From NCBI RefSeq assembly GCF_004923255.1, contig NZ_QYRT01000006.1, forward strand, positions 1-64,000: a stretch of 64,000 nucleotides of DNA. Reading direction: 5' to 3'. The position numbers and the translations under genes are program-made. The notes beneath the pieces were generated by a model. The model searched no databases. It saw only the letters and a list, made by a program, of their open reading frames with translations, and was not told the DNA's origin. This document shows, one piece after another, positions 1 to 64,000 of this stretch (position 1 is the first letter of the stretch; every line of letters starts with the position of its first letter). The DNA is from Subtercola vilae (GTDB taxonomy: Bacteria > Actinomycetota > Actinomycetes > Actinomycetales > Microbacteriaceae).

Positions 1-1571
1 GGCCTGGTGAGCGGGGTGGGAGTTGCAGCGTATTCGAAGCCGGCGGGGGAGGTCCAGGTGATAGTGCCGGTGGCGGATTGCTCAATGTGCCAGTCGGTGT
101 GGTGTTTGACGTTGTGGTGGCTGGTGCAGAGCGGGGAGAGGTTGTTGTAGGCGGTTTCGCCGCCGTCGTTCCAGGCGATGGTGTGGTCGAGGTCTGCGGT
201 TGCGGATGACTCGCAGCTGAGAGGGAACGTGCATTCGGTGTGGGTGAGGCGAATGAGATCGTCGAGGTCGGGCGGTGGTTTGTATCGTTCTCGGCCGTAG
301 GTGAGCGCGCATCCGGTGATGGGGTCGGTGAGCACGCGAAGAAACGATGGCGCGCCCTGGACAAGGGTGAGGGCGGTTTGGCGATCAATGGGCCCGTATC
401 CCTCGAGGTGCGCGGGCTCGAGTCGGTCATTCTCGCGTTCGTGGTCGCGGCCGTGCTCGCGTTCGCGTTCGTGGCCGTGCTCGCGCTCGTGCCGGTACTC
501 GGGGTCGTGGCCGTCGGCCGGGAGGGTGTGGCCGAGGAGAGTGAGGGCGGGCACAGTGATGTGGACTCGGGCGCGGATTCCGCGGGTGCCGGCACCGATG
601 CCAGTACCGATGCCAGTACCGATGCCAGTACCGATGCCGGCACCGATGCTGCTGCCAGGGCAGTTCTCCATCCCTGAACCGGTACGGTCGCCGCTGGAGC
701 TGGAGCTGGAGCTGGAGCTGGAGCTGGAGCTGGAGCTGGAGCTGGAGCTGGAGCTGTCAGTGGTGCTCGTGTTGGTGGGGTCGGCGGCGGTGGTCTCGCC
801 GTTGAGGAGGAGGTCGCTCAGGGCGTCGACGCGGAGCTGGGTGAGGGTTCGGCGGTCGCCGGTGTTCTTGGTGGAGCGAGCGAGGTCGGTGGCGCGGTTG
901 TAGATGGCGACGGCTTCGACCGCGGGGAGGTAGTGGGTGAGGTAGGCCATGCCGTTGCTGGCGGGGTCGAGGTAGAGGCGACGGTGTGCGGCGGCGTCGA
1001 TGTGGCGTTGGATGGCGGTGGTGGGCTGGGCGTGCTCGGTGGCGGCTCGGGCGAGGTGATCGAGACGTTGGGGTGTGACGGTGCGTGCGGCGGGGAGGAG
1101 TTCTGCTTCGTAGATGGCGAGGCGGTCTTCGGGAAGGGCGGTGCTGTGTTGCACGATCTTCTCGGCGTGGCGGTAGGAGATCGTGCCGTTGGTTAGTGCC
1201 GTGAAAGTGTTGGTGAAGTGGCCGTGGAGAGCCTGACTGGTGTGCACGAGGCGGCGGGCGTCGGCTTCGGAGTGATGGAGGGCGACGGCGAGTTCGGTGA
1301 CGATCTGGCGCTCGGCAACGACGTCGGATGACCATCGGGGGCCGGCGACGGTCGTGTCGGTGGTGTGGAGCGCGAGGCCGGCGAGACGGGCCTGCTCGAC
1401 AAGGGTGGTGTGCCGGGCATGGGCTGTGGCGAGGGCGCGGTGGCTCGCCACGACGGCGGTGACGGCGGCGGCGAAGCGATCGCGCCGCGATGATGCGGGG
1501 TGCAGCGGTGTCGTCAGCGGTCGGGCGGTATGGGTTTCACCTCGCTCTAAGGCGAGAATTGCTCGGGACAT
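1..1571 (-). CDS. DUF222 domain-containing HNH endonuclease (13E12 family), 3' end off the window
   Basis: The reading frame stays open from an ATG at 1571 to the left edge, about 523 residues, with the C-terminus missing. The N-terminal ~300 residues look like the helical DUF222 region. The visible C-terminal part has the HNH-type pattern YGRERYKPP, two Cys (ECTFPLSC), LDHTIAWNDGG and LCTSHH, which suits a His-metal nuclease. Between the two lies a low-complexity linker: 21 consecutive serines, a (GIGT)n stretch and an alternating Arg/Glu/His stretch (HERERERG-like). Such genes are abundant, often multicopy and variable in actinobacteria (REP13E12 in mycobacteria). Their cellular role is not established. 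A second, different member lies at the other end of the window. The family call is firm; any function beyond probable DNA cleavage is unknown. Confidence 0.88.
   Translation of the reverse strand, partial: MSRAILALERGETHTARPLTTPLHPASSRRDRFAAAVTAVVASHRALATAHARHTTLVEQARLAGLALHTTDTTVAGPRWSSDVVAERQIVTELAVALHHSEADARRLVHTSQALHGHFTNTFTALTNGTISYRHAEKIVQHSTALPEDRLAIYEAELLPAARTVTPQRLDHLARAATEHAQPTTAIQRHIDAAAHRRLYLDPASNGMAYLTHYLPAVEAVAIYNRATDLARSTKNTGDRRTLTQLRVDALSDLLLNGETTAADPTNTSTTDSSSSSSSSSSSSSSSSSSSSSGDRTGSGMENCPGSSIGAGIGTGIGTGIGTGIGAGTRGIRARVHITVPALTLLGHTLPADGHDPEYRHEREHGHEREREHGRDHERENDRLEPAHLEGYGPIDRQTALTLVQGAPSFLRVLTDPITGCALTYGRERYKPPPDLDDLIRLTHTECTFPLSCESSATADLDHTIAWNDGGETAYNNLSPLCTSHHNVKHHTDWHIEQSATGTITWTSPAGFEYAATPTPLTR
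597..644. repeat. Four 12-bp tandem repeats inside the DUF222/HNH gene
   Basis: Three exact copies of GATGCCAGTACC and one variant (GATGCCGGCACC) stand head to tail. On the minus strand they encode repeated Gly-Ile-Gly-Thr in the linker between the DUF222 and HNH parts. The unit is a multiple of three, so copy-number change would keep the frame. Confidence 0.9.
693..755. repeat. Hexanucleotide (GCTGGA)n microsatellite encoding 21 serines
   Basis: About ten and a half copies of a 6-bp unit, read on the minus strand as alternating AGC and TCC codons, give an uninterrupted run of 21 serines. It sits in the interdomain linker of the DUF222/HNH protein. It is directly visible in the sequence and is a candidate site for replication slippage. 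Confidence 0.95.
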
Positions 1572-1741
1572 GCGCCAATTCAAGCACTGATTTCAGGGGC
1601 ACGGGGGTGGAGGCGGCAATCTGTGGAAAGGTCGTTGCGGGCTCCGATTGTGGACGAGTAGTGCCGACAATGGTGCATGCCGGCCGCCCGGCATCGAGCC
1701 GCATCGAGCCGAGCCGCACCGAGCCGAGCCGAGAATATTCA

Positions 1742-1768
1742 TTTGCACTTTCTTAGTTAAAGTGCAAA
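1742..1768. promoter_or_regulatory. Perfect inverted repeat, probable TetR operator
   Basis: TTTGCACTTT and AAAGTGCAAA form a perfect 10-bp inverted repeat around a 7-bp centre. It ends nine bases before the start codon of the TetR gene. Such dyads directly upstream of a tetR-transporter pair are normally the autoregulatory operator. There is no convincing Shine-Dalgarno in the short leader, so the transcript may be leaderless or nearly so. Confidence 0.75.
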
Positions 1769-1777
1769 GTTGGTCTC

Positions 1778-4224
<2,447 letters not shown>

Positions 4225-4243
4225 GTCGACATGTCGGGCGGTG

Positions 4244-4435
4244 TCAGCCGTCGTTGACGTCGGTCGACTCGTCGTCGGTTGCAGCATCTGGCTCGTCGGG
4301 TTCAGGCTCATCGGCGATGGTCGGGTCGACCCCTGACGGCACGGCGTCGGTGGTCGGGCCGTTGCCGACGACTCCTTCGCCGTCGGGGTAGCCAGCAGAA
4401 TCGGGGTACTCGGGAGAAGCGGTGCTTTCAGACAT
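4244..4435 (-). CDS. Small acidic hypothetical protein (63 aa)
   Basis: A short frame starts at MSESTASPEYPDSAGYPDG and ends in an acidic tail (DEPEPDEPDAATDDESTDVNDG). It is rich in Asp, Glu, Pro and Ser, without hydrophobic segments or Cys, and probably disordered. Similar short acidic proteins are common in Microbacteriaceae annotations. I do not recognise a domain. It lies in the same direction as the small membrane protein upstream (54-bp gap), so they may share a transcript. Composition and codon use support coding, but there is no strong ribosome-binding site. Confidence 0.5.
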   Translation of the reverse strand: MSESTASPEYPDSAGYPDGEGVVGNGPTTDAVPSGVDPTIADEPEPDEPDAATDDESTDVNDG

Positions 4436-4488
4436 GGCTTCACGATACCCGCCGACTGCGAGAGCGTCGAGGGGGCCTGGCCTGTGGG

Positions 4489-4842
4489 TCAGATCTGGTT
4501 GGCCGCGATGATGAGCAGCGTCACAAGTGCCACGGCGGCAATGGTCAGCATCAGGGCGGCGAGGATGCCCAGCCGCAGCCGGCCGCGACGGGTGACCAAC
4601 TGGGTGATGACCATGCCCGCGTACAGGAGCACCACCACTGCGAGGGCGATGGCCGCGAGGCCGTGCGGTTCGAACGGCAGCACCCAGATGAGCACCGCGG
4701 CGGCGATGAGGGCGAAGAGGCCGCCCACGATGAGCCACATGCGCCCGGTCGAGGTGGTGAGCGAGGGCTGGTTGGTCACCTTGGTGGGGTCGAGTGGTTC
4801 ACGCAGTTCACGCGGTTCACGCGGTTCGGATGGGAGCGTCAT
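4489..4842 (-). CDS. Small integral membrane protein, function unknown
   Basis: A 117-residue protein with a charged Pro/Arg/Glu-rich N-terminus (EPREPRELREP) encoded by 9-bp imperfect repeats. Three predicted membrane segments follow, at about residues 35-57, 62-82 and 90-115, the last starting after an Arg-rich loop (TRRGRLRLG). No enzymatic motif is visible. It is oriented away from the dienelactone hydrolase gene and towards the small acidic protein gene. The N-terminus faces a promoter region shared with the divergent hydrolase gene. The function is unknown. Confidence 0.7.
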   Translation of the reverse strand: MTLPSEPREPRELREPLDPTKVTNQPSLTTSTGRMWLIVGGLFALIAAAVLIWVLPFEPHGLAAIALAVVVLLYAGMVITQLVTRRGRLRLGILAALMLTIAAVALVTLLIIAANQI

Positions 4843-4946
4843 GCCGGGCCTCTCTCAAGAGTCGTCCCTGTCTCAGGAATCGTTCATCTCTGAGCGTACG
4901 ATTATTGAACGCCCAATGGGGCGACGCCTTCGGTTCAGGAGATAAC

Positions 4947-5741
4947 GTGCCAGTTGAATATTCCGCTCCCCTCTCTGCCGGCCTCACGGCCCTGCTCGAT
5001 TCGGTGCCCGAAACGGCGCCCATCGAAACCGCCGCCATCGAGTACCACGATGACGGCACCGCCTTCGGTGGGTTCGTTGCCAGGCCGGCGGGTGCTGATG
5101 CGGTGCCGCTGCGGCCCGGGGTGCTGGTCATCTCCGACTGGTCGGGCCTCGGCGACCACGCCAAGGTGAGGGCACAGATGCTGGCGCGCCTCGGCTACAT
5201 CGCTCTGGCGGGCGATGTCTACGGGGGCGGCCAGTTGCTCGGCGACGATGAAGCCCCGGCGGCGGCCGGAAGATTCTATGGCGACACCGAGCTGTTTCGG
5301 GAGCGCATGCGCTCGAACCTCGAGAGACTCCGCAGCGAACCGGGTGTCGACACCGAGCGCATCGCGGTGATGGGGTACTGCTTCGGCGGCAGCGCTGCGC
5401 TCGAGCTCGCCCGCGACGGGGCAGAGGTCGCCGGGGTGGTGTCATTCCACGGCAGGCTCGCCACCGGGCATCCGGCAGCCGAAGGCGCTGTGCGGTCGCC
5501 CGTGCTGGTACTCACCGGGGCGAACGACCCGGTCGTTCCCGACGAGCAGGTCGTCGCGTTCGAGAACGAGCTGAGGGAATCCGGGGCCGCCGACTGGCAG
5601 GTGGTCAGTTACAGCGGCGCAATGCACGCGTTCACCATGCCCGACGCCAATTCGCCCGAGTATGGCGCCGCGTTCGACGCTCACGCGAACCAGCGCTCAT
5701 GGGTGGCCATGCGGGCGTTCTTCGATGAGATCTTCGCGTGA
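4947..5741 (+). CDS. Dienelactone hydrolase family protein
   Basis: The 264-residue alpha/beta hydrolase starts at GTG 4947, chosen because AGGAG lies six bases upstream; a longer in-frame extension has no such site. The catalytic triad of the dienelactone hydrolase family is visible: Cys145 in GYCFGG, Asp194 in GANDPVVP and His227 in GAMHAFTMP. The nucleophile elbow carries Cys rather than Ser, as in ClcD-type enzymes. Family members hydrolyse dienelactones in chloroaromatic degradation, or other lactones and esters. No other aromatic-degradation gene is nearby, so the natural substrate is unknown. It is probably cytoplasmic, with no signal peptide. Confidence 0.87.
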   Translation: MPVEYSAPLSAGLTALLDSVPETAPIETAAIEYHDDGTAFGGFVARPAGADAVPLRPGVLVISDWSGLGDHAKVRAQMLARLGYIALAGDVYGGGQLLGDDEAPAAAGRFYGDTELFRERMRSNLERLRSEPGVDTERIAVMGYCFGGSAALELARDGAEVAGVVSFHGRLATGHPAAEGAVRSPVLVLTGANDPVVPDEQVVAFENELRESGAADWQVVSYSGAMHAFTMPDANSPEYGAAFDAHANQRSWVAMRAFFDEIFA

Positions 5742-5780
5742 GCATCTACACGTGAACGAGCGGGTCAGAGCGGCGGAAGG

Positions 5781-6059
5781 GTGGGTGGTGTCGTGAAGCG
5801 GGCATCCGGAGCGCCGATGACACTCAGCGAGGCGAAACGCATCGAAGCGCATTTTGCGAACGGCACACTCGACCCCGATCTGCCGGGTACCCGCGAGATC
5901 GTCAACGAGGCGCACCGCGTTCACGTGAACGCCATGCTCTGGGGCTCGACCCGAGCCGAGCCGCACCGGCGGCGGGTCAGGGGCGGTATCGCGCTCGGAA
6001 TCGGCATGGTGGTGGCGACGGTGGGCGGGTTCTGCGTACCGTTCCTGGCGTCACGCTGA
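5781..6059 (+). CDS. Hypothetical single-pass membrane protein
   Basis: This frame encodes up to 92 residues from GTG 5781; GTG 5793 is an alternative that fits the GGAAGG upstream better. The N-terminal half is soluble and helical (LSEAKRIEAHFANG). After a basic stretch (HRRRVRGG) comes one hydrophobic segment (IALGIGMVVATVGGFCVPFL) that ends the protein. This suggests a C-tail-anchored membrane protein. It ends four bases before the end of a convergent gene. No recognised domain. Confidence 0.55.
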   Translation: MGGVVKRASGAPMTLSEAKRIEAHFANGTLDPDLPGTREIVNEAHRVHVNAMLWGSTRAEPHRRRVRGGIALGIGMVVATVGGFCVPFLASR

Positions 6060-6063
6060 GGCG

Positions 6064-6429
6064 CTACTCCCGCTCTCGTGACCGTGACCGCTCGGCGAAC
6101 CAGCCGTGCTCACCCAGCATGCGCCAGACGGTGGTGGTGAGTTCGGGGTACTGCAGCGCGATCTGCCGCAGCAGGCGATACTCGCGCGCCGATGATCCGC
6201 GTTGGCCGTCGTTCGCCGTGATGGCGTCGGCTCGCAGCAGGTAGACCACGAGCTCGTCAGTGCTCGGCATCTCGTGCACGAATTCCCACGGGTCTTCGCC
6301 CGACCGCAGCCGGTCGTTGACGACGGTGTCGAGTTCTTCGCGGGCCTCGGCGCGCAGCACTTCGAGGCTCGCCCGGTTGCGTGGCGGGGACGAGTTCTGA
6401 TGCTCGTTCGGTTGTGCGTTCTGCTCCAC
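6064..6429 (-). CDS. Conserved hypothetical protein (121 aa)
   Basis: A small soluble, charged protein with a mostly helical central region (LEVLRAEAREELDTVVNDRL), the aromatic patch EDPWEFVHEMPST, and an Arg/Glu-rich C-terminal tail (RSRSRERE). It has no signal peptide, membrane segment or Cys. I do not recognise a named domain. The composition is typical of real coding sequence, and the gene faces the divergent exported lysozyme-like gene and converges on the small membrane protein gene. Confidence 0.6.
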   Translation of the reverse strand: MEQNAQPNEHQNSSPPRNRASLEVLRAEAREELDTVVNDRLRSGEDPWEFVHEMPSTDELVVYLLRADAITANDGQRGSSAREYRLLRQIALQYPELTTTVWRMLGEHGWFAERSRSRERE

Positions 6430-6586
6430 CCCTTCAGCCTAAACACCGTTTCTGTGTGCGGAGTACCGGGGTGAATGACATCTGCAGGCTTCTGTCAGCC
6501 CACGCCAACCACACAGTGATGCGCGTCTCGTAGGCTCGTCGGGTGCAGACGCCCGTCTGTCGTTCCCGAAGAGAGAAGTAGCCCCC

Positions 6587-7174
6587 ATGCGAGCTCGCGC
6601 GAGTCTGATCGTTGCCGGCGCGGTTCTCGCGTGCGCCATCGGCGGCACCGCGCTCGTGGTGAACCTCTTCGGCTCGGGCTCGAACCCATTCGCTTCCAAG
6701 GTGACGAGCGCCACCGCCCTCACCTGCCCGGCCGCGGCCGACGTCACGGTGGGCAGCATCACGGTGCCTGCTGGGCCCGTCGCCGGGTACTGCCAGGCGC
6801 AACTGGTGAACGCGGCCGAGATCATGAACGCCGGTGACACGATGGGGGTGGGTCCACACACAAAGGCGATCGGCGTGATGACGGCTATGGGTGAGTCGGG
6901 TCTTCGCAACCTCGACTACGGCGACGCGGCGGGAGCCGACAGCCGCGGCCTTTTTCAGCAGCGCGACAACGGCGCGTGGGGTACCCTGGCCGACCGCATG
7001 GATCCGTACACCGCGGCCGTGAACTTCTTCGGCGCGCTCGAGGCCCTGCCCGACTGGACCAGCCTCACCCCTACAGAGGCTGCTCACGCCGTGCAGGTGA
7101 ACGCCGACCCGAACTACTATGCGAACTATTTCGCTGACGCAGAGACGGTGGTCACGACGCTGTCGGGCCGGTAA
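6587..7174 (+). CDS. Exported lysozyme-like (SLT-fold) cell-wall protein
   Basis: The 195-residue protein has an N-terminal hydrophobic segment at about residues 5-27 that may be a signal peptide or membrane anchor. It then has the actinobacterial lysozyme-like motif: AMGESGLRNLDYGD, followed by DSRGLFQQRDNGAWGT and MDPYTAAVNFFGAL. This pattern is common in peptidoglycan-active proteins of actinobacteria, often as a domain in M23 or NlpC/P60 proteins. Here it stands alone. The Glu in GESGL is the expected acid catalyst. A role in murein turnover is likely but inferred from family only. The gene is convergent with the response regulator gene that follows. Confidence 0.75.
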   Translation: MRARASLIVAGAVLACAIGGTALVVNLFGSGSNPFASKVTSATALTCPAAADVTVGSITVPAGPVAGYCQAQLVNAAEIMNAGDTMGVGPHTKAIGVMTAMGESGLRNLDYGDAAGADSRGLFQQRDNGAWGTLADRMDPYTAAVNFFGALEALPDWTSLTPTEAAHAVQVNADPNYYANYFADAETVVTTLSGR

Positions 7175-7221
7175 CGAACCGCGCCAGGAAGGCGTGCCAT
7201 CCAGAAGACCTGACGACCGTG

Positions 7222-7908
7222 TCAGACGAGCCCGTGCTGGTACGCGAAGATCACCAGCTGAACCCGGTCGCGCAGTTCGAGTTTGCCGAGGATGCGGCTC
7301 ACGTGCGTCTTCACGGTGGCCTCGCTGAGGTGCAGCTCGCCCGCGATCTCGGCGTTGCTCAGACCGCGGGCGACAAGGTCGAACAGATCGCGCTCGCGCG
7401 GGGTGAGCAGCGAGAGGGTGTCTTCGCGATTGGAGCCGGCGCCCGAGCCAGTATCGACAGGCGAGGCGAAGCGCCGCACGAGGTTCGCAGTGGCGCCCGG
7501 GGCGATGACGGCGTTGCCCGCGTGAACCGTGCGAATGGCCGCCAGCAGAAACTCGGGGTTGGTCGTTTTCAGCAGAAACCCGCTCGCGCCGGCGTTGATG
7601 GCGCGAAAGGTCTTGTCGTCGAGGTCGAAGGTGGTCAAGACGATGATCCGCGGCACCGTTTCGGCCGCCGGATGCCCGGGCCGACCCTGCACGATCAAGC
7701 CGGTGGCCTCGATTCCGCCCATCTCGGGCATCTCGAGATCCATCAGCACCACGTCGACAGGGGTTGAAGCGCTGAGCGCGACCGCCTCCGCACCGTTGGA
7801 GGCCTCCCACCGCACGCTGAGGTCGGGTTGCGAGTTGATCACCATGGCGATGCCCGCCCGGAACAGCGGCTGATCATCGGTGAGGCCTACGCGAATCTCG
7901 GCGGTCAT
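7222..7908 (-). CDS. NarL/FixJ-type response regulator
   Basis: The 228-residue protein has an N-terminal receiver domain with the acidic pair in VGLTDDQPLF, the phospho-acceptor Asp in VDVVLMDLEMPEMGG (about residue 56) and Lys in FLLKTTNPEF. The C-terminal LuxR-type helix-turn-helix reads LTPRERDLFDLVARGLSNAEIAGELHLSEATVKTHVSRIL, in two adjoining parts. The start codon overlaps the stop of the upstream histidine kinase gene (ATGA), so the two form one operon and signalling pair. The target genes cannot be deduced. A linker of about 15 residues rich in Gly/Ser precedes the HTH. Confidence 0.92.
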   Translation of the reverse strand: MTAEIRVGLTDDQPLFRAGIAMVINSQPDLSVRWEASNGAEAVALSASTPVDVVLMDLEMPEMGGIEATGLIVQGRPGHPAAETVPRIIVLTTFDLDDKTFRAINAGASGFLLKTTNPEFLLAAIRTVHAGNAVIAPGATANLVRRFASPVDTGSGAGSNREDTLSLLTPRERDLFDLVARGLSNAEIAGELHLSEATVKTHVSRILGKLELRDRVQLVIFAYQHGLV

Positions 7909-9161
7909 CTGCTGCTCTCACTGGGGAAGGGGGTGCGGGGCTGGGTGGGGAGATGCTGAAGGGGTGAGGCTGAGGAGTACGGCAGGTAGCCACGAACGCG
8001 AAAGCCTCGGGAGACGTCGGTGCGAGGCCCGGTTTCGACCCCGCCGCCCAGCAGGCGCATGCGCTCGGTCATGCCGATGAGCCCCTGGCCCGATGTGCCG
8101 ATGAGGCTGCGAGTGCCTGTGCCCGGCTCGTCGGTCAGCACGTCGAAGTGAACGGCGCTCGCCTGCCAGTCGAGCCGCAGGTCGACCGCCGACCCGTGCC
8201 CGCCGTGCTTGATCGCGTTCGTGAGGCTCTCCTGAAGAACGCGGAACAGCGCCAGCTCGTGGGCCGCGCTGAGCGCCACCCGGGAGCCCGTCTCGGTGAC
8301 GGTCACGGCGAGCCCGGCATCCCTGACGCTTGCCACCATGACGCCGAGCCCTGCCGCGCCGAGCGCCGGCCGCGCCGCCGGATCGCGCGGCTCTCGCAGC
8401 ACGCTCAGCAGTTCGTGCACGTCGTCGAGCGCTGCCCGGGCCGTGCGGCCGATGGTCTCGAGCGCACGGGTCTCCGCCTCGGGGTCTGCGGCTTTCGCGT
8501 ACCGAGCCCCGTCAGACTGCGCGATGACCACGGCCAGGGCATGACCGATGAGGTCGTGCATCTCGCGGCTGAGCAGGGCGCGCTCGCGTTCCTCGGCGAG
8601 CGTCGCCTCGGCCATGATGCGGTCGTGCAGCCGCCCGAGTCGTTGGCCGGCCGCGGCCCGTCTGTTGCGTACGAGCACTCCGAGCGCCCAGAAGAGCGCC
8701 AGCGCCGCAGCGATGACCGCGCTGACGAGCACGAAGTAGACCCCGCGGTAGAACGGATCGGTGGGCAGCAGTGCGCTGTCGCTCGTCTTCGGGGCGAAGA
8801 GAACGAGCCGGGCGCCGGCCACCGCACCGCCCACTACGCTCGAAGCGAGGCCCGCCCAGCGAACGAATCTCTGCTCGGTGAGGCCGGTGGCGAAGACCGC
8901 GCCGAGAATCAGGATGTCTCCGAGAATCAGCCCGTCGACGGTACCGATCTGCACCAGCGCCCCGACCCAGGCGATCGCGAGGCCGAGGCCGGGCATCCGG
9001 CGCCAGAAAGCGAGCGAGAGGGCGAAGACGATGTCGATGAGCATGCCAGGGACGCCGTCACGCACGAAATCGGCTGCGCCGAACAGGGCGAAGGCGAGAA
9101 CCGCGATGGCCGCGTCGGCCAGCCGGGGGTGTGATTCGAACCAGGCCAGCACAGTCGACAC
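7905..9161 (-). CDS. Sensor histidine kinase (HPK7, DesK/NarX-like)
   Basis: This 418-residue protein starts at GTG 9161. Its N-terminal half has five or six membrane helices without a large extracellular loop. The dimerisation/phosphoacceptor motif EMHDLIGHALAVVIAQ (HisKA_3) follows, then an HATPase domain with the N-box LQESLTNAIKHG and the G-box GQGLIGMTERMRLLGG. It belongs with the downstream NarL-type regulator, whose start it overlaps. This class senses membrane or cell-envelope states in Gram-positive bacteria. The actual signal is unknown. The gene is divergent from the iron-importer operon, with about 137 bp between the start codons. Confidence 0.9.
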   Translation of the reverse strand: MSTVLAWFESHPRLADAAIAVLAFALFGAADFVRDGVPGMLIDIVFALSLAFWRRMPGLGLAIAWVGALVQIGTVDGLILGDILILGAVFATGLTEQRFVRWAGLASSVVGGAVAGARLVLFAPKTSDSALLPTDPFYRGVYFVLVSAVIAAALALFWALGVLVRNRRAAAGQRLGRLHDRIMAEATLAEERERALLSREMHDLIGHALAVVIAQSDGARYAKAADPEAETRALETIGRTARAALDDVHELLSVLREPRDPAARPALGAAGLGVMVASVRDAGLAVTVTETGSRVALSAAHELALFRVLQESLTNAIKHGGHGSAVDLRLDWQASAVHFDVLTDEPGTGTRSLIGTSGQGLIGMTERMRLLGGGVETGPRTDVSRGFRVRGYLPYSSASPLQHLPTQPRTPFPSESSR

Positions 9162-9237
9162 TCTAGCCGTGCTGGAACCTAACGAGATGTGTGCGGGTTT
9201 CGTTCAATCCCGTCTGCACCACCCGAACGGCCGAAGG

Positions 9238-9256
9238 TTAGGTTAGGGTTACCTTT
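9238..9256. promoter_or_regulatory. DtxR/IdeR-like iron box
   Basis: TTAGGTTAGGGTTACCTTT matches 15 of 19 positions of the known IdeR/DtxR consensus (TTAGGTTAGGCTAACCTAA). It lies 43 bases upstream of the start codon of the iron-importer lipoprotein. This predicts repression of the importer by the Fe2+-loaded regulator. The match was scored by eye. Confidence 0.72.
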
Positions 9257-9298
9257 GTTCGATCTTTCGTGCTCTCACAGAAAAGACCCTGTACTGCC

Positions 9299-10354
9299 AT
9301 GAACCGCCTTCCCCTCGTTTTCGCCGCCGCTCTAGCCGCAACTGCGCTGACGCTCACCGGATGCTCGTCTGCGAGCACCACGCCGGCCGCCACCGCCGGG
9401 GCGACCGGCGCCGCCTCGTTCTCGGGAACGAGTCTCACGGTCTACAACGCCCAGCACGAAGAACTCACCCAGGAGTGGGCTGACGAGTTCACGAAGGAGA
9501 CAGGCGTCACCGTAACGCTCCGCAACGGTTCTGACTCTGAACTCGGCAACCAGATCATCGCCGAAGGCGCCGCGTCGCCGGCCGATGTGTTTCTCGCCGA
9601 GAACTCACCCTCGATGTCGCTGGTCGAGAATGCCGGGCTGTTCGCCGCCATCGACGCCGACACGCTGGCTCAGGTTCCCACCGCGTACAAGCCTTCGACC
9701 GGCAAGTGGACGGGCATCGCTGCCCGTTCGACGGTGGTCGTCTACAACCCGTCGCTGATCAGTGAGGCCGAACTGCCCGCGTCGCTGCTCGACCTGGCCG
9801 ACGCGAAATACAAGGGCAAGTGGGCTGCGTCACCCGGCGGCGCCGACTTCCAGGCCATCGTCTCTGCACTGCTCGCCGAGAAGGGGCATGACGCGACGCT
9901 GGCATGGCTCACCTCGATGAAAGCCAACTTCACCGCGTACAAGGGCAACAGCACCGTCATGAAGGCGGTCAATGCCGGCGAGATTCCGCTCGGGGTGATC
10001 TACCACTATTACTGGTTCATCGACCAGGCCGGCACCAAGGAGAACAGCCTCAACACGAAGCTGCACTACATCAAGAACGAAGATCCGGGTGCATTCGTCA
10101 GCGTTTCCGGCGGCGGTGTGCTCGCTTCGAGCAAGAACCAGGCGGCAGCGCAGGCGTTCGTGAAGTTCATCACGGGCAAGGCCGGCCAGGGCATCCTGCA
10201 GACCGGAACGAGCTTCGAATACCCCGTTGCCAGCGAGGTCGCACCGAACCCCGCACTGCCGACGTTGGCTTCGCTCGAAGCACCCACCATCGACCCCTCT
10301 ACGCTGAACAGCACAGAGGTTACCGATCTCATGACGCAGGCGGGCCTGCTGTAG
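9299..10354 (+). CDS. Ferric-iron ABC transporter substrate-binding lipoprotein
   Basis: The protein begins at ATG 9299 with a lipoprotein signal peptide ending in the lipobox LTGCSS; an upstream in-frame start would only add residues before this signal. The mature part is a type-2 periplasmic-binding fold of the FbpA/SfuA family: LTVYNAQHEELTQEWADEF, then DVFLAENSPSMSLVENAGLF, with the Tyr-rich IYHYYWFIDQAG region that coordinates Fe3+ in FbpA proteins. It would capture ferric iron outside the membrane and pass it to the permease encoded next. The iron box upstream supports an iron role. Confidence 0.88.
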   Translation: MNRLPLVFAAALAATALTLTGCSSASTTPAATAGATGAASFSGTSLTVYNAQHEELTQEWADEFTKETGVTVTLRNGSDSELGNQIIAEGAASPADVFLAENSPSMSLVENAGLFAAIDADTLAQVPTAYKPSTGKWTGIAARSTVVVYNPSLISEAELPASLLDLADAKYKGKWAASPGGADFQAIVSALLAEKGHDATLAWLTSMKANFTAYKGNSTVMKAVNAGEIPLGVIYHYYWFIDQAGTKENSLNTKLHYIKNEDPGAFVSVSGGGVLASSKNQAAAQAFVKFITGKAGQGILQTGTSFEYPVASEVAPNPALPTLASLEAPTIDPSTLNSTEVTDLMTQAGLL

Positions 10355-10364
10355 TCGAAACCCT

Positions 10365-11924
10365 ATGGCTGAACGTATTCAGAATGACCGGCGGAAGGTC
10401 GTGAGTCGAGGCTCACGACCTTCCGCTCTGCTCGTTGTGCTGGTGTGCCTCATCGCAGTGGTGATGCTGGTGCCCGTGGGATACGTGCTCAGTATCGTTC
10501 TGCAGGTGGGGTGGAGCACGCTCGCGCCGCTGATCTTCCGGCCGAAGGTCGGCGAACTGCTTGTCAACTCGCTGCTGCTGGTCGGGTTCGGGGTGCCGCT
10601 GTGCGTGGCCCTGGGTGTGGGGGGTGCCTGGCTTGTCGAACGCACCACTCTGCCGGGGCGACGGGTCTGGGGAGTGCTGCTGGCGGCCCCTCTGGCCATT
10701 CCTGCATTCGTGAGCAGCTACGGCTGGGTGAGTGCCGTACCCTCGATCGGTGGTCTCGGTGGGGGTCTGCTCATTGCGACGCTGGCGTACTTTCCGCTCG
10801 TCTACCTGCCGGCCGTGGCTACCCTTCGGGGCCTCGACCCAGCCCTCGAAGAGTCGGCCCGGTCGCTCGGGTTGGGGCCGTGGGCCGTGTTCTTTCGAGT
10901 GGTTCTGCCGCAACTGAGGCTGGCCGTCTGGGGCGGCGGCCTCGTGGTGGCGCTTCATCTGCTCGCCGAGTACGGGGCATTCGCGCTCATTCGGTTCGAC
11001 ACCTTCACGACAGCGATCGTCGTGCAGTACGAGTCGACGTTCGCAGGGCCGGCGGCGAGCGCACTCGGGGCCGTGTTGGCGACCGTCTGCCTGGTGCTGT
11101 TGGTGGTCGAGGCGTCGACCAGGGGGCGGGCCCGCTTCGCGCGCCTCGGTTCGGGGGTGGCGCGCAGGGCGACGCCGGCGAGGCTCGGGGCCTTCGCGCC
11201 CCTTGCCCTGGTGGGGCTTGCTCTTCTCTCGGTGCTGTCGATCGGCGTGCCCGTGGCGAGCCTCGTGCGCTGGCTGAGCGTCGGCGACCCGTGGTCGCAG
11301 CGAGAGCTGCCCACTTCGATCATTCAAACCGTTCTCCTCGCCGGAGGCGGCGCTGTAGCCGCCGTGCTCGTCGCGTTGCCGGTCGCGTGGCTCAGCGTTC
11401 GGCACCCCAGCCGCCGTGCGCGGGTGCTCGAAGGGGCGACCTACGTCGCGAGCAGTCTGCCCGCCATCATCATTGCGCTGGCGCTCGTCACCGTGACGAT
11501 TCGCCTCGTTCCGGCGCTCTACCAGACCCCCTTCACTGTCGGCCTGGCCTACGTGATCATCTTTCTGCCCCGGGCCCTGGTGAGCCTGCGCACAGGGCTC
11601 GCCCAAGCCCCGGTTGCCCTGGAAGAGGCGGCAGAGGCCCTCGGGCATTCGCTGGTCTCGGCGCGCCTTCGCGTCACCCTGCCCCTTCTGCTGCCCTCGA
11701 TCGGTGCCGCCGCGGCACTGGTCGGGCTGGGGGCCGCGAACGAACTCACCGCCACCCTGCTGCTGGCGCCCAACGGCACCCGAACGCTCGCCACCCAGTT
11801 CTGGTCGGCGAGCTCGGCCGTCGCGTACTCGAACGCCGCGCCCTATGCGGTGCTGCTGATTCTCCTTTCTGTGCCCGCCGTCGCGCTGCTGTTCGCGCAA
11901 TCCCGAAAGCGTGTGACCACATGA
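10365..11924 (+). CDS. Ferric-iron ABC transporter permease (FbpB-like, fused double permease)
   Basis: This 519-residue membrane protein has about 12 segments and two binding-protein-dependent permease halves, as expected for FbpB/SfuB. Each half has an EAA-like loop (LEESARSLGLGPWAVFFRVVLP and LEEAAEALGHSLVSARLRVTLP, in two adjoining parts each). It forms the channel for the ferric iron delivered by the upstream lipoprotein. ATG 10365 lacks a clear ribosome-binding site, and a strong hairpin covers codons 9-21. A GTG at 10401 within the stem is an alternative start. The stop overlaps the ATPase ATG (ATGA). Confidence 0.88.
   Translation: MAERIQNDRRKVVSRGSRPSALLVVLVCLIAVVMLVPVGYVLSIVLQVGWSTLAPLIFRPKVGELLVNSLLLVGFGVPLCVALGVGGAWLVERTTLPGRRVWGVLLAAPLAIPAFVSSYGWVSAVPSIGGLGGGLLIATLAYFPLVYLPAVATLRGLDPALEESARSLGLGPWAVFFRVVLPQLRLAVWGGGLVVALHLLAEYGAFALIRFDTFTTAIVVQYESTFAGPAASALGAVLATVCLVLLVVEASTRGRARFARLGSGVARRATPARLGAFAPLALVGLALLSVLSIGVPVASLVRWLSVGDPWSQRELPTSIIQTVLLAGGGAVAAVLVALPVAWLSVRHPSRRARVLEGATYVASSLPAIIIALALVTVTIRLVPALYQTPFTVGLAYVIIFLPRALVSLRTGLAQAPVALEEAAEALGHSLVSARLRVTLPLLLPSIGAAAALVGLGAANELTATLLLAPNGTRTLATQFWSASSAVAYSNAAPYAVLLILLSVPAVALLFAQSRKRVTT
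10391..10426 (+). promoter_or_regulatory. Strong hairpin at the start of the permease gene
   Basis: GCGGAAGGTCGTGAG and CTCACGACCTTCCGC pair perfectly over 15 bp around a 6-base loop. No U-tract follows, so it is not a classical intrinsic terminator. It lies 37 bases past the binding-protein stop codon and inside the first codons of the permease frame. It may stabilise the upstream mRNA (more binding protein than permease is usual in such operons) or restrict translation initiation of the permease. Confidence 0.75.
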
Positions 11925-13183
11925 GTGCCCTCTCTGTCTCCGGTGTGTCGAAGACCCTCGGCGGGATAGCCGTTCTCGCCGACGTGACGTTCTCGCTGCC
12001 ATCGGGCACCCGGATGGCCGTGGTCGGGGCCTCTGGCAGCGGAAAGAGCACGCTGCTGCGGTTGATCGCCGGGTTCGACCGGGTGGATGCCGGGCGGATC
12101 GTGCTGGGGGGCAGGGTGGTGTCGGCGGCGGCTGGTGCTTCTGCGTCGGGGCTGGCCGAGGGCGGTATCGATGCCGGTGGCGGTGCCGCTGCCGCTGACG
12201 CTGCCGGTGCCGGTGCTGGTGCCGGTGCCGGGCGGGGCGGTGGGGCGCGTGCTGTCTCGGTGCCGGCGCATCGGCGCGGGGTCGGGTACGTGGCGCAAGA
12301 CGGCGCGCTCTTTCCGCACCTCACGGTTCGGCAGAATCTGCGCTTCGGCCTGTCGGGTGGTCGTTCGGCCGGTCATTCGGGAGGCCTATCGGGTGCGTTG
12401 TCGGGTGGCCGGGCGGCGGCAGAACGCCGGGTTCGCGAGGTGGCCGAGCTCGTGGCCCTCGACAGCGGGCTGCTCGGGCGGTTTCCGCACGAGCTCTCGG
12501 GCGGCCAACAGCAGCGCGTGGCCCTGGCGCGTGCGCTCACCCCCGAGCCCGGCATCATTCTGCTCGACGAACCGTTCAGTGCTCTCGACACCGGCCTGCG
12601 GGCGCAGACGCGTGAGGCCGTCATCGCCGCGCTCGAGCACAGCGGTGTGACGACAGTGCTCGTGACACACGACCAGGAGGAGGCCCTCTCGTTCGGCCAC
12701 TCGATCGGCCTGCTGACGGGCGGCCGGTTGGTTCAGACGGGGGAGCCCTCTGCGGTGTTCGACAGCCCGGTCGACGCGTGGGCGGCTGAGTTCCTGGGCG
12801 CCGCTGTGCTGCTGCCGGTGGAGGTCGTGCGTGGTGTTGCGCACTCGGCGCTCGGTGAGTTGCCCGTGCGGCACGACCGGAGCATTGGCGGTGCCCGCCC
12901 GACCACGGCACTTCTTCGACCAGACCAGCTGCGCCTGATGGCGGATGCGGGTGCGAATGCATCGGCGGCGAACGCGGTGGTGCTCGAGGTAACGCTGCGG
13001 GGGTCGCATGCGCGCGTTACGGTTCGTGCAGGTGCAGGTGCAGGTGCAGGTGCAGGTGCAGGTGCAGGTGGTGATGCTCGTGGGGTCGAGATCGACGTGC
13101 GGGTGCCGCTGGCTGAGGCTGGGCAGTTCGCCAGAGGGGTTCCCGCGCGCATCCAGGTGACCGGCGGAGTCGTCGTCTACTGA
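11921..13183 (+). CDS. Ferric-iron ABC transporter ATP-binding protein with Gly/Ala-rich insertions
   Basis: The 420-residue ATPase starts at the ATG overlapping the permease stop. Walker A is GASGSGKST (about residue 36), the signature LSGGQQQRVALARAL, Walker B IILLDEPFSALD and the switch His in VTHDQEE. A C-terminal TOBE-like region follows. Two low-complexity insertions are unusual: a Gly/Ala stretch of about 40 residues between Walker A and the Q-loop (GIDAGGGAAAADAAGAGAG), and seven Ala-Gly repeats near the C-terminus. Both are encoded by short GC-rich repeats. The Q-loop (YVAQDGALFPHLT) is intact, so the protein is probably functional. It completes the iron importer. Confidence 0.9.
   Translation: MSALSVSGVSKTLGGIAVLADVTFSLPSGTRMAVVGASGSGKSTLLRLIAGFDRVDAGRIVLGGRVVSAAAGASASGLAEGGIDAGGGAAAADAAGAGAGAGAGRGGGARAVSVPAHRRGVGYVAQDGALFPHLTVRQNLRFGLSGGRSAGHSGGLSGALSGGRAAAERRVREVAELVALDSGLLGRFPHELSGGQQQRVALARALTPEPGIILLDEPFSALDTGLRAQTREAVIAALEHSGVTTVLVTHDQEEALSFGHSIGLLTGGRLVQTGEPSAVFDSPVDAWAAEFLGAAVLLPVEVVRGVAHSALGELPVRHDRSIGGARPTTALLRPDQLRLMADAGANASAANAVVLEVTLRGSHARVTVRAGAGAGAGAGAGAGGDARGVEIDVRVPLAEAGQFARGVPARIQVTGGVVVY
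13028..13069. repeat. Seven exact GCAGGT repeats in the ATPase gene
   Basis: Seven head-to-tail copies of a 6-bp unit encode (Ala-Gly)7 in the C-terminal regulatory part of the ATPase. They are perfect copies, which points to recent or ongoing slippage. The frame is preserved by any copy-number change. Confidence 0.95.
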
Positions 13184-13255
13184 GCCAGGGCACGACGGGC
13201 CGATGGAGTCGCAAGGGGGCTAGACGGTGTCGGTGGCGCCGTGTAGACCGGTGGT

Positions 13256-14839
13256 ATGACGGAGACAGAGGGCGCCCGGGGCGACCACGAACGAATCGAA
13301 TTGGTGCCGCTGGCCGGCAGTGAGCGGCCGCCGGCTCGGCAGGCGCTGGCCGCTGCTCGGGCGCTTCCGCCCGCTGCACTGGTCGACGCGACCGTGGTGC
13401 TGCGCCGGGAGGCTTCGGGGCAGCTGGGGGCGGCACCGGCAGATGTCGAGCTCGTGACGTCGACTCTCGAAGGGCTGGGGCTCAGCGTGCTGCTGGTCGA
13501 TGCGGCCTCGCGGCGAGTGCGAGTCGAGGGCACGGCGGCCCAGGTGGGGCGCGTCTTCGGCACATCGCTCGAGGCGGTGACGAGCAGCGCGCCCGACGGG
13601 CAACGGGTTGAGCACCGCCACCGTACGGGTGGGCTGAGCATTCCTGTCGCGCTCGAGGGGGTCGTGACGGCTGTGCTGGGGCTGGATGATCGGCCGCAGG
13701 CCCGCGCCCAGTTTCGGGTTGCTGAAGCGCGAGCCGCGACGGTGAGTTACACGCCGGTCGAGTTGGGCCAGATCTACCGTTTTCCGGCCGACACCGATGG
13801 GTCGGGGCAGACGGTCGCCATCGTCGAACTCGGCGGTGGGTATCAGCAGAGCGACCTCGACACGTACTTCGGCGGGCTCGGAGTGGGGTCACCGCGCGTG
13901 ACGGCGGTGGGTGTCGATGGGGCGAAGAACGTGCCGGGCGGTGACCCGACGGGGGCCGACGGCGAGGTGCTGCTCGACATCGAGGTGGTGGGCGGGCTGA
14001 GCCCGAAGGCATCGATCGTGGTGTACTTCGCGCCCAACACCGACGCCGGCTTTCTCGACGCCGTCGCCACGGCGGCCCACTCCACGCCCACGCCTGCCGC
14101 AATGAGCATCAGCTGGGGCCAGAGCGAAGACGAGTGGACGCCGCAGGCACGAACCGCGCTCGACGACGCCCTCGCCGATGCGGCGACGCTCGGCGTGACG
14201 GTGACCGCGGCTGCGGGCGACAACGGCAGCTCCGACGGCGCAGCCGACGGCAGGAACCACGCCGACTTTCCGGCGTCGAGCCCCCACGCGCTCGCGTGCG
14301 GCGGCACGAGCCTGCACGCCACCGCAACCCGCGTGAACTCAGAGACGGTGTGGAACAACGGCGCCGGCAAAGGCGCCACGGGCGGCGGCGTGAGCGATGT
14401 GTTCGGGCTGCCGAGCTGGCAGAGTGCGGCCGGCGTTCCGGCGGGTGCCGCGCCCAATGGACCCGGTGGGCGTGGGGTGCCGGATGTCGCGGCGAACGCC
14501 GACCCGGCGACGGGGTACGAGGTGCTGGTCGACGGCAAGCGGGCGGTCTACGGCGGAACCAGTGCGGTCGCCCCGCTCTGGGCTGCGCTCGTGGCGAGGC
14601 TGGTTCAGTCGCTCGGCACGCCGCTCGGGCTGCTGCAGCCGCGGTTGTACGCGCTGGCGGCAGCGAGCACGGGCACGGGCACGGGAGCGGGTTCGTCGGC
14701 GGCCGGGCTTCGCGATGTCACCGAGGGTTCGAACGGTGCCTTCACGGCCGGCCCGGGCTGGGATGCGTGCACGGGTCTGGGTGTACCCGACGGCACGGCG
14801 TTGCTTGCCGCCCTCGCGGCGACGAAGCCGGGCGCCTAG
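13256..14839 (+). CDS. S53 family serine-carboxyl peptidase (sedolisin/kumamolisin-like)
   Basis: The 527-residue protein has a pro-kumamolisin activation domain at about residues 20-165 followed by the S53 catalytic domain. The catalytic set is in place: Glu237 and Asp241 in DGEVLLDIEV, the oxyanion Asp322 in AAGDNGSSDG and nucleophile Ser436 in GGTSAVAPLW. The Ca2+-binding C-terminus is visible as GPGWDACTGLGVPDG. Family members are acid-active endopeptidases matured by removal of the propeptide. As in kumamolisin there is no classical signal peptide, so the export route is unclear. A short Gly/Thr repeat (STGTGTGAGSS) lies near the C-terminus. It is convergent with the epimerase gene, with only four bases between. 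Confidence 0.92.
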   Translation: MTETEGARGDHERIELVPLAGSERPPARQALAAARALPPAALVDATVVLRREASGQLGAAPADVELVTSTLEGLGLSVLLVDAASRRVRVEGTAAQVGRVFGTSLEAVTSSAPDGQRVEHRHRTGGLSIPVALEGVVTAVLGLDDRPQARAQFRVAEARAATVSYTPVELGQIYRFPADTDGSGQTVAIVELGGGYQQSDLDTYFGGLGVGSPRVTAVGVDGAKNVPGGDPTGADGEVLLDIEVVGGLSPKASIVVYFAPNTDAGFLDAVATAAHSTPTPAAMSISWGQSEDEWTPQARTALDDALADAATLGVTVTAAAGDNGSSDGAADGRNHADFPASSPHALACGGTSLHATATRVNSETVWNNGAGKGATGGGVSDVFGLPSWQSAAGVPAGAAPNGPGGRGVPDVAANADPATGYEVLVDGKRAVYGGTSAVAPLWAALVARLVQSLGTPLGLLQPRLYALAAASTGTGTGAGSSAAGLRDVTEGSNGAFTAGPGWDACTGLGVPDGTALLAALAATKPGA

Positions 14840-14843
14840 CGGC

Positions 14844-15887
14844 TCACCCTCGCGACCGCGGAGAGTGCTGACCGCTCAGCGGCGGCGAGGCCATTACGCG
14901 GCTGCCGTCGGCGAGGCCCTGAACGACTTCGGCGAGGGCATCCGTCGCTGACACCTGCGGTGACCAGCCGAGCACGGTTCGCGCCCGCTCGGTCGACATG
15001 ACGGGTACGCCTGCGGCGATGTCGATCCAGCCCGGGTCGGTGGGCTGCAGGCGCAGCTTCCACGTTGCCCACACCAGTAGGCGCGCGGCAGCCAGCCGAA
15101 CCGGCACACTGCGACTCGCGCCGAGCGCTTCGGCGATGAGCGGGGGTGTCAGCACAGGTTCGGCGGCGAGGTTGAAGGCGCCCGCCTCACGCCGGTCGAT
15201 TGCGCGGCAGAACGCATCGGCCACATCGCTCGCGTGCACGGCCTGAAAGATGGTCTGCACCGGCAACGGAACCACCGGCGGCCGAATCAGCCCCAGCCAT
15301 CCCGTCGGCAGCAGCGGCCCGAGAAACAGGCCGTGCAGCTCTGCCGCCGCCCGGCGCTGAAAAACAAGCCCCGGCCGCATGAGCGTGACCCGCACGCCGG
15401 GGTTCTCGGCCTCGAACCGCTCGAACGCCCGCTCGTTCACGGCCTTGTGGCGACTGTAGTGCGACGTGTGCAGCCCGCCGGTCGGCCAGTTCTCGTCGAC
15501 CCGACGGTGTTTCGGGCCCGCGCTGTAGGCGCCCACTGATGACGCAGCGAGAATGTGCGGCACTCCGGCTCGCGCGACGGCCGCCAGAATGGCCCGCGTT
15601 CCGGTGACGTTGGTGCGCCACAGTGTGGCCTCGTCGCGGTTGGGCTGCAGCGCCCAGCCCAGGTGCACCACTGCATCGGCCCCTGCGAACACCGTCGCCA
15701 GCCGTTCGGTCGCGCGGTCGTCGGCGATGTCGAGCGGGTGCCACTCAACTGCGCTGTAGGGCGCCGCCGCGGTGTTCGGCACGCGCCGTGCGACACCTAC
15801 AATCTGGGTGACCGCGGGTTCGCTCTGCAATCGGGTGAGCAGGGCGGTGCCGAGGTTTCCGGTGGCTCCGACGACAACGATGCGCAT
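14844..15887 (-). CDS. NAD(P)-dependent epimerase/dehydratase family protein
   Basis: The 347-residue Rossmann protein begins MRIVVVGATGNLGTALL (GxxGxxG nucleotide-binding motif) and has the extended-SDR active-site pattern: Ser in AASSVGAYS and the Tyr-x3-Lys in HYSRHKAVNE. It resembles the NAD-dependent epimerase/dehydratase group acting on nucleotide sugars or related compounds. The C-terminal substrate part is not specific enough to name a substrate. It stands alone on the minus strand; the upstream gap to the next gene is about 90 bp. Confidence 0.82.
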   Translation of the reverse strand: MRIVVVGATGNLGTALLTRLQSEPAVTQIVGVARRVPNTAAAPYSAVEWHPLDIADDRATERLATVFAGADAVVHLGWALQPNRDEATLWRTNVTGTRAILAAVARAGVPHILAASSVGAYSAGPKHRRVDENWPTGGLHTSHYSRHKAVNERAFERFEAENPGVRVTLMRPGLVFQRRAAAELHGLFLGPLLPTGWLGLIRPPVVPLPVQTIFQAVHASDVADAFCRAIDRREAGAFNLAAEPVLTPPLIAEALGASRSVPVRLAAARLLVWATWKLRLQPTDPGWIDIAAGVPVMSTERARTVLGWSPQVSATDALAEVVQGLADGSRVMASPPLSGQHSPRSRG

Positions 15888-15977
15888 GGGACTCCTCTGG
15901 CGGGTACAGGATGCCCGGGCGGGCGTCTCGGTTCATCCCATCACCAATCGGGCGGGTGTCGCCCGGGGTTGACACGC

Positions 15978-16556
15978 CTAGTGCTGCGGGTAGATCGTCT
16001 CGCCGCGTTCGAGCATCTCGACGTACTCGGCGATCTTGCGGGCTCTGGTCTCTGCCCTCTTCACCGAGCCGATGCGAAAGAGAATGGCGTACCGGTTCAC
16101 GCTCGAAAGTCCGCTGAAGAAGGCCGCGGCCAGGGGCGGTGCTGCCAGGGCGAGGGCAAGATCATCCGGAACCACAATGGTTTTCGAGCCGGCATACGCG
16201 GCCGCCCAGCGCCCGTCAGACTTCGCGCGCTCGACCTCGGCGAGCCCGGCAGGCCGCATGCGCCCGTCGGCGATGAGGCGGTCGACGCGGTCGCGGTTGA
16301 TCTCTGACCACATTCCGCGCGGGCGTCGTGGGCCGAAGTTCTGCAGAAAGTAGTTGTCGTCGAGGCGGTTCTTCTGGCCGTCGATCCAGCCGAAGCAGAG
16401 GGCGCTGTCGAGGGCGTCGCTGTAGCTCACGCTGGGCTGGGCGCCGCCCTTCTTGGCGATGGCGAGCCGCACACCGGGTGATACGGCGTGATTCTCGGCG
16501 AGCCACGCGTGCCAGGCCGCTGCATCGGGGCTGAAGTGCATCTCACGGTCGAGCAT
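15978..16556 (-). CDS. YdeI/OmpD-associated family protein
   Basis: The 192-residue protein contains the family pattern SYSDALDSALCFGWIDGQKN, followed by FGPRRPRGMWSEINRDRVDRL and, near the end, RYAILFRIGSVKRAETRARKI, in parts. These proteins are widespread in actinobacteria. A link to bacteriocin or antimicrobial-peptide tolerance has been suggested for some YdeI proteins, but the biochemical role is unclear. An alternative start is the Met six residues in (MHFSP). The gene lies 12 bp downstream of the LysR-effector-like gene and runs in the same direction, so they may form one transcript. Confidence 0.82.
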   Translation of the reverse strand: MLDREMHFSPDAAAWHAWLAENHAVSPGVRLAIAKKGGAQPSVSYSDALDSALCFGWIDGQKNRLDDNYFLQNFGPRRPRGMWSEINRDRVDRLIADGRMRPAGLAEVERAKSDGRWAAAYAGSKTIVVPDDLALALAAPPLAAAFFSGLSSVNRYAILFRIGSVKRAETRARKIAEYVEMLERGETIYPQH

Positions 16557-16567
16557 GACGGGTGCCG

Positions 16568-17386
16568 TCAGAGGGTCTCTCGGGTGCTGTCTGCGAATGC
16601 CGGATGCACGGCGAGGGCCTGGGCGGCCTGCTCGACGAATGCGGCGACAGCGGGGTGCGGCGCCTGAAACGCGTGCACGACGGCGAGGTGATGGCGGGTC
16701 ATGTCATCGACCGTGACGAAGACGACCCCGACGCGGGCGTTGCCGAGGCCGATCGACCGCGGAACGATGACGATGCCGTTGCCCGCCGCCACGTGCGCCA
16801 GCTGTTCGTCGAGGGTGTCGAGCTGGCCCAGCGCGAAACTCTGGGTCTGGCCGACGGTGACGCCCCGCAGCTCAGCCGCGATCTCGCGCCACTCTGGCAC
16901 CTCGTCGGGGCTGTGCAGCAGGTGGTGGCCGGCGAGCTGGGCGAGGATGACGGTGGAGGTGGGGGCGGCTTCGAGTGCCGCGACCAGCGGGTCGGTTTCC
17001 GGGAGTGCCACGACCCATGGTTCGTCGAGCACCGGAATGATGGTCAGCCCGCGGCGGAGCACCGGCAGACGTACGATCGCGATGGAGGCGGCGCCGCAGC
17101 GCACGGCTCGTGCCGCGATGCTCGAAGACGACTTAGGCTTCAGTGCCACCAGAGCGTCGGCGTGGCCGGCTGCGAACTCGGCGGTCAGGTCGTCGAGGGG
17201 GATACCGGGTGCCGCGGCGACCACGAGGGCGGCGGGCGGCTGGTCTGAGTCGCCGTTGTCGGCGCGTGCACTCAGCTGGTCAGCGAAGGCCCGAACGGCG
17301 TCGACGGCGTCCGCCGACGACGGCAGGTCGGCGTGCCGACGAGCGAGAGCGATGACGCCCTCGAGCTGTTCACGGTCTGCATCCAT
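16568..17386 (-). CDS. HTH-less LysR-type substrate-binding protein
   Basis: The 272-residue protein has the two-lobed fold pattern of LysR effector domains (IIPVLDEPWVVALPETDPLV, LLHSPDEVPEWREIAAELRG, ending GNGIVIVPRSIG) but no N-terminal winged helix. The first ~60 residues are instead an acidic helical stretch. The ATG has a strong Shine-Dalgarno (CAGGAGG). A second HTH-less protein in this window (DUF5997 locus) shares the H/Q-x-PD-EVPEWR-AAEL motif. Without a DNA-binding domain it may act as a ligand sensor or partner of another regulator; its role is not established. A short dyad lies just upstream. Confidence 0.75.
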   Translation of the reverse strand: MDADREQLEGVIALARRHADLPSSADAVDAVRAFADQLSARADNGDSDQPPAALVVAAAPGIPLDDLTAEFAAGHADALVALKPKSSSSIAARAVRCGAASIAIVRLPVLRRGLTIIPVLDEPWVVALPETDPLVAALEAAPTSTVILAQLAGHHLLHSPDEVPEWREIAAELRGVTVGQTQSFALGQLDTLDEQLAHVAAGNGIVIVPRSIGLGNARVGVVFVTVDDMTRHHLAVVHAFQAPHPAVAAFVEQAAQALAVHPAFADSTRETL

Positions 17387-17401
17387 GCGGGCCTCCTGCC
17401 T

Positions 17402-17416
17402 AGTATCAAGAATACT
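17402..17416. promoter_or_regulatory. Short dyad upstream of the HTH-less LysR-effector gene
   Basis: AGTAT-CAAGA-ATACT is a perfect 5-bp inverted repeat with a 5-base centre, 15 bases upstream of the start codon. Read on the minus strand it contains GATACT, a possible -10 element. It may be an operator or core promoter. Confidence 0.4.
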
Positions 17417-17477
17417 CCGGTTGGCGGGGCTCTGCCCCCCAGATCTGCCGCTCGGCTCTGGTCGTCAGATGAGTCCG

Positions 17478-20400
17478 TCAGATGAGCCCGTCAGACAGGT
17501 GGTTCGGGGTGCCGAAGCGGTGGGCGGTGATGCTGACGGCCTGCTCCTGCAAGAAGGGCAGCAGTTCGACCCGACCCGACTCGGTGACGGGGTTACTGTA
17601 GACGGCGATGTCAGGCCGCCCCTTGGTCGCTGAAGCGAGCGCTGATGCGTCGCCGCCGAGCAGACGGATGCGGCCAGCGCCGATCGACTTCGCGCGGGCG
17701 ATCCACGCTGCGTCGGTCTCGGTGGTGACGGCCACGGCGGCGTCTGTGAGCGCCGGAAGCAGGCCGGAGGGCAGCACGCTCGCGGTCGACACGGTGAGGG
17801 GTGCGCCCGCGAGCAGACCCGCGGCGACCACGCGGAGCAGCTCCCTGACGGGCTGCGATTCGCTGTGCCGGATGGTGACCGGGCGCGGCAGGTAGCGCAG
17901 AACGTTGCGTTCGGCGGTGAGCTCTGACACGTCGCGTGCGGTGCCGAATTCGGCCGCCCACGCGGCGGCGTCGCTCTGGGCCGCGCGCTGCAGGAAGGCC
18001 AGGTCGTCTGCCGAGAGGTCGAAGCCGGTCGAACCGCCGACGGCGCCGTAGACCGCTGCGCCCGAGGGCGCTGCGGCGGAGGATCCACCCGATGTGCTGT
18101 TTCTGGCGGCGGTCTCGGCGGCTGCGAGCAGCCCGCGAACGGCGGCGGAGGTGACGGGGGTGGTCGCGGTGCTGTGGGCGGGCATCCACGACCCGAGGCC
18201 GACGAGATAGTTCGGGCCGCCCGCTTTGGTGCCCGGGCCGACGGCTGATTTCTTCCAGCCGCCGAAGGGCTGGCGACGCACGACGGCGCCCGTGATGCCG
18301 CGGTTGACGTAGAGGTTTCCCGCCTGCACGGTGTCGAGCCAGAGCTGCAGGTCGTCGGTGTCGAGCGAGTGCAGGCCCGAGGTCAGGCCGTAGTCGATCT
18401 CGTTCTGCAGGGCGATGGCCTCTTCGAGGGTGGCTGCGGTCATGACGCCGAGAATCGGGCCGAAGTACTCGACCAGGTGAAATTCTGAACCGCGGCGAAC
18501 GCCGGTGCGAACGCCCGGGCTCCAGAGCTGGCCGGTCGCATCGAGCGAGCGCGGTTCGATGAGCCACTTCTCGCCCTCGCCGAGGGTGGTGAGCCCGGCC
18601 AGCAGCTTGCCGGCGGCCGGCTCGATGAGCGGGCCCATCTGAGTGACCGGGTCGATGGGGTAGCCCACGCGAAGCGACGACACGGCATCGACGAGCTGGT
18701 CGTGGAAGCGGCGCGAAGTGGCCACCGACCCCACGAGGATGACGAGTGAGGCGGCGGAGCACTTCTGGCCGGCGTGCCCGAAGGCCGACGACACGACGTC
18801 TTTCACGGCCAGGTCGAAGTCGGCGCTCGGGGTGACGATGATGGCGTTCTTGCCGCTGGTCTCGGCCAGCAGAGGGAGGTCGGGCCGAAAGCTGCGGAAC
18901 AGCTCGGCCGTCTCGTAGCCGCCGGTGAGAATGACCCGGTCGACGGCGGAGTGCGAAATGAGCTGGCGCCCGAGAGTGTTCTCGCCCACCTGGATGAACC
19001 GCAGCACCTCCCGCGGCACACCGGCCTGCCAGAGGGCCTCGATCATCACGGCGCCGCTTCGCTCGGCCTGCGGTGCGGGCTTGATGATGACGGCAGAGCC
19101 GGCGGCCAGCGCCGCGAGGGTCGAGCCAGCGGGAATGGCGACCGGAAAGTTCCACGGCGGGGTGACCACGGTGAGCGCGGCCGGCACGAAGCGTGCGCCG
19201 TCGACGCTGTCGAGTTCGCGCGCCAGTTCGGCGTAGAAGTGGGCGAAGTCAATGGCCTCCGATACCTCGGGGTCTGACTGGTCGAGGGTCTTGCCGGTCT
19301 CCGAACCCATGACCTCCATGAGACGGGCGCGGTTCTGTTCGAGTACGACCCCGGCTCGGTGCAGCACCTCGGCGCGTTCGGCTCCGGTCAGCGCGGCCCA
19401 GCCGGCCCCGGCCGCCGCGGTGGTGGTGATGATGCGGTCGAGGTCGGCGGCATCGGTGACAGTCGAGTTCTCGACCAGGCCCTGCCCGAGCGTCGAGCCC
19501 GGGATGCGGCCGAGAATGTCGCGGCCCCACGAGCGGTTGGCGGGCAGCGCCGCATCGGTGTCGGGGGTGTTGCTGAAGCCGTGCATCCGGTCGCCCGCAT
19601 CGACGGGAACGGTACGGTCTTGCACGCGGTTCGACGGCGGAACGTGGTCGTCGAGGTTCGCCAGCGAGGCGAGAAAACGCTGGCGCTCGCGTTCGAAGAG
19701 CGCCTCGTTCTCGGTGAGTTCGAACACGGCTGACATGAAGTTGTCGCTCGAAGCGCCCTCTTCGAGGCGGCGGATGAGGTAGGCGATGGCCACGTCGAAT
19801 TCTTGCGGGTGCACAACGGGCGTGTAGAGCAGCAGCTCGCCGATGTCGCGGCGAACGGCTTCGGCCTGACCCTGCGCCATGCCGAGCAGCATCTCGAACT
19901 CGATTCCCGCCTGCACACCGCGGCTGCCGGCCAGCAGCCAGGCGAACGCGATGTCGAACAGGTTGTGCCCGGCGACACCGATGCGCACGTTCTTCACGCG
20001 CTCGGGGTCGAGGGCGTAGTTCAGCACGCGCTTGTAGTTTGTGTCGGAGTCTTGTTTCGAACCCCAGGTGGCGAGCGGCCAGTCGTGCAGTGACGACTCG
20101 ACCTGCTCCATGGGCAGGTTCGCGCCCTTCACGATGCGCACCTTGATGCCGGCGCCGCCGCGGGCACGACGGGCGGCAGACCAGGTCTGCAGGCGCATCA
20201 TCGCGCTGAGGGCGTCGGGCAGGTAGGCCTGCAGCACGATGCCGCCCTCGAGGCTCAGAAACTCGGGGCGGTCGAGAATCTGGGTGAAGACCTCGATGGT
20301 GAGGTCGAGGTCTTTGTACTCCTCCATGTCGAGGTTGATGAACTTCGGCGTCGGGGCAGCCGCAGCGCGCGCATAGAGGGGAGTGAGGCTCGTGACCACG

Positions 20401-21002
20401 TGTTCGACGGCTTCGTCGAAGGCCCACGCCGGGTGCGGTGCGACAGTCGACGACACCTTGATCGACACGTAGTCGACGTCGGGCCGCGCCAGCAGGGTGT
20501 GGGTGCCCTCGAGCCGCCGGGCGGCCTCGCGCTCGCCGAGAACGGCCTCGCCGAGCAGGTTCATGTTCAGGCGAACCCCGTCGGTGCGGATCTTCGCGAT
20601 CGCCGCACCGAGCTTCTTGTCGGTCGCATCGACGATGAGGTGGCCCACCATATTGCGGAGAACCGTGCGCGACGCCGGCACCACGATGCCCGGCAGCAGC
20701 GGGGCGAGAGCGCCGCCCACCCGCACGGCCGAGCGCATGTACCAGGGCAGGAAGGCTGGCACCAGGGGCGCGAGCTTCTGCAGGTTTCGAGCCGCGACGG
20801 TGAGGTCTTCTGGCCGCACGACGCCGTCGACGAAGCCCACCGTGAAGGCGAGGCCCTGCGGGTCTTTCAGCACCCCCGCGAGCTGCTGGCCCGACGCGTC
20901 GACCGGAATCGTGGCGGCCTCGGCGAGCCAGCGCCGCACCAGCGCGGTGGTCTCGTCGGCCAGCGGGTGCACACTCGGGCGGGTGTCGGTGACGTTCGTC
21001 AT
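17478..21002 (-). CDS. putA: Bifunctional proline dehydrogenase / L-glutamate gamma-semialdehyde dehydrogenase
   Basis: The 1174-residue fusion oxidises proline to glutamate in two steps. The N-terminal third is the FAD-dependent proline dehydrogenase barrel (VRIVKGANLPMEQVE, GIEFEMLLGMAQGQAEAVRR). The aldehyde dehydrogenase part spans about residues 540-1000, with NAD-binding NFPVAIPAGST, Glu in LAETSGKNAI and catalytic Cys748 in GQKCSAAS. A C-terminal ~150-residue extension follows a Gly/Ser/Ala-rich linker (AARNSTSGGSSAAAPSGA). There is no N-terminal ribbon-helix-helix, so it is not self-regulating like the E. coli enzyme. The divergent LysR gene is the probable regulator. The protein is probably membrane-associated through the flavin domain. 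Confidence 0.95.
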   Translation of the reverse strand: MTNVTDTRPSVHPLADETTALVRRWLAEAATIPVDASGQQLAGVLKDPQGLAFTVGFVDGVVRPEDLTVAARNLQKLAPLVPAFLPWYMRSAVRVGGALAPLLPGIVVPASRTVLRNMVGHLIVDATDKKLGAAIAKIRTDGVRLNMNLLGEAVLGEREAARRLEGTHTLLARPDVDYVSIKVSSTVAPHPAWAFDEAVEHVVTSLTPLYARAAAAPTPKFINLDMEEYKDLDLTIEVFTQILDRPEFLSLEGGIVLQAYLPDALSAMMRLQTWSAARRARGGAGIKVRIVKGANLPMEQVESSLHDWPLATWGSKQDSDTNYKRVLNYALDPERVKNVRIGVAGHNLFDIAFAWLLAGSRGVQAGIEFEMLLGMAQGQAEAVRRDIGELLLYTPVVHPQEFDVAIAYLIRRLEEGASSDNFMSAVFELTENEALFERERQRFLASLANLDDHVPPSNRVQDRTVPVDAGDRMHGFSNTPDTDAALPANRSWGRDILGRIPGSTLGQGLVENSTVTDAADLDRIITTTAAAGAGWAALTGAERAEVLHRAGVVLEQNRARLMEVMGSETGKTLDQSDPEVSEAIDFAHFYAELARELDSVDGARFVPAALTVVTPPWNFPVAIPAGSTLAALAAGSAVIIKPAPQAERSGAVMIEALWQAGVPREVLRFIQVGENTLGRQLISHSAVDRVILTGGYETAELFRSFRPDLPLLAETSGKNAIIVTPSADFDLAVKDVVSSAFGHAGQKCSAASLVILVGSVATSRRFHDQLVDAVSSLRVGYPIDPVTQMGPLIEPAAGKLLAGLTTLGEGEKWLIEPRSLDATGQLWSPGVRTGVRRGSEFHLVEYFGPILGVMTAATLEEAIALQNEIDYGLTSGLHSLDTDDLQLWLDTVQAGNLYVNRGITGAVVRRQPFGGWKKSAVGPGTKAGGPNYLVGLGSWMPAHSTATTPVTSAAVRGLLAAAETAARNSTSGGSSAAAPSGAAVYGAVGGSTGFDLSADDLAFLQRAAQSDAAAWAAEFGTARDVSELTAERNVLRYLPRPVTIRHSESQPVRELLRVVAAGLLAGAPLTVSTASVLPSGLLPALTDAAVAVTTETDAAWIARAKSIGAGRIRLLGGDASALASATKGRPDIAVYSNPVTESGRVELLPFLQEQAVSITAHRFGTPNHLSDGLI

Positions 21003-21047
21003 GGCAGTGATCCTTCAATCGCGTCAGTCGGGTTGCCTTCAGTATGA

Positions 21048-21073
21048 TCGCGCTGTCTAATTAGATAAAGCGA
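21048..21073. promoter_or_regulatory. Extended dyad between putA and lysR
   Basis: The perfect 10-bp palindrome TCTAATTAGA (21056-21065) is flanked symmetrically by TCGC and GCGA, giving a 26-bp dyad in the 119-bp divergent intergenic region. LysR regulators bind such interrupted dyads between their own gene and the target. It is a candidate activation site for both genes. Confidence 0.55.
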
Positions 21074-21121
21074 CTGTTTCTGAATGATAGGCATAAGTAG
21101 AAGTGATCAATTGGATGCCCG

Positions 21122-22030
21122 ATGCTTGACGTACGCCGCCTCAGGCTGCTGCGCGAACTGAAGATCCGCGGCACTCTGGCCGGAGTCGCCGAAGCGCTCA
21201 ACTTCAGTGCCTCGTCGGTGTCGCAGCAGCTCACCCTGCTCGAGAAGGAGACCGGTGTCGAACTGCTGCGCAAAGTCGGGCGCCGGGTGCAGCTCACGGC
21301 AGAGGCCGAGCTGCTCGTCGAACATGCCACCCGGGTGCTCGACATCCTCGAGCAGGCCGAAGCCGACCTCGGCGCCTCCTCCACTGCGGTTGCGGGAATC
21401 GTGCGGGTCGCCGTCTTCCAGTCGGCCGCCCTCGCCCTGATGCCGGCCGCCCTCACGGCCATGCGCGCCGGGTATCCCGCGGTGCGGGTCGAGATGATCC
21501 AGCGCGAGCCCGAGACCGCGCTCTACGAGACGTGGGCGCGCGACTTCGACATGGTCGTGGCCGAACAGTACCCCGCCCACGCCGCCCCGAGACACCCCGA
21601 TCTCGACCGCAGAACGCTGACCACCGACGCCCTGAGGTTGGCGTGCCCGCCAGAGGCCGCCGAGGTGCATCCGGTGCTGTCGGTTCAGGATGCCCACGAT
21701 CTGCCGTGGGTCATGGAGCCCCCGGGCGCCGCGAGCCGGCACTGGGCCGAGCAGGTCTGCCGCCAGGCCGGGTTCGAGCCCGACGTGCGGTATCAGACGG
21801 CCGACCTGCAGGCCCAGATCAGGCTCATCGAGTCGGGCAACGCTGTGGCTCTGATGCCCGATCTCGTGTGGACGGGTCGGGGCACCACCTGCCGCCTGCT
21901 CGAGCTGCCCGGTGCCCCGCGGCGCACCATCTTCACGTCGGTGCGGCGGTCGGGGGCGCGGCACCCGGCCGTGCAAGTGTTTCGCGAGGCGCTCGAGGCG
22001 GCGGCGGCGGAGCTTGCGACGGCGGTGTGA
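21122..22030 (+). CDS. LysR-family regulator, probably of putA
   Basis: The 302-residue protein has an N-terminal winged HTH (residues 1-60: GVAEALNFSASSVSQQLTLLEKETGVELL in two parts) followed by a helical linker and the LysR substrate-binding domain with the second-lobe motif IESGNAVALMPDL. It is divergent from putA with a palindrome between, the standard arrangement for a LysR activator and its target. Proline or a catabolite is the expected ligand by inference. The GC-rich 3' end encodes an Ala-rich tail. Confidence 0.88.
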   Translation: MLDVRRLRLLRELKIRGTLAGVAEALNFSASSVSQQLTLLEKETGVELLRKVGRRVQLTAEAELLVEHATRVLDILEQAEADLGASSTAVAGIVRVAVFQSAALALMPAALTAMRAGYPAVRVEMIQREPETALYETWARDFDMVVAEQYPAHAAPRHPDLDRRTLTTDALRLACPPEAAEVHPVLSVQDAHDLPWVMEPPGAASRHWAEQVCRQAGFEPDVRYQTADLQAQIRLIESGNAVALMPDLVWTGRGTTCRLLELPGAPRRTIFTSVRRSGARHPAVQVFREALEAAAAELATAV

Positions 22031-22069
22031 GGCGGCTCCCCGTGTCTGTCTCCGTGTCTACCTCCGCGT

Positions 22070-22873
22070 CTACCCCGCTGCGAGGTAGACGCGGGCCTCG
22101 ACGGCAGTCTGCGCAGCGACGAGACGTTCGGCCGTGGCCTGCTGATCGGCTGACGCCACGATGAGGTCGAGTTGTGGGGCGGGCGGTGAGCCGTCAGAGG
22201 TCTCTGCCTCATATGCGTCGGCGCGCGCGAGGGGTACGGTCGCCGCGATGCTCTGCCAGAGCGCTACGGCGGCGTCGGGCGTCGCCCCCGGTTGGGCCCT
22301 GACCACGAACCGGCCGCCCTCGGTCGACGCGGCGAAGAACAGGTTGGTCTGCACGCCGCCCACCCGCGCGGCCACGCCGATCAGCTGGTTCGCCGCGGCG
22401 AGAAGCGCCGCAGGGTCGGTGCTGACCACCGACACGCAGAAGCTGCCGCCGCAGTCGACGGTGCCGCGGGCGTTCACCGCGAGGTAACCGTCGGTGTGCC
22501 GCAGCTGGTCGAACACGGCCAGCGTTGTGGGCCCGCCGACGTTCGAGACGCTGTGGTTCGCACCGAGGGTGTACGTGATGTGCGGGTTCGACCAGCCGGC
22601 GTCTTCGGCGCGGTGGTCGGTCTGAACGGCGAGCTGGGAGAGGTCTTCGTCGGTGATGGCGGGGTCGACCGCCACGGTGAGGGTGATGCTCTGGTTGTAG
22701 AGGTCGGTGTCGACGAGCGAGGTCGCCGCCGAGACGTGCGCCTCAGCCGCGACCCAGTCGGCGACCTTCTGACCGTCGCCCGCGGTGTGCGCCGAGCAGC
22801 CCGTCACGGCGAACACCGCGGCGAGGGCGAGGCAGCCTGCCGTCGCGCGCCCGACCCTCTGCATAGCTGGCAT
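22070..22873 (-). CDS. Hypothetical lipoprotein
   Basis: The 267-residue protein has an N-terminal lipoprotein signal (ALAAVFAVTGCSAH, lipobox VTGC). Met at 22864, after four residues, is an equally good start. The mature part is mixed alpha/beta, with one Cys pair close together (DCGGSFCVSV) that could form a disulfide outside the membrane. It resembles repeated beta-alpha-beta modules (ITLTVAVDPAITDEDLSQLA and later RFVVRAQPGATPD). I recognise no named domain. It is anchored on the outer face of the membrane and divergent from the padR gene. Confidence 0.7.
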   Translation of the reverse strand: MPAMQRVGRATAGCLALAAVFAVTGCSAHTAGDGQKVADWVAAEAHVSAATSLVDTDLYNQSITLTVAVDPAITDEDLSQLAVQTDHRAEDAGWSNPHITYTLGANHSVSNVGGPTTLAVFDQLRHTDGYLAVNARGTVDCGGSFCVSVVSTDPAALLAAANQLIGVAARVGGVQTNLFFAASTEGGRFVVRAQPGATPDAAVALWQSIAATVPLARADAYEAETSDGSPPAPQLDLIVASADQQATAERLVAAQTAVEARVYLAAG

Positions 22874-22876
22874 ATG

Positions 22877-22945
22877 CTCACTTTACCAGCTAGTGAGGGT
22901 GATGCCCGCTTGATTTTGAGCGACTAGTTGTGTGAGAGTAGTCGC
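22877..22945. promoter_or_regulatory. Two dyads upstream of the padR-MFS pair
   Basis: CTCACT and AGTGAG (22877-22882, 22892-22897) form one inverted repeat. GCGACTA and TAGTCGC (22920-22926, 22939-22945) form a second that ends at the padR start codon. Either could be the autoregulatory PadR operator controlling padR and the downstream efflux gene. Confidence 0.45.
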
Positions 22946-23548
22946 ATGTCGTCCATTCGTCTGTTCATCCTGGGATCACTCTCCCAGCACGGAGAGATGC
23001 ACGGGCACCAGTTGCGCCTGCTCGCCGAAGAGGAGCATGTTCACCTCTGGACAGACATCAGTGTCGGCGCCCTCTACGGCGCCATCAAGCGCCTCGCGGC
23101 CGAGAACCTCATCGAGGTGGTACGGGTCGAGCGGGAAGGCAACTTTCCGGAGCGCCAGGTGTACGGCATCAGTACTGCGGGCCTCGAAGCGTTGACCACG
23201 ATGCGTTTTGACGAACTCAGCACGTTCGCCATGAAGCCCGACCCGTTCGACCTGGCACTCACCCGCCTCGACCGGGGGCGGCTCGATGAACTGCCGCAGG
23301 TCATCCAGAACCGTCTGCAGGCACTGCGGGAGCTACTGCACGACACCGAGGGCTTGAACACCAAAGCCCTGCCCTACCTCTCGCTCGCCGAGAGATTCGC
23401 CCTGAACCACCGCGAGCACCGCCTGCGCGCCGAAGTCGAATGGCATGAAGGCCTTGTCAAGGCCCTGCCCGAGATCGTCGACGATGAACGCGTCGGCCGT
23501 GCTGTCACGCACACTGTAAATCACGAAAGGCCACACACCAATGTCTGA
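22946..23548 (+). CDS. PadR-family transcriptional regulator
   Basis: The protein has 200 residues from ATG 22946, with an N-terminal winged helix typical of PadR: RLFILGSLSQHGEMHGHQL, then the wing region GALYGAIKRLAAENLIEVVR and ERQVYGISTAGLEAL. A longer C-terminal helical part (PadR subfamily 2-like) mediates dimerisation. The gene overlaps the following DHA2 transporter by eight bases. PadR proteins typically repress a neighbouring efflux or detoxification gene until a phenolic or drug ligand binds. The upstream dyads fit such a role. Confidence 0.85.
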   Translation: MSSIRLFILGSLSQHGEMHGHQLRLLAEEEHVHLWTDISVGALYGAIKRLAAENLIEVVRVEREGNFPERQVYGISTAGLEALTTMRFDELSTFAMKPDPFDLALTRLDRGRLDELPQVIQNRLQALRELLHDTEGLNTKALPYLSLAERFALNHREHRLRAEVEWHEGLVKALPEIVDDERVGRAVTHTVNHERPHTNV

Positions 23549-25175
23549 AAAATCTGCCGCCTGGGCCTCGCCCGCGGCCTCATCGCCCCCGGTGGTACCC
23601 AAACACGCATGGCAGGCGCTCGTCGTTCTGCTGCTCGGCATGTGCATCGCCCTGCTCGACACCACTATTGTCAACGTGGCGTTGCCGAGCATCCGGTCGA
23701 ATCTGAACGCCAGCGAATCGACTCTGTCGTGGATCATCTCGGGCTACGCCCTCGCCTTCGGGCTCGCGCTGATCCCCGCGGGCCGCATCGGTGACCGACT
23801 CGGCCACAAGTGGGTGTTCTTCACCGGAATCGCGCTGTTCACCGTGGCGAGCTTCGCGTGCGGGTTCGCTCAGAACGACTCGCAGCTGGTCATCGCGCGA
23901 GTCGTACAGGGGCTCGCCGGCGGTATCTTCGTGCCGGCCGTCACCGCGTTCATCCAGCTGCTGTTCCCCGGTGCGTCCCGAGGCAAGGCGTTCGCCATCA
24001 TGGGCGCCGTCATCGGTGTGTCGTCGGCGCTCGGCCCCATCATCGGCGGGCTTCTGATTCAGGCCTTCGGTGACGAGAACGGTTGGCGGCTGGTGTTCTT
24101 CGTGAACCTGCCCATCGGCGTCGTGACGCTCATTGCTGCCGCCATGCTCCTTCCCAAGCGTGAGTCGAAGGATGCCCAGCCGTCGTCGGGCGTCGACTGG
24201 CTCGGGCTCGTGCTGGTGTCAGCCGGGTTCGTGGCGCTGCTTGTTCCGCTCATCCAGGGCCAAGACGCCGGCTGGCCGCTCTGGACGTACCTCACCATCG
24301 CCGGCGGCATCGTTCTGCTCGCCCTGTTCGGACTCTGGGAGGTGCTCTACACCCGCCGCGGCAAGGTGCCGCTCGTACCCCCGAGCCTATTCACGCACCC
24401 GGCGTTCACCGGTGGCGTTGTTCTGGCGCTTGTCTACTTCGCGGCGTTCACGAGTATCTTCTTCACCATCTCCATCCTCTGGCAGACCGGCCTCGGCCAC
24501 ACGGCGCTCGAGTCGGGTGCCGTCGCTATTCCGTTCGCGGTGGGTAGCATCATCAGCTCGTCGCAGAGCAACAGAATCTCCGCCAAGCTCGGCCGCAACG
24601 TGCTGGTGATCGGTACGGCTCTCGTGGCGATCGGGCTGGTGTGGCTGTGGCTGGTGCTGCTGCTCACGCCCGCCGCCGATCTCACGAACTGGCTCGTGCT
24701 GGTTCCGCTGTTCCTGGCCGGTGTGGGCAACGGGTTCTTCATCGCCCCCAACGCTCAGTTCATCGTCGCCACCGTCGAGCGCAAAGACGCTGGCGCCGGC
24801 AGCGCGGTCATCTCGGCCGTGCAGCGGATCGGCAGCGCGGTGGGCATCGCCATCATCGGCAGCGTGCTGTTCGGATCGCTGACCATCGCCGGGCGCACTC
24901 CGGCCGCGGTGGCCACCGGGTTCACCAATGCGGCGGCCTCGGCCATGCTCGTCAGTGCCGCGTTCGCGGTGCTCGCGTTCCTGCTCGTGTTCGCGCTGCC
25001 CAAGCGCGTCAACTCCTGGGGCAGTGGAGCGCCCGCTGCGGGCGGTCACGCTGCCGCCGGGGCGCCTGCGGCCACGGGCGCAGGCGTGCCTGCTGGCGGC
25101 GAGCACGCCGGTTCGGCTTCGCACGCCGCTCACTCGGCACACGTCGCCGAGCCCCCCACCCCGACGCACTCCTGA
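23541..25175 (+). CDS. DHA2-type MFS drug/proton antiporter
   Basis: The 544-residue transporter carries the family signature LLDTTIVNVALPSIRSNL in TM1, motif A-like GRIGDRLGHKWVF and motif C-like GAVIGVSSALGPIIGGLL. About 14 membrane segments are expected. The C-terminal cytoplasmic tail is Gly/Ala/His-rich and of low complexity (APAAGGHAAAGAPAATGAG). It is co-transcribed with the overlapping padR gene, its probable repressor. It is a second, distinct drug-efflux module in the window besides the TetR-controlled one. The substrate is unknown. Confidence 0.9.
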   Translation: MSEKSAAWASPAASSPPVVPKHAWQALVVLLLGMCIALLDTTIVNVALPSIRSNLNASESTLSWIISGYALAFGLALIPAGRIGDRLGHKWVFFTGIALFTVASFACGFAQNDSQLVIARVVQGLAGGIFVPAVTAFIQLLFPGASRGKAFAIMGAVIGVSSALGPIIGGLLIQAFGDENGWRLVFFVNLPIGVVTLIAAAMLLPKRESKDAQPSSGVDWLGLVLVSAGFVALLVPLIQGQDAGWPLWTYLTIAGGIVLLALFGLWEVLYTRRGKVPLVPPSLFTHPAFTGGVVLALVYFAAFTSIFFTISILWQTGLGHTALESGAVAIPFAVGSIISSSQSNRISAKLGRNVLVIGTALVAIGLVWLWLVLLLTPAADLTNWLVLVPLFLAGVGNGFFIAPNAQFIVATVERKDAGAGSAVISAVQRIGSAVGIAIIGSVLFGSLTIAGRTPAAVATGFTNAAASAMLVSAAFAVLAFLLVFALPKRVNSWGSGAPAAGGHAAAGAPAATGAGVPAGGEHAGSASHAAHSAHVAEPPTPTHS

Positions 25176-25213
25176 CCCACACCCTCGCGTTTGCGTGCGT
25201 GCGTGCGTGTGGG
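25176..25213 (+). terminator. Possible terminator hairpin after the MFS gene
   Basis: CCCACAC (25176-25182) pairs with GTGTGGG (25207-25213) around a loop containing a CGTG tetranucleotide repeat. It directly follows the stop codon, and the next gene is convergent. No U-tract follows, so the call is tentative. Confidence 0.35.
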
Positions 25214-25248
25214 GTGGGTGGGGCAGGGTGCGGCCGCGTAGGTGGCAG

Positions 25249-25878
25249 CTACGGCGAAGGCGGCGAGGCGAGGGCGGCGGCACGGGCTGCGCCGATGACG
25301 GTGTGATGCGCGGTGACGAGGGGCTCGGGGTCGTGCAGGCGATCCAAACGAAGGGCCTCTGTGAGGGGCCCGCTCGACTCGACAACGATGGCGTGGGGGC
25401 CGAGGGTTCCGGATGCCCACCAGACGCCTCCGCGGTCAGCGTGCGAGTACCAGGTTTCGAACGTCACGGGGGTGGTGTCGACGAGCAGCGTGAGCAGGTC
25501 ATCCGGAACCGCAGCCAGAGGATCGACGGGCTCGTACGACGCGTGGCCGCGATGGGTGAAGGCCTCGGCGCGACGGCTGAGCTGAGTGCGAAACTCGCGG
25601 GCGTCACGGTGATCGTCAAGGTGAACGGTCACCGTCGCACCGGCTGTCGCCGCCGCGTGATCCTGCGTGGTCGCGTGCGCTGAGACGTCGCCTCGGACCG
25701 GACTGGTGAAGACGAGTGAGCGGTGGCCGCCCGCGAACATCCACTCGCCGATCTGGAGCGCAGGCCATCCAGCGACGCCGAACATAGGCAACCGGGCGAA
25801 CGATTCGCGAAACGCGTCGTCGCTCACGCTGACGCGCTGCCAGAACTCGTCGTCATCCACAAACCGATGAAAAGTCAT
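25249..25878 (-). CDS. Hypothetical protein (209 aa)
   Basis: A soluble protein with many His, Trp and Asp residues and no signal peptide or Cys. The N-terminus reads MTFHRFVDDDEFWQRVSVSD; a central segment is Thr/Ala/His-rich (DVSAHATTQDHAAATAGATV); the C-terminal half contains WYSHADRGGVWWASG and an Ala-rich end. I do not recognise a domain. The codon composition supports coding. It runs in the same direction as the GNAT and glycan genes upstream but is separated from them. Confidence 0.55.
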   Translation of the reverse strand: MTFHRFVDDDEFWQRVSVSDDAFRESFARLPMFGVAGWPALQIGEWMFAGGHRSLVFTSPVRGDVSAHATTQDHAAATAGATVTVHLDDHRDAREFRTQLSRRAEAFTHRGHASYEPVDPLAAVPDDLLTLLVDTTPVTFETWYSHADRGGVWWASGTLGPHAIVVESSGPLTEALRLDRLHDPEPLVTAHHTVIGAARAAALASPPSP

Positions 25879-25924
25879 GTCGCCAGTCTGCCCCAGACTC
25901 CTACATTTGCACTGCGCAAGAGTG

Positions 25925-26428
25925 TCAGGCGCGCGGCAGCGGCTTCTCGTAGCAGAGCGAGAACGGAATCGCCTCGATGTACGGCTCGTACACGGCGATG
26001 GGGGTGTAGCCGAGGCGGGTGTAGAGCGCCACGGCCTCGGGCTGCTTGTTACCCGTCTGCAGAATCAGCCGCACCGCACCGCCGGCCCGCGCGATGTGTT
26101 CGAGTTCGGTCATCAGTGCCCGGCCGACACCGCGCCCGCGCTGGTCGCCCGCGACGATGACCCGCTTGACCTCCCAATCGCCCCGCAGCAGCCGCAGCGC
26201 CGCGTGCCCGATCGGAGTCTGGTCGGCGTCGATCACGAGCACCGTCGCCTGCACATCGGCTGGGTTCACAGTGAGCGCCTTCACGACCGCGGGGTCTGAG
26301 GGCGAGTTGATGCCGTCGTTGTAGCGCTCGTTCATGTCGAGATCCATGACGCGTCGCAGCTCGACCGCCCGCGCATCGTCGTATTCGACGCGTTCGAAGG
26401 TGTAGGGGGCTTCAGGATGCTCGGGCAT
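25925..26428 (-). CDS. GNAT-family N-acetyltransferase
   Basis: The protein has 167 residues from ATG 26428, which follows a GAGATGAGAG ribosome-binding region; Mets further upstream are possible. The acetyl-CoA-binding motif is clear: VKRVIVAGDQRGRGVGRALM, followed by AVRLILQTGNKQPEAVALYTRLGYTPI in two parts. The fold is complete, with a C-terminal strand (IPFSLCYEKPL). The substrate is unknown; many such proteins acetylate small amines or antibiotics. It lies downstream of the glycan locus but is separated from it by about 160 bp with no evident gene. Confidence 0.82.
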   Translation of the reverse strand: MPEHPEAPYTFERVEYDDARAVELRRVMDLDMNERYNDGINSPSDPAVVKALTVNPADVQATVLVIDADQTPIGHAALRLLRGDWEVKRVIVAGDQRGRGVGRALMTELEHIARAGGAVRLILQTGNKQPEAVALYTRLGYTPIAVYEPYIEAIPFSLCYEKPLPRA

Positions 26429-26590
26429 GACTCTCATCTCATTCAGTACGATCGCTCCCCACAATTCTCCTCCACCCGCTCACTGAACCAGCACCCCGCT
26501 GGCCCGCGTGATGCGCCGCCACCGCAGGGCGCGGGTCTCGATGCGCCGCGCCGCTGCCGTGTGCGCGGGCCGCGTGGCACCTGTGAACCC

Positions 26591-27367
26591 TCAGCGCACC
26601 ACCGACGACGTCGCCCGCACCGACGGCAGCCGGTGGTGATTCACCACGACCGCCCGCACCGCCTGCGCTCGCCGCCGCAGCCCCCACACCGTGACCCGTA
26701 CGAGCGACTCGCGAACGATCGACCCACTCATCTTCGACTCGCCGACGGTTCGCTCGGTGAATGTGATGGGCACCTCCACCACCCGCAGCCCCGCCTGCAG
26801 CGCCCGCCACACCAGATCGAGCTGAAAGCAGTAGCCGTGTGACTCGACAGCCGTGAGCCCGATGCGTTCGAGTGCGCTCGAACGGTACGCCCGAAAGCCG
26901 CCGGTGGCATCTTTGACAGCGATTCCGAGCGCAAGCTGCGCGTACAGGTTGCCGCCCCGGCTCAGCAGTTTACGTTTGGCCGGCCAGTTCTCCACTCGGC
27001 CACCCTCGACCCAGCGGGAGCCGAGCACGAGGTCGTGGTCGACGAGTTGCGCGAGCAGCTCGGGCAGGGCTTCGGGGTGGTGCGAACCGTCGGCGTCCAT
27101 CTCGACGAGCGCCGTGTAGCCGCGGGCCAGGCCCCACTCGAACCCCGCGAGGTAGGCCATGCCGAGCCCCGACTTCTCCGAGCGGTGCAGAACGCTGATC
27201 GCAGGGTCGGCGTGGGCCAGTTCGTCGGCCAGGCGGCCAGTGCCGTCAGGCGATCCATCGTCGACGATCAGCACGTCGGCGGTGCCGGTGGCCAGCACCC
27301 GTTCGACGATGGGTCGAAGGTTTTCGAGCTCGTTGTAGGTCGGAATGATCACGAGTGCGTCGCGCAT
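26591..27367 (-). CDS. Polyprenol-phosphate mannosyltransferase-like GT2 (Ppm1/DPM1-like)
   Basis: The 258-residue protein is a DPM1-type GT2: [21 protein letters not shown], then [17 protein letters not shown] and [17 protein letters not shown] with the DxD (DAD) motif, and [22 protein letters not shown] in two parts. The C-terminal part lacks extra membrane domains, so it is the soluble/peripheral form. It would transfer a sugar (mannose in characterised members) from a nucleotide sugar to polyprenol phosphate, making the lipid-linked donor used by GT39/GT-C enzymes. It lies 69 bp downstream of the GH8-sortase gene in the same direction. It is therefore probably the donor supplier for the GT39 enzyme in the glycan locus. 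Confidence 0.87.
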
Positions 27368-27381
27368 GGTTCAGCCTTTCG

Positions 27382-27424
27382 AGAGTGGGTGTTCGGCAGT
27401 GGGTGTTCAACAATGGGTGTTCAG
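27382..27424. repeat. Three imperfect ~14-bp tandem repeats before the Ppm1-like gene
   Basis: AGTGGGTGTTCGGC, AGTGGGTGTTCAACA and ATGGGTGTTCAGCA stand head to tail in the gap between the GH8-sortase stop and the Ppm1-like start. They may be a slippage product or an mRNA element. Function unknown. Confidence 0.75.
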
Positions 27425-27436
27425 CAATACGGATGC

Positions 27437-29077
27437 TCACGCCGAGGTCTTGGTCGCGAACACCACCACGTTGTCGAGGTAGTGCCCGTACGAGTCGTCG
27501 AACACCCCGCCGCAGGTGATGAGCCGCAGCTGGGCGTCGGGCGTGGGCCCGTACACCTGATCGGTCGGAAACTGTTGCTTCGGCGCCTGCAGCTCGCTGT
27601 TCACGGTGTAGGTCACCGTGCTCGCATCTGACAGCGTCACGGTGACCTTCGCCCCCGGTTTCAGCGACGACAGCGTGTAGAACACGGCCGGCCCGATGGC
27701 TGAGTCGATGTGCCCCGCGATGACGGCGGGCCCGGTGTCGCCCGGCACCACCCCGTCTTTGTACCAGCCGGCCGAGGCGAAATCGGTGGGCGGGAGGATG
27801 GCGCCGGTCTGATCGCGCGTGAGCGACTCGAGCCCCGAATCGACCCCGATGTCGGGTATCTGCACGCGCACCGGTGTCAGCCCCTCAGCTTTCTTCGAGC
27901 TGGTCGAACTCACCGACGTCGCCTGGGGGTCTTGGTTGGCCCCCACGCCCCCCGAGGCCGAAGCCAGCGGAGGGCACGAGCCGAGGTTGGCCGTCTCGAG
28001 CAGCTGCATCGAGAGGGCCGTCCACGCCGCGCCATAGTATGTCGGCGTGGTCTGATCGAGCGTGTCGGCTGTCGCCAGATCGGCGTCGGATTTGTCGGGC
28101 TGGGCCGCTGCCGCGTAGGCGGCAGCCCGCGCGGCGTAGCTCACGGGATTGGTGTCGGTCGTTGTCGCGGTGCCGCCGAGGTCGAGCTGTGCCTTCAGTG
28201 GGTCTGAACGCGACAGCGTCGACACCAGTTTCGCCGCGAGAGCGGTGTCGGCCGGGTCGCACGACTCGGCGTACCTGATCGGCAGGCGAGCCGCGTCGTA
28301 GCTGTATTCCACGGTGTTCGCGCTGCTGTCACCTCGTGGTGCGGGCATTTGGTCGACGGTTCCGTCAGCGTGCACCTGTGCCCAGTCGGGCGGCAGCGCA
28401 CTCTTCGTGAGCAGTGTCGTTGTGACCGCACGAGACCCAGCGCTGAGCTCGGCCCACCGCGGGTCGCCCGAACTCGCTCCCAGCTCGCTGAACGCGGCGG
28501 GCGACGCGTACGACGGGTTGTAGGCGTACGGCGAGCTGGCCGCGGCCCAGAGGCCGGGCAGCAGGATGCGCCCGGTCGCCGTGGTCACCGTCAACTTGTC
28601 GAGAATCAGCCCGCCCAGCTTGTCGCCGCTTGCTATGAGCGCAGGGTCGGAGAATTTCGTTCCCGCTTCGACGAGAGCCCGGGCCATGTCGAGGTCGGCA
28701 TCGCTAGCGGGCTCGGAGTCGACAACTTTTCCGTCTTTCCAATTCCACGCCATGAGGCCGTCTGGGCGTTGCAGGTTGGTCTGGGTCCAGCTCCAGATCG
28801 AGTCGAACGTGGCCTTGTCGTTCACTCCGACGGCGAGCAGCATGCCGTAGGCCTGCCCTTCGCTCACCGTGTCAGACCCCTGGTCGCGCCGAACGACGCG
28901 GCCGGAGTCGACGTACTCCGTCAGAAACCGGGTGGCGACCTGATTGGCGCCGGCCACGCCGGTGGGTGCCGCTGTGGTGGTCGGTGCCGGGGCGGGTGCC
29001 GCCGTGCATCCGGCCAGCGTCAGACCGACGGCGACCGCTACGGCACCCAACACTGCTGCCGGGGTGCGCCGCATCAT
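27437..29077 (-). CDS. Lipoprotein with GH8 glycosidase domain fused to a class F-like sortase domain
   Basis: The 546-residue protein begins with a lipoprotein signal (lipobox LAGC near residue 24). A GH8-type (alpha/alpha)6 barrel at about residues 45-370 shows Glu73 in VSEGQAYGM, Asp126/128/130 in SDADLDMA and YDAARLPIR. After a Ser/Gly linker comes a sortase domain (about 400-546): VQIPDIGVDSGLESL, His456 in AGHIDS and Cys522 in LITCGG. No Arg follows the catalytic Cys (it reads GGVFDDSYGHYLDNVVVFA), although sortases normally use one. GH8 enzymes cut beta-1,4-glucans or related polymers; sortases cleave sorting signals and transpeptidate. Both active sites would lie outside the membrane. 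The start codon overlaps the DUF4397 stop. Confidence 0.87.
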   Translation of the reverse strand: MMRRTPAAVLGAVAVAVGLTLAGCTAAPAPAPTTTAAPTGVAGANQVATRFLTEYVDSGRVVRRDQGSDTVSEGQAYGMLLAVGVNDKATFDSIWSWTQTNLQRPDGLMAWNWKDGKVVDSEPASDADLDMARALVEAGTKFSDPALIASGDKLGGLILDKLTVTTATGRILLPGLWAAASSPYAYNPSYASPAAFSELGASSGDPRWAELSAGSRAVTTTLLTKSALPPDWAQVHADGTVDQMPAPRGDSSANTVEYSYDAARLPIRYAESCDPADTALAAKLVSTLSRSDPLKAQLDLGGTATTTDTNPVSYAARAAAYAAAAQPDKSDADLATADTLDQTTPTYYGAAWTALSMQLLETANLGSCPPLASASGGVGANQDPQATSVSSTSSKKAEGLTPVRVQIPDIGVDSGLESLTRDQTGAILPPTDFASAGWYKDGVVPGDTGPAVIAGHIDSAIGPAVFYTLSSLKPGAKVTVTLSDASTVTYTVNSELQAPKQQFPTDQVYGPTPDAQLRLITCGGVFDDSYGHYLDNVVVFATKTSA

Positions 29078-30039
29078 TTGCCCCCGGTTGCCAGTCGGTT
29101 CGAGCGACGAACGAGCAGGATGGCGAGAGCCAGCGCAGCGAGCATGCTGCCGCTGAGCGCCAGACCCACGGTGTCAGAAACCCGAGCACCGGTCGCGCCG
29201 GCCACGTGCTCTGCGGCCCAGCCGCCACCGGTCTGTATGCCGCCGGTGGGCAGGGCTGCGCCGACACTCGCCGCGTCGGTGACCGACTTGATGGTCACAC
29301 CGCCTGAGGCGTTGTCGAGCACGAACAGTGATGACACGGTTCCTGCGCCCAGCGTGATCTGCGTGGTCGAGGCTGCCGCGCCCGCGCCGGTGAGCGCGAG
29401 GTTCCACGGCCCGGCTGGAACGCTGGCGTAGTTCGTCGCGGTGCCCTCTTTCGCGTCGGTCGCGATGACCGCGCCCGCGCTCGTGGCGATGCTCACCGAC
29501 GGAACCGTGGTCGACGCCTGAATGACCCGAACGCGCGACTGGCCATCGGTCGGGGTGGTGAGGTCGTCGGGGAACACCGCTGTGGTCAGCTTGGCGTTGG
29601 TGCCGATGGCGGCCACCGTCATCGGCTGCCCCTGCGTGACATTGATCGAGGTCTGGATGAGCGGGTGGGCCATGTCGCCCCCCGCCGGAACCATCGCCAC
29701 CACGTAGGTGCCCTGCGGTAGCGCCATGTAGTCCGACACCTGACCGTAGATCACGTTGGTGAGGGACTCGAGCACCTGGCCGCCGGAGAGCGCGGTGAGC
29801 TGAATATCGACGGCCTTCGTGTCGGGCGAGAGATGGGCGAGCCGGATCCAGCCGGTGTTCGCGGCGGCAGCCACCGGGGCTGCCGACTGCGATGCGGCTT
29901 GCGAGGCGGCTTGGGGTGCGGCTGTCGCCGCCTGGGCCGACGAGGCCCCGAAGACGGTGAGCAGGAGCCCTGCGCTGACGGCCACCGTTGCGGCGGCCAC
30001 CTTCGACCAGGTCGAGCGGTTCTCGTGTACTGAAGTCAT
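29074..30039 (-). CDS. DUF4397 exported protein with C-terminal membrane anchor
   Basis: The protein has 321 residues from the start chosen at MTSVHENRS, which is followed by a good signal peptide (AAATVAVSAGLLLTVFGASS, AQA cleavage). DUF4397 beta-rich repeats follow (GWIRLAHLSPDTKAVDIQL; SRVRVIQASTTVPSVSIAT). The C-terminus has a Gly-rich stretch with LPTGG (about residues 263-267), then a hydrophobic segment and RRSNRLATGGK. This resembles a cell-wall sorting arrangement, but LPTGG lies about 25 residues before the membrane segment, further than usual. The gene overlaps the GH8-sortase start by four bases. It may be the substrate or scaffold for the sortase domain. Confidence 0.82.
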   Translation of the reverse strand: MTSVHENRSTWSKVAAATVAVSAGLLLTVFGASSAQAATAAPQAASQAASQSAAPVAAAANTGWIRLAHLSPDTKAVDIQLTALSGGQVLESLTNVIYGQVSDYMALPQGTYVVAMVPAGGDMAHPLIQTSINVTQGQPMTVAAIGTNAKLTTAVFPDDLTTPTDGQSRVRVIQASTTVPSVSIATSAGAVIATDAKEGTATNYASVPAGPWNLALTGAGAAASTTQITLGAGTVSSLFVLDNASGGVTIKSVTDAASVGAALPTGGIQTGGGWAAEHVAGATGARVSDTVGLALSGSMLAALALAILLVRRSNRLATGGK

Positions 30040-30058
30040 GGTGCGGTTCCTTTCGGGG

Positions 30059-32101
30059 TCAGTTCTGGGGGGTGGGGAGGAGGCCGGTCGGCTCACCGAA
30101 GGCGAAGGTGACCAGCACACCGTCTGCGGTCTGCGTGAGCGTCGGGGCGATGGTGTTGGTGTTGGTCAGCGAGGAGAAGTACGCCGAGACGTCGGCTGCA
30201 GCGAGGGAGCCGGCAGGCGTGGGCTGCCCGTTGATCGACGAGATGAGGATCTGGCGACGAGCGGCGTTCTGCTCGCCGTCGACCAGCGGAAAGTCGGAGA
30301 CCGTCACGCTCGACTGGGCGAGCAGCTGACCGAGAGCCAGAATGCCGCGCGAGTCGACCTGGCCACCCGTCAGCAGGTCTTTGGCCGATGGTGCGAGGGT
30401 GAGCCGCGTGTTCGCCGCCAGCTGGGTACCGGCGGAGGAGCGTGCCTTGCTCGCGGTGTCGGCATCGGTCGTGGCCTGCGTGATGCCGTCAGGGTCGATC
30501 TTGCGAACGTCGACCTGCTGGTCGCCCAGCCCGAAGCTGGCCACCACGACCGAATTGTCGACGGCCTGGTTGACCTGCGGAAAGGTCGACAACAGCGAGC
30601 GCATCGAGTTCGTGGTGATCACGTAGTCGGAGTCGCGCCAGCCGTTTGGCGAGAGCGCCTGCACCGCGGGGTCGGTGTCGACCTTGTAGTACCACGTGAC
30701 GTTCTGGCGGGCGAAACCGGCGTTCACCGAATCGACCCACATCGAGTCGTCGACGATGAGGCGTGACTCGCGGCCCACATTCGCGTCGATCCAGGCCTGC
30801 GCTTCGCGGGTCGGCTGGTCGAGGTCGGCCAGAAAGAATCCGCGCAGCTGCGTGCTCCAGAGCGGTGCCGCCACGACTCCTGCAGCCACTGTGGCGACAA
30901 TGACGACCGCGGCCGTCACCCGCCTGGCGGGGGTGGCCTTCGACGTACGAAGCAGCTTCTGTACGGCGTTCTGAACCACGCCCACCACCAGAAGTGCGCC
31001 GAACGGCAGCAGGGCGATGATGTACGGCACCGGAAGGTAGCCGCCGGGCCGGAACATGAATGCCACCAGCGCGAGCAGCAGAATCGCGAAGGGGCGCAGG
31101 CGCCGGATGAACAGGGCCACGATTCCCGCCACGACACCGGCCACGATGAAGACCGGGTCGAGCTGCCACCACATCGAGAATGTCTTATTGATGAGGCTGT
31201 TCGGGTCGCCGATCGACCCACTCGACTGGCGGTTCGACAGCTGAAAGCTCAGGCCGTCGATGAGGCTGGCATGTCCGGCGCCCGAGAAGACCTCGCCCTT
31301 CACCGCGGCAAGCAGAACGTACGTCAACCCGATCAGCGCGAGTACGCTCGCTGCGACAGAGAGTGTGTAGCGCCGGGTTGCCGGGTGGGCGTTTCGCCAC
31401 ATCAGCCACGCCACGAGTGGCAGCGCGAGCAGAAAGGTCTCTTTCGAGAGAACGGCGATTCCGAGGCAGGCAGCACTGCCGATGAAGCTGGCGAGCTGCT
31501 TGCGGTGGCTCATGGCCAGAATGATCGAGCCGATGAGCCAGGGCGTGGCGATGTTGTCGAGGTACACCGAACGGTGAAACTGCAGGGCGAGGGGTGACAG
31601 CGTGAACAGCAGCAGCGTGATGGCGGCGGCCGGTCGGCTGAATCGCAGTCGGCGTGCCAGCACCCAGAGCAGTGCGGCGCTGACAATGACGCTGACGACC
31701 ATGAACTCGCGGCCGGCCAGCACCGCGGTGTCATAGCGATCGAACGCGCCGGTCAGTTTCGCGTACCCCGCGAGCTGCAGCCAGCCGAGCGGCGGGTGGT
31801 CGTACCAATAGGTGTAGTGCGTCAATTCGCCGAGCTTGTCGATGGCCCAGGCCTGAGCGGTGTACGTGCCTTCATCATCGATGCGCTGGGGCGACCCGGC
31901 GAGGTTGACGATCTGCGCCACCGCGCCGAGCACGAGTACGGGCACGAACCAGACGGCTGAGCGACGGCTGCGCCGAATGCGGTCGGTGAATCGTGATCGC
32001 CGCCGCGGTGGCTTTGCGGCCCCCGTCGCGGCGGTGGTGGTCTCGGTGGCGTTGTCGATGTCAGAGGGTGTGTCTGAGGGGCGTTCGAGGGTGCTGGTCA
32101 T
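30059..32101 (-). CDS. GT39-like membrane glycosyltransferase (ArnT/PMT superfamily)
   Basis: The 680-residue protein has a disordered Thr/Ala-rich N-terminus and then about 10 membrane helices up to residue ~430. The first external loop carries an acidic motif (QRIDDEGTYTAQAWA), and another loop has FHRSVYLDNIATPWL; both are typical of GT-C enzymes using polyprenyl-phosphate sugars. The C-terminal ~230 residues are an extracytoplasmic domain without membrane segments. It would transfer a sugar from a lipid carrier to a glycan or protein outside the membrane. It is embedded in the glycan locus: its start overlaps the GT2 stop by four bases, and DUF4397 starts 19 bp after it. Confidence 0.85.
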   Translation of the reverse strand: MTSTLERPSDTPSDIDNATETTTAATGAAKPPRRRSRFTDRIRRSRRSAVWFVPVLVLGAVAQIVNLAGSPQRIDDEGTYTAQAWAIDKLGELTHYTYWYDHPPLGWLQLAGYAKLTGAFDRYDTAVLAGREFMVVSVIVSAALLWVLARRLRFSRPAAAITLLLFTLSPLALQFHRSVYLDNIATPWLIGSIILAMSHRKQLASFIGSAACLGIAVLSKETFLLALPLVAWLMWRNAHPATRRYTLSVAASVLALIGLTYVLLAAVKGEVFSGAGHASLIDGLSFQLSNRQSSGSIGDPNSLINKTFSMWWQLDPVFIVAGVVAGIVALFIRRLRPFAILLLALVAFMFRPGGYLPVPYIIALLPFGALLVVGVVQNAVQKLLRTSKATPARRVTAAVVIVATVAAGVVAAPLWSTQLRGFFLADLDQPTREAQAWIDANVGRESRLIVDDSMWVDSVNAGFARQNVTWYYKVDTDPAVQALSPNGWRDSDYVITTNSMRSLLSTFPQVNQAVDNSVVVASFGLGDQQVDVRKIDPDGITQATTDADTASKARSSAGTQLAANTRLTLAPSAKDLLTGGQVDSRGILALGQLLAQSSVTVSDFPLVDGEQNAARRQILISSINGQPTPAGSLAAADVSAYFSSLTNTNTIAPTLTQTADGVLVTFAFGEPTGLLPTPQN

Positions 32102-33573
32102 GACGTGCCTCCTGCCTGCTGAAGTGCGAATGAGGGTGCGGCCGACGCGGTGGTCTCGTCAGAGCGGTGTGCTCCGGTGTGTTCGGTCTTCTCCCAGCTG
32201 TTGATTCCGCGAACCTGCCGGATGACCGACCTGATCGCCGCGAGGGCGAGAAACACCTGGTACGGCAGAAGACCGAGCACGAGCTTCACGTAGTCGCGAA
32301 CCCGAACTTTCTTGTCGTAGACCCGGCCGAACTCGGCGAGTCCCGTGGCTTCGACCGCTAGCGTGATGATGGTGGGCACGAGGGGCAGAAACGTCACCAG
32401 CGCGACGATGGTGGGCACCTTCACAAAGATGATGAGCAACAGCGAGAATGGGATGAGCATGCCGGTCGCTGCCTGCAGGAACGGCATGGCCAAGAGGTAC
32501 CGGGCGAACATCCGCTGCTTCAGGGTGGGCAGTTTGTGCCACTCGCCCTTGCCGAGAACTTGAAGAAAGCCCTGGTTCCAGCGCGTGCGCTGCTTGTAGA
32601 GCGACGTCATCGAGCCGGGGGTCTCTTCGCGGGTCACGAACTCGGGGTTGTACGCCACGACGACTTTCGCCTGGGCGCTCGAGAGTCGAACGCCCAGCTC
32701 GCAGTCTTCGGCCAGGCAGTTCGCATCCCATCCCTCAGACCAGTCGAGCCACTCTTTGGTGACGAACACTGTGTTGCCGCCGAGAGGAATGAACTTGCTC
32801 TTCGCGTGAAAGTGCAGGCGAGACCGAAACCAGAAGTAGTACTCGAGCACGTTACGAAGCGCCCACCAACTGCTCTCGAAGTTCATCAGCTGAACGCCGC
32901 CCTGAACCACGTCGGCGTCGGTCTCCTGAAACTTCGAGTCGACCACCGTGAGCAGGCGAGGGTGCACCTCGTCTTCGGCGTCGAACACACCGACGACGTC
33001 ACCGCGGGCCGACTTCAGGGCCAGGTTCAGTGCCTTCGGCTTGTTCTTGGGCACGCTGTCGTCGACGATGACCCTGATGAGGTCGGGGTGCCGCTCGGCG
33101 GCGGCGCGGGCCACCGCTTCGGTACCGGGGTCGTCGTGGCCGACAATCGCGATGATCTCGAAGTCGGGGTGGTCTTGCTGGGCCAGCACGTCGAGCGTCT
33201 CACCCAGCACCTCCTCTTCGTGCCGCCCCGGAACGAGCAGCGTGAACGAGTGGGCCGCGGGCCTCGGGTTCGCCGAGAACTGCGTGCGGGTGAGGCTCGA
33301 GGGCGAGCGCCAGGCGTGCAGCATCCACCACAGCGTGGTTGCTGCGATCACGGTGAGCAGCACTGCCACGAGCATCAGGCTGGTGTAGCCGATCCACTCG
33401 CCGGGGCTCCAGTGCGGGAGAAACCCGAAGGCCGACACGGGGTCACCGGGGGTGATCTGCGACGGGTCGGGGCGGTTGGGGTCGATCACCGAGTCGGGGC
33501 TCGGCAGGGGGGCGGGGGTAAGCAGAGGCGCAGGGCCCGCGGGCGCGGGCGTAGCGTCTGTCACGAATGTCAT
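32098..33573 (-). CDS. Membrane GT2 polysaccharide synthase (cellulose-synthase-like)
   Basis: The 491-residue protein starts at the ATG giving MTFVTDATPAPAGP; the longer upstream frame has no coding character. One membrane region lies near residues 60-85, then a cytosolic GT-A domain with the processive D,D,D,QxxRW pattern: VIVDDSVPKNKPKALN, FDAEDEVHP, LAEDCELGVRLS and QRTRWNQGFLQ. Three or four C-terminal membrane segments follow. This architecture matches synthases for linear beta-linked polysaccharides (cellulose, hyaluronan and relatives). It lacks a PilZ domain. With GH8, GT39 and the sortase downstream, it is the probable core synthase of the locus. The sugar is unknown. Confidence 0.87.
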   Translation of the reverse strand: MTFVTDATPAPAGPAPLLTPAPLPSPDSVIDPNRPDPSQITPGDPVSAFGFLPHWSPGEWIGYTSLMLVAVLLTVIAATTLWWMLHAWRSPSSLTRTQFSANPRPAAHSFTLLVPGRHEEEVLGETLDVLAQQDHPDFEIIAIVGHDDPGTEAVARAAAERHPDLIRVIVDDSVPKNKPKALNLALKSARGDVVGVFDAEDEVHPRLLTVVDSKFQETDADVVQGGVQLMNFESSWWALRNVLEYYFWFRSRLHFHAKSKFIPLGGNTVFVTKEWLDWSEGWDANCLAEDCELGVRLSSAQAKVVVAYNPEFVTREETPGSMTSLYKQRTRWNQGFLQVLGKGEWHKLPTLKQRMFARYLLAMPFLQAATGMLIPFSLLLIIFVKVPTIVALVTFLPLVPTIITLAVEATGLAEFGRVYDKKVRVRDYVKLVLGLLPYQVFLALAAIRSVIRQVRGINSWEKTEHTGAHRSDETTASAAPSFALQQAGGTS

Positions 33574-33610
33574 CGTCGATCTCCAGAGTGGGTGGTGCGG
33601 TGGAGTAGCG

Positions 33611-34162
33611 CTAGTCAGAGAGCAGGGCGCCCTGGGGTTCGTATTCGAGTACGACAGGGCGGGCATCCGGCATGGCCTCGGCCATCGGGTGAGCCGGCGC
33701 CGTGCGGAAGACCACGAAGTGATAAGCCGCAAAACGGAATGCTGTGCCGAGAACAAGACCGATCACGTTGCCGGAGATGTTGTCAGCGAGCTGCGAGGTG
33801 AATCCAAGCAGGTAGTGCGAAACGAACAGACAGCCCGTGGCGATGAGCAACCCGAGGAGGTTCACGACGGCGAAGAGAAAGCCCTCTTTCAGGGCGTTCG
33901 ATGAGCGTTGGTTTCGAAAAGTGAGATACCGGTTGCCAATCCAGGCGACAACCATCGAGATGCTCACCGAAACGACTTTCGACCAGATCGGTGAATCGCT
34001 GAGAACGGTCGCCCGCAGGGCGTTGTACACAGCGAAGTCGACCACGAAGGCGATTCCGCCGATCAGCCCGAACGACGTGAGTCGTCGACCAGATCGGCGC
34101 AACCGCACAGCCAGACGTTTCACCCTCTCGGGTGAAGACGACGGTTCTATGGTGATTGACAT
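33611..34162 (-). CDS. GtrA-family membrane protein
   Basis: The 183-residue protein has four membrane helices: LTSFGLIGGIAFVVDFAVYNALRATV in two parts, then KVVSVSISMVVAWIGNRYLTF with the characteristic NRYxTF motif, then two more helices. GtrA-like proteins are linked to translocation of lipid-linked sugars or are components of glycan assembly. It is the first gene of the leftward glycan operon, 37 bp before the GT2 gene. The C-terminal tail (PVVLEYEPQGALLSD) is soluble. Flipping the donor used by the GT39 enzyme is a reasonable inference. Confidence 0.87.
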   Translation of the reverse strand: MSITIEPSSSPERVKRLAVRLRRSGRRLTSFGLIGGIAFVVDFAVYNALRATVLSDSPIWSKVVSVSISMVVAWIGNRYLTFRNQRSSNALKEGFLFAVVNLLGLLIATGCLFVSHYLLGFTSQLADNISGNVIGLVLGTAFRFAAYHFVVFRTAPAHPMAEAMPDARPVVLEYEPQGALLSD

Positions 34163-34309
34163 AGTGGGTATGCGGAGCCACTCGCTAACGGGTTTGGTCG
34201 AGCTTGGATTTCGGCCAATCGAGGCCAGCCCGGTTGCGGAACGCTCGTTCGTGACGTAGTGGCTAGCGAGCAGCAGACCTGGTGGTGAGCACCAATTGTG
34301 GTCGCGGGG

Positions 34310-35590
34310 TCATCGTTCTATAACGCTCTGCCGGGTTCCCCGTGTCGCACGCAGCGACCCGGCGAGCCCGGCAGCCGTGAACGCCAGCGTGCCGATACCC
34401 ACGACCGCGAGCGGCGCACCCCAGGCACCCGTCGCGTCGTGCACGGCTCCGATGAGAGTCGGCGCCGTGGCACCCAGGGCATAACCGGTGCCCTGGATCA
34501 TGGCCGACAGCCCTCGTGCGTGTGTTCCGCTCACGGCGAGCTGAACGATGAGCATGAACACGATCGTGATGCCGCCGCCCTGGGCCACGCCGCCGAAGAA
34601 CCCCCACGCCAACCAAGAGCTCGGCGCCAGCAGCAGCCCGATGGGGCAGCTCAGCCAGAGCGCAGCCACGAGTGCGAAGGTGCGCGGAACGCCAATGCGT
34701 TGTGACAGCAACGGCACCCCCAGCGCGCCCACCACGGCAGCGATCTGAAAGACAGACGAACTCGACCCGGCGGCCGTCACCGTGAAGCCGAGCTCCTGAA
34801 CGAGAATCGACGGAAACCAGGCTGTCAGCCCGTAGTACGCGAAGGCCTGCCCCGAGAAAGCCAGCGCGAGCAGCAGGGCGGATGCACTTCGCCACGTGCG
34901 CGGCCGCCGAGCCTCTTCTGCGGCGCTGGTCGGCCGCAGGTCGATGCGACCCGTGTCGATGACAACCGTGTCGACCGCACCCGTCTCGATGAGCGGGGCG
35001 ACGGGACCGAAACGGAATGCGGCGCGGGGGCCCACTGCGAACATCCAGCCGCCCGCAGCGATCACCACGAACCCCAGCCACGCGAGAAGGGCCACGTGCC
35101 AACCGAACGCCTCGGCGAGCGGTGCGGTCGCCAGTGACGTGATCATCGAGCTGACGTTGAGGGCCGACGTGTAGGCACCCGTGACGATACCCACCCGCTG
35201 CGGTGGCACGTCACGGCGGATCAGCACCGGCACCACCACGTTGCCGATGGTGATGAACCCGCCCATGATGACGGTGCCGACGAAGGCGGCCTCCACGCCG
35301 CCCGACGAGCGCACGATCGACCCGATGCCCACCCCGATGATGGCGACAGTCGTCGAGAAGTTCGCCCCGCCGCGGCCCACGAAGAACGAGGCCAGCGGGG
35401 TGACGAGGGCGAAGCACAGCACCGGCAGGCTCGTGAGCAGCCCCACCTCGGCGGCCGTCAGCCCGAGGTCGGCACGCAGAATACCCGTGATCGGTGCCAC
35501 CGCAATGATCGGCCCGCGCAGAATGAACCCGATCAGTACGATTCCCACCAGCATCGGCCAAGGAAACGCTCGACGGGTGAACTGCTTCAT
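34310..35590 (-). CDS. CynX/NimT-type MFS transporter
   Basis: The 426-residue protein has about 12 membrane segments. The first reads WPMLVGIVLIGFILRGPIIAVAPITGILRADLG in two parts, as in the CynX/NimT subfamily (YeaN/CynX, 2-nitroimidazole transporters). A long hydrophilic loop lies mid-protein (residues ~210-240: IETGAVDTVVIDTGRIDL). The substrate cannot be predicted. It lies about 147 bp upstream of the glycan operon in the same direction. The gap holds no gene and probably contains the operon promoter, though I see no convincing motif there. Confidence 0.85.
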   Translation of the reverse strand: MKQFTRRAFPWPMLVGIVLIGFILRGPIIAVAPITGILRADLGLTAAEVGLLTSLPVLCFALVTPLASFFVGRGGANFSTTVAIIGVGIGSIVRSSGGVEAAFVGTVIMGGFITIGNVVVPVLIRRDVPPQRVGIVTGAYTSALNVSSMITSLATAPLAEAFGWHVALLAWLGFVVIAAGGWMFAVGPRAAFRFGPVAPLIETGAVDTVVIDTGRIDLRPTSAAEEARRPRTWRSASALLLALAFSGQAFAYYGLTAWFPSILVQELGFTVTAAGSSSSVFQIAAVVGALGVPLLSQRIGVPRTFALVAALWLSCPIGLLLAPSSWLAWGFFGGVAQGGGITIVFMLIVQLAVSGTHARGLSAMIQGTGYALGATAPTLIGAVHDATGAWGAPLAVVGIGTLAFTAAGLAGSLRATRGTRQSVIER

Positions 35591-35656
35591 GTAGCGTGCC
35601 TTCGTGGTCTTCGGCTCACCTGGCCTCGGGCGAGCCGCCTTCGGTCGGTGTCTATG

Positions 35657-36307
35657 CTACTCCCGGGCCTCCGGCTGCTGCCGGATGACCGTGGTGAGGT
35701 CGACCAGGCTCGGAGCCGCCGGGGCAGAGCCGAACCCGAAGGTCACGGGTGGATCGAGCCGTGCGAGAGCACCTACGTCGCTCCCGTCGTAGTGCCCGCT
35801 GATCGCGGTGAGCGCCCGAATCGTGCGCACGCCGTAGTACTCGCGACGGCCGGCGCCGGCGCTGCCGCTGGTGCGTGCCCCGGGCACCAACACGCGGGCG
35901 GCCGGGTCGATGAGCGTGAGCCAGGCCGGCGCAGTGGCGAGTGGCGGGGGTATCGCCCGCAGCAGGCGGCCGAGGGGCGTGAGGGTGCCGACGGCGAGCG
36001 ACAGCGAGAGGGTGCTTTCGGTGCCGGCGCGAGCGTCGATGCGGAGGCCTCCGTCGATGCGGCGGAACGAGACATCCAGAACCGTCGTCTGATCGAACGT
36101 GTAGGTGGTCGACACGTACTCGGCGACCGCGTCGCTCGGTGCGAGCAGGGTGCGGTGGCCGCCGGGCTGCTCGATCATCACGTCGACGAAGCGGCCAAAG
36201 GGGGAGTGCTGCCACATTCCGACGACGAACCGGGTGCCCGACGTGCTGCCGAAACCAGCGATGCGCCCCTCGAACCGCTGTTCGCGGGTTCGGGGGCGCA
36301 TCGGCAT
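35657..36307 (-). CDS. Hypothetical protein (216 aa)
   Basis: A soluble protein with a beta-rich N-terminal part (EGRIAGFGSTSGTRFVVGMW), an apparent repeated strand pattern and no signal peptide. It is rich in Arg, Gly and Ala without Cys or a recognisable active-site motif. It lies 10 bp downstream of the desaturase gene in the same direction, so it is probably co-transcribed with it. I do not recognise the family; a lipocalin-like or small lipid-binding protein is conceivable but unsupported. Confidence 0.55.
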   Translation of the reverse strand: MPMRPRTREQRFEGRIAGFGSTSGTRFVVGMWQHSPFGRFVDVMIEQPGGHRTLLAPSDAVAEYVSTTYTFDQTTVLDVSFRRIDGGLRIDARAGTESTLSLSLAVGTLTPLGRLLRAIPPPLATAPAWLTLIDPAARVLVPGARTSGSAGAGRREYYGVRTIRALTAISGHYDGSDVGALARLDPPVTFGFGSAPAAPSLVDLTTVIRQQPEARE

Positions 36308-36317
36308 GGTGAGAACT

Positions 36318-37421
36318 CTAGCGGCCGTACGAGGCGGCAGCCGGGCAGGCGAACTCTTTGCTCGCCGCGCTCAGACCGACCTTGTTCAGGTGCTTCACCA
36401 CAATGGCGTAGGCCTGGGGCAGGGTGGTCTCTGTGTACAGAATGGTGTGTGTTTCGCAGTACTCGCGGGCGATGACCTGGGCGCTCTTCAATGCCGGGCG
36501 GGGCATGTTCGGAAACAGGTGGTGCTCGACCTGGTAGTTGAGGCCGCCCATGAAGATGTTCATGAACCAACCACCGCTGATGTTGCGGCCGGTGAGCACC
36601 TGGCGCTGCAGAAAGTCGACCTTCGAGTCGTGCGGCAGGATGGGCATTCCCACGTGGTTCGGGGCGAAAGACGAACCCATGTACACGCCGAACACTGCGA
36701 CCTGTACGCCGATGAACGCGAACGCCATGCCGAGCGGCAGGGTCATGAAGATGAGCGCCACATACAGGCCGATGCGGGAGACCAGCATGACGATCTCGAC
36801 GGCCCGCTTGTCGACCTTGCCGCGGCCGAAGACGGTGCGAAAGCCGTGCAGGTGCAGGTTGAGGCCCTCGAGAACGAGAATCGGAAAGAAGAACGTGCCC
36901 TGGCGGCGGGTGAACCAGCCGTAGATGCCCTTGGCCTGTGCGGCCTGCTCGGGAGTGAACGACACGACGTCGCGGTCGATGTCGGGGTCTTTGCCGATGA
37001 TGTTGGGGTTGGCGTGGTGCCGGCTGTGCTTCGTCATCCACCAGCTGTAGCTGATACCCACGAAGAGGTTGGCAAGCATGCGGCCGGCCACATCGTTGGT
37101 CTTGCCCGACTCGAAGACCTGGCGGTGCGAGGCCTCGTGCGCCAGAAAGGCGTACTGGGTGAGGATGATGCCGAGCAGCCCGGCCATGATGAGCTGGTAC
37201 CAGGTGTCGCCGAGCAGCGCGATGCCGACGATGACGCCGCCCAGTGCCAGGGTGAGGGCGCTGAACATGATGTAGTAGTAGCCCGTGCGGCGCCGCAGCA
37301 GGCCAGCATCGCGTACCGTACGCAGCAGCGCGGAGTACTCGGTGGTCGGGTTCGATTTGTTGCCACCCGGCTTCGTTCTGGTGAACGTCACGACGGGCGG
37401 GGTGATTGAAGGGCTGCTCAC
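36318..37421 (-). CDS. Fatty-acid (acyl-CoA/acyl-lipid) desaturase
   Basis: The 367-residue membrane enzyme has all three histidine boxes of the front-end/delta-6-like desaturase family: HEASH, HSRHH and the C-terminal QVEHHLFP. About four membrane helices surround them. The boxes bind a diiron centre that inserts a cis double bond using O2 and an electron donor. Such enzymes adjust membrane fluidity in actinobacteria, often in cold response. The sequence begins MSSPSITPPVVTFTRTKPGG. The gene is divergent from the toxin-antitoxin pair across a 297-bp gap. Confidence 0.92.
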   Translation of the reverse strand: MSSPSITPPVVTFTRTKPGGNKSNPTTEYSALLRTVRDAGLLRRRTGYYYIMFSALTLALGGVIVGIALLGDTWYQLIMAGLLGIILTQYAFLAHEASHRQVFESGKTNDVAGRMLANLFVGISYSWWMTKHSRHHANPNIIGKDPDIDRDVVSFTPEQAAQAKGIYGWFTRRQGTFFFPILVLEGLNLHLHGFRTVFGRGKVDKRAVEIVMLVSRIGLYVALIFMTLPLGMAFAFIGVQVAVFGVYMGSSFAPNHVGMPILPHDSKVDFLQRQVLTGRNISGGWFMNIFMGGLNYQVEHHLFPNMPRPALKSAQVIAREYCETHTILYTETTLPQAYAIVVKHLNKVGLSAASKEFACPAAASYGR

Positions 37422-37718
37422 AATTGAGCCTCATTCCGCGAGTTGATCAGGAAGAGAACGATGCCGCTGTCGCCGCGCATTCTCGTGGCGACCAAGGACT
37501 GGGGCTACCATTCATGAATCTAGGGCAGCCCGGTTCTCAGCACACCCAGCTTGGCGGCAGAAACCCCCTTTGGCAGCAAATCCGCAGCTATGTTGAGCCA
37601 CGCCGTACCCTAAGTGAGATACGCTCAGTTCATGACTACCGAGGCCCGTTCACACTCCGGCTGCGAGCGTGCCATCTCTCCCTCGCTTGCAGCTGTTATA
37701 CCGAGTTATACTGACGTC
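37422..37718. other. Intergenic region without a recognised gene
   Basis: This gap lies between the divergent desaturase and antitoxin genes. The only clear elements are at its right end: the GTTATAC direct repeats and the -10-like TATACT of the antitoxin. The rest contains no convincing frame, RNA gene or repeat. It probably also carries the desaturase promoter. Confidence 0.5.
37695..37718 (+). promoter_or_regulatory. Antitoxin promoter with paired GTTATAC repeats
   Basis: GTTATAC occurs at 37695-37701 and 37705-37711, one helical turn apart. TATACT (37707-37712) is a good -10 element and lies only six bases before the antitoxin ATG. This predicts a leaderless mRNA. The direct repeats could be the operator for the ribbon-helix-helix antitoxin. 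No clear -35 is visible. Confidence 0.5.
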
Positions 37719-37976
37719 ATGAAGACGGCGATATCGGTACCAGACGAAACGTTCCATCGTGTTGACCAACGTGCCGCAGAACTCCACATGAACCGCTCGG
37801 AGTTCTTCTCGAGGGCGGCAGAGCGGTACCTTGACGCTCTGGATGCGTTGTCGTTGACCCGCGAGATAGACGCCGCGGTGCTCCGCAGCGGCACTCTGCT
37901 TCAGGCTGAGACAGCGACGGTCACGCGCGTCGGCCGCGAACGTCTTGCAGCGCTCACGGCCGACGACGAATGGTGA
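37719..37976 (+). CDS. Ribbon-helix-helix antitoxin (MazE-like)
   Basis: The 85-residue protein starts at ATG 37719. Its N-terminus has the MazE/CopG-type ribbon-helix-helix pattern: KTAISVPDETFHRVDQRAAE, then LHMNRSEFFSRAAERYL. The C-terminal part (residues 50-85) is the acidic/hydrophobic toxin-binding tail ending ADDEW. RHH antitoxins of mazEF pairs bind the operator through the N-terminal strand and neutralise the toxin with the tail. The toxin gene follows. The stop codon lies inside the first copy of a 41-bp imperfect duplication. Confidence 0.85.
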   Translation: MKTAISVPDETFHRVDQRAAELHMNRSEFFSRAAERYLDALDALSLTREIDAAVLRSGTLLQAETATVTRVGRERLAALTADDEW

Positions 37977-38042
37977 TTCGTCGTCGATTTGTGTGGTGGG
38001 GCGACGACGAATGGTGATTCGTCGTGGTTCTGTGTGGTGGGT
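37961..38042. repeat. 41-bp imperfect tandem duplication at the antitoxin/toxin junction
   Basis: CGACGACGAATGGTGATTCG begins at 37961 and again at 38002; the two 41-bp copies match at 37 positions. Each contains the overlapping ATG/TGA (ATGGTGA). In the first copy the TGA ends the antitoxin. In the second the ATG starts the toxin. The shift of 41 bases is not a multiple of three. Confidence 0.9.
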
Positions 38043-38355
38043 CGACCTGGGTGAGGCGCGCGGCAGCGCGCCCGCCAAGCGTCGACCCGTGGTGGTGGTG
38101 CAGGCAGACGAGTTCTCAGCGAGCGCGATCGCCACGGTCACCGTTGCCGTGGTGACCTCGAACACTCAGATCGCCGAGTATCCCGGCAACGTTTTCGTGC
38201 CGGCGGCCGCTTCGGGGCTCCCGAAAGACTCGGCGGTCAACGTCTCGCAACTCGTCACGCTCGACAAGGGCGATCTCGTCGAACAGACGGCTGACCTGCC
38301 ACCGTACGTGCTCCGCGACGTCGATCGCGGTTTGCGGCTCATCCTCGCGCTCTGA
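38011..38355 (+). CDS. MazF/PemK-type endoribonuclease toxin
   Basis: The 114-residue protein starts MVIRRGSVWWVDLGEARGSA and has the PemK/MazF fold pattern: KRRPVVVVQADEFSASAI, VTSNTQ, VNVSQLVTLDKGDL. These toxins cut mRNA at short sequences. ATG 38011 was chosen because the family N-terminus (RRGxVWWVDLG) begins there. An earlier ATG at 37970 in the first duplicate would give only a 15-residue peptide. No strong Shine-Dalgarno is visible. The antitoxin lies 34 bases upstream. A strong terminator follows. Confidence 0.88.
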   Translation: MVIRRGSVWWVDLGEARGSAPAKRRPVVVVQADEFSASAIATVTVAVVTSNTQIAEYPGNVFVPAAASGLPKDSAVNVSQLVTLDKGDLVEQTADLPPYVLRDVDRGLRLILAL

Positions 38356-38356
38356 C

Positions 38357-38388
38357 CGCCCCAAGCGGCTCTCCAGCCGCTTGGGGCG
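38357..38388 (+). terminator. Hairpin terminator after the toxin gene
   Basis: CGCCCCAAGCGGCT and AGCCGCTTGGGGCG pair perfectly over 14 bp around a 4-base loop, two bases after the toxin stop codon. No U-tract follows. It lies between convergent genes, so it could serve both directions. Confidence 0.75.
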
Positions 38389-38400
38389 CGCGGGCGGGGG

Positions 38401-39252
38401 TTACGAGAGAACGTCTTTCGACGAGAAGCGGCCGTAGGCGAGGGCGCCGAACACGACCACGTAGCCGAGCTGCAGCAGGGCGTTCGAACCGAACGACGAC
38501 CACTCGATGGGCTGGCGCAGCAGGTCGGCGAAGTTCAGCCAGTAGTGGCTGAAGAGCCAGGGGTGCAGCCAGTCGAGCTGCGGCAGCGAGTCAGCCACCT
38601 GGGCGACGATCGAGATGACGACCGTGGCAGCCATGGCCCCGACGGGCACGTCGGTCAGGGTCGAGATGAACACGCCGATGGCGCTCAGGCCGAGCAGCGA
38701 GACGGTGACGTACGAGGCGATGAGCAAGGCCCGCACGACCGATTCGCCGATGCTGATGGTGCCGCCCGAGAGCAGCGTGACAGGCCCGACGGGAAAGAGA
38801 ATGGCGCCGACGACGATGCCTGCGACAACGATCACCACGGTGGCGGCGGCGGTGAAGACGATGGCCGCGATGTACTTGACCACGAGCATCCGGATGCGCC
38901 CCGCCGGCGACACGAGCAGGTAGCGCAGCGTGCCGAGGCTCGCCTCGCCCGCGATGGTGTCGCCCGCGACCACGCCCACCGTGAGCGGCAGAAAGAGGGG
39001 AATGCAGATGGTGAGGGCCACGAGGCTCACGAAGAGCCCGTTGCCGGCGATCTGGTTGATGAAGGCCGGCCCGCGGCCCGAAGACCCCGCCGACGAGATG
39101 CGCACGGCCACGGCGACCAGCACGGGGATGAGCGCCAGCGCGGCGAGCATCACGATGGTTCGGCGGCGCCGGAACAGCACGGAGAGCTCCGACCACATCA
39201 GGGCCATGCCCGACGAGCGGCGGGTGGGGGGCCCTGTCAGATCACTGGGCAA
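38401..39252 (-). CDS. ABC-2 type exporter permease
   Basis: The 283-residue membrane protein has six helices after a short basic N-terminus (ELSVLFRRRRTIVMLAALALI). The inner region GVVAGDTIAGEASLGTLRYLLVSPAGR in two parts is typical of ABC-2 permeases (CcmB/NatB-like). Its start overlaps the ATPase stop by 11 bases. It is the third gene of an operon with a LolA-like exported protein and the ATPase. The exported substrate is unknown. Confidence 0.87.
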   Translation of the reverse strand: MPSDLTGPPTRRSSGMALMWSELSVLFRRRRTIVMLAALALIPVLVAVAVRISSAGSSGRGPAFINQIAGNGLFVSLVALTICIPLFLPLTVGVVAGDTIAGEASLGTLRYLLVSPAGRIRMLVVKYIAAIVFTAAATVVIVVAGIVVGAILFPVGPVTLLSGGTISIGESVVRALLIASYVTVSLLGLSAIGVFISTLTDVPVGAMAATVVISIVAQVADSLPQLDWLHPWLFSHYWLNFADLLRQPIEWSSFGSNALLQLGYVVVFGALAYGRFSSKDVLS

Positions 39253-40222
39253 CGTCGAACCCTTCGCCTGTCAGCGCCACGAACAGGTCTTCGAGGGTGG
39301 CCCGCTCGACGGCGAAGCCGCGCACCCGCACGCCGGCCGCGACGAGATCCGCGACAATGGCGTCGGGGGCGAGGGTGTCGCCCAACGGGGCCTCAAGGGC
39401 GTAGTCGTCTTCGGCGTCGAGCAACTGCCCGGGGTGCGCGGTCGGTTCCGGATGCCCGGGGCTCAGCCCGAGCGCCCTGAAGACCCGTTCTGCGCTCTCG
39501 ACATCCGGTGTCACGACGCGCACGCGTGTCTGGCCGGCGTGCCGCAGCTCGTCGAGGCTGCCCTGGGCCACGAGATTTCCCGCCCGCATGACCGCGGCGT
39601 GGGTACACATCTGCTCGATCTCGGCCAGCAGGTGGCTGGAGACGAACACGGTGGTGCCCTCTTCGGTGAGCGAGCGAACGAGGTGCCGCACCTCGCGGGT
39701 GCCCTGCGGGTCGAGACCGTTGGTCGGCTCGTCGAGCACGATGAGCTCGCGAGGCATCAGTAGGGCGTTGGCGATGCCGAGCCGCTGTTTCATGCCGAGG
39801 GAGTAGGCGTGCACCTTCTTGCCGGCGGCATTGGTGAGCCCGACCCGATCGAGGGCTTCGGCGACGCGCCGACGCCGGGTCGCCCCCGAGGCGTAACGAT
39901 CGGCCGTGTCGAGGCGATGCAGGTTCGCTGCCCCCGAGAGAAAAGGGTAGAAGCCCGGGCCTTCGATGAGGGCGCCGACGCGGGGAAGAACGCCTGAGAG
40001 CTGGCGCGGCATGGGCTCACCGAGCAGGTTCACCTCGCCGCCGGTCGCCGAAGCGAGCCCCAACAGCATGCGGATGGTCGTGGTCTTGCCTGAGCCGTTC
40101 GGGCCCAGAAAGCCGAAGACCGATCCGCGCGGCACCGAGAGATACAGCTCGTTGACAACGGTCTGCTTGCCGAACTTCTTGGTGAGCGCCCGCGTCTCGA
40201 TGGCGAGCGACGGGTCGCTCAC
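39242..40222 (-). CDS. ABC exporter ATP-binding protein
   Basis: The 326-residue ATPase has Walker A GPNGSGKTTT, signature-like YSLGMKQRLGIANALL, Walker B LIVLDEPTNGLDPQG and the switch His in VSSHLL. The core resembles the antibiotic or Na+ exporter (BcrA/NatA-like) group. The C-terminal extension (RVRVVTPDVESAERVFRALG) is typical of this group. It pairs with the overlapping ABC-2 permease and is preceded by the LolA-like gene, whose stop overlaps its ATG. Confidence 0.92.
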   Translation of the reverse strand: MSDPSLAIETRALTKKFGKQTVVNELYLSVPRGSVFGFLGPNGSGKTTTIRMLLGLASATGGEVNLLGEPMPRQLSGVLPRVGALIEGPGFYPFLSGAANLHRLDTADRYASGATRRRRVAEALDRVGLTNAAGKKVHAYSLGMKQRLGIANALLMPRELIVLDEPTNGLDPQGTREVRHLVRSLTEEGTTVFVSSHLLAEIEQMCTHAAVMRAGNLVAQGSLDELRHAGQTRVRVVTPDVESAERVFRALGLSPGHPEPTAHPGQLLDAEDDYALEAPLGDTLAPDAIVADLVAAGVRVRGFAVERATLEDLFVALTGEGFDVAQ

Positions 40223-41370
40223 TGGGCGGCGGGCGTGGCGGCGGCTGCGGCCTCCAGCTGCTCGGCGCTGACGGAGCCCGCGAACACGCGGCCGTCAGTG
40301 GTGAGCAGAACGTTGACAAGAGTGGTGCTGAGCAGGCGCCCCCCGGTGACGGGGGTGGTCAGCTGCGCGACCAAGGGGTTGCTGGTGAGCGCGGCGGCGT
40401 CGGAGCCGCTCGCGGCGGGCAGCTCGACAATCGAACTCCAACCGGTTCCGGTGACGACCGGCTTGGCCGCGGCGGCTGCTTTCGCCTTCGAGTCGGCCGT
40501 TGCCGAGGGGTCGGGTGCCGAGAGGGTCTTCTCGGTGACGGCGGTGCCGGCCGGGGGAGTGAACGAGAACAGGTCGGCCGACGGAGTGTCGAGGCTCAGC
40601 CCGGTCAGTTCGCTGCTGAAGGCCGGGTCGCTCGCGCCCTTGGCGGTGACCTCTACCTGCAGCGGCAGTCCGGTGGCGGAGTCGACCGCGATCGAGACGT
40701 TGCCGACGAGACTGTCGGTGGTGGCGGGGGTCAGAACGAGGTCGTAGGCGCTTCGCCCGTCGACGGTGACGTCGCCGCCCACAGCGACGCCGGTACTCGG
40801 GTCGACCGCGTCGAGAAACTTCTGGGCGAGCTGGTCGGGTGTTGCGGTGTCAGTGGGGGTGGGTGTCGCGGTGGAGTCGCTCTTCGCGGGGAGGGTGCTG
40901 TGCACCGCCGTCTGCTTGCTCGAGTCGTACGCCCAGAGGTCGGTGCCGCCCCGGATCACGTCACGCTCGGCGAGCTGGTCGAGCACCTGAACACGAACGT
41001 TCGTGGGGCCATCGACGTACACGCGGGCCGTGTGGCTGCCGGTGAGAAGTTCGAGGGCCGATGAGATGTCGGCCGAGGAGGTGCTGCCTGATCCTCCGGT
41101 CGACGCGGTGGCACCGGGGGTGGCAGTGGATGACGAGCCGAGGCTCGAACTCGCACCAGCCGGCAGCGAGGGGAGGCCGAGGTTCGAGCTCTGCTGAACC
41201 GTGCCGGAGAACGCGGTGACCGAACTGTTCGTCACGAGGGCGATGACCTGCTCGGCTGTCTTGCTGGGCAGCGCCGCCGTGGCGTTCGCTGACAACGGCA
41301 CGGCAATCGCCACGCCGGCCACCACTACTGACGCCACACCTGCCGGAATCCAGCGCTTCCACTGAGTCAC
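40219..41370 (-). CDS. Exported LolA-like/DUF2092-type protein
   Basis: The protein has about 383 residues from GTG 41370, which follows AGAGAGG. The N-terminus (WKRWIPAGVASVVVAGVAIAVPLSA in two parts) is a signal peptide or anchor. The rest has the half-barrel pattern of LolA/RseB-like proteins (AEQVIALVTNSSVTAFSGTV; VTVDGRSAYDLVLTPATTDS; VDSATGLPLQVEVTAKG). A Gly/Ser/Thr-rich insertion (SSLGSSSTATPGATASTGGS) lies at about residues 75-105. These proteins bind lipidated or hydrophobic molecules outside the membrane. It opens the ABC-2 operon and could deliver or accept the exported molecule. Confidence 0.8.
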   Translation of the reverse strand: MTQWKRWIPAGVASVVVAGVAIAVPLSANATAALPSKTAEQVIALVTNSSVTAFSGTVQQSSNLGLPSLPAGASSSLGSSSTATPGATASTGGSGSTSSADISSALELLTGSHTARVYVDGPTNVRVQVLDQLAERDVIRGGTDLWAYDSSKQTAVHSTLPAKSDSTATPTPTDTATPDQLAQKFLDAVDPSTGVAVGGDVTVDGRSAYDLVLTPATTDSLVGNVSIAVDSATGLPLQVEVTAKGASDPAFSSELTGLSLDTPSADLFSFTPPAGTAVTEKTLSAPDPSATADSKAKAAAAAKPVVTGTGWSSIVELPAASGSDAAALTSNPLVAQLTTPVTGGRLLSTTLVNVLLTTDGRVFAGSVSAEQLEAAAAATPAAQ

Positions 41371-41573
41371 GATGAGCCTCTCTCTGTACTGTTCAGGCGC
41401 CGTCAGCACCTGATTCTGCTTGTCGTGATACGGAGCCTACGCTCGCAAACCGTCAGTTTGCTTAGCGTTCGAAGAACCGAATTCCGCTGGCTTTTGGCAC
41501 CGAGTGCCATTACCCTTGGGGCCAGCGCAGTATTTCGCCGCAGAAGTCGGAATTGTCGAAGGAGACAGCCACA

Positions 41574-42839
41574 ATGGCCAAGAATGCATGGTTCGAGACC
41601 GTCGCCGAAGCCCAGCGCCGGGCCAAGAAACGCCTGCCGAGTTCGGTGTACGGCGCTCTGGTCGCCGGCTCTGAGCGCGGGCTCACCTACGACGACAACA
41701 TGGCCGCCTTCTCAGAGCTGGGTTTCGCCCCGCACGTTGCGGGCCATCAGGCCACGAGAGACCTCTCGACCTCTGTGCTCGGCATTCCCATCTCGTTGCC
41801 GGTGCTCATCTCGCCCACGGGGGTTCAGGCGGTACACCCCGACGGCGAAGTGGCGGTGGCCCGGGCATCCGCCAACCGCGGCACCATCATGGGGCTGAGT
41901 TCGTTCGCGAGCAAGCCGATCGAAGAGGTGGCCGCCGCCAACCCCAACACGGTGTTTCAGATGTACTGGACAGGTACGCGTGAGGCGATGGTGCAGCGCA
42001 TGGATCGTGCGCGCAGGGCCGGTGCCAAAGGGCTCATCGCCACCCTCGACTGGTCGTTCTCGAACGGGCGTGACTGGGGCAGCCCGCAGATTCCCGAACG
42101 CATGAACCTGAAGACGATGGTGAGTTTCGCGCCGAACGTACTGCCGCACCCACAGTGGCTCTGGCAGTTCGCCAAGACCGGCAGGGTTCCCGACCTCACC
42201 GCCCCCAACCTCACTCCGCCCGGCGGTGAGGCACCCACTTTCTTCGGTGCCTACTACGAATGGATGCAGACGCCGCCCCCCTCGTGGGATGACGTGGAGT
42301 GGCTTCGCAGAGAATGGGGTGGCCCCTTCATGTTGAAAGGGGTCTCGCGCACCGACGATGCCCGGCGCGCAATCGATGCCGGCGTCGACGCCATCTCGGT
42401 GTCGAACCACGGCGGCAACAACCTCGACGGCACACCGGCCACGATTCGCGTTCTCGCCTCGGTGGCCGAGGTGATCGACGGGCAGATCGAAGTGGTTCTG
42501 GATGGCGGGGTTCGCCGGGGCGGAGACGTTGCGAAGGCGCTCTCACTCGGAGCGCGCGCCGTGATGATCGGCCGAGCCTACCTCTGGGGGCTGGCGGCCA
42601 ATGGGCAGGCCGGCGTCGAGAACGTGCTCGACATTCTGCGCGGGGGTCTCGACTCGGCGGTGCTCGGGCTCGGGCACTCGTCGATCTCCGAACTCAGCCC
42701 GGCCGACCTCGTGATCGCAAAAGATTTCGCGCGCACGCTTCCGCAGGTGCAGAACGACTCAGTTCACACCGACTCAGTTCACAACGACTCAATGAAGACC
42801 GACGCAATGAAGAGCGAAACGAAAGAGAGTGCATCATGA
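41574..42839 (+). CDS. MftD-like FMN-dependent alpha-hydroxy-acid dehydrogenase (pre-mycofactocin synthase type)
   Basis: The 421-residue TIM-barrel enzyme starts at ATG 41574 with GAAGGAGAC upstream. Its opening (NAWFETVAEAQRRAKKRLPS) closely resembles known MftD proteins, and the barrel shows SVSNHGGNNLDGTPATI (catalytic His) and VLDGGVRRGGDVAKAL and GLGHSSISELSPADL. MftD converts the mycofactocin precursor dipeptide-derived AHDP to pre-mycofactocin with oxidative deamination. The rest of the mft genes are not in this window. A C-terminal tail of four 5-residue repeats follows. The next gene overlaps by four bases. Other alpha-hydroxy-acid oxidases (such as lactate 2-monooxygenase) are alternatives. 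Confidence 0.85.
   Translation: MAKNAWFETVAEAQRRAKKRLPSSVYGALVAGSERGLTYDDNMAAFSELGFAPHVAGHQATRDLSTSVLGIPISLPVLISPTGVQAVHPDGEVAVARASANRGTIMGLSSFASKPIEEVAAANPNTVFQMYWTGTREAMVQRMDRARRAGAKGLIATLDWSFSNGRDWGSPQIPERMNLKTMVSFAPNVLPHPQWLWQFAKTGRVPDLTAPNLTPPGGEAPTFFGAYYEWMQTPPPSWDDVEWLRREWGGPFMLKGVSRTDDARRAIDAGVDAISVSNHGGNNLDGTPATIRVLASVAEVIDGQIEVVLDGGVRRGGDVAKALSLGARAVMIGRAYLWGLAANGQAGVENVLDILRGGLDSAVLGLGHSSISELSPADLVIAKDFARTLPQVQNDSVHTDSVHNDSMKTDAMKSETKESAS
42754..42813. repeat. Four 15-bp tandem repeats in the mftD-like gene
   Basis: AACGACTCAGTTCAC, ACCGACTCAGTTCAC, AACGACTCAATGAAG and ACCGACGCAATGAAG are consecutive. They encode NDSVH, TDSVH, NDSMK and TDAMK in the C-terminal tail just before the stop codon. 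They are visible in the sequence. I am not aware of them as a family feature. Confidence 0.9.
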
Positions 42840-43651
42840 CCGGCAGGCTCGAAGGCAAAGTGGCATTCATCACGGGCGCGGCCCGCGGCCAGGGCAGGGC
42901 GCACGCGGTGAAGCTCGCGAGCGAGGGGGCCGACATCATCGCGCTCGACCTCGCCGGCCCCATCCCACTGGTGCCGTACGACTCGTCGACGCCAGAAGAC
43001 CTCGCTGAGACGGTTCGTCTGGTCGAAGGGCTCGACCGGCGCATCGTGGCAGAGCAGGGCGACGTGCGTGACCTCGCCCGCATGAAGGAGATCGTGGCGA
43101 AGGGGGTGGCCGAGCTCGGTCACCTCGACATCGTCGTCGCGAATGCAGGAATCTGTATTCCGGCGACGTGGGACGAAACCACGCCCGAGATGTTCCAGGT
43201 CACCATGGACACGAACGTGACTGGGGTATGGAACACGGTGATGGTGGGTGCGCCGTACCTTGTGACAGCGGGCGGGGGATCGATCATCCTGACCAGCTCG
43301 TATGCCGGTAAGAAGATGCAGCCGTTCATGGTGCACTACACCGCGAGCAAACACGCGGTCACCGGTATGACGCGGGCGTTCGCGGCCGAACTCGGCAAGC
43401 ACAACATCAGGGTGAACAGTGTGCATCCGGGCGCGGTGAACACACCGATGGGGTCGGGAGACATGATCGAGGCCATCACGCGCACCAATGCGAGCAACCC
43501 GCCACTCGCCGCGATGGGCACGCCGTTTCTGCCGGTGTGGGCGGCCGAGGCCGAAGACATCGCAAACGCGGTGGCGTTTCTCGCGTCTGACGACGCTCGG
43601 CTCATCACGGCGGAGCACCTGAGTATCGACGCCGGGTCGCAGTACTTCTAG
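42836..43651 (+). CDS. Mycofactocin-coupled SDR family oxidoreductase
   Basis: The 271-residue SDR begins at the ATG overlapping the MftD-like stop. The nucleotide motif GAARGQGRAHAVKLASEGAD has the GxGRxHA form typical of SDRs coupled to mycofactocin. The catalytic Ser lies in ILTSSYAGKK and the Tyr-x3-Lys in HYTASKHAV. The C-terminus ITAEHLSIDAGSQYF is in the family pattern. Such dehydrogenases keep a tightly bound NAD that is re-oxidised by mycofactocin. The substrate, often an alcohol, is unknown. Coupling with the MftD-like gene supports this role. Confidence 0.88.
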   Translation: MTGRLEGKVAFITGAARGQGRAHAVKLASEGADIIALDLAGPIPLVPYDSSTPEDLAETVRLVEGLDRRIVAEQGDVRDLARMKEIVAKGVAELGHLDIVVANAGICIPATWDETTPEMFQVTMDTNVTGVWNTVMVGAPYLVTAGGGSIILTSSYAGKKMQPFMVHYTASKHAVTGMTRAFAAELGKHNIRVNSVHPGAVNTPMGSGDMIEAITRTNASNPPLAAMGTPFLPVWAAEAEDIANAVAFLASDDARLITAEHLSIDAGSQYF

Positions 43652-43662
43652 GCGGTGCCGGG

Positions 43663-45402
43663 CTAGCGGGCAGTGACGGTGAGTCTCGGCAGCGTGGGAG
43701 CTGCCGGGGCCGCCACCTGCAGGCCCACGGAGAGTGTCTGTCCCGTGCCCACGGCGGCGCCCCAATCGACGCCGGTGCAGGTGATCGACGTCGACGCCTT
43801 CAGCGAGCACGTCATGCCCCACGCGTTGGTGATCGCGGTGGCACGGGTGTCGGGCCAGGTGACGCTCCAGCCCGAAGCTCCCGTGGTGCTGGTCACCGAG
43901 ACGGTGGCCACGTAGCCGTCGGCCCATGAGCTCTGCAGTGCCCAGCTGGCGCTCGCGGCGACGGGGCCGGCGGCGCTCGCGGTGGGAGGGCCGGTGGTTC
44001 CGGGCTGCGGTTTCGGCGACGGTGACGGTGGGGGTGGCGGTGACGACGATGGTGGGGTCCCGGTGGTGGGCTTCGGCGAAGGCGCCGGTGCTGGTGTAGT
44101 GGGAGTAATCGGCAGGGTCGGCGTGGTTGTGGTGCCGGTTGACGGAACGGGTGTCGGTGTCTGAACGGGAACCGGTGCCCCGGCGCCGAGCAGGGGTTTG
44201 AGTGCGCTGAGCTTGGCCGCCTGGGGAGTGACCCAGTCGTCTTTCACCAGGCCGCCGGTGTCGCCGCTGTCGGGGTTGAACGACCAGTAGGCGAAACTGA
44301 TGCCCGTGTTTGCGAGGTAGCTGACGATCGACGTCATCCACTTCGTATCAGAGGGGGTTGCGAGCGTGCTGCCGAATTCTCCGAGCAGCACGGGCGCGAT
44401 ATTCGACTTCGCGAGGTAGCCCCAGTTCTTGTCCCACAGCGGCGCGAGGTTCGCCGGGTAGTTCGCCGCGCTGAACCAGCTCTGGGTGTAGACCGACGAC
44501 GGGTAGTCGTGGGGCGAGTAGACGACCTGGTGGGCGACCGACAGGGTCACCGGTTTCGCCTTGACCCCGCCGAGCGCACCGCCCCACCATGTAGTGGTGC
44601 CGTCGGGCTGTCTGTCGGTGCCCTCGACGATGACGAGCAGTTTCGGGTTGACGCCGAGCACGGCGTTTCCTCCGCGGGTGGCCGCGGCCTGCCAGTCGAC
44701 GGCCGCAGTGCCGCAGCCCCAGCAGGCTGACCCGTGCGGCTCGTTGTGCAGGTCGACCCCGATGACGGTGGGGTTCGACGCGTAGCGTTTGGCGAGCATC
44801 CGCCAGTCTGAGAGCCAGGTGGATTCGGGGTACTGGGCCGTGTACCAGAGTTCTGACTGTGCGCCGGAGTCGGGGCGATGCTGGTCGAGAATGACGCTGA
44901 GGCCGTAGACCTTGGCGCGGGCGACGACGGCGTCTAAGACGAGCAGCGGCGAGAGATTCTTCAGGGTGGGATTGACGGCGTAGTTGATCGAGGTGGTGGC
45001 CTGGGCGGCCAGGCACTCGTTCGAGTACGGCAGGCGGATGGTGTTGAACCCCATCGATCTGATCTGGGCGAGCCCGGCGTCGAGGCTGATGCTCCAGAGG
45101 CCGTGGGGTGCGCAGTTCGATGTCTCCATGCCGAACCAGGCGGCGGCCTTGATGACGTAGGTCTTGCCGGTGCTGTCTTTGATGCTGCCGCCGTCGGTGT
45201 GCAGCCAGCCGGAGGGGGTGGTCGTCGGCGCGGGCGTGGTGGCGGTCGCCCCGCCGGCGGTGCTCGCCGCGGTCGCTGCAGTGGCAGAGGTGAGGCTCAG
45301 GCCCCCCGCCGCGAGAAGCAGTGCGATCGCGCCGGCGGCGAGGCGCCGCAGACCGGATCTGACCAGCGTTCTGTGGGCTGATCTGTACCCCGAATCGTGC
45401 AC
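43663..45402 (-). CDS. Secreted GH5 endoglucanase with C-terminal CBM2
   Basis: The 579-residue protein starts at GTG 45402 after AGGGGG. An N-terminal signal peptide (about residues 15-45) precedes a GH5 cellulase domain: WFGMETSNCAPHGLWS, LDQHRPDSG, acid/base Glu in DLHNEPHGS and nucleophile Glu in PVLLGEFGS. A long Pro/Thr/Ser linker (residues ~405-485) leads to a CBM2-like cellulose-binding domain (WALQSSWADGYVATVSV, GWSVTWP, ITNAWGMTCSL). It would be secreted and degrade cellulose or similar beta-glucans. It is convergent with the SDR gene with 11 bases between. Confidence 0.92.
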   Translation of the reverse strand: MHDSGYRSAHRTLVRSGLRRLAAGAIALLLAAGGLSLTSATAATAASTAGGATATTPAPTTTPSGWLHTDGGSIKDSTGKTYVIKAAAWFGMETSNCAPHGLWSISLDAGLAQIRSMGFNTIRLPYSNECLAAQATTSINYAVNPTLKNLSPLLVLDAVVARAKVYGLSVILDQHRPDSGAQSELWYTAQYPESTWLSDWRMLAKRYASNPTVIGVDLHNEPHGSACWGCGTAAVDWQAAATRGGNAVLGVNPKLLVIVEGTDRQPDGTTTWWGGALGGVKAKPVTLSVAHQVVYSPHDYPSSVYTQSWFSAANYPANLAPLWDKNWGYLAKSNIAPVLLGEFGSTLATPSDTKWMTSIVSYLANTGISFAYWSFNPDSGDTGGLVKDDWVTPQAAKLSALKPLLGAGAPVPVQTPTPVPSTGTTTTPTLPITPTTPAPAPSPKPTTGTPPSSSPPPPPSPSPKPQPGTTGPPTASAAGPVAASASWALQSSWADGYVATVSVTSTTGASGWSVTWPDTRATAITNAWGMTCSLKASTSITCTGVDWGAAVGTGQTLSVGLQVAAPAAPTLPRLTVTAR

Positions 45403-45464
45403 GCTGGGCCCCCTGTAAGAACCTCATCTGCCCCGGCGGGGAGCATACCGTAGAACTGGTAGAA

Positions 45465-45494
45465 TTGACGTCGGCCTATTTTCGCTGGTCGAAT
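45465..45494 (+). promoter_or_regulatory. Possible promoter of the carD gene
   Basis: TTGACG (45465-45470) and TCGAAT (45489-45494) are spaced by 18 bases and lie 29 bases before the start codon. TTGACG is a good -35 form for actinobacterial SigA; the -10 is weaker. Tentative. Confidence 0.35.
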
Positions 45495-45523
45495 GCACGA
45501 CAAACGGATTGAGGCATACTCGC

Positions 45524-46039
45524 ATGAACTTCGAAGTCGGAGAAACCTTGGTTTACCCGCACCACGGTGCGGTCACCATTACACACGTCGAAACCCGCAC
45601 GATCAAGGGTGTCGAAAAAACCTATCTCACGATGAGCGTGCACACCAGCGAACTCACCATCAAGCTCCCGGTCGACAACATCGACCTCGTGGGCGTTCGA
45701 GACGTCATCGACGACGCCGGTGTCGAAGCGGTCTACGACGTTCTGCGCAACCCGTTCGTCGAAGAGCCGGGCAACTGGTCGCGCCGGTACAAGGCCAACC
45801 AGGAGAAGATGGCCAGCGGCAGCGTCTTTCGGGTCGGCGAGGTTGTTCGTGACCTCTGGCGCCGCGACGTCGAGCGCGGTGTCTCGGCCGGCGAGAAGCG
45901 CATGCTTCTGAAGGCGCGCCAGATTCTCGTCTCCGAACTCGCGCTTGCGCAGAGCATGACAGACGAAGAGGCCTCAGCGGCGCTCGACGCCGTGCTCGCC
46001 ACCGTGACCGTGGGCGTCGAAGCCAACACCACGGCCTGA
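45524..46039 (+). CDS. carD: CarD-family RNA-polymerase-binding transcriptional regulator
   Basis: The protein has 171 residues from ATG 45524 ([19 protein letters not shown]). The N-terminal Tudor-like RNAP-interaction domain is followed by a helical DNA-binding domain containing [21 protein letters not shown] in two parts and the conserved Trp in this region. In mycobacteria CarD stabilises the open promoter complex with RNA polymerase beta and SigA and is essential. The same role is expected here. The start was chosen because the family sequence begins at this Met. It is followed by the CitE-like gene in the same direction after about 90 bp. Confidence 0.92.
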
Positions 46040-46131
46040 ACTGCCTGAGCTGCTTGAGCTGCTTGAGTAGCTTCGCGGCTCGAACAGTTTCACCACCGCA
46101 CCCGAACACACTGCCGTAGAGAAGGTCGTCG

Positions 46132-47004
46132 ATGACGTTTACCCCCGAACGAGAAACCTCCGCCTCGTCGCCTGACACCCGCCGCGGTGTCTCGGCTGAG
46201 ATCGCCCGCTCGTGGCTGCTGGTGAATGCCACACGGCCCGAGACCTTCGATCAGGTGGCCGCCTCGCGCGCCGACCAGATCATTCTCGACATCGAAGACG
46301 CGGTCGACCCGAAAGCAAAACCAGCCGCCCGTGAAGGCGTGGCGCGCTGGCTGAGCGAGGGCGGCAGCGCCTGGGTGCGCATCAACGACCGCACCACCGA
46401 CTTCTGGTCGGGTGACGTGGATGCCCTGAAAGGCATTCCCGGTCTGAGGGGTGTCATGCTGGCCAAGACCGAGGCCGGCGCGCACGTCTCCGAGACGTTC
46501 GACCGGCTGGGCGGCAGCACTCCGGTCATCGCGCTCATCGAGTCGGCGCTGGGAATCGAAGAGGCCCGCTCCATTGCTGAGGCGCGCGGCGCGTTCCGCT
46601 TGGCGTTCGGCAGCGGTGACTATCGGCGCGACACCGGAACCGGTGCCGACGACCTCGCCATGGCGTACCCGCGCTCGCGCCTCGTGGTGGCGAGCCGCAT
46701 CGGCAAGCTTCCCGGCCCGATCGACGGCCCTACGGTGGGCAGCAGCCATCCGGTGCTGCGTGAACAGTCGGCGCTCGCCGTCACACTCGGCCTCACAGGC
46801 AAGCTCTGCCTCGACGTCGAGCAGCTACCCGTCATCAACGAGGTCATCAGCCCCACCCGCTCAGACGCCACGTGGGCCCGCGACTTTCTCGCCGACTTCG
46901 AGTCGCGCGGCCGCGTCATTCGCGACGGCAGCGACCTGCCTCGCCTCGGCCGCGCGCAGAAGATCGACAAGCTGGCTCAGGCGTTCGGCATCAAGCCGCT
47001 GTAG
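46132..47004 (+). CDS. HpcH/HpaI/CitE family aldolase/lyase (CoA ester lyase-like)
   Basis: The 290-residue TIM-barrel protein has the metal-binding CitE pattern: DQIILDIEDAVDPKAK with the acidic metal ligands, AWVRINDRTTDFW, then VIALIESALGIEEA and LAFGSGDYRRDTG. Family members cleave citryl-CoA, malyl-CoA or related beta-hydroxyacyl-CoAs, or hydrolyse such esters. No partner lyase or CoA-transferase genes are nearby, so the substrate is unknown. A GAAGG ribosome-binding region precedes the ATG. Confidence 0.85.
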   Translation: MTFTPERETSASSPDTRRGVSAEIARSWLLVNATRPETFDQVAASRADQIILDIEDAVDPKAKPAAREGVARWLSEGGSAWVRINDRTTDFWSGDVDALKGIPGLRGVMLAKTEAGAHVSETFDRLGGSTPVIALIESALGIEEARSIAEARGAFRLAFGSGDYRRDTGTGADDLAMAYPRSRLVVASRIGKLPGPIDGPTVGSSHPVLREQSALAVTLGLTGKLCLDVEQLPVINEVISPTRSDATWARDFLADFESRGRVIRDGSDLPRLGRAQKIDKLAQAFGIKPL

Positions 47005-47114
47005 AGCGAGGTTCTGTAGGTCGAGCTGCCGAAGGTCGAGGTGCGGCTGCCAGTTCGAAGCACTCCGGTGCGCCGCGCGGGAATGTTCGGGGCTGCCGTG
47101 CGGCTGTACCCAGA

Positions 47115-47378
47115 GTGAAGGTTGAACTCTGGTCGTCGTCGTTCTGCGGAGCGTGCGCCTCGACGCGCGCCGTGATCGAACAGGCACAGTGGCTTGTAGC
47201 CGGCGTGACTCTCAGTGAGCGCAACGTGGCACTCGCCCCTGACGCTGCCGAACTCGCCCGCATCGAGGCCACGCCCACCGTCATCTTCTCCTCCGACGAC
47301 GGCACCGAGGTCTTTCGCTCGGCTGGCGTGCCGACCATCCACCAGGTGCTCGCCGGCCTCGCCCTCGCCGCGGGCTGA
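47115..47378 (+). CDS. Small thioredoxin-like protein
   Basis: An 87-residue protein from GTG 47115 with the thioredoxin-type active site FCGAC close to the N-terminus (VKVELWSSSFCGACASTRAV). The cis-Pro region appears as ARIEATPTVIFSSDDG. The first helix and strands of a full-length thioredoxin are shortened, so this is a minimal form. It probably acts as a cytoplasmic disulfide reductase or partner of an oxidoreductase. The GTG start has only a weak ribosome-binding site. It converges on folA. Confidence 0.78.
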   Translation: MKVELWSSSFCGACASTRAVIEQAQWLVAGVTLSERNVALAPDAAELARIEATPTVIFSSDDGTEVFRSAGVPTIHQVLAGLALAAG

Positions 47379-47392
47379 CGTCGCCCCGCGGG

Positions 47393-47890
47393 TCAGCGGC
47401 TGTGGGCGTGGGTGTGGGTGACGAAACGGTACCGGATGCCCGTTCGGGAGATGGCCCAGGCCGTGGCGGTGCTCTGCCACGAGTCGCCCGGCCTCGGCGC
47501 AACGGTGTCACCCGCGACGTCGAGGTCGACCTCTGTCACCTCGAGCCGGGCGGCGTGAGAGATGCTCTGGCGGTAGAGCTCGCCGCCCCCGATGACCCAG
47601 AGCGGAGCATCCGGAGCCGTGAAGCGGGGCAGAACCTCGTCGAGCGAGTGCACCACCTCGGCGCCGCGGCTCGACCAGCCTGGGTCGCGCGTGAGCACGA
47701 GGTTCTGCCGGCCCGGCAGGGGGCGAAAGCGTTCGGGCAGCGAATCCCAGGTGCGCCGGCCCATGAGCACAGTGCCGCCGGTGGTCACCTCGCGAAAGTG
47801 CGCGAGGTCTTCGGGCACGTGCCAGGGAATACCGCCGCCGTCGCCGATGACCCCGCCCCGGGCTTCGGCCCAGATCAGCGAGACGCTCAC
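47393..47890 (-). CDS. folA: Dihydrofolate reductase
   Basis: The 165-residue enzyme starts [32 protein letters not shown] in two parts, with the substrate-binding WxVPEDLxxF pattern, then [13 protein letters not shown] with NADPH-binding residues and [12 protein letters not shown]. It reduces dihydrofolate to tetrahydrofolate, needed after each thymidylate synthase turnover. Its ATG overlaps the thyA stop, so both are made together. This folA-thyA order is common in actinobacteria. Confidence 0.95.
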
Positions 47891-48696
47891 ACCGCGACCG
47901 GCGCCTTGATGGCCGGGTGGTGCTGGTAGTTCACGACCGCGAAGTCGTCATAGGTGTAGTCGAAGATGCTCGCGGGGGTGCGCGTCAGTTCGAGGGTCGG
48001 CAGAGGGAAAGGCGACCGACTGAGCTGCTCGATGACCTGCTCGCGGTGGTTGTCGTAGATGTGGCAGTCACCGCCCGTCCAGATGAAGTCGCCCACCTCG
48101 AGGCCGGCCTGCGCCGCCACCAGGTGGGTGAGCAGGGCGTAGCTGGCGATGTTGAAGGGAACCCCGAGAAACAGGTCGGCGCTCCGCTGGTACAGCTGGC
48201 ATGAGAGCTTGCCGTCGGCCACGTAGAACTGGAAGAACGCGTGGCAGGGCGCGAGCGCCATCTGCGGAATGTCGGCCACATTCCACGCCGACACGATCAT
48301 GCGCCGCGAGTCGGGGTCGGTCTTCAGCGTTTCGATGACCTGGCTGATCTGGTCGATGTGCGAGCCGTCGGGCGTGGGCCACGAGCGCCACTGCACGCCG
48401 TACACCGGGCCGAGTTCGCCAGCGGCGTCGGCCCACTCGTTCCAGATGCTGACGCCGTTCTCCTGCAGCCAGCCCACGTTGCTCTCGCCGCGCAGAAACC
48501 ACAGCAGCTCGTAGGCGATCGACTTGAAGTGCACCCGTTTGGTGGTGATCAACGGAAACCCCTGCGAGAGGTCGAAGCGCAACTGCGCGCCGAACACACT
48601 CGTGGTGCCGGTGCCCGTGCGGTCACCCTTCGCAACTCCCTCGGCGAGCGTGTGGCGTAGCAGGTCTTCGTAGGGGGTGGCGAGTGAATTAGTCAT
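47887..48696 (-). CDS. thyA: Thymidylate synthase
   Basis: The protein has 269 residues from ATG 48696 ([17 protein letters not shown]); an upstream extension lacks coding character. The catalytic Cys lies in [14 protein letters not shown]. dUMP-binding residues are in [19 protein letters not shown] and folate-binding in [12 protein letters not shown]. It methylates dUMP to dTMP with methylene-tetrahydrofolate. It is co-transcribed with folA (four-base overlap) and divergent from the EthD gene. Confidence 0.96.
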
Positions 48697-48793
48697 CCCT
48701 GTGAGCGTAATACGCACGTACGATGAAAGCACGCGCTCCGCACGGCGACGAGCGGATGCCCGTTCTCTGACAATCGACAAGAAGGCGTGTGCC

Positions 48794-49105
48794 ATGCCAA
48801 CAAAACTCACTGTCATCTACGACAACCCCACCGACGCAGAGGCCTTCGAAGAGGGCTACGCGCGTGAACAGGTGGCGCTGGCGAAGAAGGTTCCCGGGCT
48901 CATCCGGTTCGAATCGTCGAAGGTGTGGCCGAAAGAAGACGGCACCCCAACGCCCGCGTACCGCATGATCGACTTGTACTTCGACGACTACGACTCGGCC
49001 AGCGCGGCCGTCGCCACGCCCGAGGCCGCTCTGTTGTTCCCGTCGATCTTCGGCCTCGCCACCGGTGGCGTTCGGCTGCTGTTCTCCGACATCGAAGAGA
49101 GCTGA
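48794..49105 (+). CDS. EthD family protein
   Basis: The protein has 103 residues from ATG 48794, a ferredoxin-like dimeric alpha+beta fold: [20 protein letters not shown], then [19 protein letters not shown] and [18 protein letters not shown], ending [14 protein letters not shown]. EthD was first seen in an ethyl tert-butyl ether degradation operon, and many relatives have unknown roles. It lies four bases before the glutathione peroxidase gene in the same direction, so they probably form an operon. Confidence 0.85.
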
Positions 49106-49108
49106 CGC

Positions 49109-49597
49109 GTGCCTGAGCTCAACGACATCGCCATTACCACCATCGACGGCGGTGAGACCACCCTCGCCGAGTTCGGCGACCAGGTGAAGCTCGTCGTCAA
49201 CGTGGCCTCGCGGTGCGGTCTCGCGCCGCAGTACAACAAGCTCGAGCAGCTGCAGAAGACCTACGGTGACCGTGGCTTCACCGTGCTCGGGTTTCCGAGC
49301 AACCAGTTTCTGCAGGAGCTCGGCACCGAAGAGGCCATCAAGGAGTACTGCTCAACGACCTGGGGCATCACGTTTCCCATGTTCGAGAAGATCAAGGTGA
49401 ACGGCCGTTCGGCCCACCCGCTCTACGCCGAGCTGAAGAAGACTCCGGATGCCCAGGGCAAGGCCGGGCGGGTGACCTGGAACTTCGAGAAGTTCGTCAT
49501 CACCCCGTCGGGTGAGGTTCACCGCTTCCGCCCGCGCACCGAGCCAGACGACCCCGAGATCATCGGGTTGATCGAGCGGTCGCTGCCCGCCGTTTAG
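49109..49597 (+). CDS. Glutathione peroxidase-type thiol peroxidase
   Basis: The 162-residue protein starts at GTG 49109. The peroxidatic Cys lies in NVASRCGLAPQYNKLE, and the catalytic Gln/Trp/Asn set appears in FPSNQF and VTWNFEKFV. A second Cys in EYCSTTWGITFPMF sits where yeast Gpx3 has its resolving Cys. This predicts a thioredoxin-dependent peroxidase using Cys, not selenocysteine. It reduces hydroperoxides. It converges on padR with the stop codons overlapping. Confidence 0.9.
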   Translation: MPELNDIAITTIDGGETTLAEFGDQVKLVVNVASRCGLAPQYNKLEQLQKTYGDRGFTVLGFPSNQFLQELGTEEAIKEYCSTTWGITFPMFEKIKVNGRSAHPLYAELKKTPDAQGKAGRVTWNFEKFVITPSGEVHRFRPRTEPDDPEIIGLIERSLPAV

Positions 49598-50250
49598 TCG
49601 GCGAGGATCAGGTAGAGGGCGCGGCGCGCCTCGTCGAGCTTCTCGATGGCGGCGGTGCGCTGCGCCTCTGTTGCGCCGTGCCGAAACTGCTGAACGACGC
49701 CCATGAGCTTGCCGACGCTCTCGATGAACGCAGTGTCTTGGGCGTTGCGGCCGGGGGTCGCCTCCCACGCCTTCTTCAGTTCGTCTTCGTGCTCGGCGAG
49801 GTAGGCCCGACCGGCGTGAGTGAGCTCGTACTCGGTGCGGCGACCGTCGCCAGAAGAGGCGATCAGCTCCTCATCGACGAGCTGCTGAAGCGTGGGGTAG
49901 ACCGAGCCGGGGCTCGGGCGCCACGTGCCGCCGGTGCGTTCCGCGATGGCCTTGATCATGCCGTAGCCATTTGAAGGGCCATCGGCCAGCAGCGACAGGA
50001 TGACCGAGCGAATGTCGCCCTTGCCTGCCCGCCGGTTGCCGCGGGGCCCGAAGCCCGGGCCGAACCCGCCGCCGAGGGGGCCGAAACCGCCGGGGCCGAA
50101 GCCGCGGCCTTCTCCGCCGCCGAACCCGCCGCCGAAGTTGCGGTGTTCGAAGCTGCGGTGTTCTGAATTGTGATGACCACCGTTGTGGTGGCCCGAGTCG
50201 TGCTGGCGCCCGAAGGGCGTGTTCTCTGAGTTGATGTGATTGCGGTTCAT
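49594..50250 (-). CDS. PadR-family regulator with a His/Gly-rich N-terminal extension
   Basis: The protein has 218 residues from ATG 50250, preferred over GTG 50262 because AGAAAGG is better spaced from it. The first ~75 residues are rich in His and Gly (HDSGHHNGGHHNSEHRSF; GGFGGGEGRGFGPGGFG) and probably disordered or metal-binding. The PadR winged helix follows: DIRSVILSLLADGPSNGYGM, PSPGSVYPTLQQLVDEELI. The C-terminal helix mediates dimerisation. A perfect dyad overlies the promoter. The gene is divergent from the aminotransferase gene. Confidence 0.88.
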   Translation of the reverse strand: MNRNHINSENTPFGRQHDSGHHNGGHHNSEHRSFEHRNFGGGFGGGEGRGFGPGGFGPLGGGFGPGFGPRGNRRAGKGDIRSVILSLLADGPSNGYGMIKAIAERTGGTWRPSPGSVYPTLQQLVDEELIASSGDGRRTEYELTHAGRAYLAEHEDELKKAWEATPGRNAQDTAFIESVGKLMGVVQQFRHGATEAQRTAAIEKLDEARRALYLILAD

Positions 50251-50306
50251 TATCGCGTTCACCTTTCTGATGATTGATGTATCACCGAGTATCGGCGATG
50301 GGTTAA

Positions 50307-50335
50307 AGATATATCGCTATATATCGTTAAGTCAA
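50307..50335 (-). promoter_or_regulatory. padR promoter with overlapping operator dyad
   Basis: GATATAT-CGCT-ATATATC (50308-50325) is a perfect dyad. Reading leftward, TTGACT (50330-50335) and ATATCT (50307-50312) are spaced by 17 bases and form a good promoter that the dyad overlaps. This predicts PadR autorepression. The aminotransferase gene on the other side may also be affected. Confidence 0.7.
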
Positions 50336-50391
50336 GCAGGCGAACAAAAATGATTCGTCGATCGGTGGGCAGCATCGGGCAGACTGGGGCA

Positions 50392-51585
50392 ATGCCCGCT
50401 GTTCCTGCAGATTCCCTTCGCTCAGACACGCTCGACCTTCTTCGCCAGCGCACCAGCGCCAAGTGGCGCACCTACCCGAACGACGTGCTCCCCCTGTTCG
50501 TCGCCGAGATGGATTACCCTCTCGCCGCTCCCCTCGCCGCAGCCTTCCGGGCCGTGATCGAACGCTCAGACGTGGGCTACATCGGTTCGCCCGATGCGGT
50601 GGGCACCGCCTTCAGTTCGTTCGCTGCCACACGGTGGGGGTGGAGCATCGATGCCACGGGCATCCGCACCACCACCGATGTGAGCGTGGCGATCGTCGAG
50701 ACCCTGCGCCAGGCCGTGGCCCCCGGCTCGGCAATCGTGATCATGCCGCCGGTCTATGCGCCGTTCTTTGAGCTGGTGCCCGAAGCGGGCTGTGTGGTGG
50801 TCGAAGTGCCGTTGAACGACGACGGCGAGACATGCTCGATCGACCTCGACGGTCTCGAACGGGCGTTCGAGGCCGGTGCGAAGGGGGTGCTGCTCTGCAA
50901 CCCGCACAATCCGTTGGGGCTCGTGCACACCAGGGAGACGCTGTCGGCGGTCGCTGCGCTGGCCGAGCGGTATGGCGCCATCGTTGTGAGCGACGAGATC
51001 CATGGGCCGCTGGTGCACCCCGGCGTCACGTTCACGCCGTACCTCAGCGTCTCTGATGCCGCACGCCGGCACGCGGTGGCGGTCACCTCGGCGAGCAAGG
51101 GCTGGAACGTCGCTGGTGCCAAGTGCGCTCTCATGGTCGCTGCGGGCCCCGAGATGCTTGCTCTGCTCGACGCGATGCCCGCCGAGGTGAGCATGCGCAC
51201 CAGCCAGTTCGGGTTGCACGGCAGCGTGGCCGCCTTCACCGACGGCGAACCGTGGCTCGACGGGGCACTCGCGTGCATCGGTCGGAGCGCCGACCTGCTC
51301 GAAGAGTTGCTCGCCGAACACCTGCCCGAAGTGCGGTTTCGTCGCCCGCAGGCGAGCTACCTGGCGTGGCTCGACTTCAGGGCTCTCGCCTGGGGCGACG
51401 ACCCGAGCATCCGGGCGCTCGAGGAGGCAGCGGTTGCTCTGAACCCGGGCCCCTCGTTCGGCTCGCCGGGCAGGGGGTTCGCGCGGCTGAACCTGGCGTG
51501 CTCGGCGGAGGTGCTGACAGAGGCAGTACGGCGCCTGGCGTCGGCCGAGGCGGCGGCGGGCGCGGGCAGAGGCACTGACCGATGA
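50392..51585 (+). CDS. PatB/MalY-type PLP-dependent aminotransferase / cystathionine beta-lyase
   Basis: The protein has 397 residues from ATG 50392. The fold-type I PLP site is clear: [38 protein letters not shown] in two parts, and the Schiff-base Lys in [13 protein letters not shown]. PatB/MalY proteins cleave C-S bonds in cystathionine and related compounds and sometimes act as regulators. It overlaps the NhaA gene start by four bases. The divergent padR may regulate it. An upstream ATG (50350) would add 14 residues. Confidence 0.88.
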
Positions 51586-53477
51586 CGGCTGGCGCAGAGA
51601 GCCCCGAGGTCACTGAGGGTGATCGCGCGCCGTTCTTTCCCCGGCTTCGAGAGAAGCTGAATCAACGGAGAGGCTTCTCTGACACCGAGAAGACGGCCGC
51701 GGCGCTGCTGCTCATCGCCACCGTCGCGGCGCTGGTGTGGGCGAACTGGCCGGGCGGCAGCACGTACGACTCCTTCTGGCACTCGACCATCTCGCTGCGT
51801 ATCGGCGGCTCGTCGCTCGAACTCGACTTTCGGTCGGTGGTCAACGAAGCGCTGATGACGCTGTTCTTCTTCGTTGTGGGGCTCGAGGTGAAACGTGAAT
51901 TCGCGCTGGGGGAGCTCAGCGACTGGTCGCGTGCGGTGGTGCCCGTGGCTGCCGCCATAGCGGGTCTGGCGATTCCCGCCGTGATCTTTCTGGCCATCAA
52001 CCCGAGCGGTGAGACGGCCCACGCGTGGGGAGTCGTCATCTCGAGCGACACGGCATTTCTGCTCGGGGCCCTCGCCATCGTCGGGCCCCGGCTGCCCGGG
52101 CATCTGCGCATCTTTCTCCTCGCACTCGCCGTTGTCGACGACGTCGGTGCGCTCGCGGTCATTGCCATCTTCTACACCGGGCACCTCGACATAGTTCCGC
52201 TGGTCGTGGCCGTGCTCGGGCTGGCTGTCATCTGGTCTCTGAGGTACCTGCGACTCGGCCAGGGGCCGGCCTACGTGGTGTTCTCCATCGTCGTGTGGGT
52301 CGCGCTGTATGCCTCTGGCGTGCAACCCACCCTGGCTGGAGTCGCCATTGCGCTGGCGATTCCGGTCTACGCGCCGCGGCGGCGCGAAGTTGAGAACGCG
52401 GCGGCTCTCAGCCGGGCGTTCCGCCAATCGCCGAACCCCGCATACGCGCAGGCTGCCGTCAGGGGCCTGCTCGGGTCTGTCTCGGTGAACGATCGGCTGC
52501 ACACGCTCTACTCGCCCTACACGAGCTTCATCATTCTGCCGGTGTTCGCGCTGGCCAACGCCGGGGTTCATCTCACCGGCGAGACGCTGGCGGCGGCCAT
52601 CCGGTCACCCCTCACCTGGGGTGTGGTGGCGGGGCTCGTCATCGGCAAGCTCGTGGGCATCACCGGAATCACGGCTCTCATCAAGGTACTGAAACTCGGC
52701 GTACTCGCGCCCGGTCTCACCCTGGGCCGAGTGGCCGGCGGGGCCGCGCTCTCAGGCATCGGGTTCACTATCTCGCTGTTCATCATCGATCTTGCCATCA
52801 CCGATCCGCAGCAGCAAGACGAAGCGCGCGTCGGCGTGCTCGCGGCGTCGCTCATCGCCTTTCTGCTCGGCTGGGCGGTGTTCAGAATCGTCGACAGGGT
52901 GCAGCCTCCGTCGCGCATGAGCCAGGTGCTCGCCAGACCCGTCGACCCTCGGCGCGACCACATCAAAGGGCCGCTGGATGCCCCGCTCACGCTGGTCGAA
53001 TACGGCGACTTCGAGTGCCCCTTCTGTTCGAAGGCAACGGGGTCGATCGATGAGGTTCGCGCGCACTTCGGCGATGACCTCCGGTATGTCTGGAGACACT
53101 TGCCGCTCACTCGGGTTCACCCGCACGCGCTCCTCGCGGCGCGCGCCAGCGAGGCCGCAGCGCTGCAGGGGCGGTTCTTCGATCTGTCGCCTGTGATGTT
53201 CGAGAATCAAGACGAACTCGAGTTCGACGACCTGCTCGGCTACGCGGCCGCCCTCGGGCTCGATCTCGACCGATTCGAAGAAGACATGCGCTCAAGCGAC
53301 GTGGTGAATCGCGTGCGTGACGACACGATCGACGCCGACCTGATGGACGTGCACTCGACACCGACCTTCTTCATCGACGGCAAGCGGCACCACGGGCCCT
53401 ACGACGCGGCGAGCCTCATTCGTGAGTTGAACCTGACCCGGCCGCTCTCGGGTGCCCCGCGCACGACGCAGGTTTAG
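51582..53477 (+). CDS. NhaA Na+/H+ antiporter fused to a DsbA-like thioredoxin domain
   Basis: The 631-residue protein has an NhaA part (residues ~25-440) with the ion-binding Asp pair in [19 protein letters not shown] and TM motifs such as [18 protein letters not shown] and [20 protein letters not shown]. The C-terminal domain (~455-625) is a thioredoxin/DsbA fold with CPFC at 479-482 ([16 protein letters not shown]) and the cis-Pro STPTFFIDG. Such fusions occur in other actinobacteria. The antiporter handles Na+/pH homeostasis. The thioredoxin domain follows the membrane part directly, and its role in the antiporter is unknown. Confidence 0.92.
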
Positions 53478-53508
53478 GCTGGAAGCTCGGATGCAAGGGA
53501 GTGTGTGA

Positions 53509-54003
53509 GTGAAGAGAATGACCGGCATCGAGATACGGCATTCGCTTGTCAACGGGTCGGCAACCGAGGCTGCAAACCTGGTGCTGCCCTCGAATTTCGT
53601 CGAACTCGACTGGGAGAACCTCGACTACCTGGGCTGGCGCGACTCGCATTCGCCTCACCTGGGGTACATCATCCGGTGGCAGGGGGAGAAGCCGATGGGC
53701 ATCGTCGTTCGCGAAGCAGACGGGCCCCTGTCGAAGCGACGCATGATGATGTGCCAGCTCTGCCGGGCAACCCACACCGGGCACGGCGTCTCGCTGTTCA
53801 GCGCCAGGCGCGCAGGTGAGGCGGGCATGAACGGCAACACCGTGGGCACGTACATCTGTGCCAACCTGGGGTGTTCGGGCAACATTCGAGTCGACGTGCC
53901 GCAGGCGTCGTACTACTCAGACCCCGAGAGTGTTCTGGCAGAGAAGGTGATGGGGCTCGAAACTCGGGTGAGCGGGTTCATGCTCGATGTGATGCGGCCG
54001 TGA
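53509..54003 (+). CDS. FBP domain (FusB-like treble-clef zinc finger) protein
   Basis: The protein has 164 residues from GTG 53509 (AAGGGAG upstream). The C-terminal half is an FBP/FusB-type zinc finger with four Cys in MCQLCRATHTGHG and YICANLGCSGNIR. The preceding region contains GYIIRWQGEKPMGIVVREAD. FusB proteins bind elongation factor G and release fusidic-acid-stalled ribosomes. The actinobacterial FBP proteins resemble them but have not generally been tested. It probably acts in translation or ribosome recovery. Confidence 0.82.
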   Translation: MKRMTGIEIRHSLVNGSATEAANLVLPSNFVELDWENLDYLGWRDSHSPHLGYIIRWQGEKPMGIVVREADGPLSKRRMMMCQLCRATHTGHGVSLFSARRAGEAGMNGNTVGTYICANLGCSGNIRVDVPQASYYSDPESVLAEKVMGLETRVSGFMLDVMRP

Positions 54004-54021
54004 TACGCGGGGCGGTGCGGG

Positions 54022-55167
54022 TTACGCGCTGCCGAAGAGCAGGCCGAGCAGGTAGGTGACGGCTGCGGCGCCATAGCCGATGAGCAGCTGGCGAAGTGCT
54101 CGCCGAAGCGGCGGGCCTCCCGACAGGATGCCCACAATGGCCCCGGTGCCGAGCAACGCGATGCCCACCAGCACTGCCGCCACGATCAGCGCGGGCAGGC
54201 CCTGCAGGCCGAACAGGTAGGGCAGCACAGGAATCACGGCGCCCGAGGCGAAGAAGCAGAAACTCGAGATGGCTGCGCTGAGGCCGGTTCCGACGGCTTC
54301 GTGCTCGTCGACCTCTTCGTGGGCGGCAGGGTCGGCGACGGAGGACACGGCGGCCTCCGCGACGATGTCTGAGGTTGCAGACGTCGCGAGGGCGGGAACG
54401 GGTGGGAGGGCATCCAGAGCCGCAGGGTGGTTCAGCACCTCGCGGGCGTGGGCCTCGGCTTCGTCGGGTGACATGCCCCTGGCGCGGTACACGAGCGCGA
54501 GTTCGTTCGCGTTCACGTCGAGGTGCGGCACAGCCTGGGTGGCTTCGGGGCTGGGGGTGGAGGCCTCGAGCAGCTCGCGCTGCGAACGCACGGAGACGTA
54601 CTCGCCTGCTCCCATCGAGAGGGCGCCGGCGAGGAGGCCGGCGAGGCCGGTGACGAGTACGACGGAGTTGGGAACGCCGCTGGCGGAGATTCCGATGACC
54701 AGGGCCAGGTTGCTCACCAGGCCGTCATTGGCCCCGAACACTGCGGCGCGAAAGGTGCCCGAGAGGCGGTTGCGGCCGCGCGCGGCGAGCCCGCGAACCA
54801 CTTCGGCGTGCACCTGCTCGTCGGCTGCCATCGCCGCGGTGGCGTCGGAATCGGTGGCATACGGCGAGCGGGTCTCGGCCCGCTGCGCGAGAGCGAGAAC
54901 GAACACAGACCCGAAGCGCCGGGCCAGAAAACCGAGCACGCGCGTACGCACGTCGCCCCGGTGCGCGCGGCCCACGTTGTCACCGAGCAGCTCACGCCAA
55001 TGCGACTCGTGTCGGGCCTCGGCCTCGGCGAGGGCCAGCAGAATGGCGCGCTCTTCGCCGGTGCGACGCTCGGCGAGATCGCGGTAGACAGAGGCTTCGG
55101 CCTGCTCGTCGGCCATGTACTGACGCCAGCGACGGAGGTCGGCGGCGCGAGGCGGTGTCGAGGTCAT
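54022..55167 (-). CDS. Ferritin-like/VIT1 iron (Mn) transporter, MbfA-type
   Basis: The protein has 381 residues from ATG 55167 (MTSTPPRAADLRRWRQYMADE). The N-terminal half is a ferritin-like helical domain with EQAEASVYRDLAERRTGEER and EAEARHESHWREL, carrying the expected Glu/His metal residues. The C-terminal half is the VIT1/CCC1 membrane domain with FRAAVFGANDGLVSNLALV and LAGALSMGAGEYVSVRSQREL in two parts. This arrangement matches membrane-bound ferritin A (MbfA), an iron exporter in alphaproteobacteria. A role in exporting or storing excess Fe/Mn is inferred. Confidence 0.85.
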   Translation of the reverse strand: MTSTPPRAADLRRWRQYMADEQAEASVYRDLAERRTGEERAILLALAEAEARHESHWRELLGDNVGRAHRGDVRTRVLGFLARRFGSVFVLALAQRAETRSPYATDSDATAAMAADEQVHAEVVRGLAARGRNRLSGTFRAAVFGANDGLVSNLALVIGISASGVPNSVVLVTGLAGLLAGALSMGAGEYVSVRSQRELLEASTPSPEATQAVPHLDVNANELALVYRARGMSPDEAEAHAREVLNHPAALDALPPVPALATSATSDIVAEAAVSSVADPAAHEEVDEHEAVGTGLSAAISSFCFFASGAVIPVLPYLFGLQGLPALIVAAVLVGIALLGTGAIVGILSGGPPLRRALRQLLIGYGAAAVTYLLGLLFGSA

Positions 55168-55196
55168 GGCTCCGGTCTCAGCGGTGGGCGGTGGGG

Positions 55197-55664
55197 TCAG
55201 CGCTTCTTCTTGGCTGCGGCCGGGCTCTTGGGAGCAACGGCATTGGGGTTCGTGCGGGCGTGGCGTTCGGCGCGCTCTTTGGCGGCCAGCTTCTCGGCGC
55301 GCTCGGTCTTGATGCGCGCGTTCTCCTCGTGTACTCCGGCCTGGCGGGCGCGTTCGACGACGAGCCACTCGGGCGGGGCGGCGAGCAGCGCCTTGATCTC
55401 CGCCGTCGTGAATGGGTCGTCTACTCCGGCCCTCGTGAGGCCCGAGATCGAGATGCCGAGCTTGCGCGCGACTTCCTGCCGGGGGTGCGGCCCGTTCAGG
55501 CGCAACTCGACGAGCCACTCGGGAGGGCTCTCGAGCAGGGCGTTCAATTCGGCCCGTGTCACGTCGACGCCGTGAAACTCGGCCGGCGCTGCGGGCAGGT
55601 AGATGCCCAGCTTTTTTGCGGCGGTTTCGGGTTTCATTGTCTGGGGCGATTTCTGCGCGGTCAT
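55197..55664 (-). CDS. DUF5997 family protein
   Basis: The protein has 155 residues from ATG 55664, or 146 from the internal Met (MKPETAAKKLGIYLPAAP). The DUF5997 pattern is clear: two repeats of PPEWLVELRLNGPHPRQEVA and PPEWLVVERARQAGVH, with an intervening helix (RKLGISISGLTRAGVDD). The C-terminal third is Lys/Ala-rich (KLAAKERAERHARTN). The function of DUF5997 is unknown. It lies divergent to an HTH-less LysR-effector gene. Confidence 0.85.
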   Translation of the reverse strand: MTAQKSPQTMKPETAAKKLGIYLPAAPAEFHGVDVTRAELNALLESPPEWLVELRLNGPHPRQEVARKLGISISGLTRAGVDDPFTTAEIKALLAAPPEWLVVERARQAGVHEENARIKTERAEKLAAKERAERHARTNPNAVAPKSPAAAKKKR

Positions 55665-55785
55665 GAGGCCAGCGTATCCTGAAGCATTGAGCGGTAATAT
55701 CGCGCGTCGAGTGGCGCGCGGCAAATATCGCTTGGCGAAGTTCGAGCGGTGCAGAGTGCGCGGCGACAAGATGATCGGGGCCGGC

Positions 55786-56712
55786 ATGAGCGACAACCCG
55801 TTCGACGAGGTTCCGCCCTTTCGTATCGCCTTCGCCGTCGGGGTGACGGTGACGAAGTGGACCAGGCTCTGGCAGGAGCGCCACCCCGATGTTCCGCTGA
55901 GCGTGTTCCGCAGTGAACCGGGGCTGCAGACGGCGGTGCTCGGGGCTGGCGTTGCTGACGACGACGTCATCGCTGAGGTGAGTGCTGACGTGAGTTTTGT
56001 GCGGTTGCCGATCGATGCTGAGGCACTCAGCGTGATCAACCTGTACCAGGAGGTTCAGGTTGTCATGGTGTCTCGCGACCACGCTGTCGCAGCGGTCGAC
56101 GAGGTGACGGTGTCTGACCTGGCCGATGAGCATCTGCTGCAGAACCCTGACGACGTGCCGGAGTGGCGCGACGTCGCGGCCGAGCTGCAGGATGGTTCGC
56201 GCAGGCCGCTGCGGGGCATCCAGAGCCTCGACGACGCCGTGGAACAGGTTGCGGCCGGCGTGGGTGTTGTCATTGTTCCCCAGTCGCTTGCCCGCATGCA
56301 CACGCGCAAAGACGTGGTGTACCGGCCCGTGACCGACGTTGCCGAGACCCAGATCGCATTGGCCTGGGTGGCCGGAAACCCGTCGCCACAGGTTGCGGAG
56401 TTCATCGGAATTGTGCGCGGCCGGTCAGCGACGAGCTCGCGCGATGCCCTCGACACGACCGCGGTCATCAGCGGGGGCCGCGACGGCGAGCAAGGCCAGG
56501 TTGCGGTCAAGAAGATCGGGCCAGTGGCGAAGGCCAAAGCGAAAGCGCGCGCGGCCCAGGCCGCCGAAGATGCTGCCGCGGGCAAGCGCGGTTCTGGTGC
56601 CGGTAAGTCTGGCGGGGGCGCGTCAGGCGCGGCCGCGGCCCGCAAGAAGAAACAGTCTGACCAGGCGAACGCCGCGCAGGCCAGACGACGAAAATTCGGC
56701 GGCAAGCGCTGA
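55786..56712 (+). CDS. HTH-less LysR-type substrate-binding protein with basic tail
   Basis: The protein has 308 residues from ATG 55786; Met 55771 is an alternative. It contains the LysR-effector fold: FRIAFAVGVTVTKWTRLW, FVRLPIDAEALSVINLYQE, the shared motif LLQNPDDVPEWRDVAAELQD and GVGVVIVPQSLARMH. The DNA-binding winged helix is absent. The last ~70 residues form a Lys/Ala/Gly-rich tail (KAKAKARAAQAAED, SGAAAARKKKQSDQ, ARRRKFGGKR). The tail might bind nucleic acid. It is divergent to DUF5997, as in other actinobacteria. A paralogous HTH-less protein lies at 16.6 kb. Confidence 0.82.
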   Translation: MSDNPFDEVPPFRIAFAVGVTVTKWTRLWQERHPDVPLSVFRSEPGLQTAVLGAGVADDDVIAEVSADVSFVRLPIDAEALSVINLYQEVQVVMVSRDHAVAAVDEVTVSDLADEHLLQNPDDVPEWRDVAAELQDGSRRPLRGIQSLDDAVEQVAAGVGVVIVPQSLARMHTRKDVVYRPVTDVAETQIALAWVAGNPSPQVAEFIGIVRGRSATSSRDALDTTAVISGGRDGEQGQVAVKKIGPVAKAKAKARAAQAAEDAAAGKRGSGAGKSGGGASGAAAARKKKQSDQANAAQARRRKFGGKR

Positions 56713-56739
56713 AACAAGCTCCGCGAGAAAGGCGGCCCC

Positions 56740-57804
56740 ATGAAAGCCATCATCTACACTCGTACCGGTTCGCCGGAGGTACTCGAACTGGTCGATCGTG
56801 AGCCAGGCGTCGTCGGCCCGGCCGACGTGCGAGTTCGCATCTGTGTGTCTGGTGTCAACCCGACCGACTGGAAGTCGCGGTCCGGCAACGGCGTGACGCG
56901 CGAGCTCGAGCACGAGCAGGTGCCGAATCAAGACGGTGCCGGCGTCGTGGATGCGGTGGGTAGCGCGGTCACCCGTTTCTCAGTGGGCGACAAGGTGTGG
57001 GTGCGCGACACTGCGTATCAGCGGGCCACCGGAACCGCGCAGCAGTTCACGGTTCTGCCCGAACACCTCGTCAACGCTCTGCCGGCGGGCGTCTCATACG
57101 ATGTCGGTGCGTCACTCGGAATTCCCGCCCTCACCGCCCACCGTGCTCTCACCTCGCGCGAGACCGGACCCGATCGACTCGCTCCTGGGTCGCTCGCCGG
57201 GATCGTCGTGCTTGTTGCTGGGGGCGCGGGTGCCGTCGGCCACGCAGCCATTCAACTGGCTGTGTGGGCTGGCGCAACCGTGATCACGACGGTGAGCGGC
57301 CCCGCCAAGGCAGAACTCGCCCATGCGGCGGGTGCCCACCACGTCATCGACTACCGCAGCGAGAACGTCGTCGAGAGGGTTGCGGCGATCGCGCCCCACG
57401 GTGTCGCCATCATCGTCGAGGTGAACCCGAATGCGAACCTTGCCGACGACGTACAGATGATCTCCACCGGCGGAACGATTGCCCTCTACGCTTCCGGTGA
57501 GCCCGACGAGGTGTTGGTGCCCGTTCGCGCGAGCATGACCAAGAACGTGCGGTACCAGTTCGTGCTCACCTACACGACGAGTGAGGTCGAGAAGGGCAAC
57601 GCGGTCAGGGCGGTCGGGGCTGCGGCAGCCGACGGCGCCCTCGAGGTGGGTGCCGAGAATGGATTGCCGGTCATCCGGTACCCGCTGGCCGAGACGGCGG
57701 CTGCGCACCGGGCTGTCGAAGATGCGGTTGTGGGCAAGGTGCTGATCGACGTGGGGTCGCCGGTGACTCCTGTAGCGCCCGACTCTGACGAAGCGCTCAG
57801 CTGA
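56740..57804 (+). CDS. NADPH:quinone reductase-like (zeta-crystallin-type) oxidoreductase
   Basis: The 354-residue MDR-superfamily enzyme has the GroES-like N-terminal domain (PADVRVRICVSGVNPTDWKS) and a Rossmann domain with GGAGAVGHAAIQLAVWAGATV in two parts. It lacks the zinc-binding Cys residues, so it belongs to the zinc-free quinone-reductase type. The cofactor is NADPH or NADH. It follows the LysR-effector gene by 27 bases and its stop overlaps the GH13 ATG by one base. The substrate is unknown. Confidence 0.87.
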   Translation: MKAIIYTRTGSPEVLELVDREPGVVGPADVRVRICVSGVNPTDWKSRSGNGVTRELEHEQVPNQDGAGVVDAVGSAVTRFSVGDKVWVRDTAYQRATGTAQQFTVLPEHLVNALPAGVSYDVGASLGIPALTAHRALTSRETGPDRLAPGSLAGIVVLVAGGAGAVGHAAIQLAVWAGATVITTVSGPAKAELAHAAGAHHVIDYRSENVVERVAAIAPHGVAIIVEVNPNANLADDVQMISTGGTIALYASGEPDEVLVPVRASMTKNVRYQFVLTYTTSEVEKGNAVRAVGAAAADGALEVGAENGLPVIRYPLAETAAAHRAVEDAVVGKVLIDVGSPVTPVAPDSDEALS

Positions 57805-59177
57805 TGAGTGAACCAGCGTGGGTCGAGCACGCCGTGTTCTGGCAGCTCTACCCGCTCGGATTCGTCGGGGCCGACATCGACCCCGGCGATCGTTCGATCG
57901 ACAGGCCCGTCGAGCACCGGCTCGGGCGCATCATCGGGTGGCTCGACTACGCGGTCGAACTTGGTGTGTCGGGCATCGCCTTGGGCCCGCTATTCGCATC
58001 GCAGACCCACGGATACGACACCGTCGACTTCTTTCGCATCGACCCTCGACTCGGTGACGAAGGTGACTTTGCTGCACTGATCGGTGCGGCGCACGAGCGA
58101 GGCCTGCGGGTGGTGCTCGACGGCGTGTTCAACCACGTGGGGCGTGAGTTCGGCCCGTTTGAGCGAGTTGTTGCCAGTGGTGCTGGTTCTGGTGAGTCGC
58201 CGTTGCGGTGGTTTCGGCTCACGGGCCGCGGGCCTTCGGGTGACCCCGTGTTCGAGAACTTCGAGGGGCACGACGCCTTGGTCGCCCTGAACCATGATGA
58301 ACCTGCCGTTGCCGACTTCGTGACCCACGTGATGACGTACTGGCTCGATCGCGGCGTCGACGGCTGGCGCCTCGATGCCGCCTATGCCGTGCCTTCAGCG
58401 TTCTGGGCGACAGTGCTGCCCAGGGTTCGCGCCACGCACCCTGACGTCTATATTTTCGGCGAGGTGATTCACGGCGACTATGCCGACAGTGTTGCTGAGG
58501 GCACCCTCGATTCGCTCACCCAGTACGAGTTGTGGAAGGCCATCTGGAGCTCTATCTCCGATGCGAACTTCTTCGAACTCGCAGCAGCGCTTGACCGCCA
58601 CAACGCGTTTCTGAGCAGTTTTACGCCCGTCACTTTTGTAGGCAACCACGACGTGAGCCGGCTCGCAACGGTTCTGGATGACCCGCGGCACCGCGAGCAC
58701 GCTCACGTCATTCTGCTCACGGTCGGCGGCACCCCCACCATCTACTACGGCGACGAGCAAGGGTTCACTGGTCTCAAAGAGGAGCGGGTCGGTGGTGATG
58801 ACGCGATTCGTCCGGGATTCCCGGCCGACGGGCATGCGGCCCTGCCTGCTGACGGGTGGAACACCTACCGACTCCATCAGAACCTGATCGGCTTGCGCCG
58901 GAGACACCCGTGGCTTCACCGGGCGCAGTCGACCACGATTGCCCTGACGAACACCTTCTACGTGTACGAGGTGCGGTCGGGTGCTGACTCGCTGGTGGTT
59001 GCGCTCAACGTGGGTGACCGAGACGAGACGTTCGAAAGGGGTCGTGGCGGGGGAGCGTTCGATGTGCTGGCGGGGTCAGCCCGGGTCTCGTCAGGCGGGG
59101 GCGCCGCGGCGACAGCTCCCACTGATGCCGTCACTGTCACGGTTCCTGCGCACGGCTGGGCGGTGCTCGGAGCCTGA
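57804..59177 (+). CDS. GH13 family glycosidase (alpha-amylase/glucosidase-like)
   Basis: The 457-residue protein starts at the ATG that overlaps the preceding stop. It contains the GH13 conserved regions: DGVFNHVGREFG, the nucleophile Asp in GVDGWRLDAAYAVP, acid/base Glu in IFGEVIHGDY and Asp in FVGNHDVSRLAT. It lacks a signal peptide, so it is probably cytoplasmic, acting on malto-oligosaccharides, trehalose or a related alpha-glucoside. The C-terminal domain is short (VTVPAHGWAVLGA). Confidence 0.92.
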   Translation: MSEPAWVEHAVFWQLYPLGFVGADIDPGDRSIDRPVEHRLGRIIGWLDYAVELGVSGIALGPLFASQTHGYDTVDFFRIDPRLGDEGDFAALIGAAHERGLRVVLDGVFNHVGREFGPFERVVASGAGSGESPLRWFRLTGRGPSGDPVFENFEGHDALVALNHDEPAVADFVTHVMTYWLDRGVDGWRLDAAYAVPSAFWATVLPRVRATHPDVYIFGEVIHGDYADSVAEGTLDSLTQYELWKAIWSSISDANFFELAAALDRHNAFLSSFTPVTFVGNHDVSRLATVLDDPRHREHAHVILLTVGGTPTIYYGDEQGFTGLKEERVGGDDAIRPGFPADGHAALPADGWNTYRLHQNLIGLRRRHPWLHRAQSTTIALTNTFYVYEVRSGADSLVVALNVGDRDETFERGRGGGAFDVLAGSARVSSGGGAAATAPTDAVTVTVPAHGWAVLGA

Positions 59178-59246
59178 CGCGGGGGCGACTGACGCTAGTG
59201 CCTCAGATCGGTGTCGCCCGCGTTGGAGCTTCGGTAGGGTCGGATC

Positions 59247-59855
59247 ATGAATTCTCCGCTGCCCGATTTCGCCGCTGTTCCCACTCTCGTGGGTGAACGT
59301 CTCACCCTCGAGCCGCTCTCGCTCGAGCACGTGCCCGACCTCTCCGAGGCCGTCGCTGAAGGTGAACTGTGGCGAACGTGGTACACCCGCATTCCTTCGC
59401 CCGACGAAATGGCCGACGCCGTTCAACACCGGCTCGACCTGAGCGCGGCGGGTCAGTGGGTACCGTGGGCCGTTCGCCGACATGACACCAACCGAGTCGT
59501 GGGAATGACGTCGTACCTGAACATTCGGGCCGACAACCGAAAGCTCGAAATCGGCTCGACCTGGCTCGGTCGCAGCTCGCAGCGCACCGGCCTGAACACC
59601 GAGGCGAAGCTCTTGCAGCTCACTCACGCCTTCGAGACTCTCGGCTGCATCGCCGTTGAGTTTCGCACCCACTGGCACAACAGCCAGTCGCGAGCGGCGA
59701 TCGCCCGGCTCGGTGCCAAACAAGACGGGGTTCTGCGCAACAACGACATCTGGCGTGACGGCACCCTGCGTGACACTGTTGTGTTTTCAATAATCGAGGG
59801 CGAATGGCCCACTGTGCGGCTCGGCCTCACCGAGAAGGTGGCTGGGCGGGCGTAG
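59247..59855 (+). CDS. GNAT-family acetyltransferase (RimJ/RimL-like)
   Basis: The 202-residue protein has the RimJ/RimL pattern: LVGERLTLEPLSLEHVPDLS, DTNRVVGMTSYLNIRADNRKLEIGSTWL in two parts, LNTEAKLLQLTHAFETLGC, and AIARLGAKQDGVLRNNDIW. This acetylates alpha-amino groups of ribosomal proteins or small molecules in studied members. The start follows a TAGGGTCGG region with weak ribosome-binding character. It converges on the amidohydrolase gene with 30 bases between. Confidence 0.88.
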   Translation: MNSPLPDFAAVPTLVGERLTLEPLSLEHVPDLSEAVAEGELWRTWYTRIPSPDEMADAVQHRLDLSAAGQWVPWAVRRHDTNRVVGMTSYLNIRADNRKLEIGSTWLGRSSQRTGLNTEAKLLQLTHAFETLGCIAVEFRTHWHNSQSRAAIARLGAKQDGVLRNNDIWRDGTLRDTVVFSIIEGEWPTVRLGLTEKVAGRA

Positions 59856-59885
59856 CGCCTTTCGGCTCCTCGCCCACCGTTTCGT

Positions 59886-61397
59886 TCACCGCCTCTGCAA
59901 GGTGGTCGAGGCCTTGGCCACGGCATTCGCGACGACTCGTTCGTCGACGCGCGTGAGCACACCGTTCTCGACGACCCTTTCGCCATTGACAAGGAGCAGG
60001 GCGAGCGGAGGCAACGAGCCGAGGGTGAGCGCGGCAACCGGGTCGAGAATGCCTGCGTGCTCGACTCCGTCGATCTTCCACACCGCGAGATCGGCAAGCT
60101 TGCCGGGTTCGATCGACCCGAGCTCATGATCGCGGCCCAGTGTCGTGGCGCCGCCCATGGTCGCCATGCGAATGGCGCGGCGACCGGGCATACCGTCGGC
60201 TCCCGCGCGCAGCCGGTTCATCAGCACAGCCATGCGAATCTCTGTGCCGAGCTGGCCAGACTCGTTCGACGCTGCACCGTCAACGCCGAGCCCGACGCTG
60301 ATTCCTGCGTCGAGCATGCCAGGTACCGGGGCTATGCCGGCGGCCAGGCGCGCGTTCGACGAGGGGCAGTGCGCCACAGACGTGCCTGTGGCCGCAAACC
60401 GGCCAATCGCGTGCTCGTCGAGGTGTACGCAATGAGCCATCCACACGTCGTTGCCCAGCCACCCCAGGTCTTCGAGGTACTGTGTGGGCGTCTTGCCGAA
60501 CTTCGTCTGGCAGAAAGCGTCTTCTTCCACCGTTTCGGAGCCGTGCGTGTGCAGGCGAACTCCCCGGACCCGGCCCAGAGCGGCCGACTCGGTGAGGAGG
60601 TCGGCCGTCACAGAGAAGGGCGAACACGGGGCAAGCGCGATCTGCGCCATCGCCCCGGGGCTCGCGTCGTGATACTGGTCGATGGCCTGGTCGCTCGCCG
60701 CGAGAATGGCGTCGATCGTCTCCACGGCGAAATCTGGGGGCAGGCCGCCCTGCGAACGACCCAGATCCATCGAGCCACGAGTGGCGTGGATGCGAACACC
60801 CAGCTCTGAAGCCGCCCGAACGATTCCGCCGAGAATGTCGCCAGACCCGCTGGGAAACACGTAGTGGTGGTCGGCGACGGTGGTGCATCCGGATTTCGCA
60901 GCCACAGCCATGGCGCCGAGAGCCCCGGCCTCGACCAGATCTGCGTCGATGGCCGACCATAGCGGATACAGCGAAACGAGCCAGTCGAACAGAATCGAGT
61001 CTTGAGCGTACCCTCGAGTGAGCCACTGGTACAGGTGATGGTGGGTGTTGATAAGCCCGGGCGTCACTAAGTGGCCGCCGGCGTCGACGACCGTGACGGT
61101 CGCGCGCCTGGAATCGTGCGGTGTCGAATTTACGGGGACGGTGCTGGTGCTGGTGCCCGTTCCTGTGCCTGAATCGACCGCGCCGGCCGCGCCGTCTCGC
61201 GCCGCGATCGCGGGAGCGGGTGAGCCCGAAAACGCCCAGGCAGGGGCCTGGCCTGGGCCCACGGCGACGATTACCTTGCCATCGATGACAACAAAGCCGC
61301 TCGGGTACTCGGTGTCAGCCGCGTCGACCGTCACCAGGTAAGCGTTCGTGACAATGGTGCGCGAAACGTGGGCCGAGAGCGACGAGTTCTGATGCAT
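59886..61397 (-). CDS. Amidohydrolase, probable 8-oxoguanine deaminase
   Basis: The 503-residue protein has the metal-dependent amidohydrolase pattern: GLINTHHHLYQWLTRGYAQD (HxH), then CTTVADHHYVFPSGSGD, VRLHTHGSETVEED, WMAHCVHLDE and GLGVDGAASNES. It resembles the bacterial 8-oxoguanine deaminases of the TrzN/AtzA-like group, which convert 8-oxoguanine to urate. An insertion at about residues 55-95 is low in complexity (GSPAPAIAARDG, SGTGTGTSTSTVPV) and partly encoded by short repeats. The enzyme is cytoplasmic. It may salvage or detoxify oxidised purines. Confidence 0.85.
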   Translation of the reverse strand: MHQNSSLSAHVSRTIVTNAYLVTVDAADTEYPSGFVVIDGKVIVAVGPGQAPAWAFSGSPAPAIAARDGAAGAVDSGTGTGTSTSTVPVNSTPHDSRRATVTVVDAGGHLVTPGLINTHHHLYQWLTRGYAQDSILFDWLVSLYPLWSAIDADLVEAGALGAMAVAAKSGCTTVADHHYVFPSGSGDILGGIVRAASELGVRIHATRGSMDLGRSQGGLPPDFAVETIDAILAASDQAIDQYHDASPGAMAQIALAPCSPFSVTADLLTESAALGRVRGVRLHTHGSETVEEDAFCQTKFGKTPTQYLEDLGWLGNDVWMAHCVHLDEHAIGRFAATGTSVAHCPSSNARLAAGIAPVPGMLDAGISVGLGVDGAASNESGQLGTEIRMAVLMNRLRAGADGMPGRRAIRMATMGGATTLGRDHELGSIEPGKLADLAVWKIDGVEHAGILDPVAALTLGSLPPLALLLVNGERVVENGVLTRVDERVVANAVAKASTTLQRR

Positions 61398-61441
61398 GGC
61401 TCCACGCTAGTGGAGGCCGCTCTCGGCCCCGTCGTGCGATA

Positions 61442-61936
61442 GTGAAAGCTGTGGATAAGTCGACCGAGCGCCTCATTGTGCAGAGCTACACGCTTGCCGA
61501 GGCTGAGCGCGTGCTGGCGCAGACTCCCTCGGCCAGCGACAACTGGGCGCCGGGTTACCCCTTCGTTGATGAGCTGGCCATTCTGCCCCGATTCATCGCA
61601 GATTTCCGCGAAAACGGCGATCCGGCTCCGTTCGGGCCCTACATCGTGCGGCGGCGCTCTGATGGACTCGCCATCGGGGGATTGGGCTTCACCGGCCGAC
61701 CTGATGCCGACGGTGCCGTCGAGGTTGGCTACGGGCTGATTCCGGATGCCCGGGGCCACGGCTTCGCTACTGAGGCGCTTCTCGCCGTGATCGAAATCGC
61801 TCGAGGTGCGGGTGCGTTGATCGTGCGTGCTGATACCGCCGTGGAAAATGTGCGCTCGCAGAACGTGCTGCTTAAATGTGGGTTTCGCGAGGTCGAGTGG
61901 AGTGCTGACGCAGTGTTCTTCAAGCGCGTTCTCTGA
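61442..61936 (+). CDS. GNAT-family acetyltransferase (RimJ/RimL-like)
   Basis: A 164-residue protein from GTG 61442; GTG 61451 (VDKSTERLIVQSYTL) is an alternative. It has the pattern APFGPYIVRRRSDGLAIGGLGFTG in two parts, the acetyl-CoA loop VGYGLIPDARGHGFATEAL and NVRSQNVLLKCGFREVEW. The substrate is unknown. It is divergent from the amidohydrolase gene with about 44 bases between. A terminator-like hairpin follows the stop. Confidence 0.85.
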   Translation: MKAVDKSTERLIVQSYTLAEAERVLAQTPSASDNWAPGYPFVDELAILPRFIADFRENGDPAPFGPYIVRRRSDGLAIGGLGFTGRPDADGAVEVGYGLIPDARGHGFATEALLAVIEIARGAGALIVRADTAVENVRSQNVLLKCGFREVEWSADAVFFKRVL

Positions 61937-61969
61937 GATGGGGCTGCTCTCGATGTGCTCGAAAAGGTG

Positions 61970-61999
61970 TCTCGAAAAGTTTTTTGAGATTCTTTTCTG
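61970..61999 (+). terminator. Intrinsic terminator after the GNAT gene
   Basis: TCTCGAAAA (61970-61978) pairs with TTTTTGAGA (61981-61989) with one G-U pair, followed by a T-rich tail (TTCTTTTCTG). It lies 34 bases after the GNAT stop. Confidence 0.6.
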
Positions 62000-62061
62000 T
62001 GGGGGTCGATTTGGGCCATATTTGTTGAGTGAATGTCAGTGGTTGGTGGTTGACTTGGGTC

Positions 62062-63621
62062 ATGAACGAATCGCCCATCACTTCTCCCGCTGCTGACGCG
62101 GCTGCCTTTGACGAGGTGGTTGGTGTTGTGGCGGGGTGGTGTGGGGCTGCCGCGCCCTTCGGGCTTGCCGATGAAGCATTGTTGTCGCGGATCGCAGATG
62201 CGGAGAAGCTGGGCCGGTTAGTGGATGGGTTGCGTGTGCGGTTGGCGGGGGAGGTGGCTGAGAGGTCCCGTGCGGAGTTGGGGGATGGGTCGCTGTCTCG
62301 GGCACAGAATTTCGTGACGGTACCGAAGCTGGTGGCGGCGGTGACGGGTGGGGCAGGGCATACCGCGAACAGCTGGCTGAAGCTCGGTAAGAGTGTCAGG
62401 TCGGGGGTGTCGATCAACGGGGTTCTGATCCCGTCGAACTTCCCGCACGTCGAACAGGGCCTCATCGATGGCACGTTGGGTGTGGATGCGGCGGCGCAGA
62501 TCGTCCGTAACCTGACCGACGTCGCAGCCCAGTTGGGGTTCACTGAAGAGATCCGTGACGCCGAGAAAGCGTTGGTCGATGCGGCGACGAACATCTCGGG
62601 TGGGTTCCGGTACTCAGCGGACGACATCGGTTTGCTGGCGTCGCGGGTGCGGGCGCATCTTGACCCTGACGGTGTGGAACCCTCCGACCGGGTGTTGCAG
62701 TCCAAACGGTATGTGAGGTTCACGGCGCAGGGTGATGGGATGACCAAAATGATCGCCCTCCTCCCACCCCTGCAAGCAGGGAGCCTGCGGGCGTTGTTGG
62801 AAGCGTTGCAGTCCCCGAGGGTGCGCCCCCAGTTCGAAACCGACACTCCTGCCGGTGGCGAATCCGGCAGTGAGCATTCAGGGGCAAGCCCGCAGGGCGC
62901 GGCAGCCCCCAACGCATGCCTCGGCCGCCAGCCAGAGGATTGGTTGGTGGCCCCGGACTCGTCGACGAGGGATCGTCGTACGGGTGAGCAGTTCGTGTTC
63001 GACCGGTTCTACGACCTCCTCACCGTCGCGGCAGGCCTCACCGGTGCGCCCCGGATCAACGGTGCCGCCCCGGTACTGAACATCCGGGTCGAACTCGACG
63101 ACCTCGCCCAAGGGCACGGGGTTGGTTGGGTTGATGGGATTGTTGACCCGGTCCCGATGTCGAGTGTGGAACAGCTCCTCTGCCACGGCGACATCACGAC
63201 CACCGTCTTCGGTACCCATGGGGAAGTGTTGCAGCACGGGAAAACGAAACGCCTGTTCACGACCGCGCAACGGGCCGCTATGGCGGCACGGGATGGTGGG
63301 TGTGTGTGGCCGGGCTGCGACCGCGGCCCGTCGTGGTGCGAAAGCCACCACGTCGACGACTGGAAACACCACACCTACGCACCAGGCCGTACAGACATCG
63401 ATAACGGGGCACTGCTCTGCCACTTCCACCACACACATGTGCATTCTTCTGAGTGGAAACTCGCCATGCAGAACGGCGTCCCCGTGCTGATCCCACCGAA
63501 AAGCATCGACTGGGAACAAACCCCCAGACCATGCTCCCAAATCAGATCGAGACGACGCGGACCCCTCCCCACAACACCACTACCACCATGGGTCAGACAA
63601 CCACGACCATACACAACCTGA
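62062..63621 (+). CDS. DUF222 domain-containing HNH endonuclease
   Basis: The protein has 519 residues from ATG 62062; an in-frame Met 11 codons earlier has no support. The DUF222 helical part occupies about the first 350 residues. The HNH domain appears as GGCVWPGCDRGPSWCESHHVDDW, IDNGALLCHFHHTHVHSSEW in parts, with the CxxxC and His residues. The C-terminus is Pro/Arg-rich. It is a different subfamily from the gene at the left edge (WPGCDRGPSWCESHH against CTFPLSC). Roles in mobile elements or DNA repair are proposed for the family but not established. Confidence 0.9.
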   Translation: MNESPITSPAADAAAFDEVVGVVAGWCGAAAPFGLADEALLSRIADAEKLGRLVDGLRVRLAGEVAERSRAELGDGSLSRAQNFVTVPKLVAAVTGGAGHTANSWLKLGKSVRSGVSINGVLIPSNFPHVEQGLIDGTLGVDAAAQIVRNLTDVAAQLGFTEEIRDAEKALVDAATNISGGFRYSADDIGLLASRVRAHLDPDGVEPSDRVLQSKRYVRFTAQGDGMTKMIALLPPLQAGSLRALLEALQSPRVRPQFETDTPAGGESGSEHSGASPQGAAAPNACLGRQPEDWLVAPDSSTRDRRTGEQFVFDRFYDLLTVAAGLTGAPRINGAAPVLNIRVELDDLAQGHGVGWVDGIVDPVPMSSVEQLLCHGDITTTVFGTHGEVLQHGKTKRLFTTAQRAAMAARDGGCVWPGCDRGPSWCESHHVDDWKHHTYAPGRTDIDNGALLCHFHHTHVHSSEWKLAMQNGVPVLIPPKSIDWEQTPRPCSQIRSRRRGPLPTTPLPPWVRQPRPYTT

Positions 63622-63688
63622 ACGCACAGGTACTGCTTGTTTGCGAGCAATCGAAACGGGGCAGCAAGCGATAGCGCGCAACCTGCGG

Positions 63689-63764
63689 ATGACGGCGCAC
63701 CGCCCAAATGGCGGCGCACCCTCCGAATGACGGCGCACCCTCCGAATTGCGGCGCTACCGGCGA
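63689..63764. repeat. Four 19-bp tandem repeats before the YbaK gene end
   Basis: The units ATGACGGCGCACCGCCCAA, ATGGCGGCGCACCCTCCGA, ATGACGGCGCACCCTCCGA and ATTGCGGCGCTACCGGCGA are head to tail. The last unit overlaps the stop codon of the Cys-tRNA deacylase gene. Located in the convergent gap between two genes. There are no spacers, so it is not a CRISPR array. Confidence 0.9.
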
Positions 63765-64000
63765 ATGACTGCAGTGATCCCCCCAGTGACCGAGAGCAGA
63801 TCTGCTGGAGCAACCTCGACGTCGAACCCCCGACGCCCGCCCGAGACGTAGATGGTCGGATAGTCGAGGGCCAGAGCATCCAGAACCGTCGGCAGGGGAG
63901 TCTTCTGCCCAAACGGGCTGATGCCACCGACCACATAGCCGCTCTTACGTTCCGCCACCGCTTTGTCGGCCATCGAAGCACGTTTGGCGCCCAGAACCCC
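63755..64000 (-). CDS. Cys-tRNA(Pro)/Cys-tRNA(Cys) deacylase YbaK/EbsC family, 5' end off the window
   Basis: Only the C-terminal ~81 residues are seen: GVLGAKRASMADKAVAERKS, GYVVGGISPFGQKTPLPTVL and YVSGGRRGFDVEVAPADLL. This is the YbaK/EbsC pattern, including the GGISP loop. The frame is open to the right edge. YbaK proteins hydrolyse Cys mischarged on tRNA(Pro). The stop codon lies in the fourth unit of the 19-bp repeats. Confidence 0.9.
   Translation of the reverse strand, partial: GVLGAKRASMADKAVAERKSGYVVGGISPFGQKTPLPTVLDALALDYPTIYVSGGRRGFDVEVAPADLLSVTGGITAVIRR

Follow-up and report, generated by a model that had tools for sequence, protein, structure and literature searches.

A lipoprotein joining a GH8 glycosidase to a class F sortase in a putative surface-glycan operon of Actinobacteria

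One reading frame of Subtercola vilae appears to encode both a glycan-cutting enzyme and a transpeptidase behind a single lipid anchor. A preliminary description of the window (the whole 64,000-nucleotide stretch of contig NZ_QYRT01000006.1 that was analysed) had proposed that a GH8 glycosidase is fused here to a class F-like sortase, and that glycan processing might thereby be coupled to attachment. The question is whether such a protein is genuine and, if so, what the two halves would do side by side. The features discussed below are collected in Table 1.

Table 1. Features of the fusion gene and its neighbours, with positions in the window
Feature	Position	Strand	Basis
DPM-like GT2, putative polyprenyl-phosphate-hexose synthase	26591..27367	-	profile and PDB searches
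GH8-class F sortase fusion gene, 546 aa	27437..29077	-	Pfam, NCBIfam, AF2, Foldseek
Class F sortase domain, residues ~400-543	27449..27880	-	Pfam, NCBIfam, AF2, Foldseek, alignment
Sortase site codons	H456 27710-27712; R518 27524-27526; C522 27512-27514	-	
Flexible linker, residues ~371-399	27881..27967	-	pLDDT < 50 at 377-393
GH8 (alpha/alpha)6 domain, residues ~43-370	27968..28951	-	Pfam, AF2, Foldseek, alignment
GH8 site codons	E73 28859-28861; D126/128/130 28688-28702; D261 28295-28297	-	
Lipoprotein signal peptide, lipobox LAGC at residues 21-24 (Cys24)	29006..29077	-	sequence
DUF4397 protein, 321 aa (inner ATG); Sec signal, two beta-sandwich domains, C-terminal sorting-like signal	29074..30039	-	
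C-terminal TM helix of DUF4397, then basic tail RRSNR	29086..29157	-	structure model
Putative sorting motif region PTGGIQTGGG of DUF4397	29218..29250	-	alignment
GT39/PMT-like GT-C membrane glycosyltransferase	30059..32101	-	
GT2 polysaccharide synthase (QRTRW, AED motifs), inner ATG as start	32098..33573	-	
GtrA-family membrane protein, putative polyprenyl-phosphate-sugar flippase	33611..34162	-	

The fusion protein and its two active sites

The gene is a single uninterrupted reading frame, and its ATG start overlaps the stop of the upstream DUF4397 gene by 4 bp. The N-terminal half matched Pfam GH8 (PF01270, E=1.6e-38, residues 56-357) with 133.1 bits, above the cut-off of 24. The C-terminal half matched Pfam Sortase above the gathering cut-off (E=4.9e-20, residues 406-543) and the NCBIfam model for class F sortase, NF033748, where the score of 172.4 bits exceeds the cut-off of 166 (E=5.1e-51, profile placement 396-543). 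No carbohydrate-binding module was found in the fusion protein by Pfam. An AF2 model built from a 56-row alignment had a mean pLDDT of 88.8; the GH8 and sortase domains were confident while residues 1-35 and 377-393 were disordered. The top Foldseek matches, for the GH8 half, were CMCax (1wzz, E=1.4e-18, target-normalised TM 0.80) and BcsZ (9b87, 4.3e-17, TM 0.78). Sortases 6bwe (1.4e-8), 5k9a and 2xwg ranked after the endoglucanases of cellulose synthesis with TM 0.52-0.60, and a PDB profile search using the sortase half alone revealed no closer sortase class. Reading frame, profiles, model and fold search thus all bear out a GH8 enzyme and a class F sortase in one protein, and the possibility, allowed for in the preliminary description, that either domain would prove to have another fold was not borne out.

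The residues named previously were found at the numbers given, E73 in SEGQ, D126, D128 and D130 in ASDADLD, H456 in AGH and C522 in LITC, as was the lipobox, and an anchored lipoprotein with both domains facing outwards is supported. The second GH8 carboxylate, the base, had been overlooked; it is D261, and the SYDA motif that contains it lines up with SYDA in GH8 enzymes of solved structure. The GH8 assignment is based on the Pfam score, the (alpha/alpha)6 fold and the presence of both the catalytic Glu and the base Asp, and the class F assignment on the NF033748 score together with the catalytic His and Cys. E73, D126, D128, D130, D261, H456, R518, C522 and N536 were invariant in all rows of the 56-row alignment that cover them. 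By sequence both active sites are intact. One GH8 relative (L034, 2-1006) appears to have lost the base, with FGSVAAR in place of the SYDA Asp, and is possibly an inactive enzyme.

With regard to the catalytic Arg that follows the Cys, alignment by eye placed the invariant Asn536 at the Arg position of the class E copies in the same genome, and the invariant R518 lies at position C-4. This pattern (window 27470-27526) was present in nearly all the class F matches that were read and is therefore probably a feature of the class.

The closest solved relatives of the GH8 half are BcsZ and CMCax (3qxq, 9b87, 1wzz), endoglucanases of cellulose synthesis with which it shares the fold, the catalytic motifs and the location of the gene beside a GT2 synthase. 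It differs from them in being lipid-anchored, Gram-positive and fused to a sortase, the identity is 23-27%, and its 131.3 bits against the BcsZ equivalog NF008305 lie below the cut-off of 299. Listeria PssZ, considered as a further GH8 analogue, was discarded as it belongs to GH126. The sortase half resembles P. acnes SrtF and A. missouriensis SrtF1-4 (PMC13251363) in its NF033748 match and conserved His and Cys but, unlike these, is fused to GH8 behind the lipobox of the latter and is located inside a glycan operon.

Distribution and origin of the fusion

The best 80 loci were kept from 203 candidates, and GH8 and sortase were found in one frame in 19 of these, namely in Subtercola lobariae, a Herbiconiux MAG and 17 Microbacterium-type genomes. 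The Subtercola lobariae genome (G004), from the same genus, has a full-length fusion with 66% identity. The presence of fused orthologues in separately assembled genomes shows that the fusion is real; an assembly error joining two genes, against which the preliminary description had cautioned, and a frameshift are both ruled out as its origin. Adding the window and a more distant lineage, G169, gave 21 fused rows out of 75 on a quick tree. The Subtercola, Herbiconiux and Microbacterium rows formed one group (SH-aLRT 91) with G169 apart on a long branch, and the fusion state changed at least twice. A presumed relative of G169, G302, also looks fused, with frameshifts. Two records in the set are probably wrongly labelled. 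A locus titled Planococcus sp. (Bacillota; L099) contains the operon and falls among Microbacterium relatives on the tree, so it is likely mislabelled or contaminated, and one titled as a Spirosoma sp. MAG (L125) has an actinobacterial-type GH8 by itself and is likely misbinned.

In most other loci GH8 and SrtF are separate adjoining genes whose stop and start overlap or abut (TGATG, GTGA and TAG-ATG junctions). The fusion is thus not unique to Subtercola vilae but is one state of a conserved GH8/sortase gene pair. The split proteins commonly each have their own lipobox or N-terminal hydrophobic segment, so that a change of anchor still leaves the sortase bound to the outer side of the membrane. 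One locus, G015, was at first taken as fused because both matches gave the same frame length, but its sequence contains a single in-frame stop.

It could be argued that the two halves work independently and that their fusion, a read-through between coupled neighbouring genes, is neutral and replaces only the sortase's own anchor. The G015 junction, where the GH8 stop directly precedes an in-frame sortase ATG so that one codon change would fuse them, agrees with this, as do the disordered linker and the fact that most of the operons are unfused. However, the state changed more than once, and a divergent clade comprising 20 rows has retained the fusion together with conserved residues at both active sites. 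We consider the neutral explanation rather unlikely, though to be taken seriously.

The operon and the candidate sortase substrate

The gene order is GtrA - processive-type GT2 - GT39-like - DUF4397 - GH8 - SrtF - DPM-like GT2. Five core genes were found together in 69/80 loci and all seven in 43/80; contig ends truncate several of the remaining loci. The order is kept from Microbacteriaceae to Cellulomonadaceae and Promicromonosporaceae, and the stretch from GT2 to SrtF is also present in Micrococcaceae and Propionibacteriaceae. A QxxRW-type motif is a signature of processive synthases, and QRTRW was present in the GT2 in 71/73 rows. The GT2 did not match Pfam Cellulose_synt and reached just 18 bits against the CelA/BcsA model TIGR03030, below the cut-off of 699.1, so the polymer of the operon may not be cellulose. 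Bcs cellulose synthase operons (BcsA/BcsZ) are alike in combining a processive-type GT2 with GH8. They differ in that no Bcs accessory subunits were recognised here and in the additional GtrA, DPM-like GT2, PMT-like GT-C, DUF4397 and sortase.

The GH8 half might instead degrade beta-glucan from plants or microbes outside the cell, as a nutrient source or in colonising plants, and lie beside the sortase by chance. GH8 is an endoglucanase family and many carriers belong to plant-associated genera (Curtobacterium, Frigoribacterium, Plantibacter). Set against this are the tight, conserved linkage to the GT2 synthase and polyprenyl-sugar genes, the membrane tether, the lack of a binding module by Pfam and the association of the closest solved relatives with synthesis, which together make external digestion very improbable.

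The glycosyltransferases may alternatively act on protein. GtrA, the DPM-like GT2 and the GT39-like protein would then glycosylate DUF4397, GH8 would trim or release that glycan, SrtF would anchor DUF4397 and the GT2 would make no free polymer. The GT39-like protein does weakly resemble protein O-mannosyltransferases, and the DPM-like GT2 matches the dolichol-phosphate-mannose synthase 5mlz (1.6e-35). This explanation is made improbable by the conserved QxxRW motif of the GT2 with a BcsZ-like GH8 alongside, and by Blastococcus L112, where GT2-PMT-GH8 is kept without DUF4397 or SrtF. As some loci have GH8 but neither of these genes, coupling of GH8 to the sortase is not obligatory. Class F sortases are also far more widespread than the operon-type GH8, and in four genomes DUF4397-SrtF pairs were seen that lack a GH8 partner. 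Taken together, these observations suggest that two modules have been joined. A rearranged cluster in G043 and G123 (L033 2780-12402 and L074 2643-12469) contains DUF4397, SrtF, GtrA, GT2 and a 31%-identical GH8 in another gene order. A Cellulose_synt GT2 was seen in addition in G123, PMT in G043 and GT4 in L033. Recurrence of the same kinds of parts in a different arrangement argues for a functional link.

The structure model of the DUF4397 protein comprised two beta-sandwich domains, a disordered stretch and a C-terminal helix at residues 295-318. Within the disordered stretch P264, T270 and G271 were invariant among 33 aligned sequences. All 74 loci scanned contained the motif PxGG[VI]xTGGG or one closely similar to it; the scanning pattern itself required xTG, so it is the alignment that constitutes independent evidence. 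DUF4397 proteins beside SrtF in the absence of GH8 end similarly, with VPQGSVNTGGG, APDGSLDTGGG or LPTGGIQTGGG. The TM helix and basic tail were kept in 19/19 readable fused loci and missing in 45/55 others, a contrast that, with about two fusion origins, does not amount to a statistical test. A canonical sorting signal is therefore not universal in the operon. The motif itself is kept even where the TM helix and basic tail are missing (loci L075-L154), the tails in Curtobacterium and Frigoribacterium being short and possibly amphipathic.

The genome contains four Sortase-domain places, two of them assigned to class E on inspection by eye. It has one DUF4397 protein, and no second class F match was found in it. 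A fold search with DUF4397 returned Ig-like beta-sandwiches (the PepT extracellular domain and fimbrial proteins) and a weak match to the AlgF C-terminus, with no function named. Because the C-terminal motif and the TM helix with basic tail occur in every readable fused lineage, DUF4397 is the likely candidate substrate of the SrtF half. In A. missouriensis two proteins encoded beside srtF similarly have a signal peptide, TM helix and basic tail without a classical pentapeptide (PMC13251363).

A combined role at the cell surface

The best explanation, to which as a whole we would give a probability of about 0.55, is that two adjoining genes of a surface-glycan operon conserved in actinobacteria have here become one. 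The operon would make a surface polysaccharide, GH8 would trim it in the manner of BcsZ, SrtF would anchor DUF4397 and the fusion would put both enzymes on one lipid anchor. In such a scheme the GT2 synthase would polymerise and export a beta-glycan, and the DPM-like GT2, GtrA and GT39-like protein would add sugars via a polyprenyl-phosphate donor. The lipid-anchored GH8 half would cut or trim nascent or mis-threaded chains, as BcsZ and CMCax do with cellulose. The sortase half would cleave DUF4397 between T and G of PxGG[VI]xTGGG and link it to the cell wall, where the anchored protein may retain the glycan on the cell surface or give it order. Fusion would give one tethered protein on the outer face instead of two, so that the hydrolase and the anchoring enzyme stay side by side in a one-to-one ratio.

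The earlier suggestion that glycan processing is coupled to attachment is therefore partly upheld. It fits the gene content of the operon, in which a likely sortase substrate accompanies a GT2 synthase and polyprenyl-sugar glycosyltransferases, but the attached item is most likely the DUF4397 protein and attachment of glycan found no support. GH8 enzymes are inverting and hydrolytic, which makes it unlikely that the GH8 half transfers glycan. A variant in which GH8 opens or trims the glycan while the sortase joins DUF4397 to an amine on the glycan or its carrier, with PxGG[VI]xTGGG as a class F recognition motif, would create a covalent protein-polysaccharide surface layer; we regard this as very unlikely.

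Each part of the system belongs to a known family. In the open-licence literature searched, no description was found of their conserved combination or of the recurrent fusion. The preliminary description knew of no characterised enzyme of this architecture. The papers searched contained nothing relevant on DUF4397 with sortase, a GH8-sortase fusion, or sortase with GtrA and cellulose synthase. Protein databases may list the GH8-sortase architecture.

The physiological roles of class F sortases were described as unknown in a 2026 paper, and deletion of all four class F genes of A. missouriensis gave no phenotype (PMC13251363). The operon links a single class F sortase with a specific partner protein, a specific candidate motif and a specific pathway for glycan, and the fused state speaks for hydrolase and sortase working in one location. 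The role of a class F sortase thereby becomes directly testable in culturable bacteria. The arrangement also suggests a way in which Gram-positive cells, lacking an outer membrane, might retain at their surface a polysaccharide made by a synthase.
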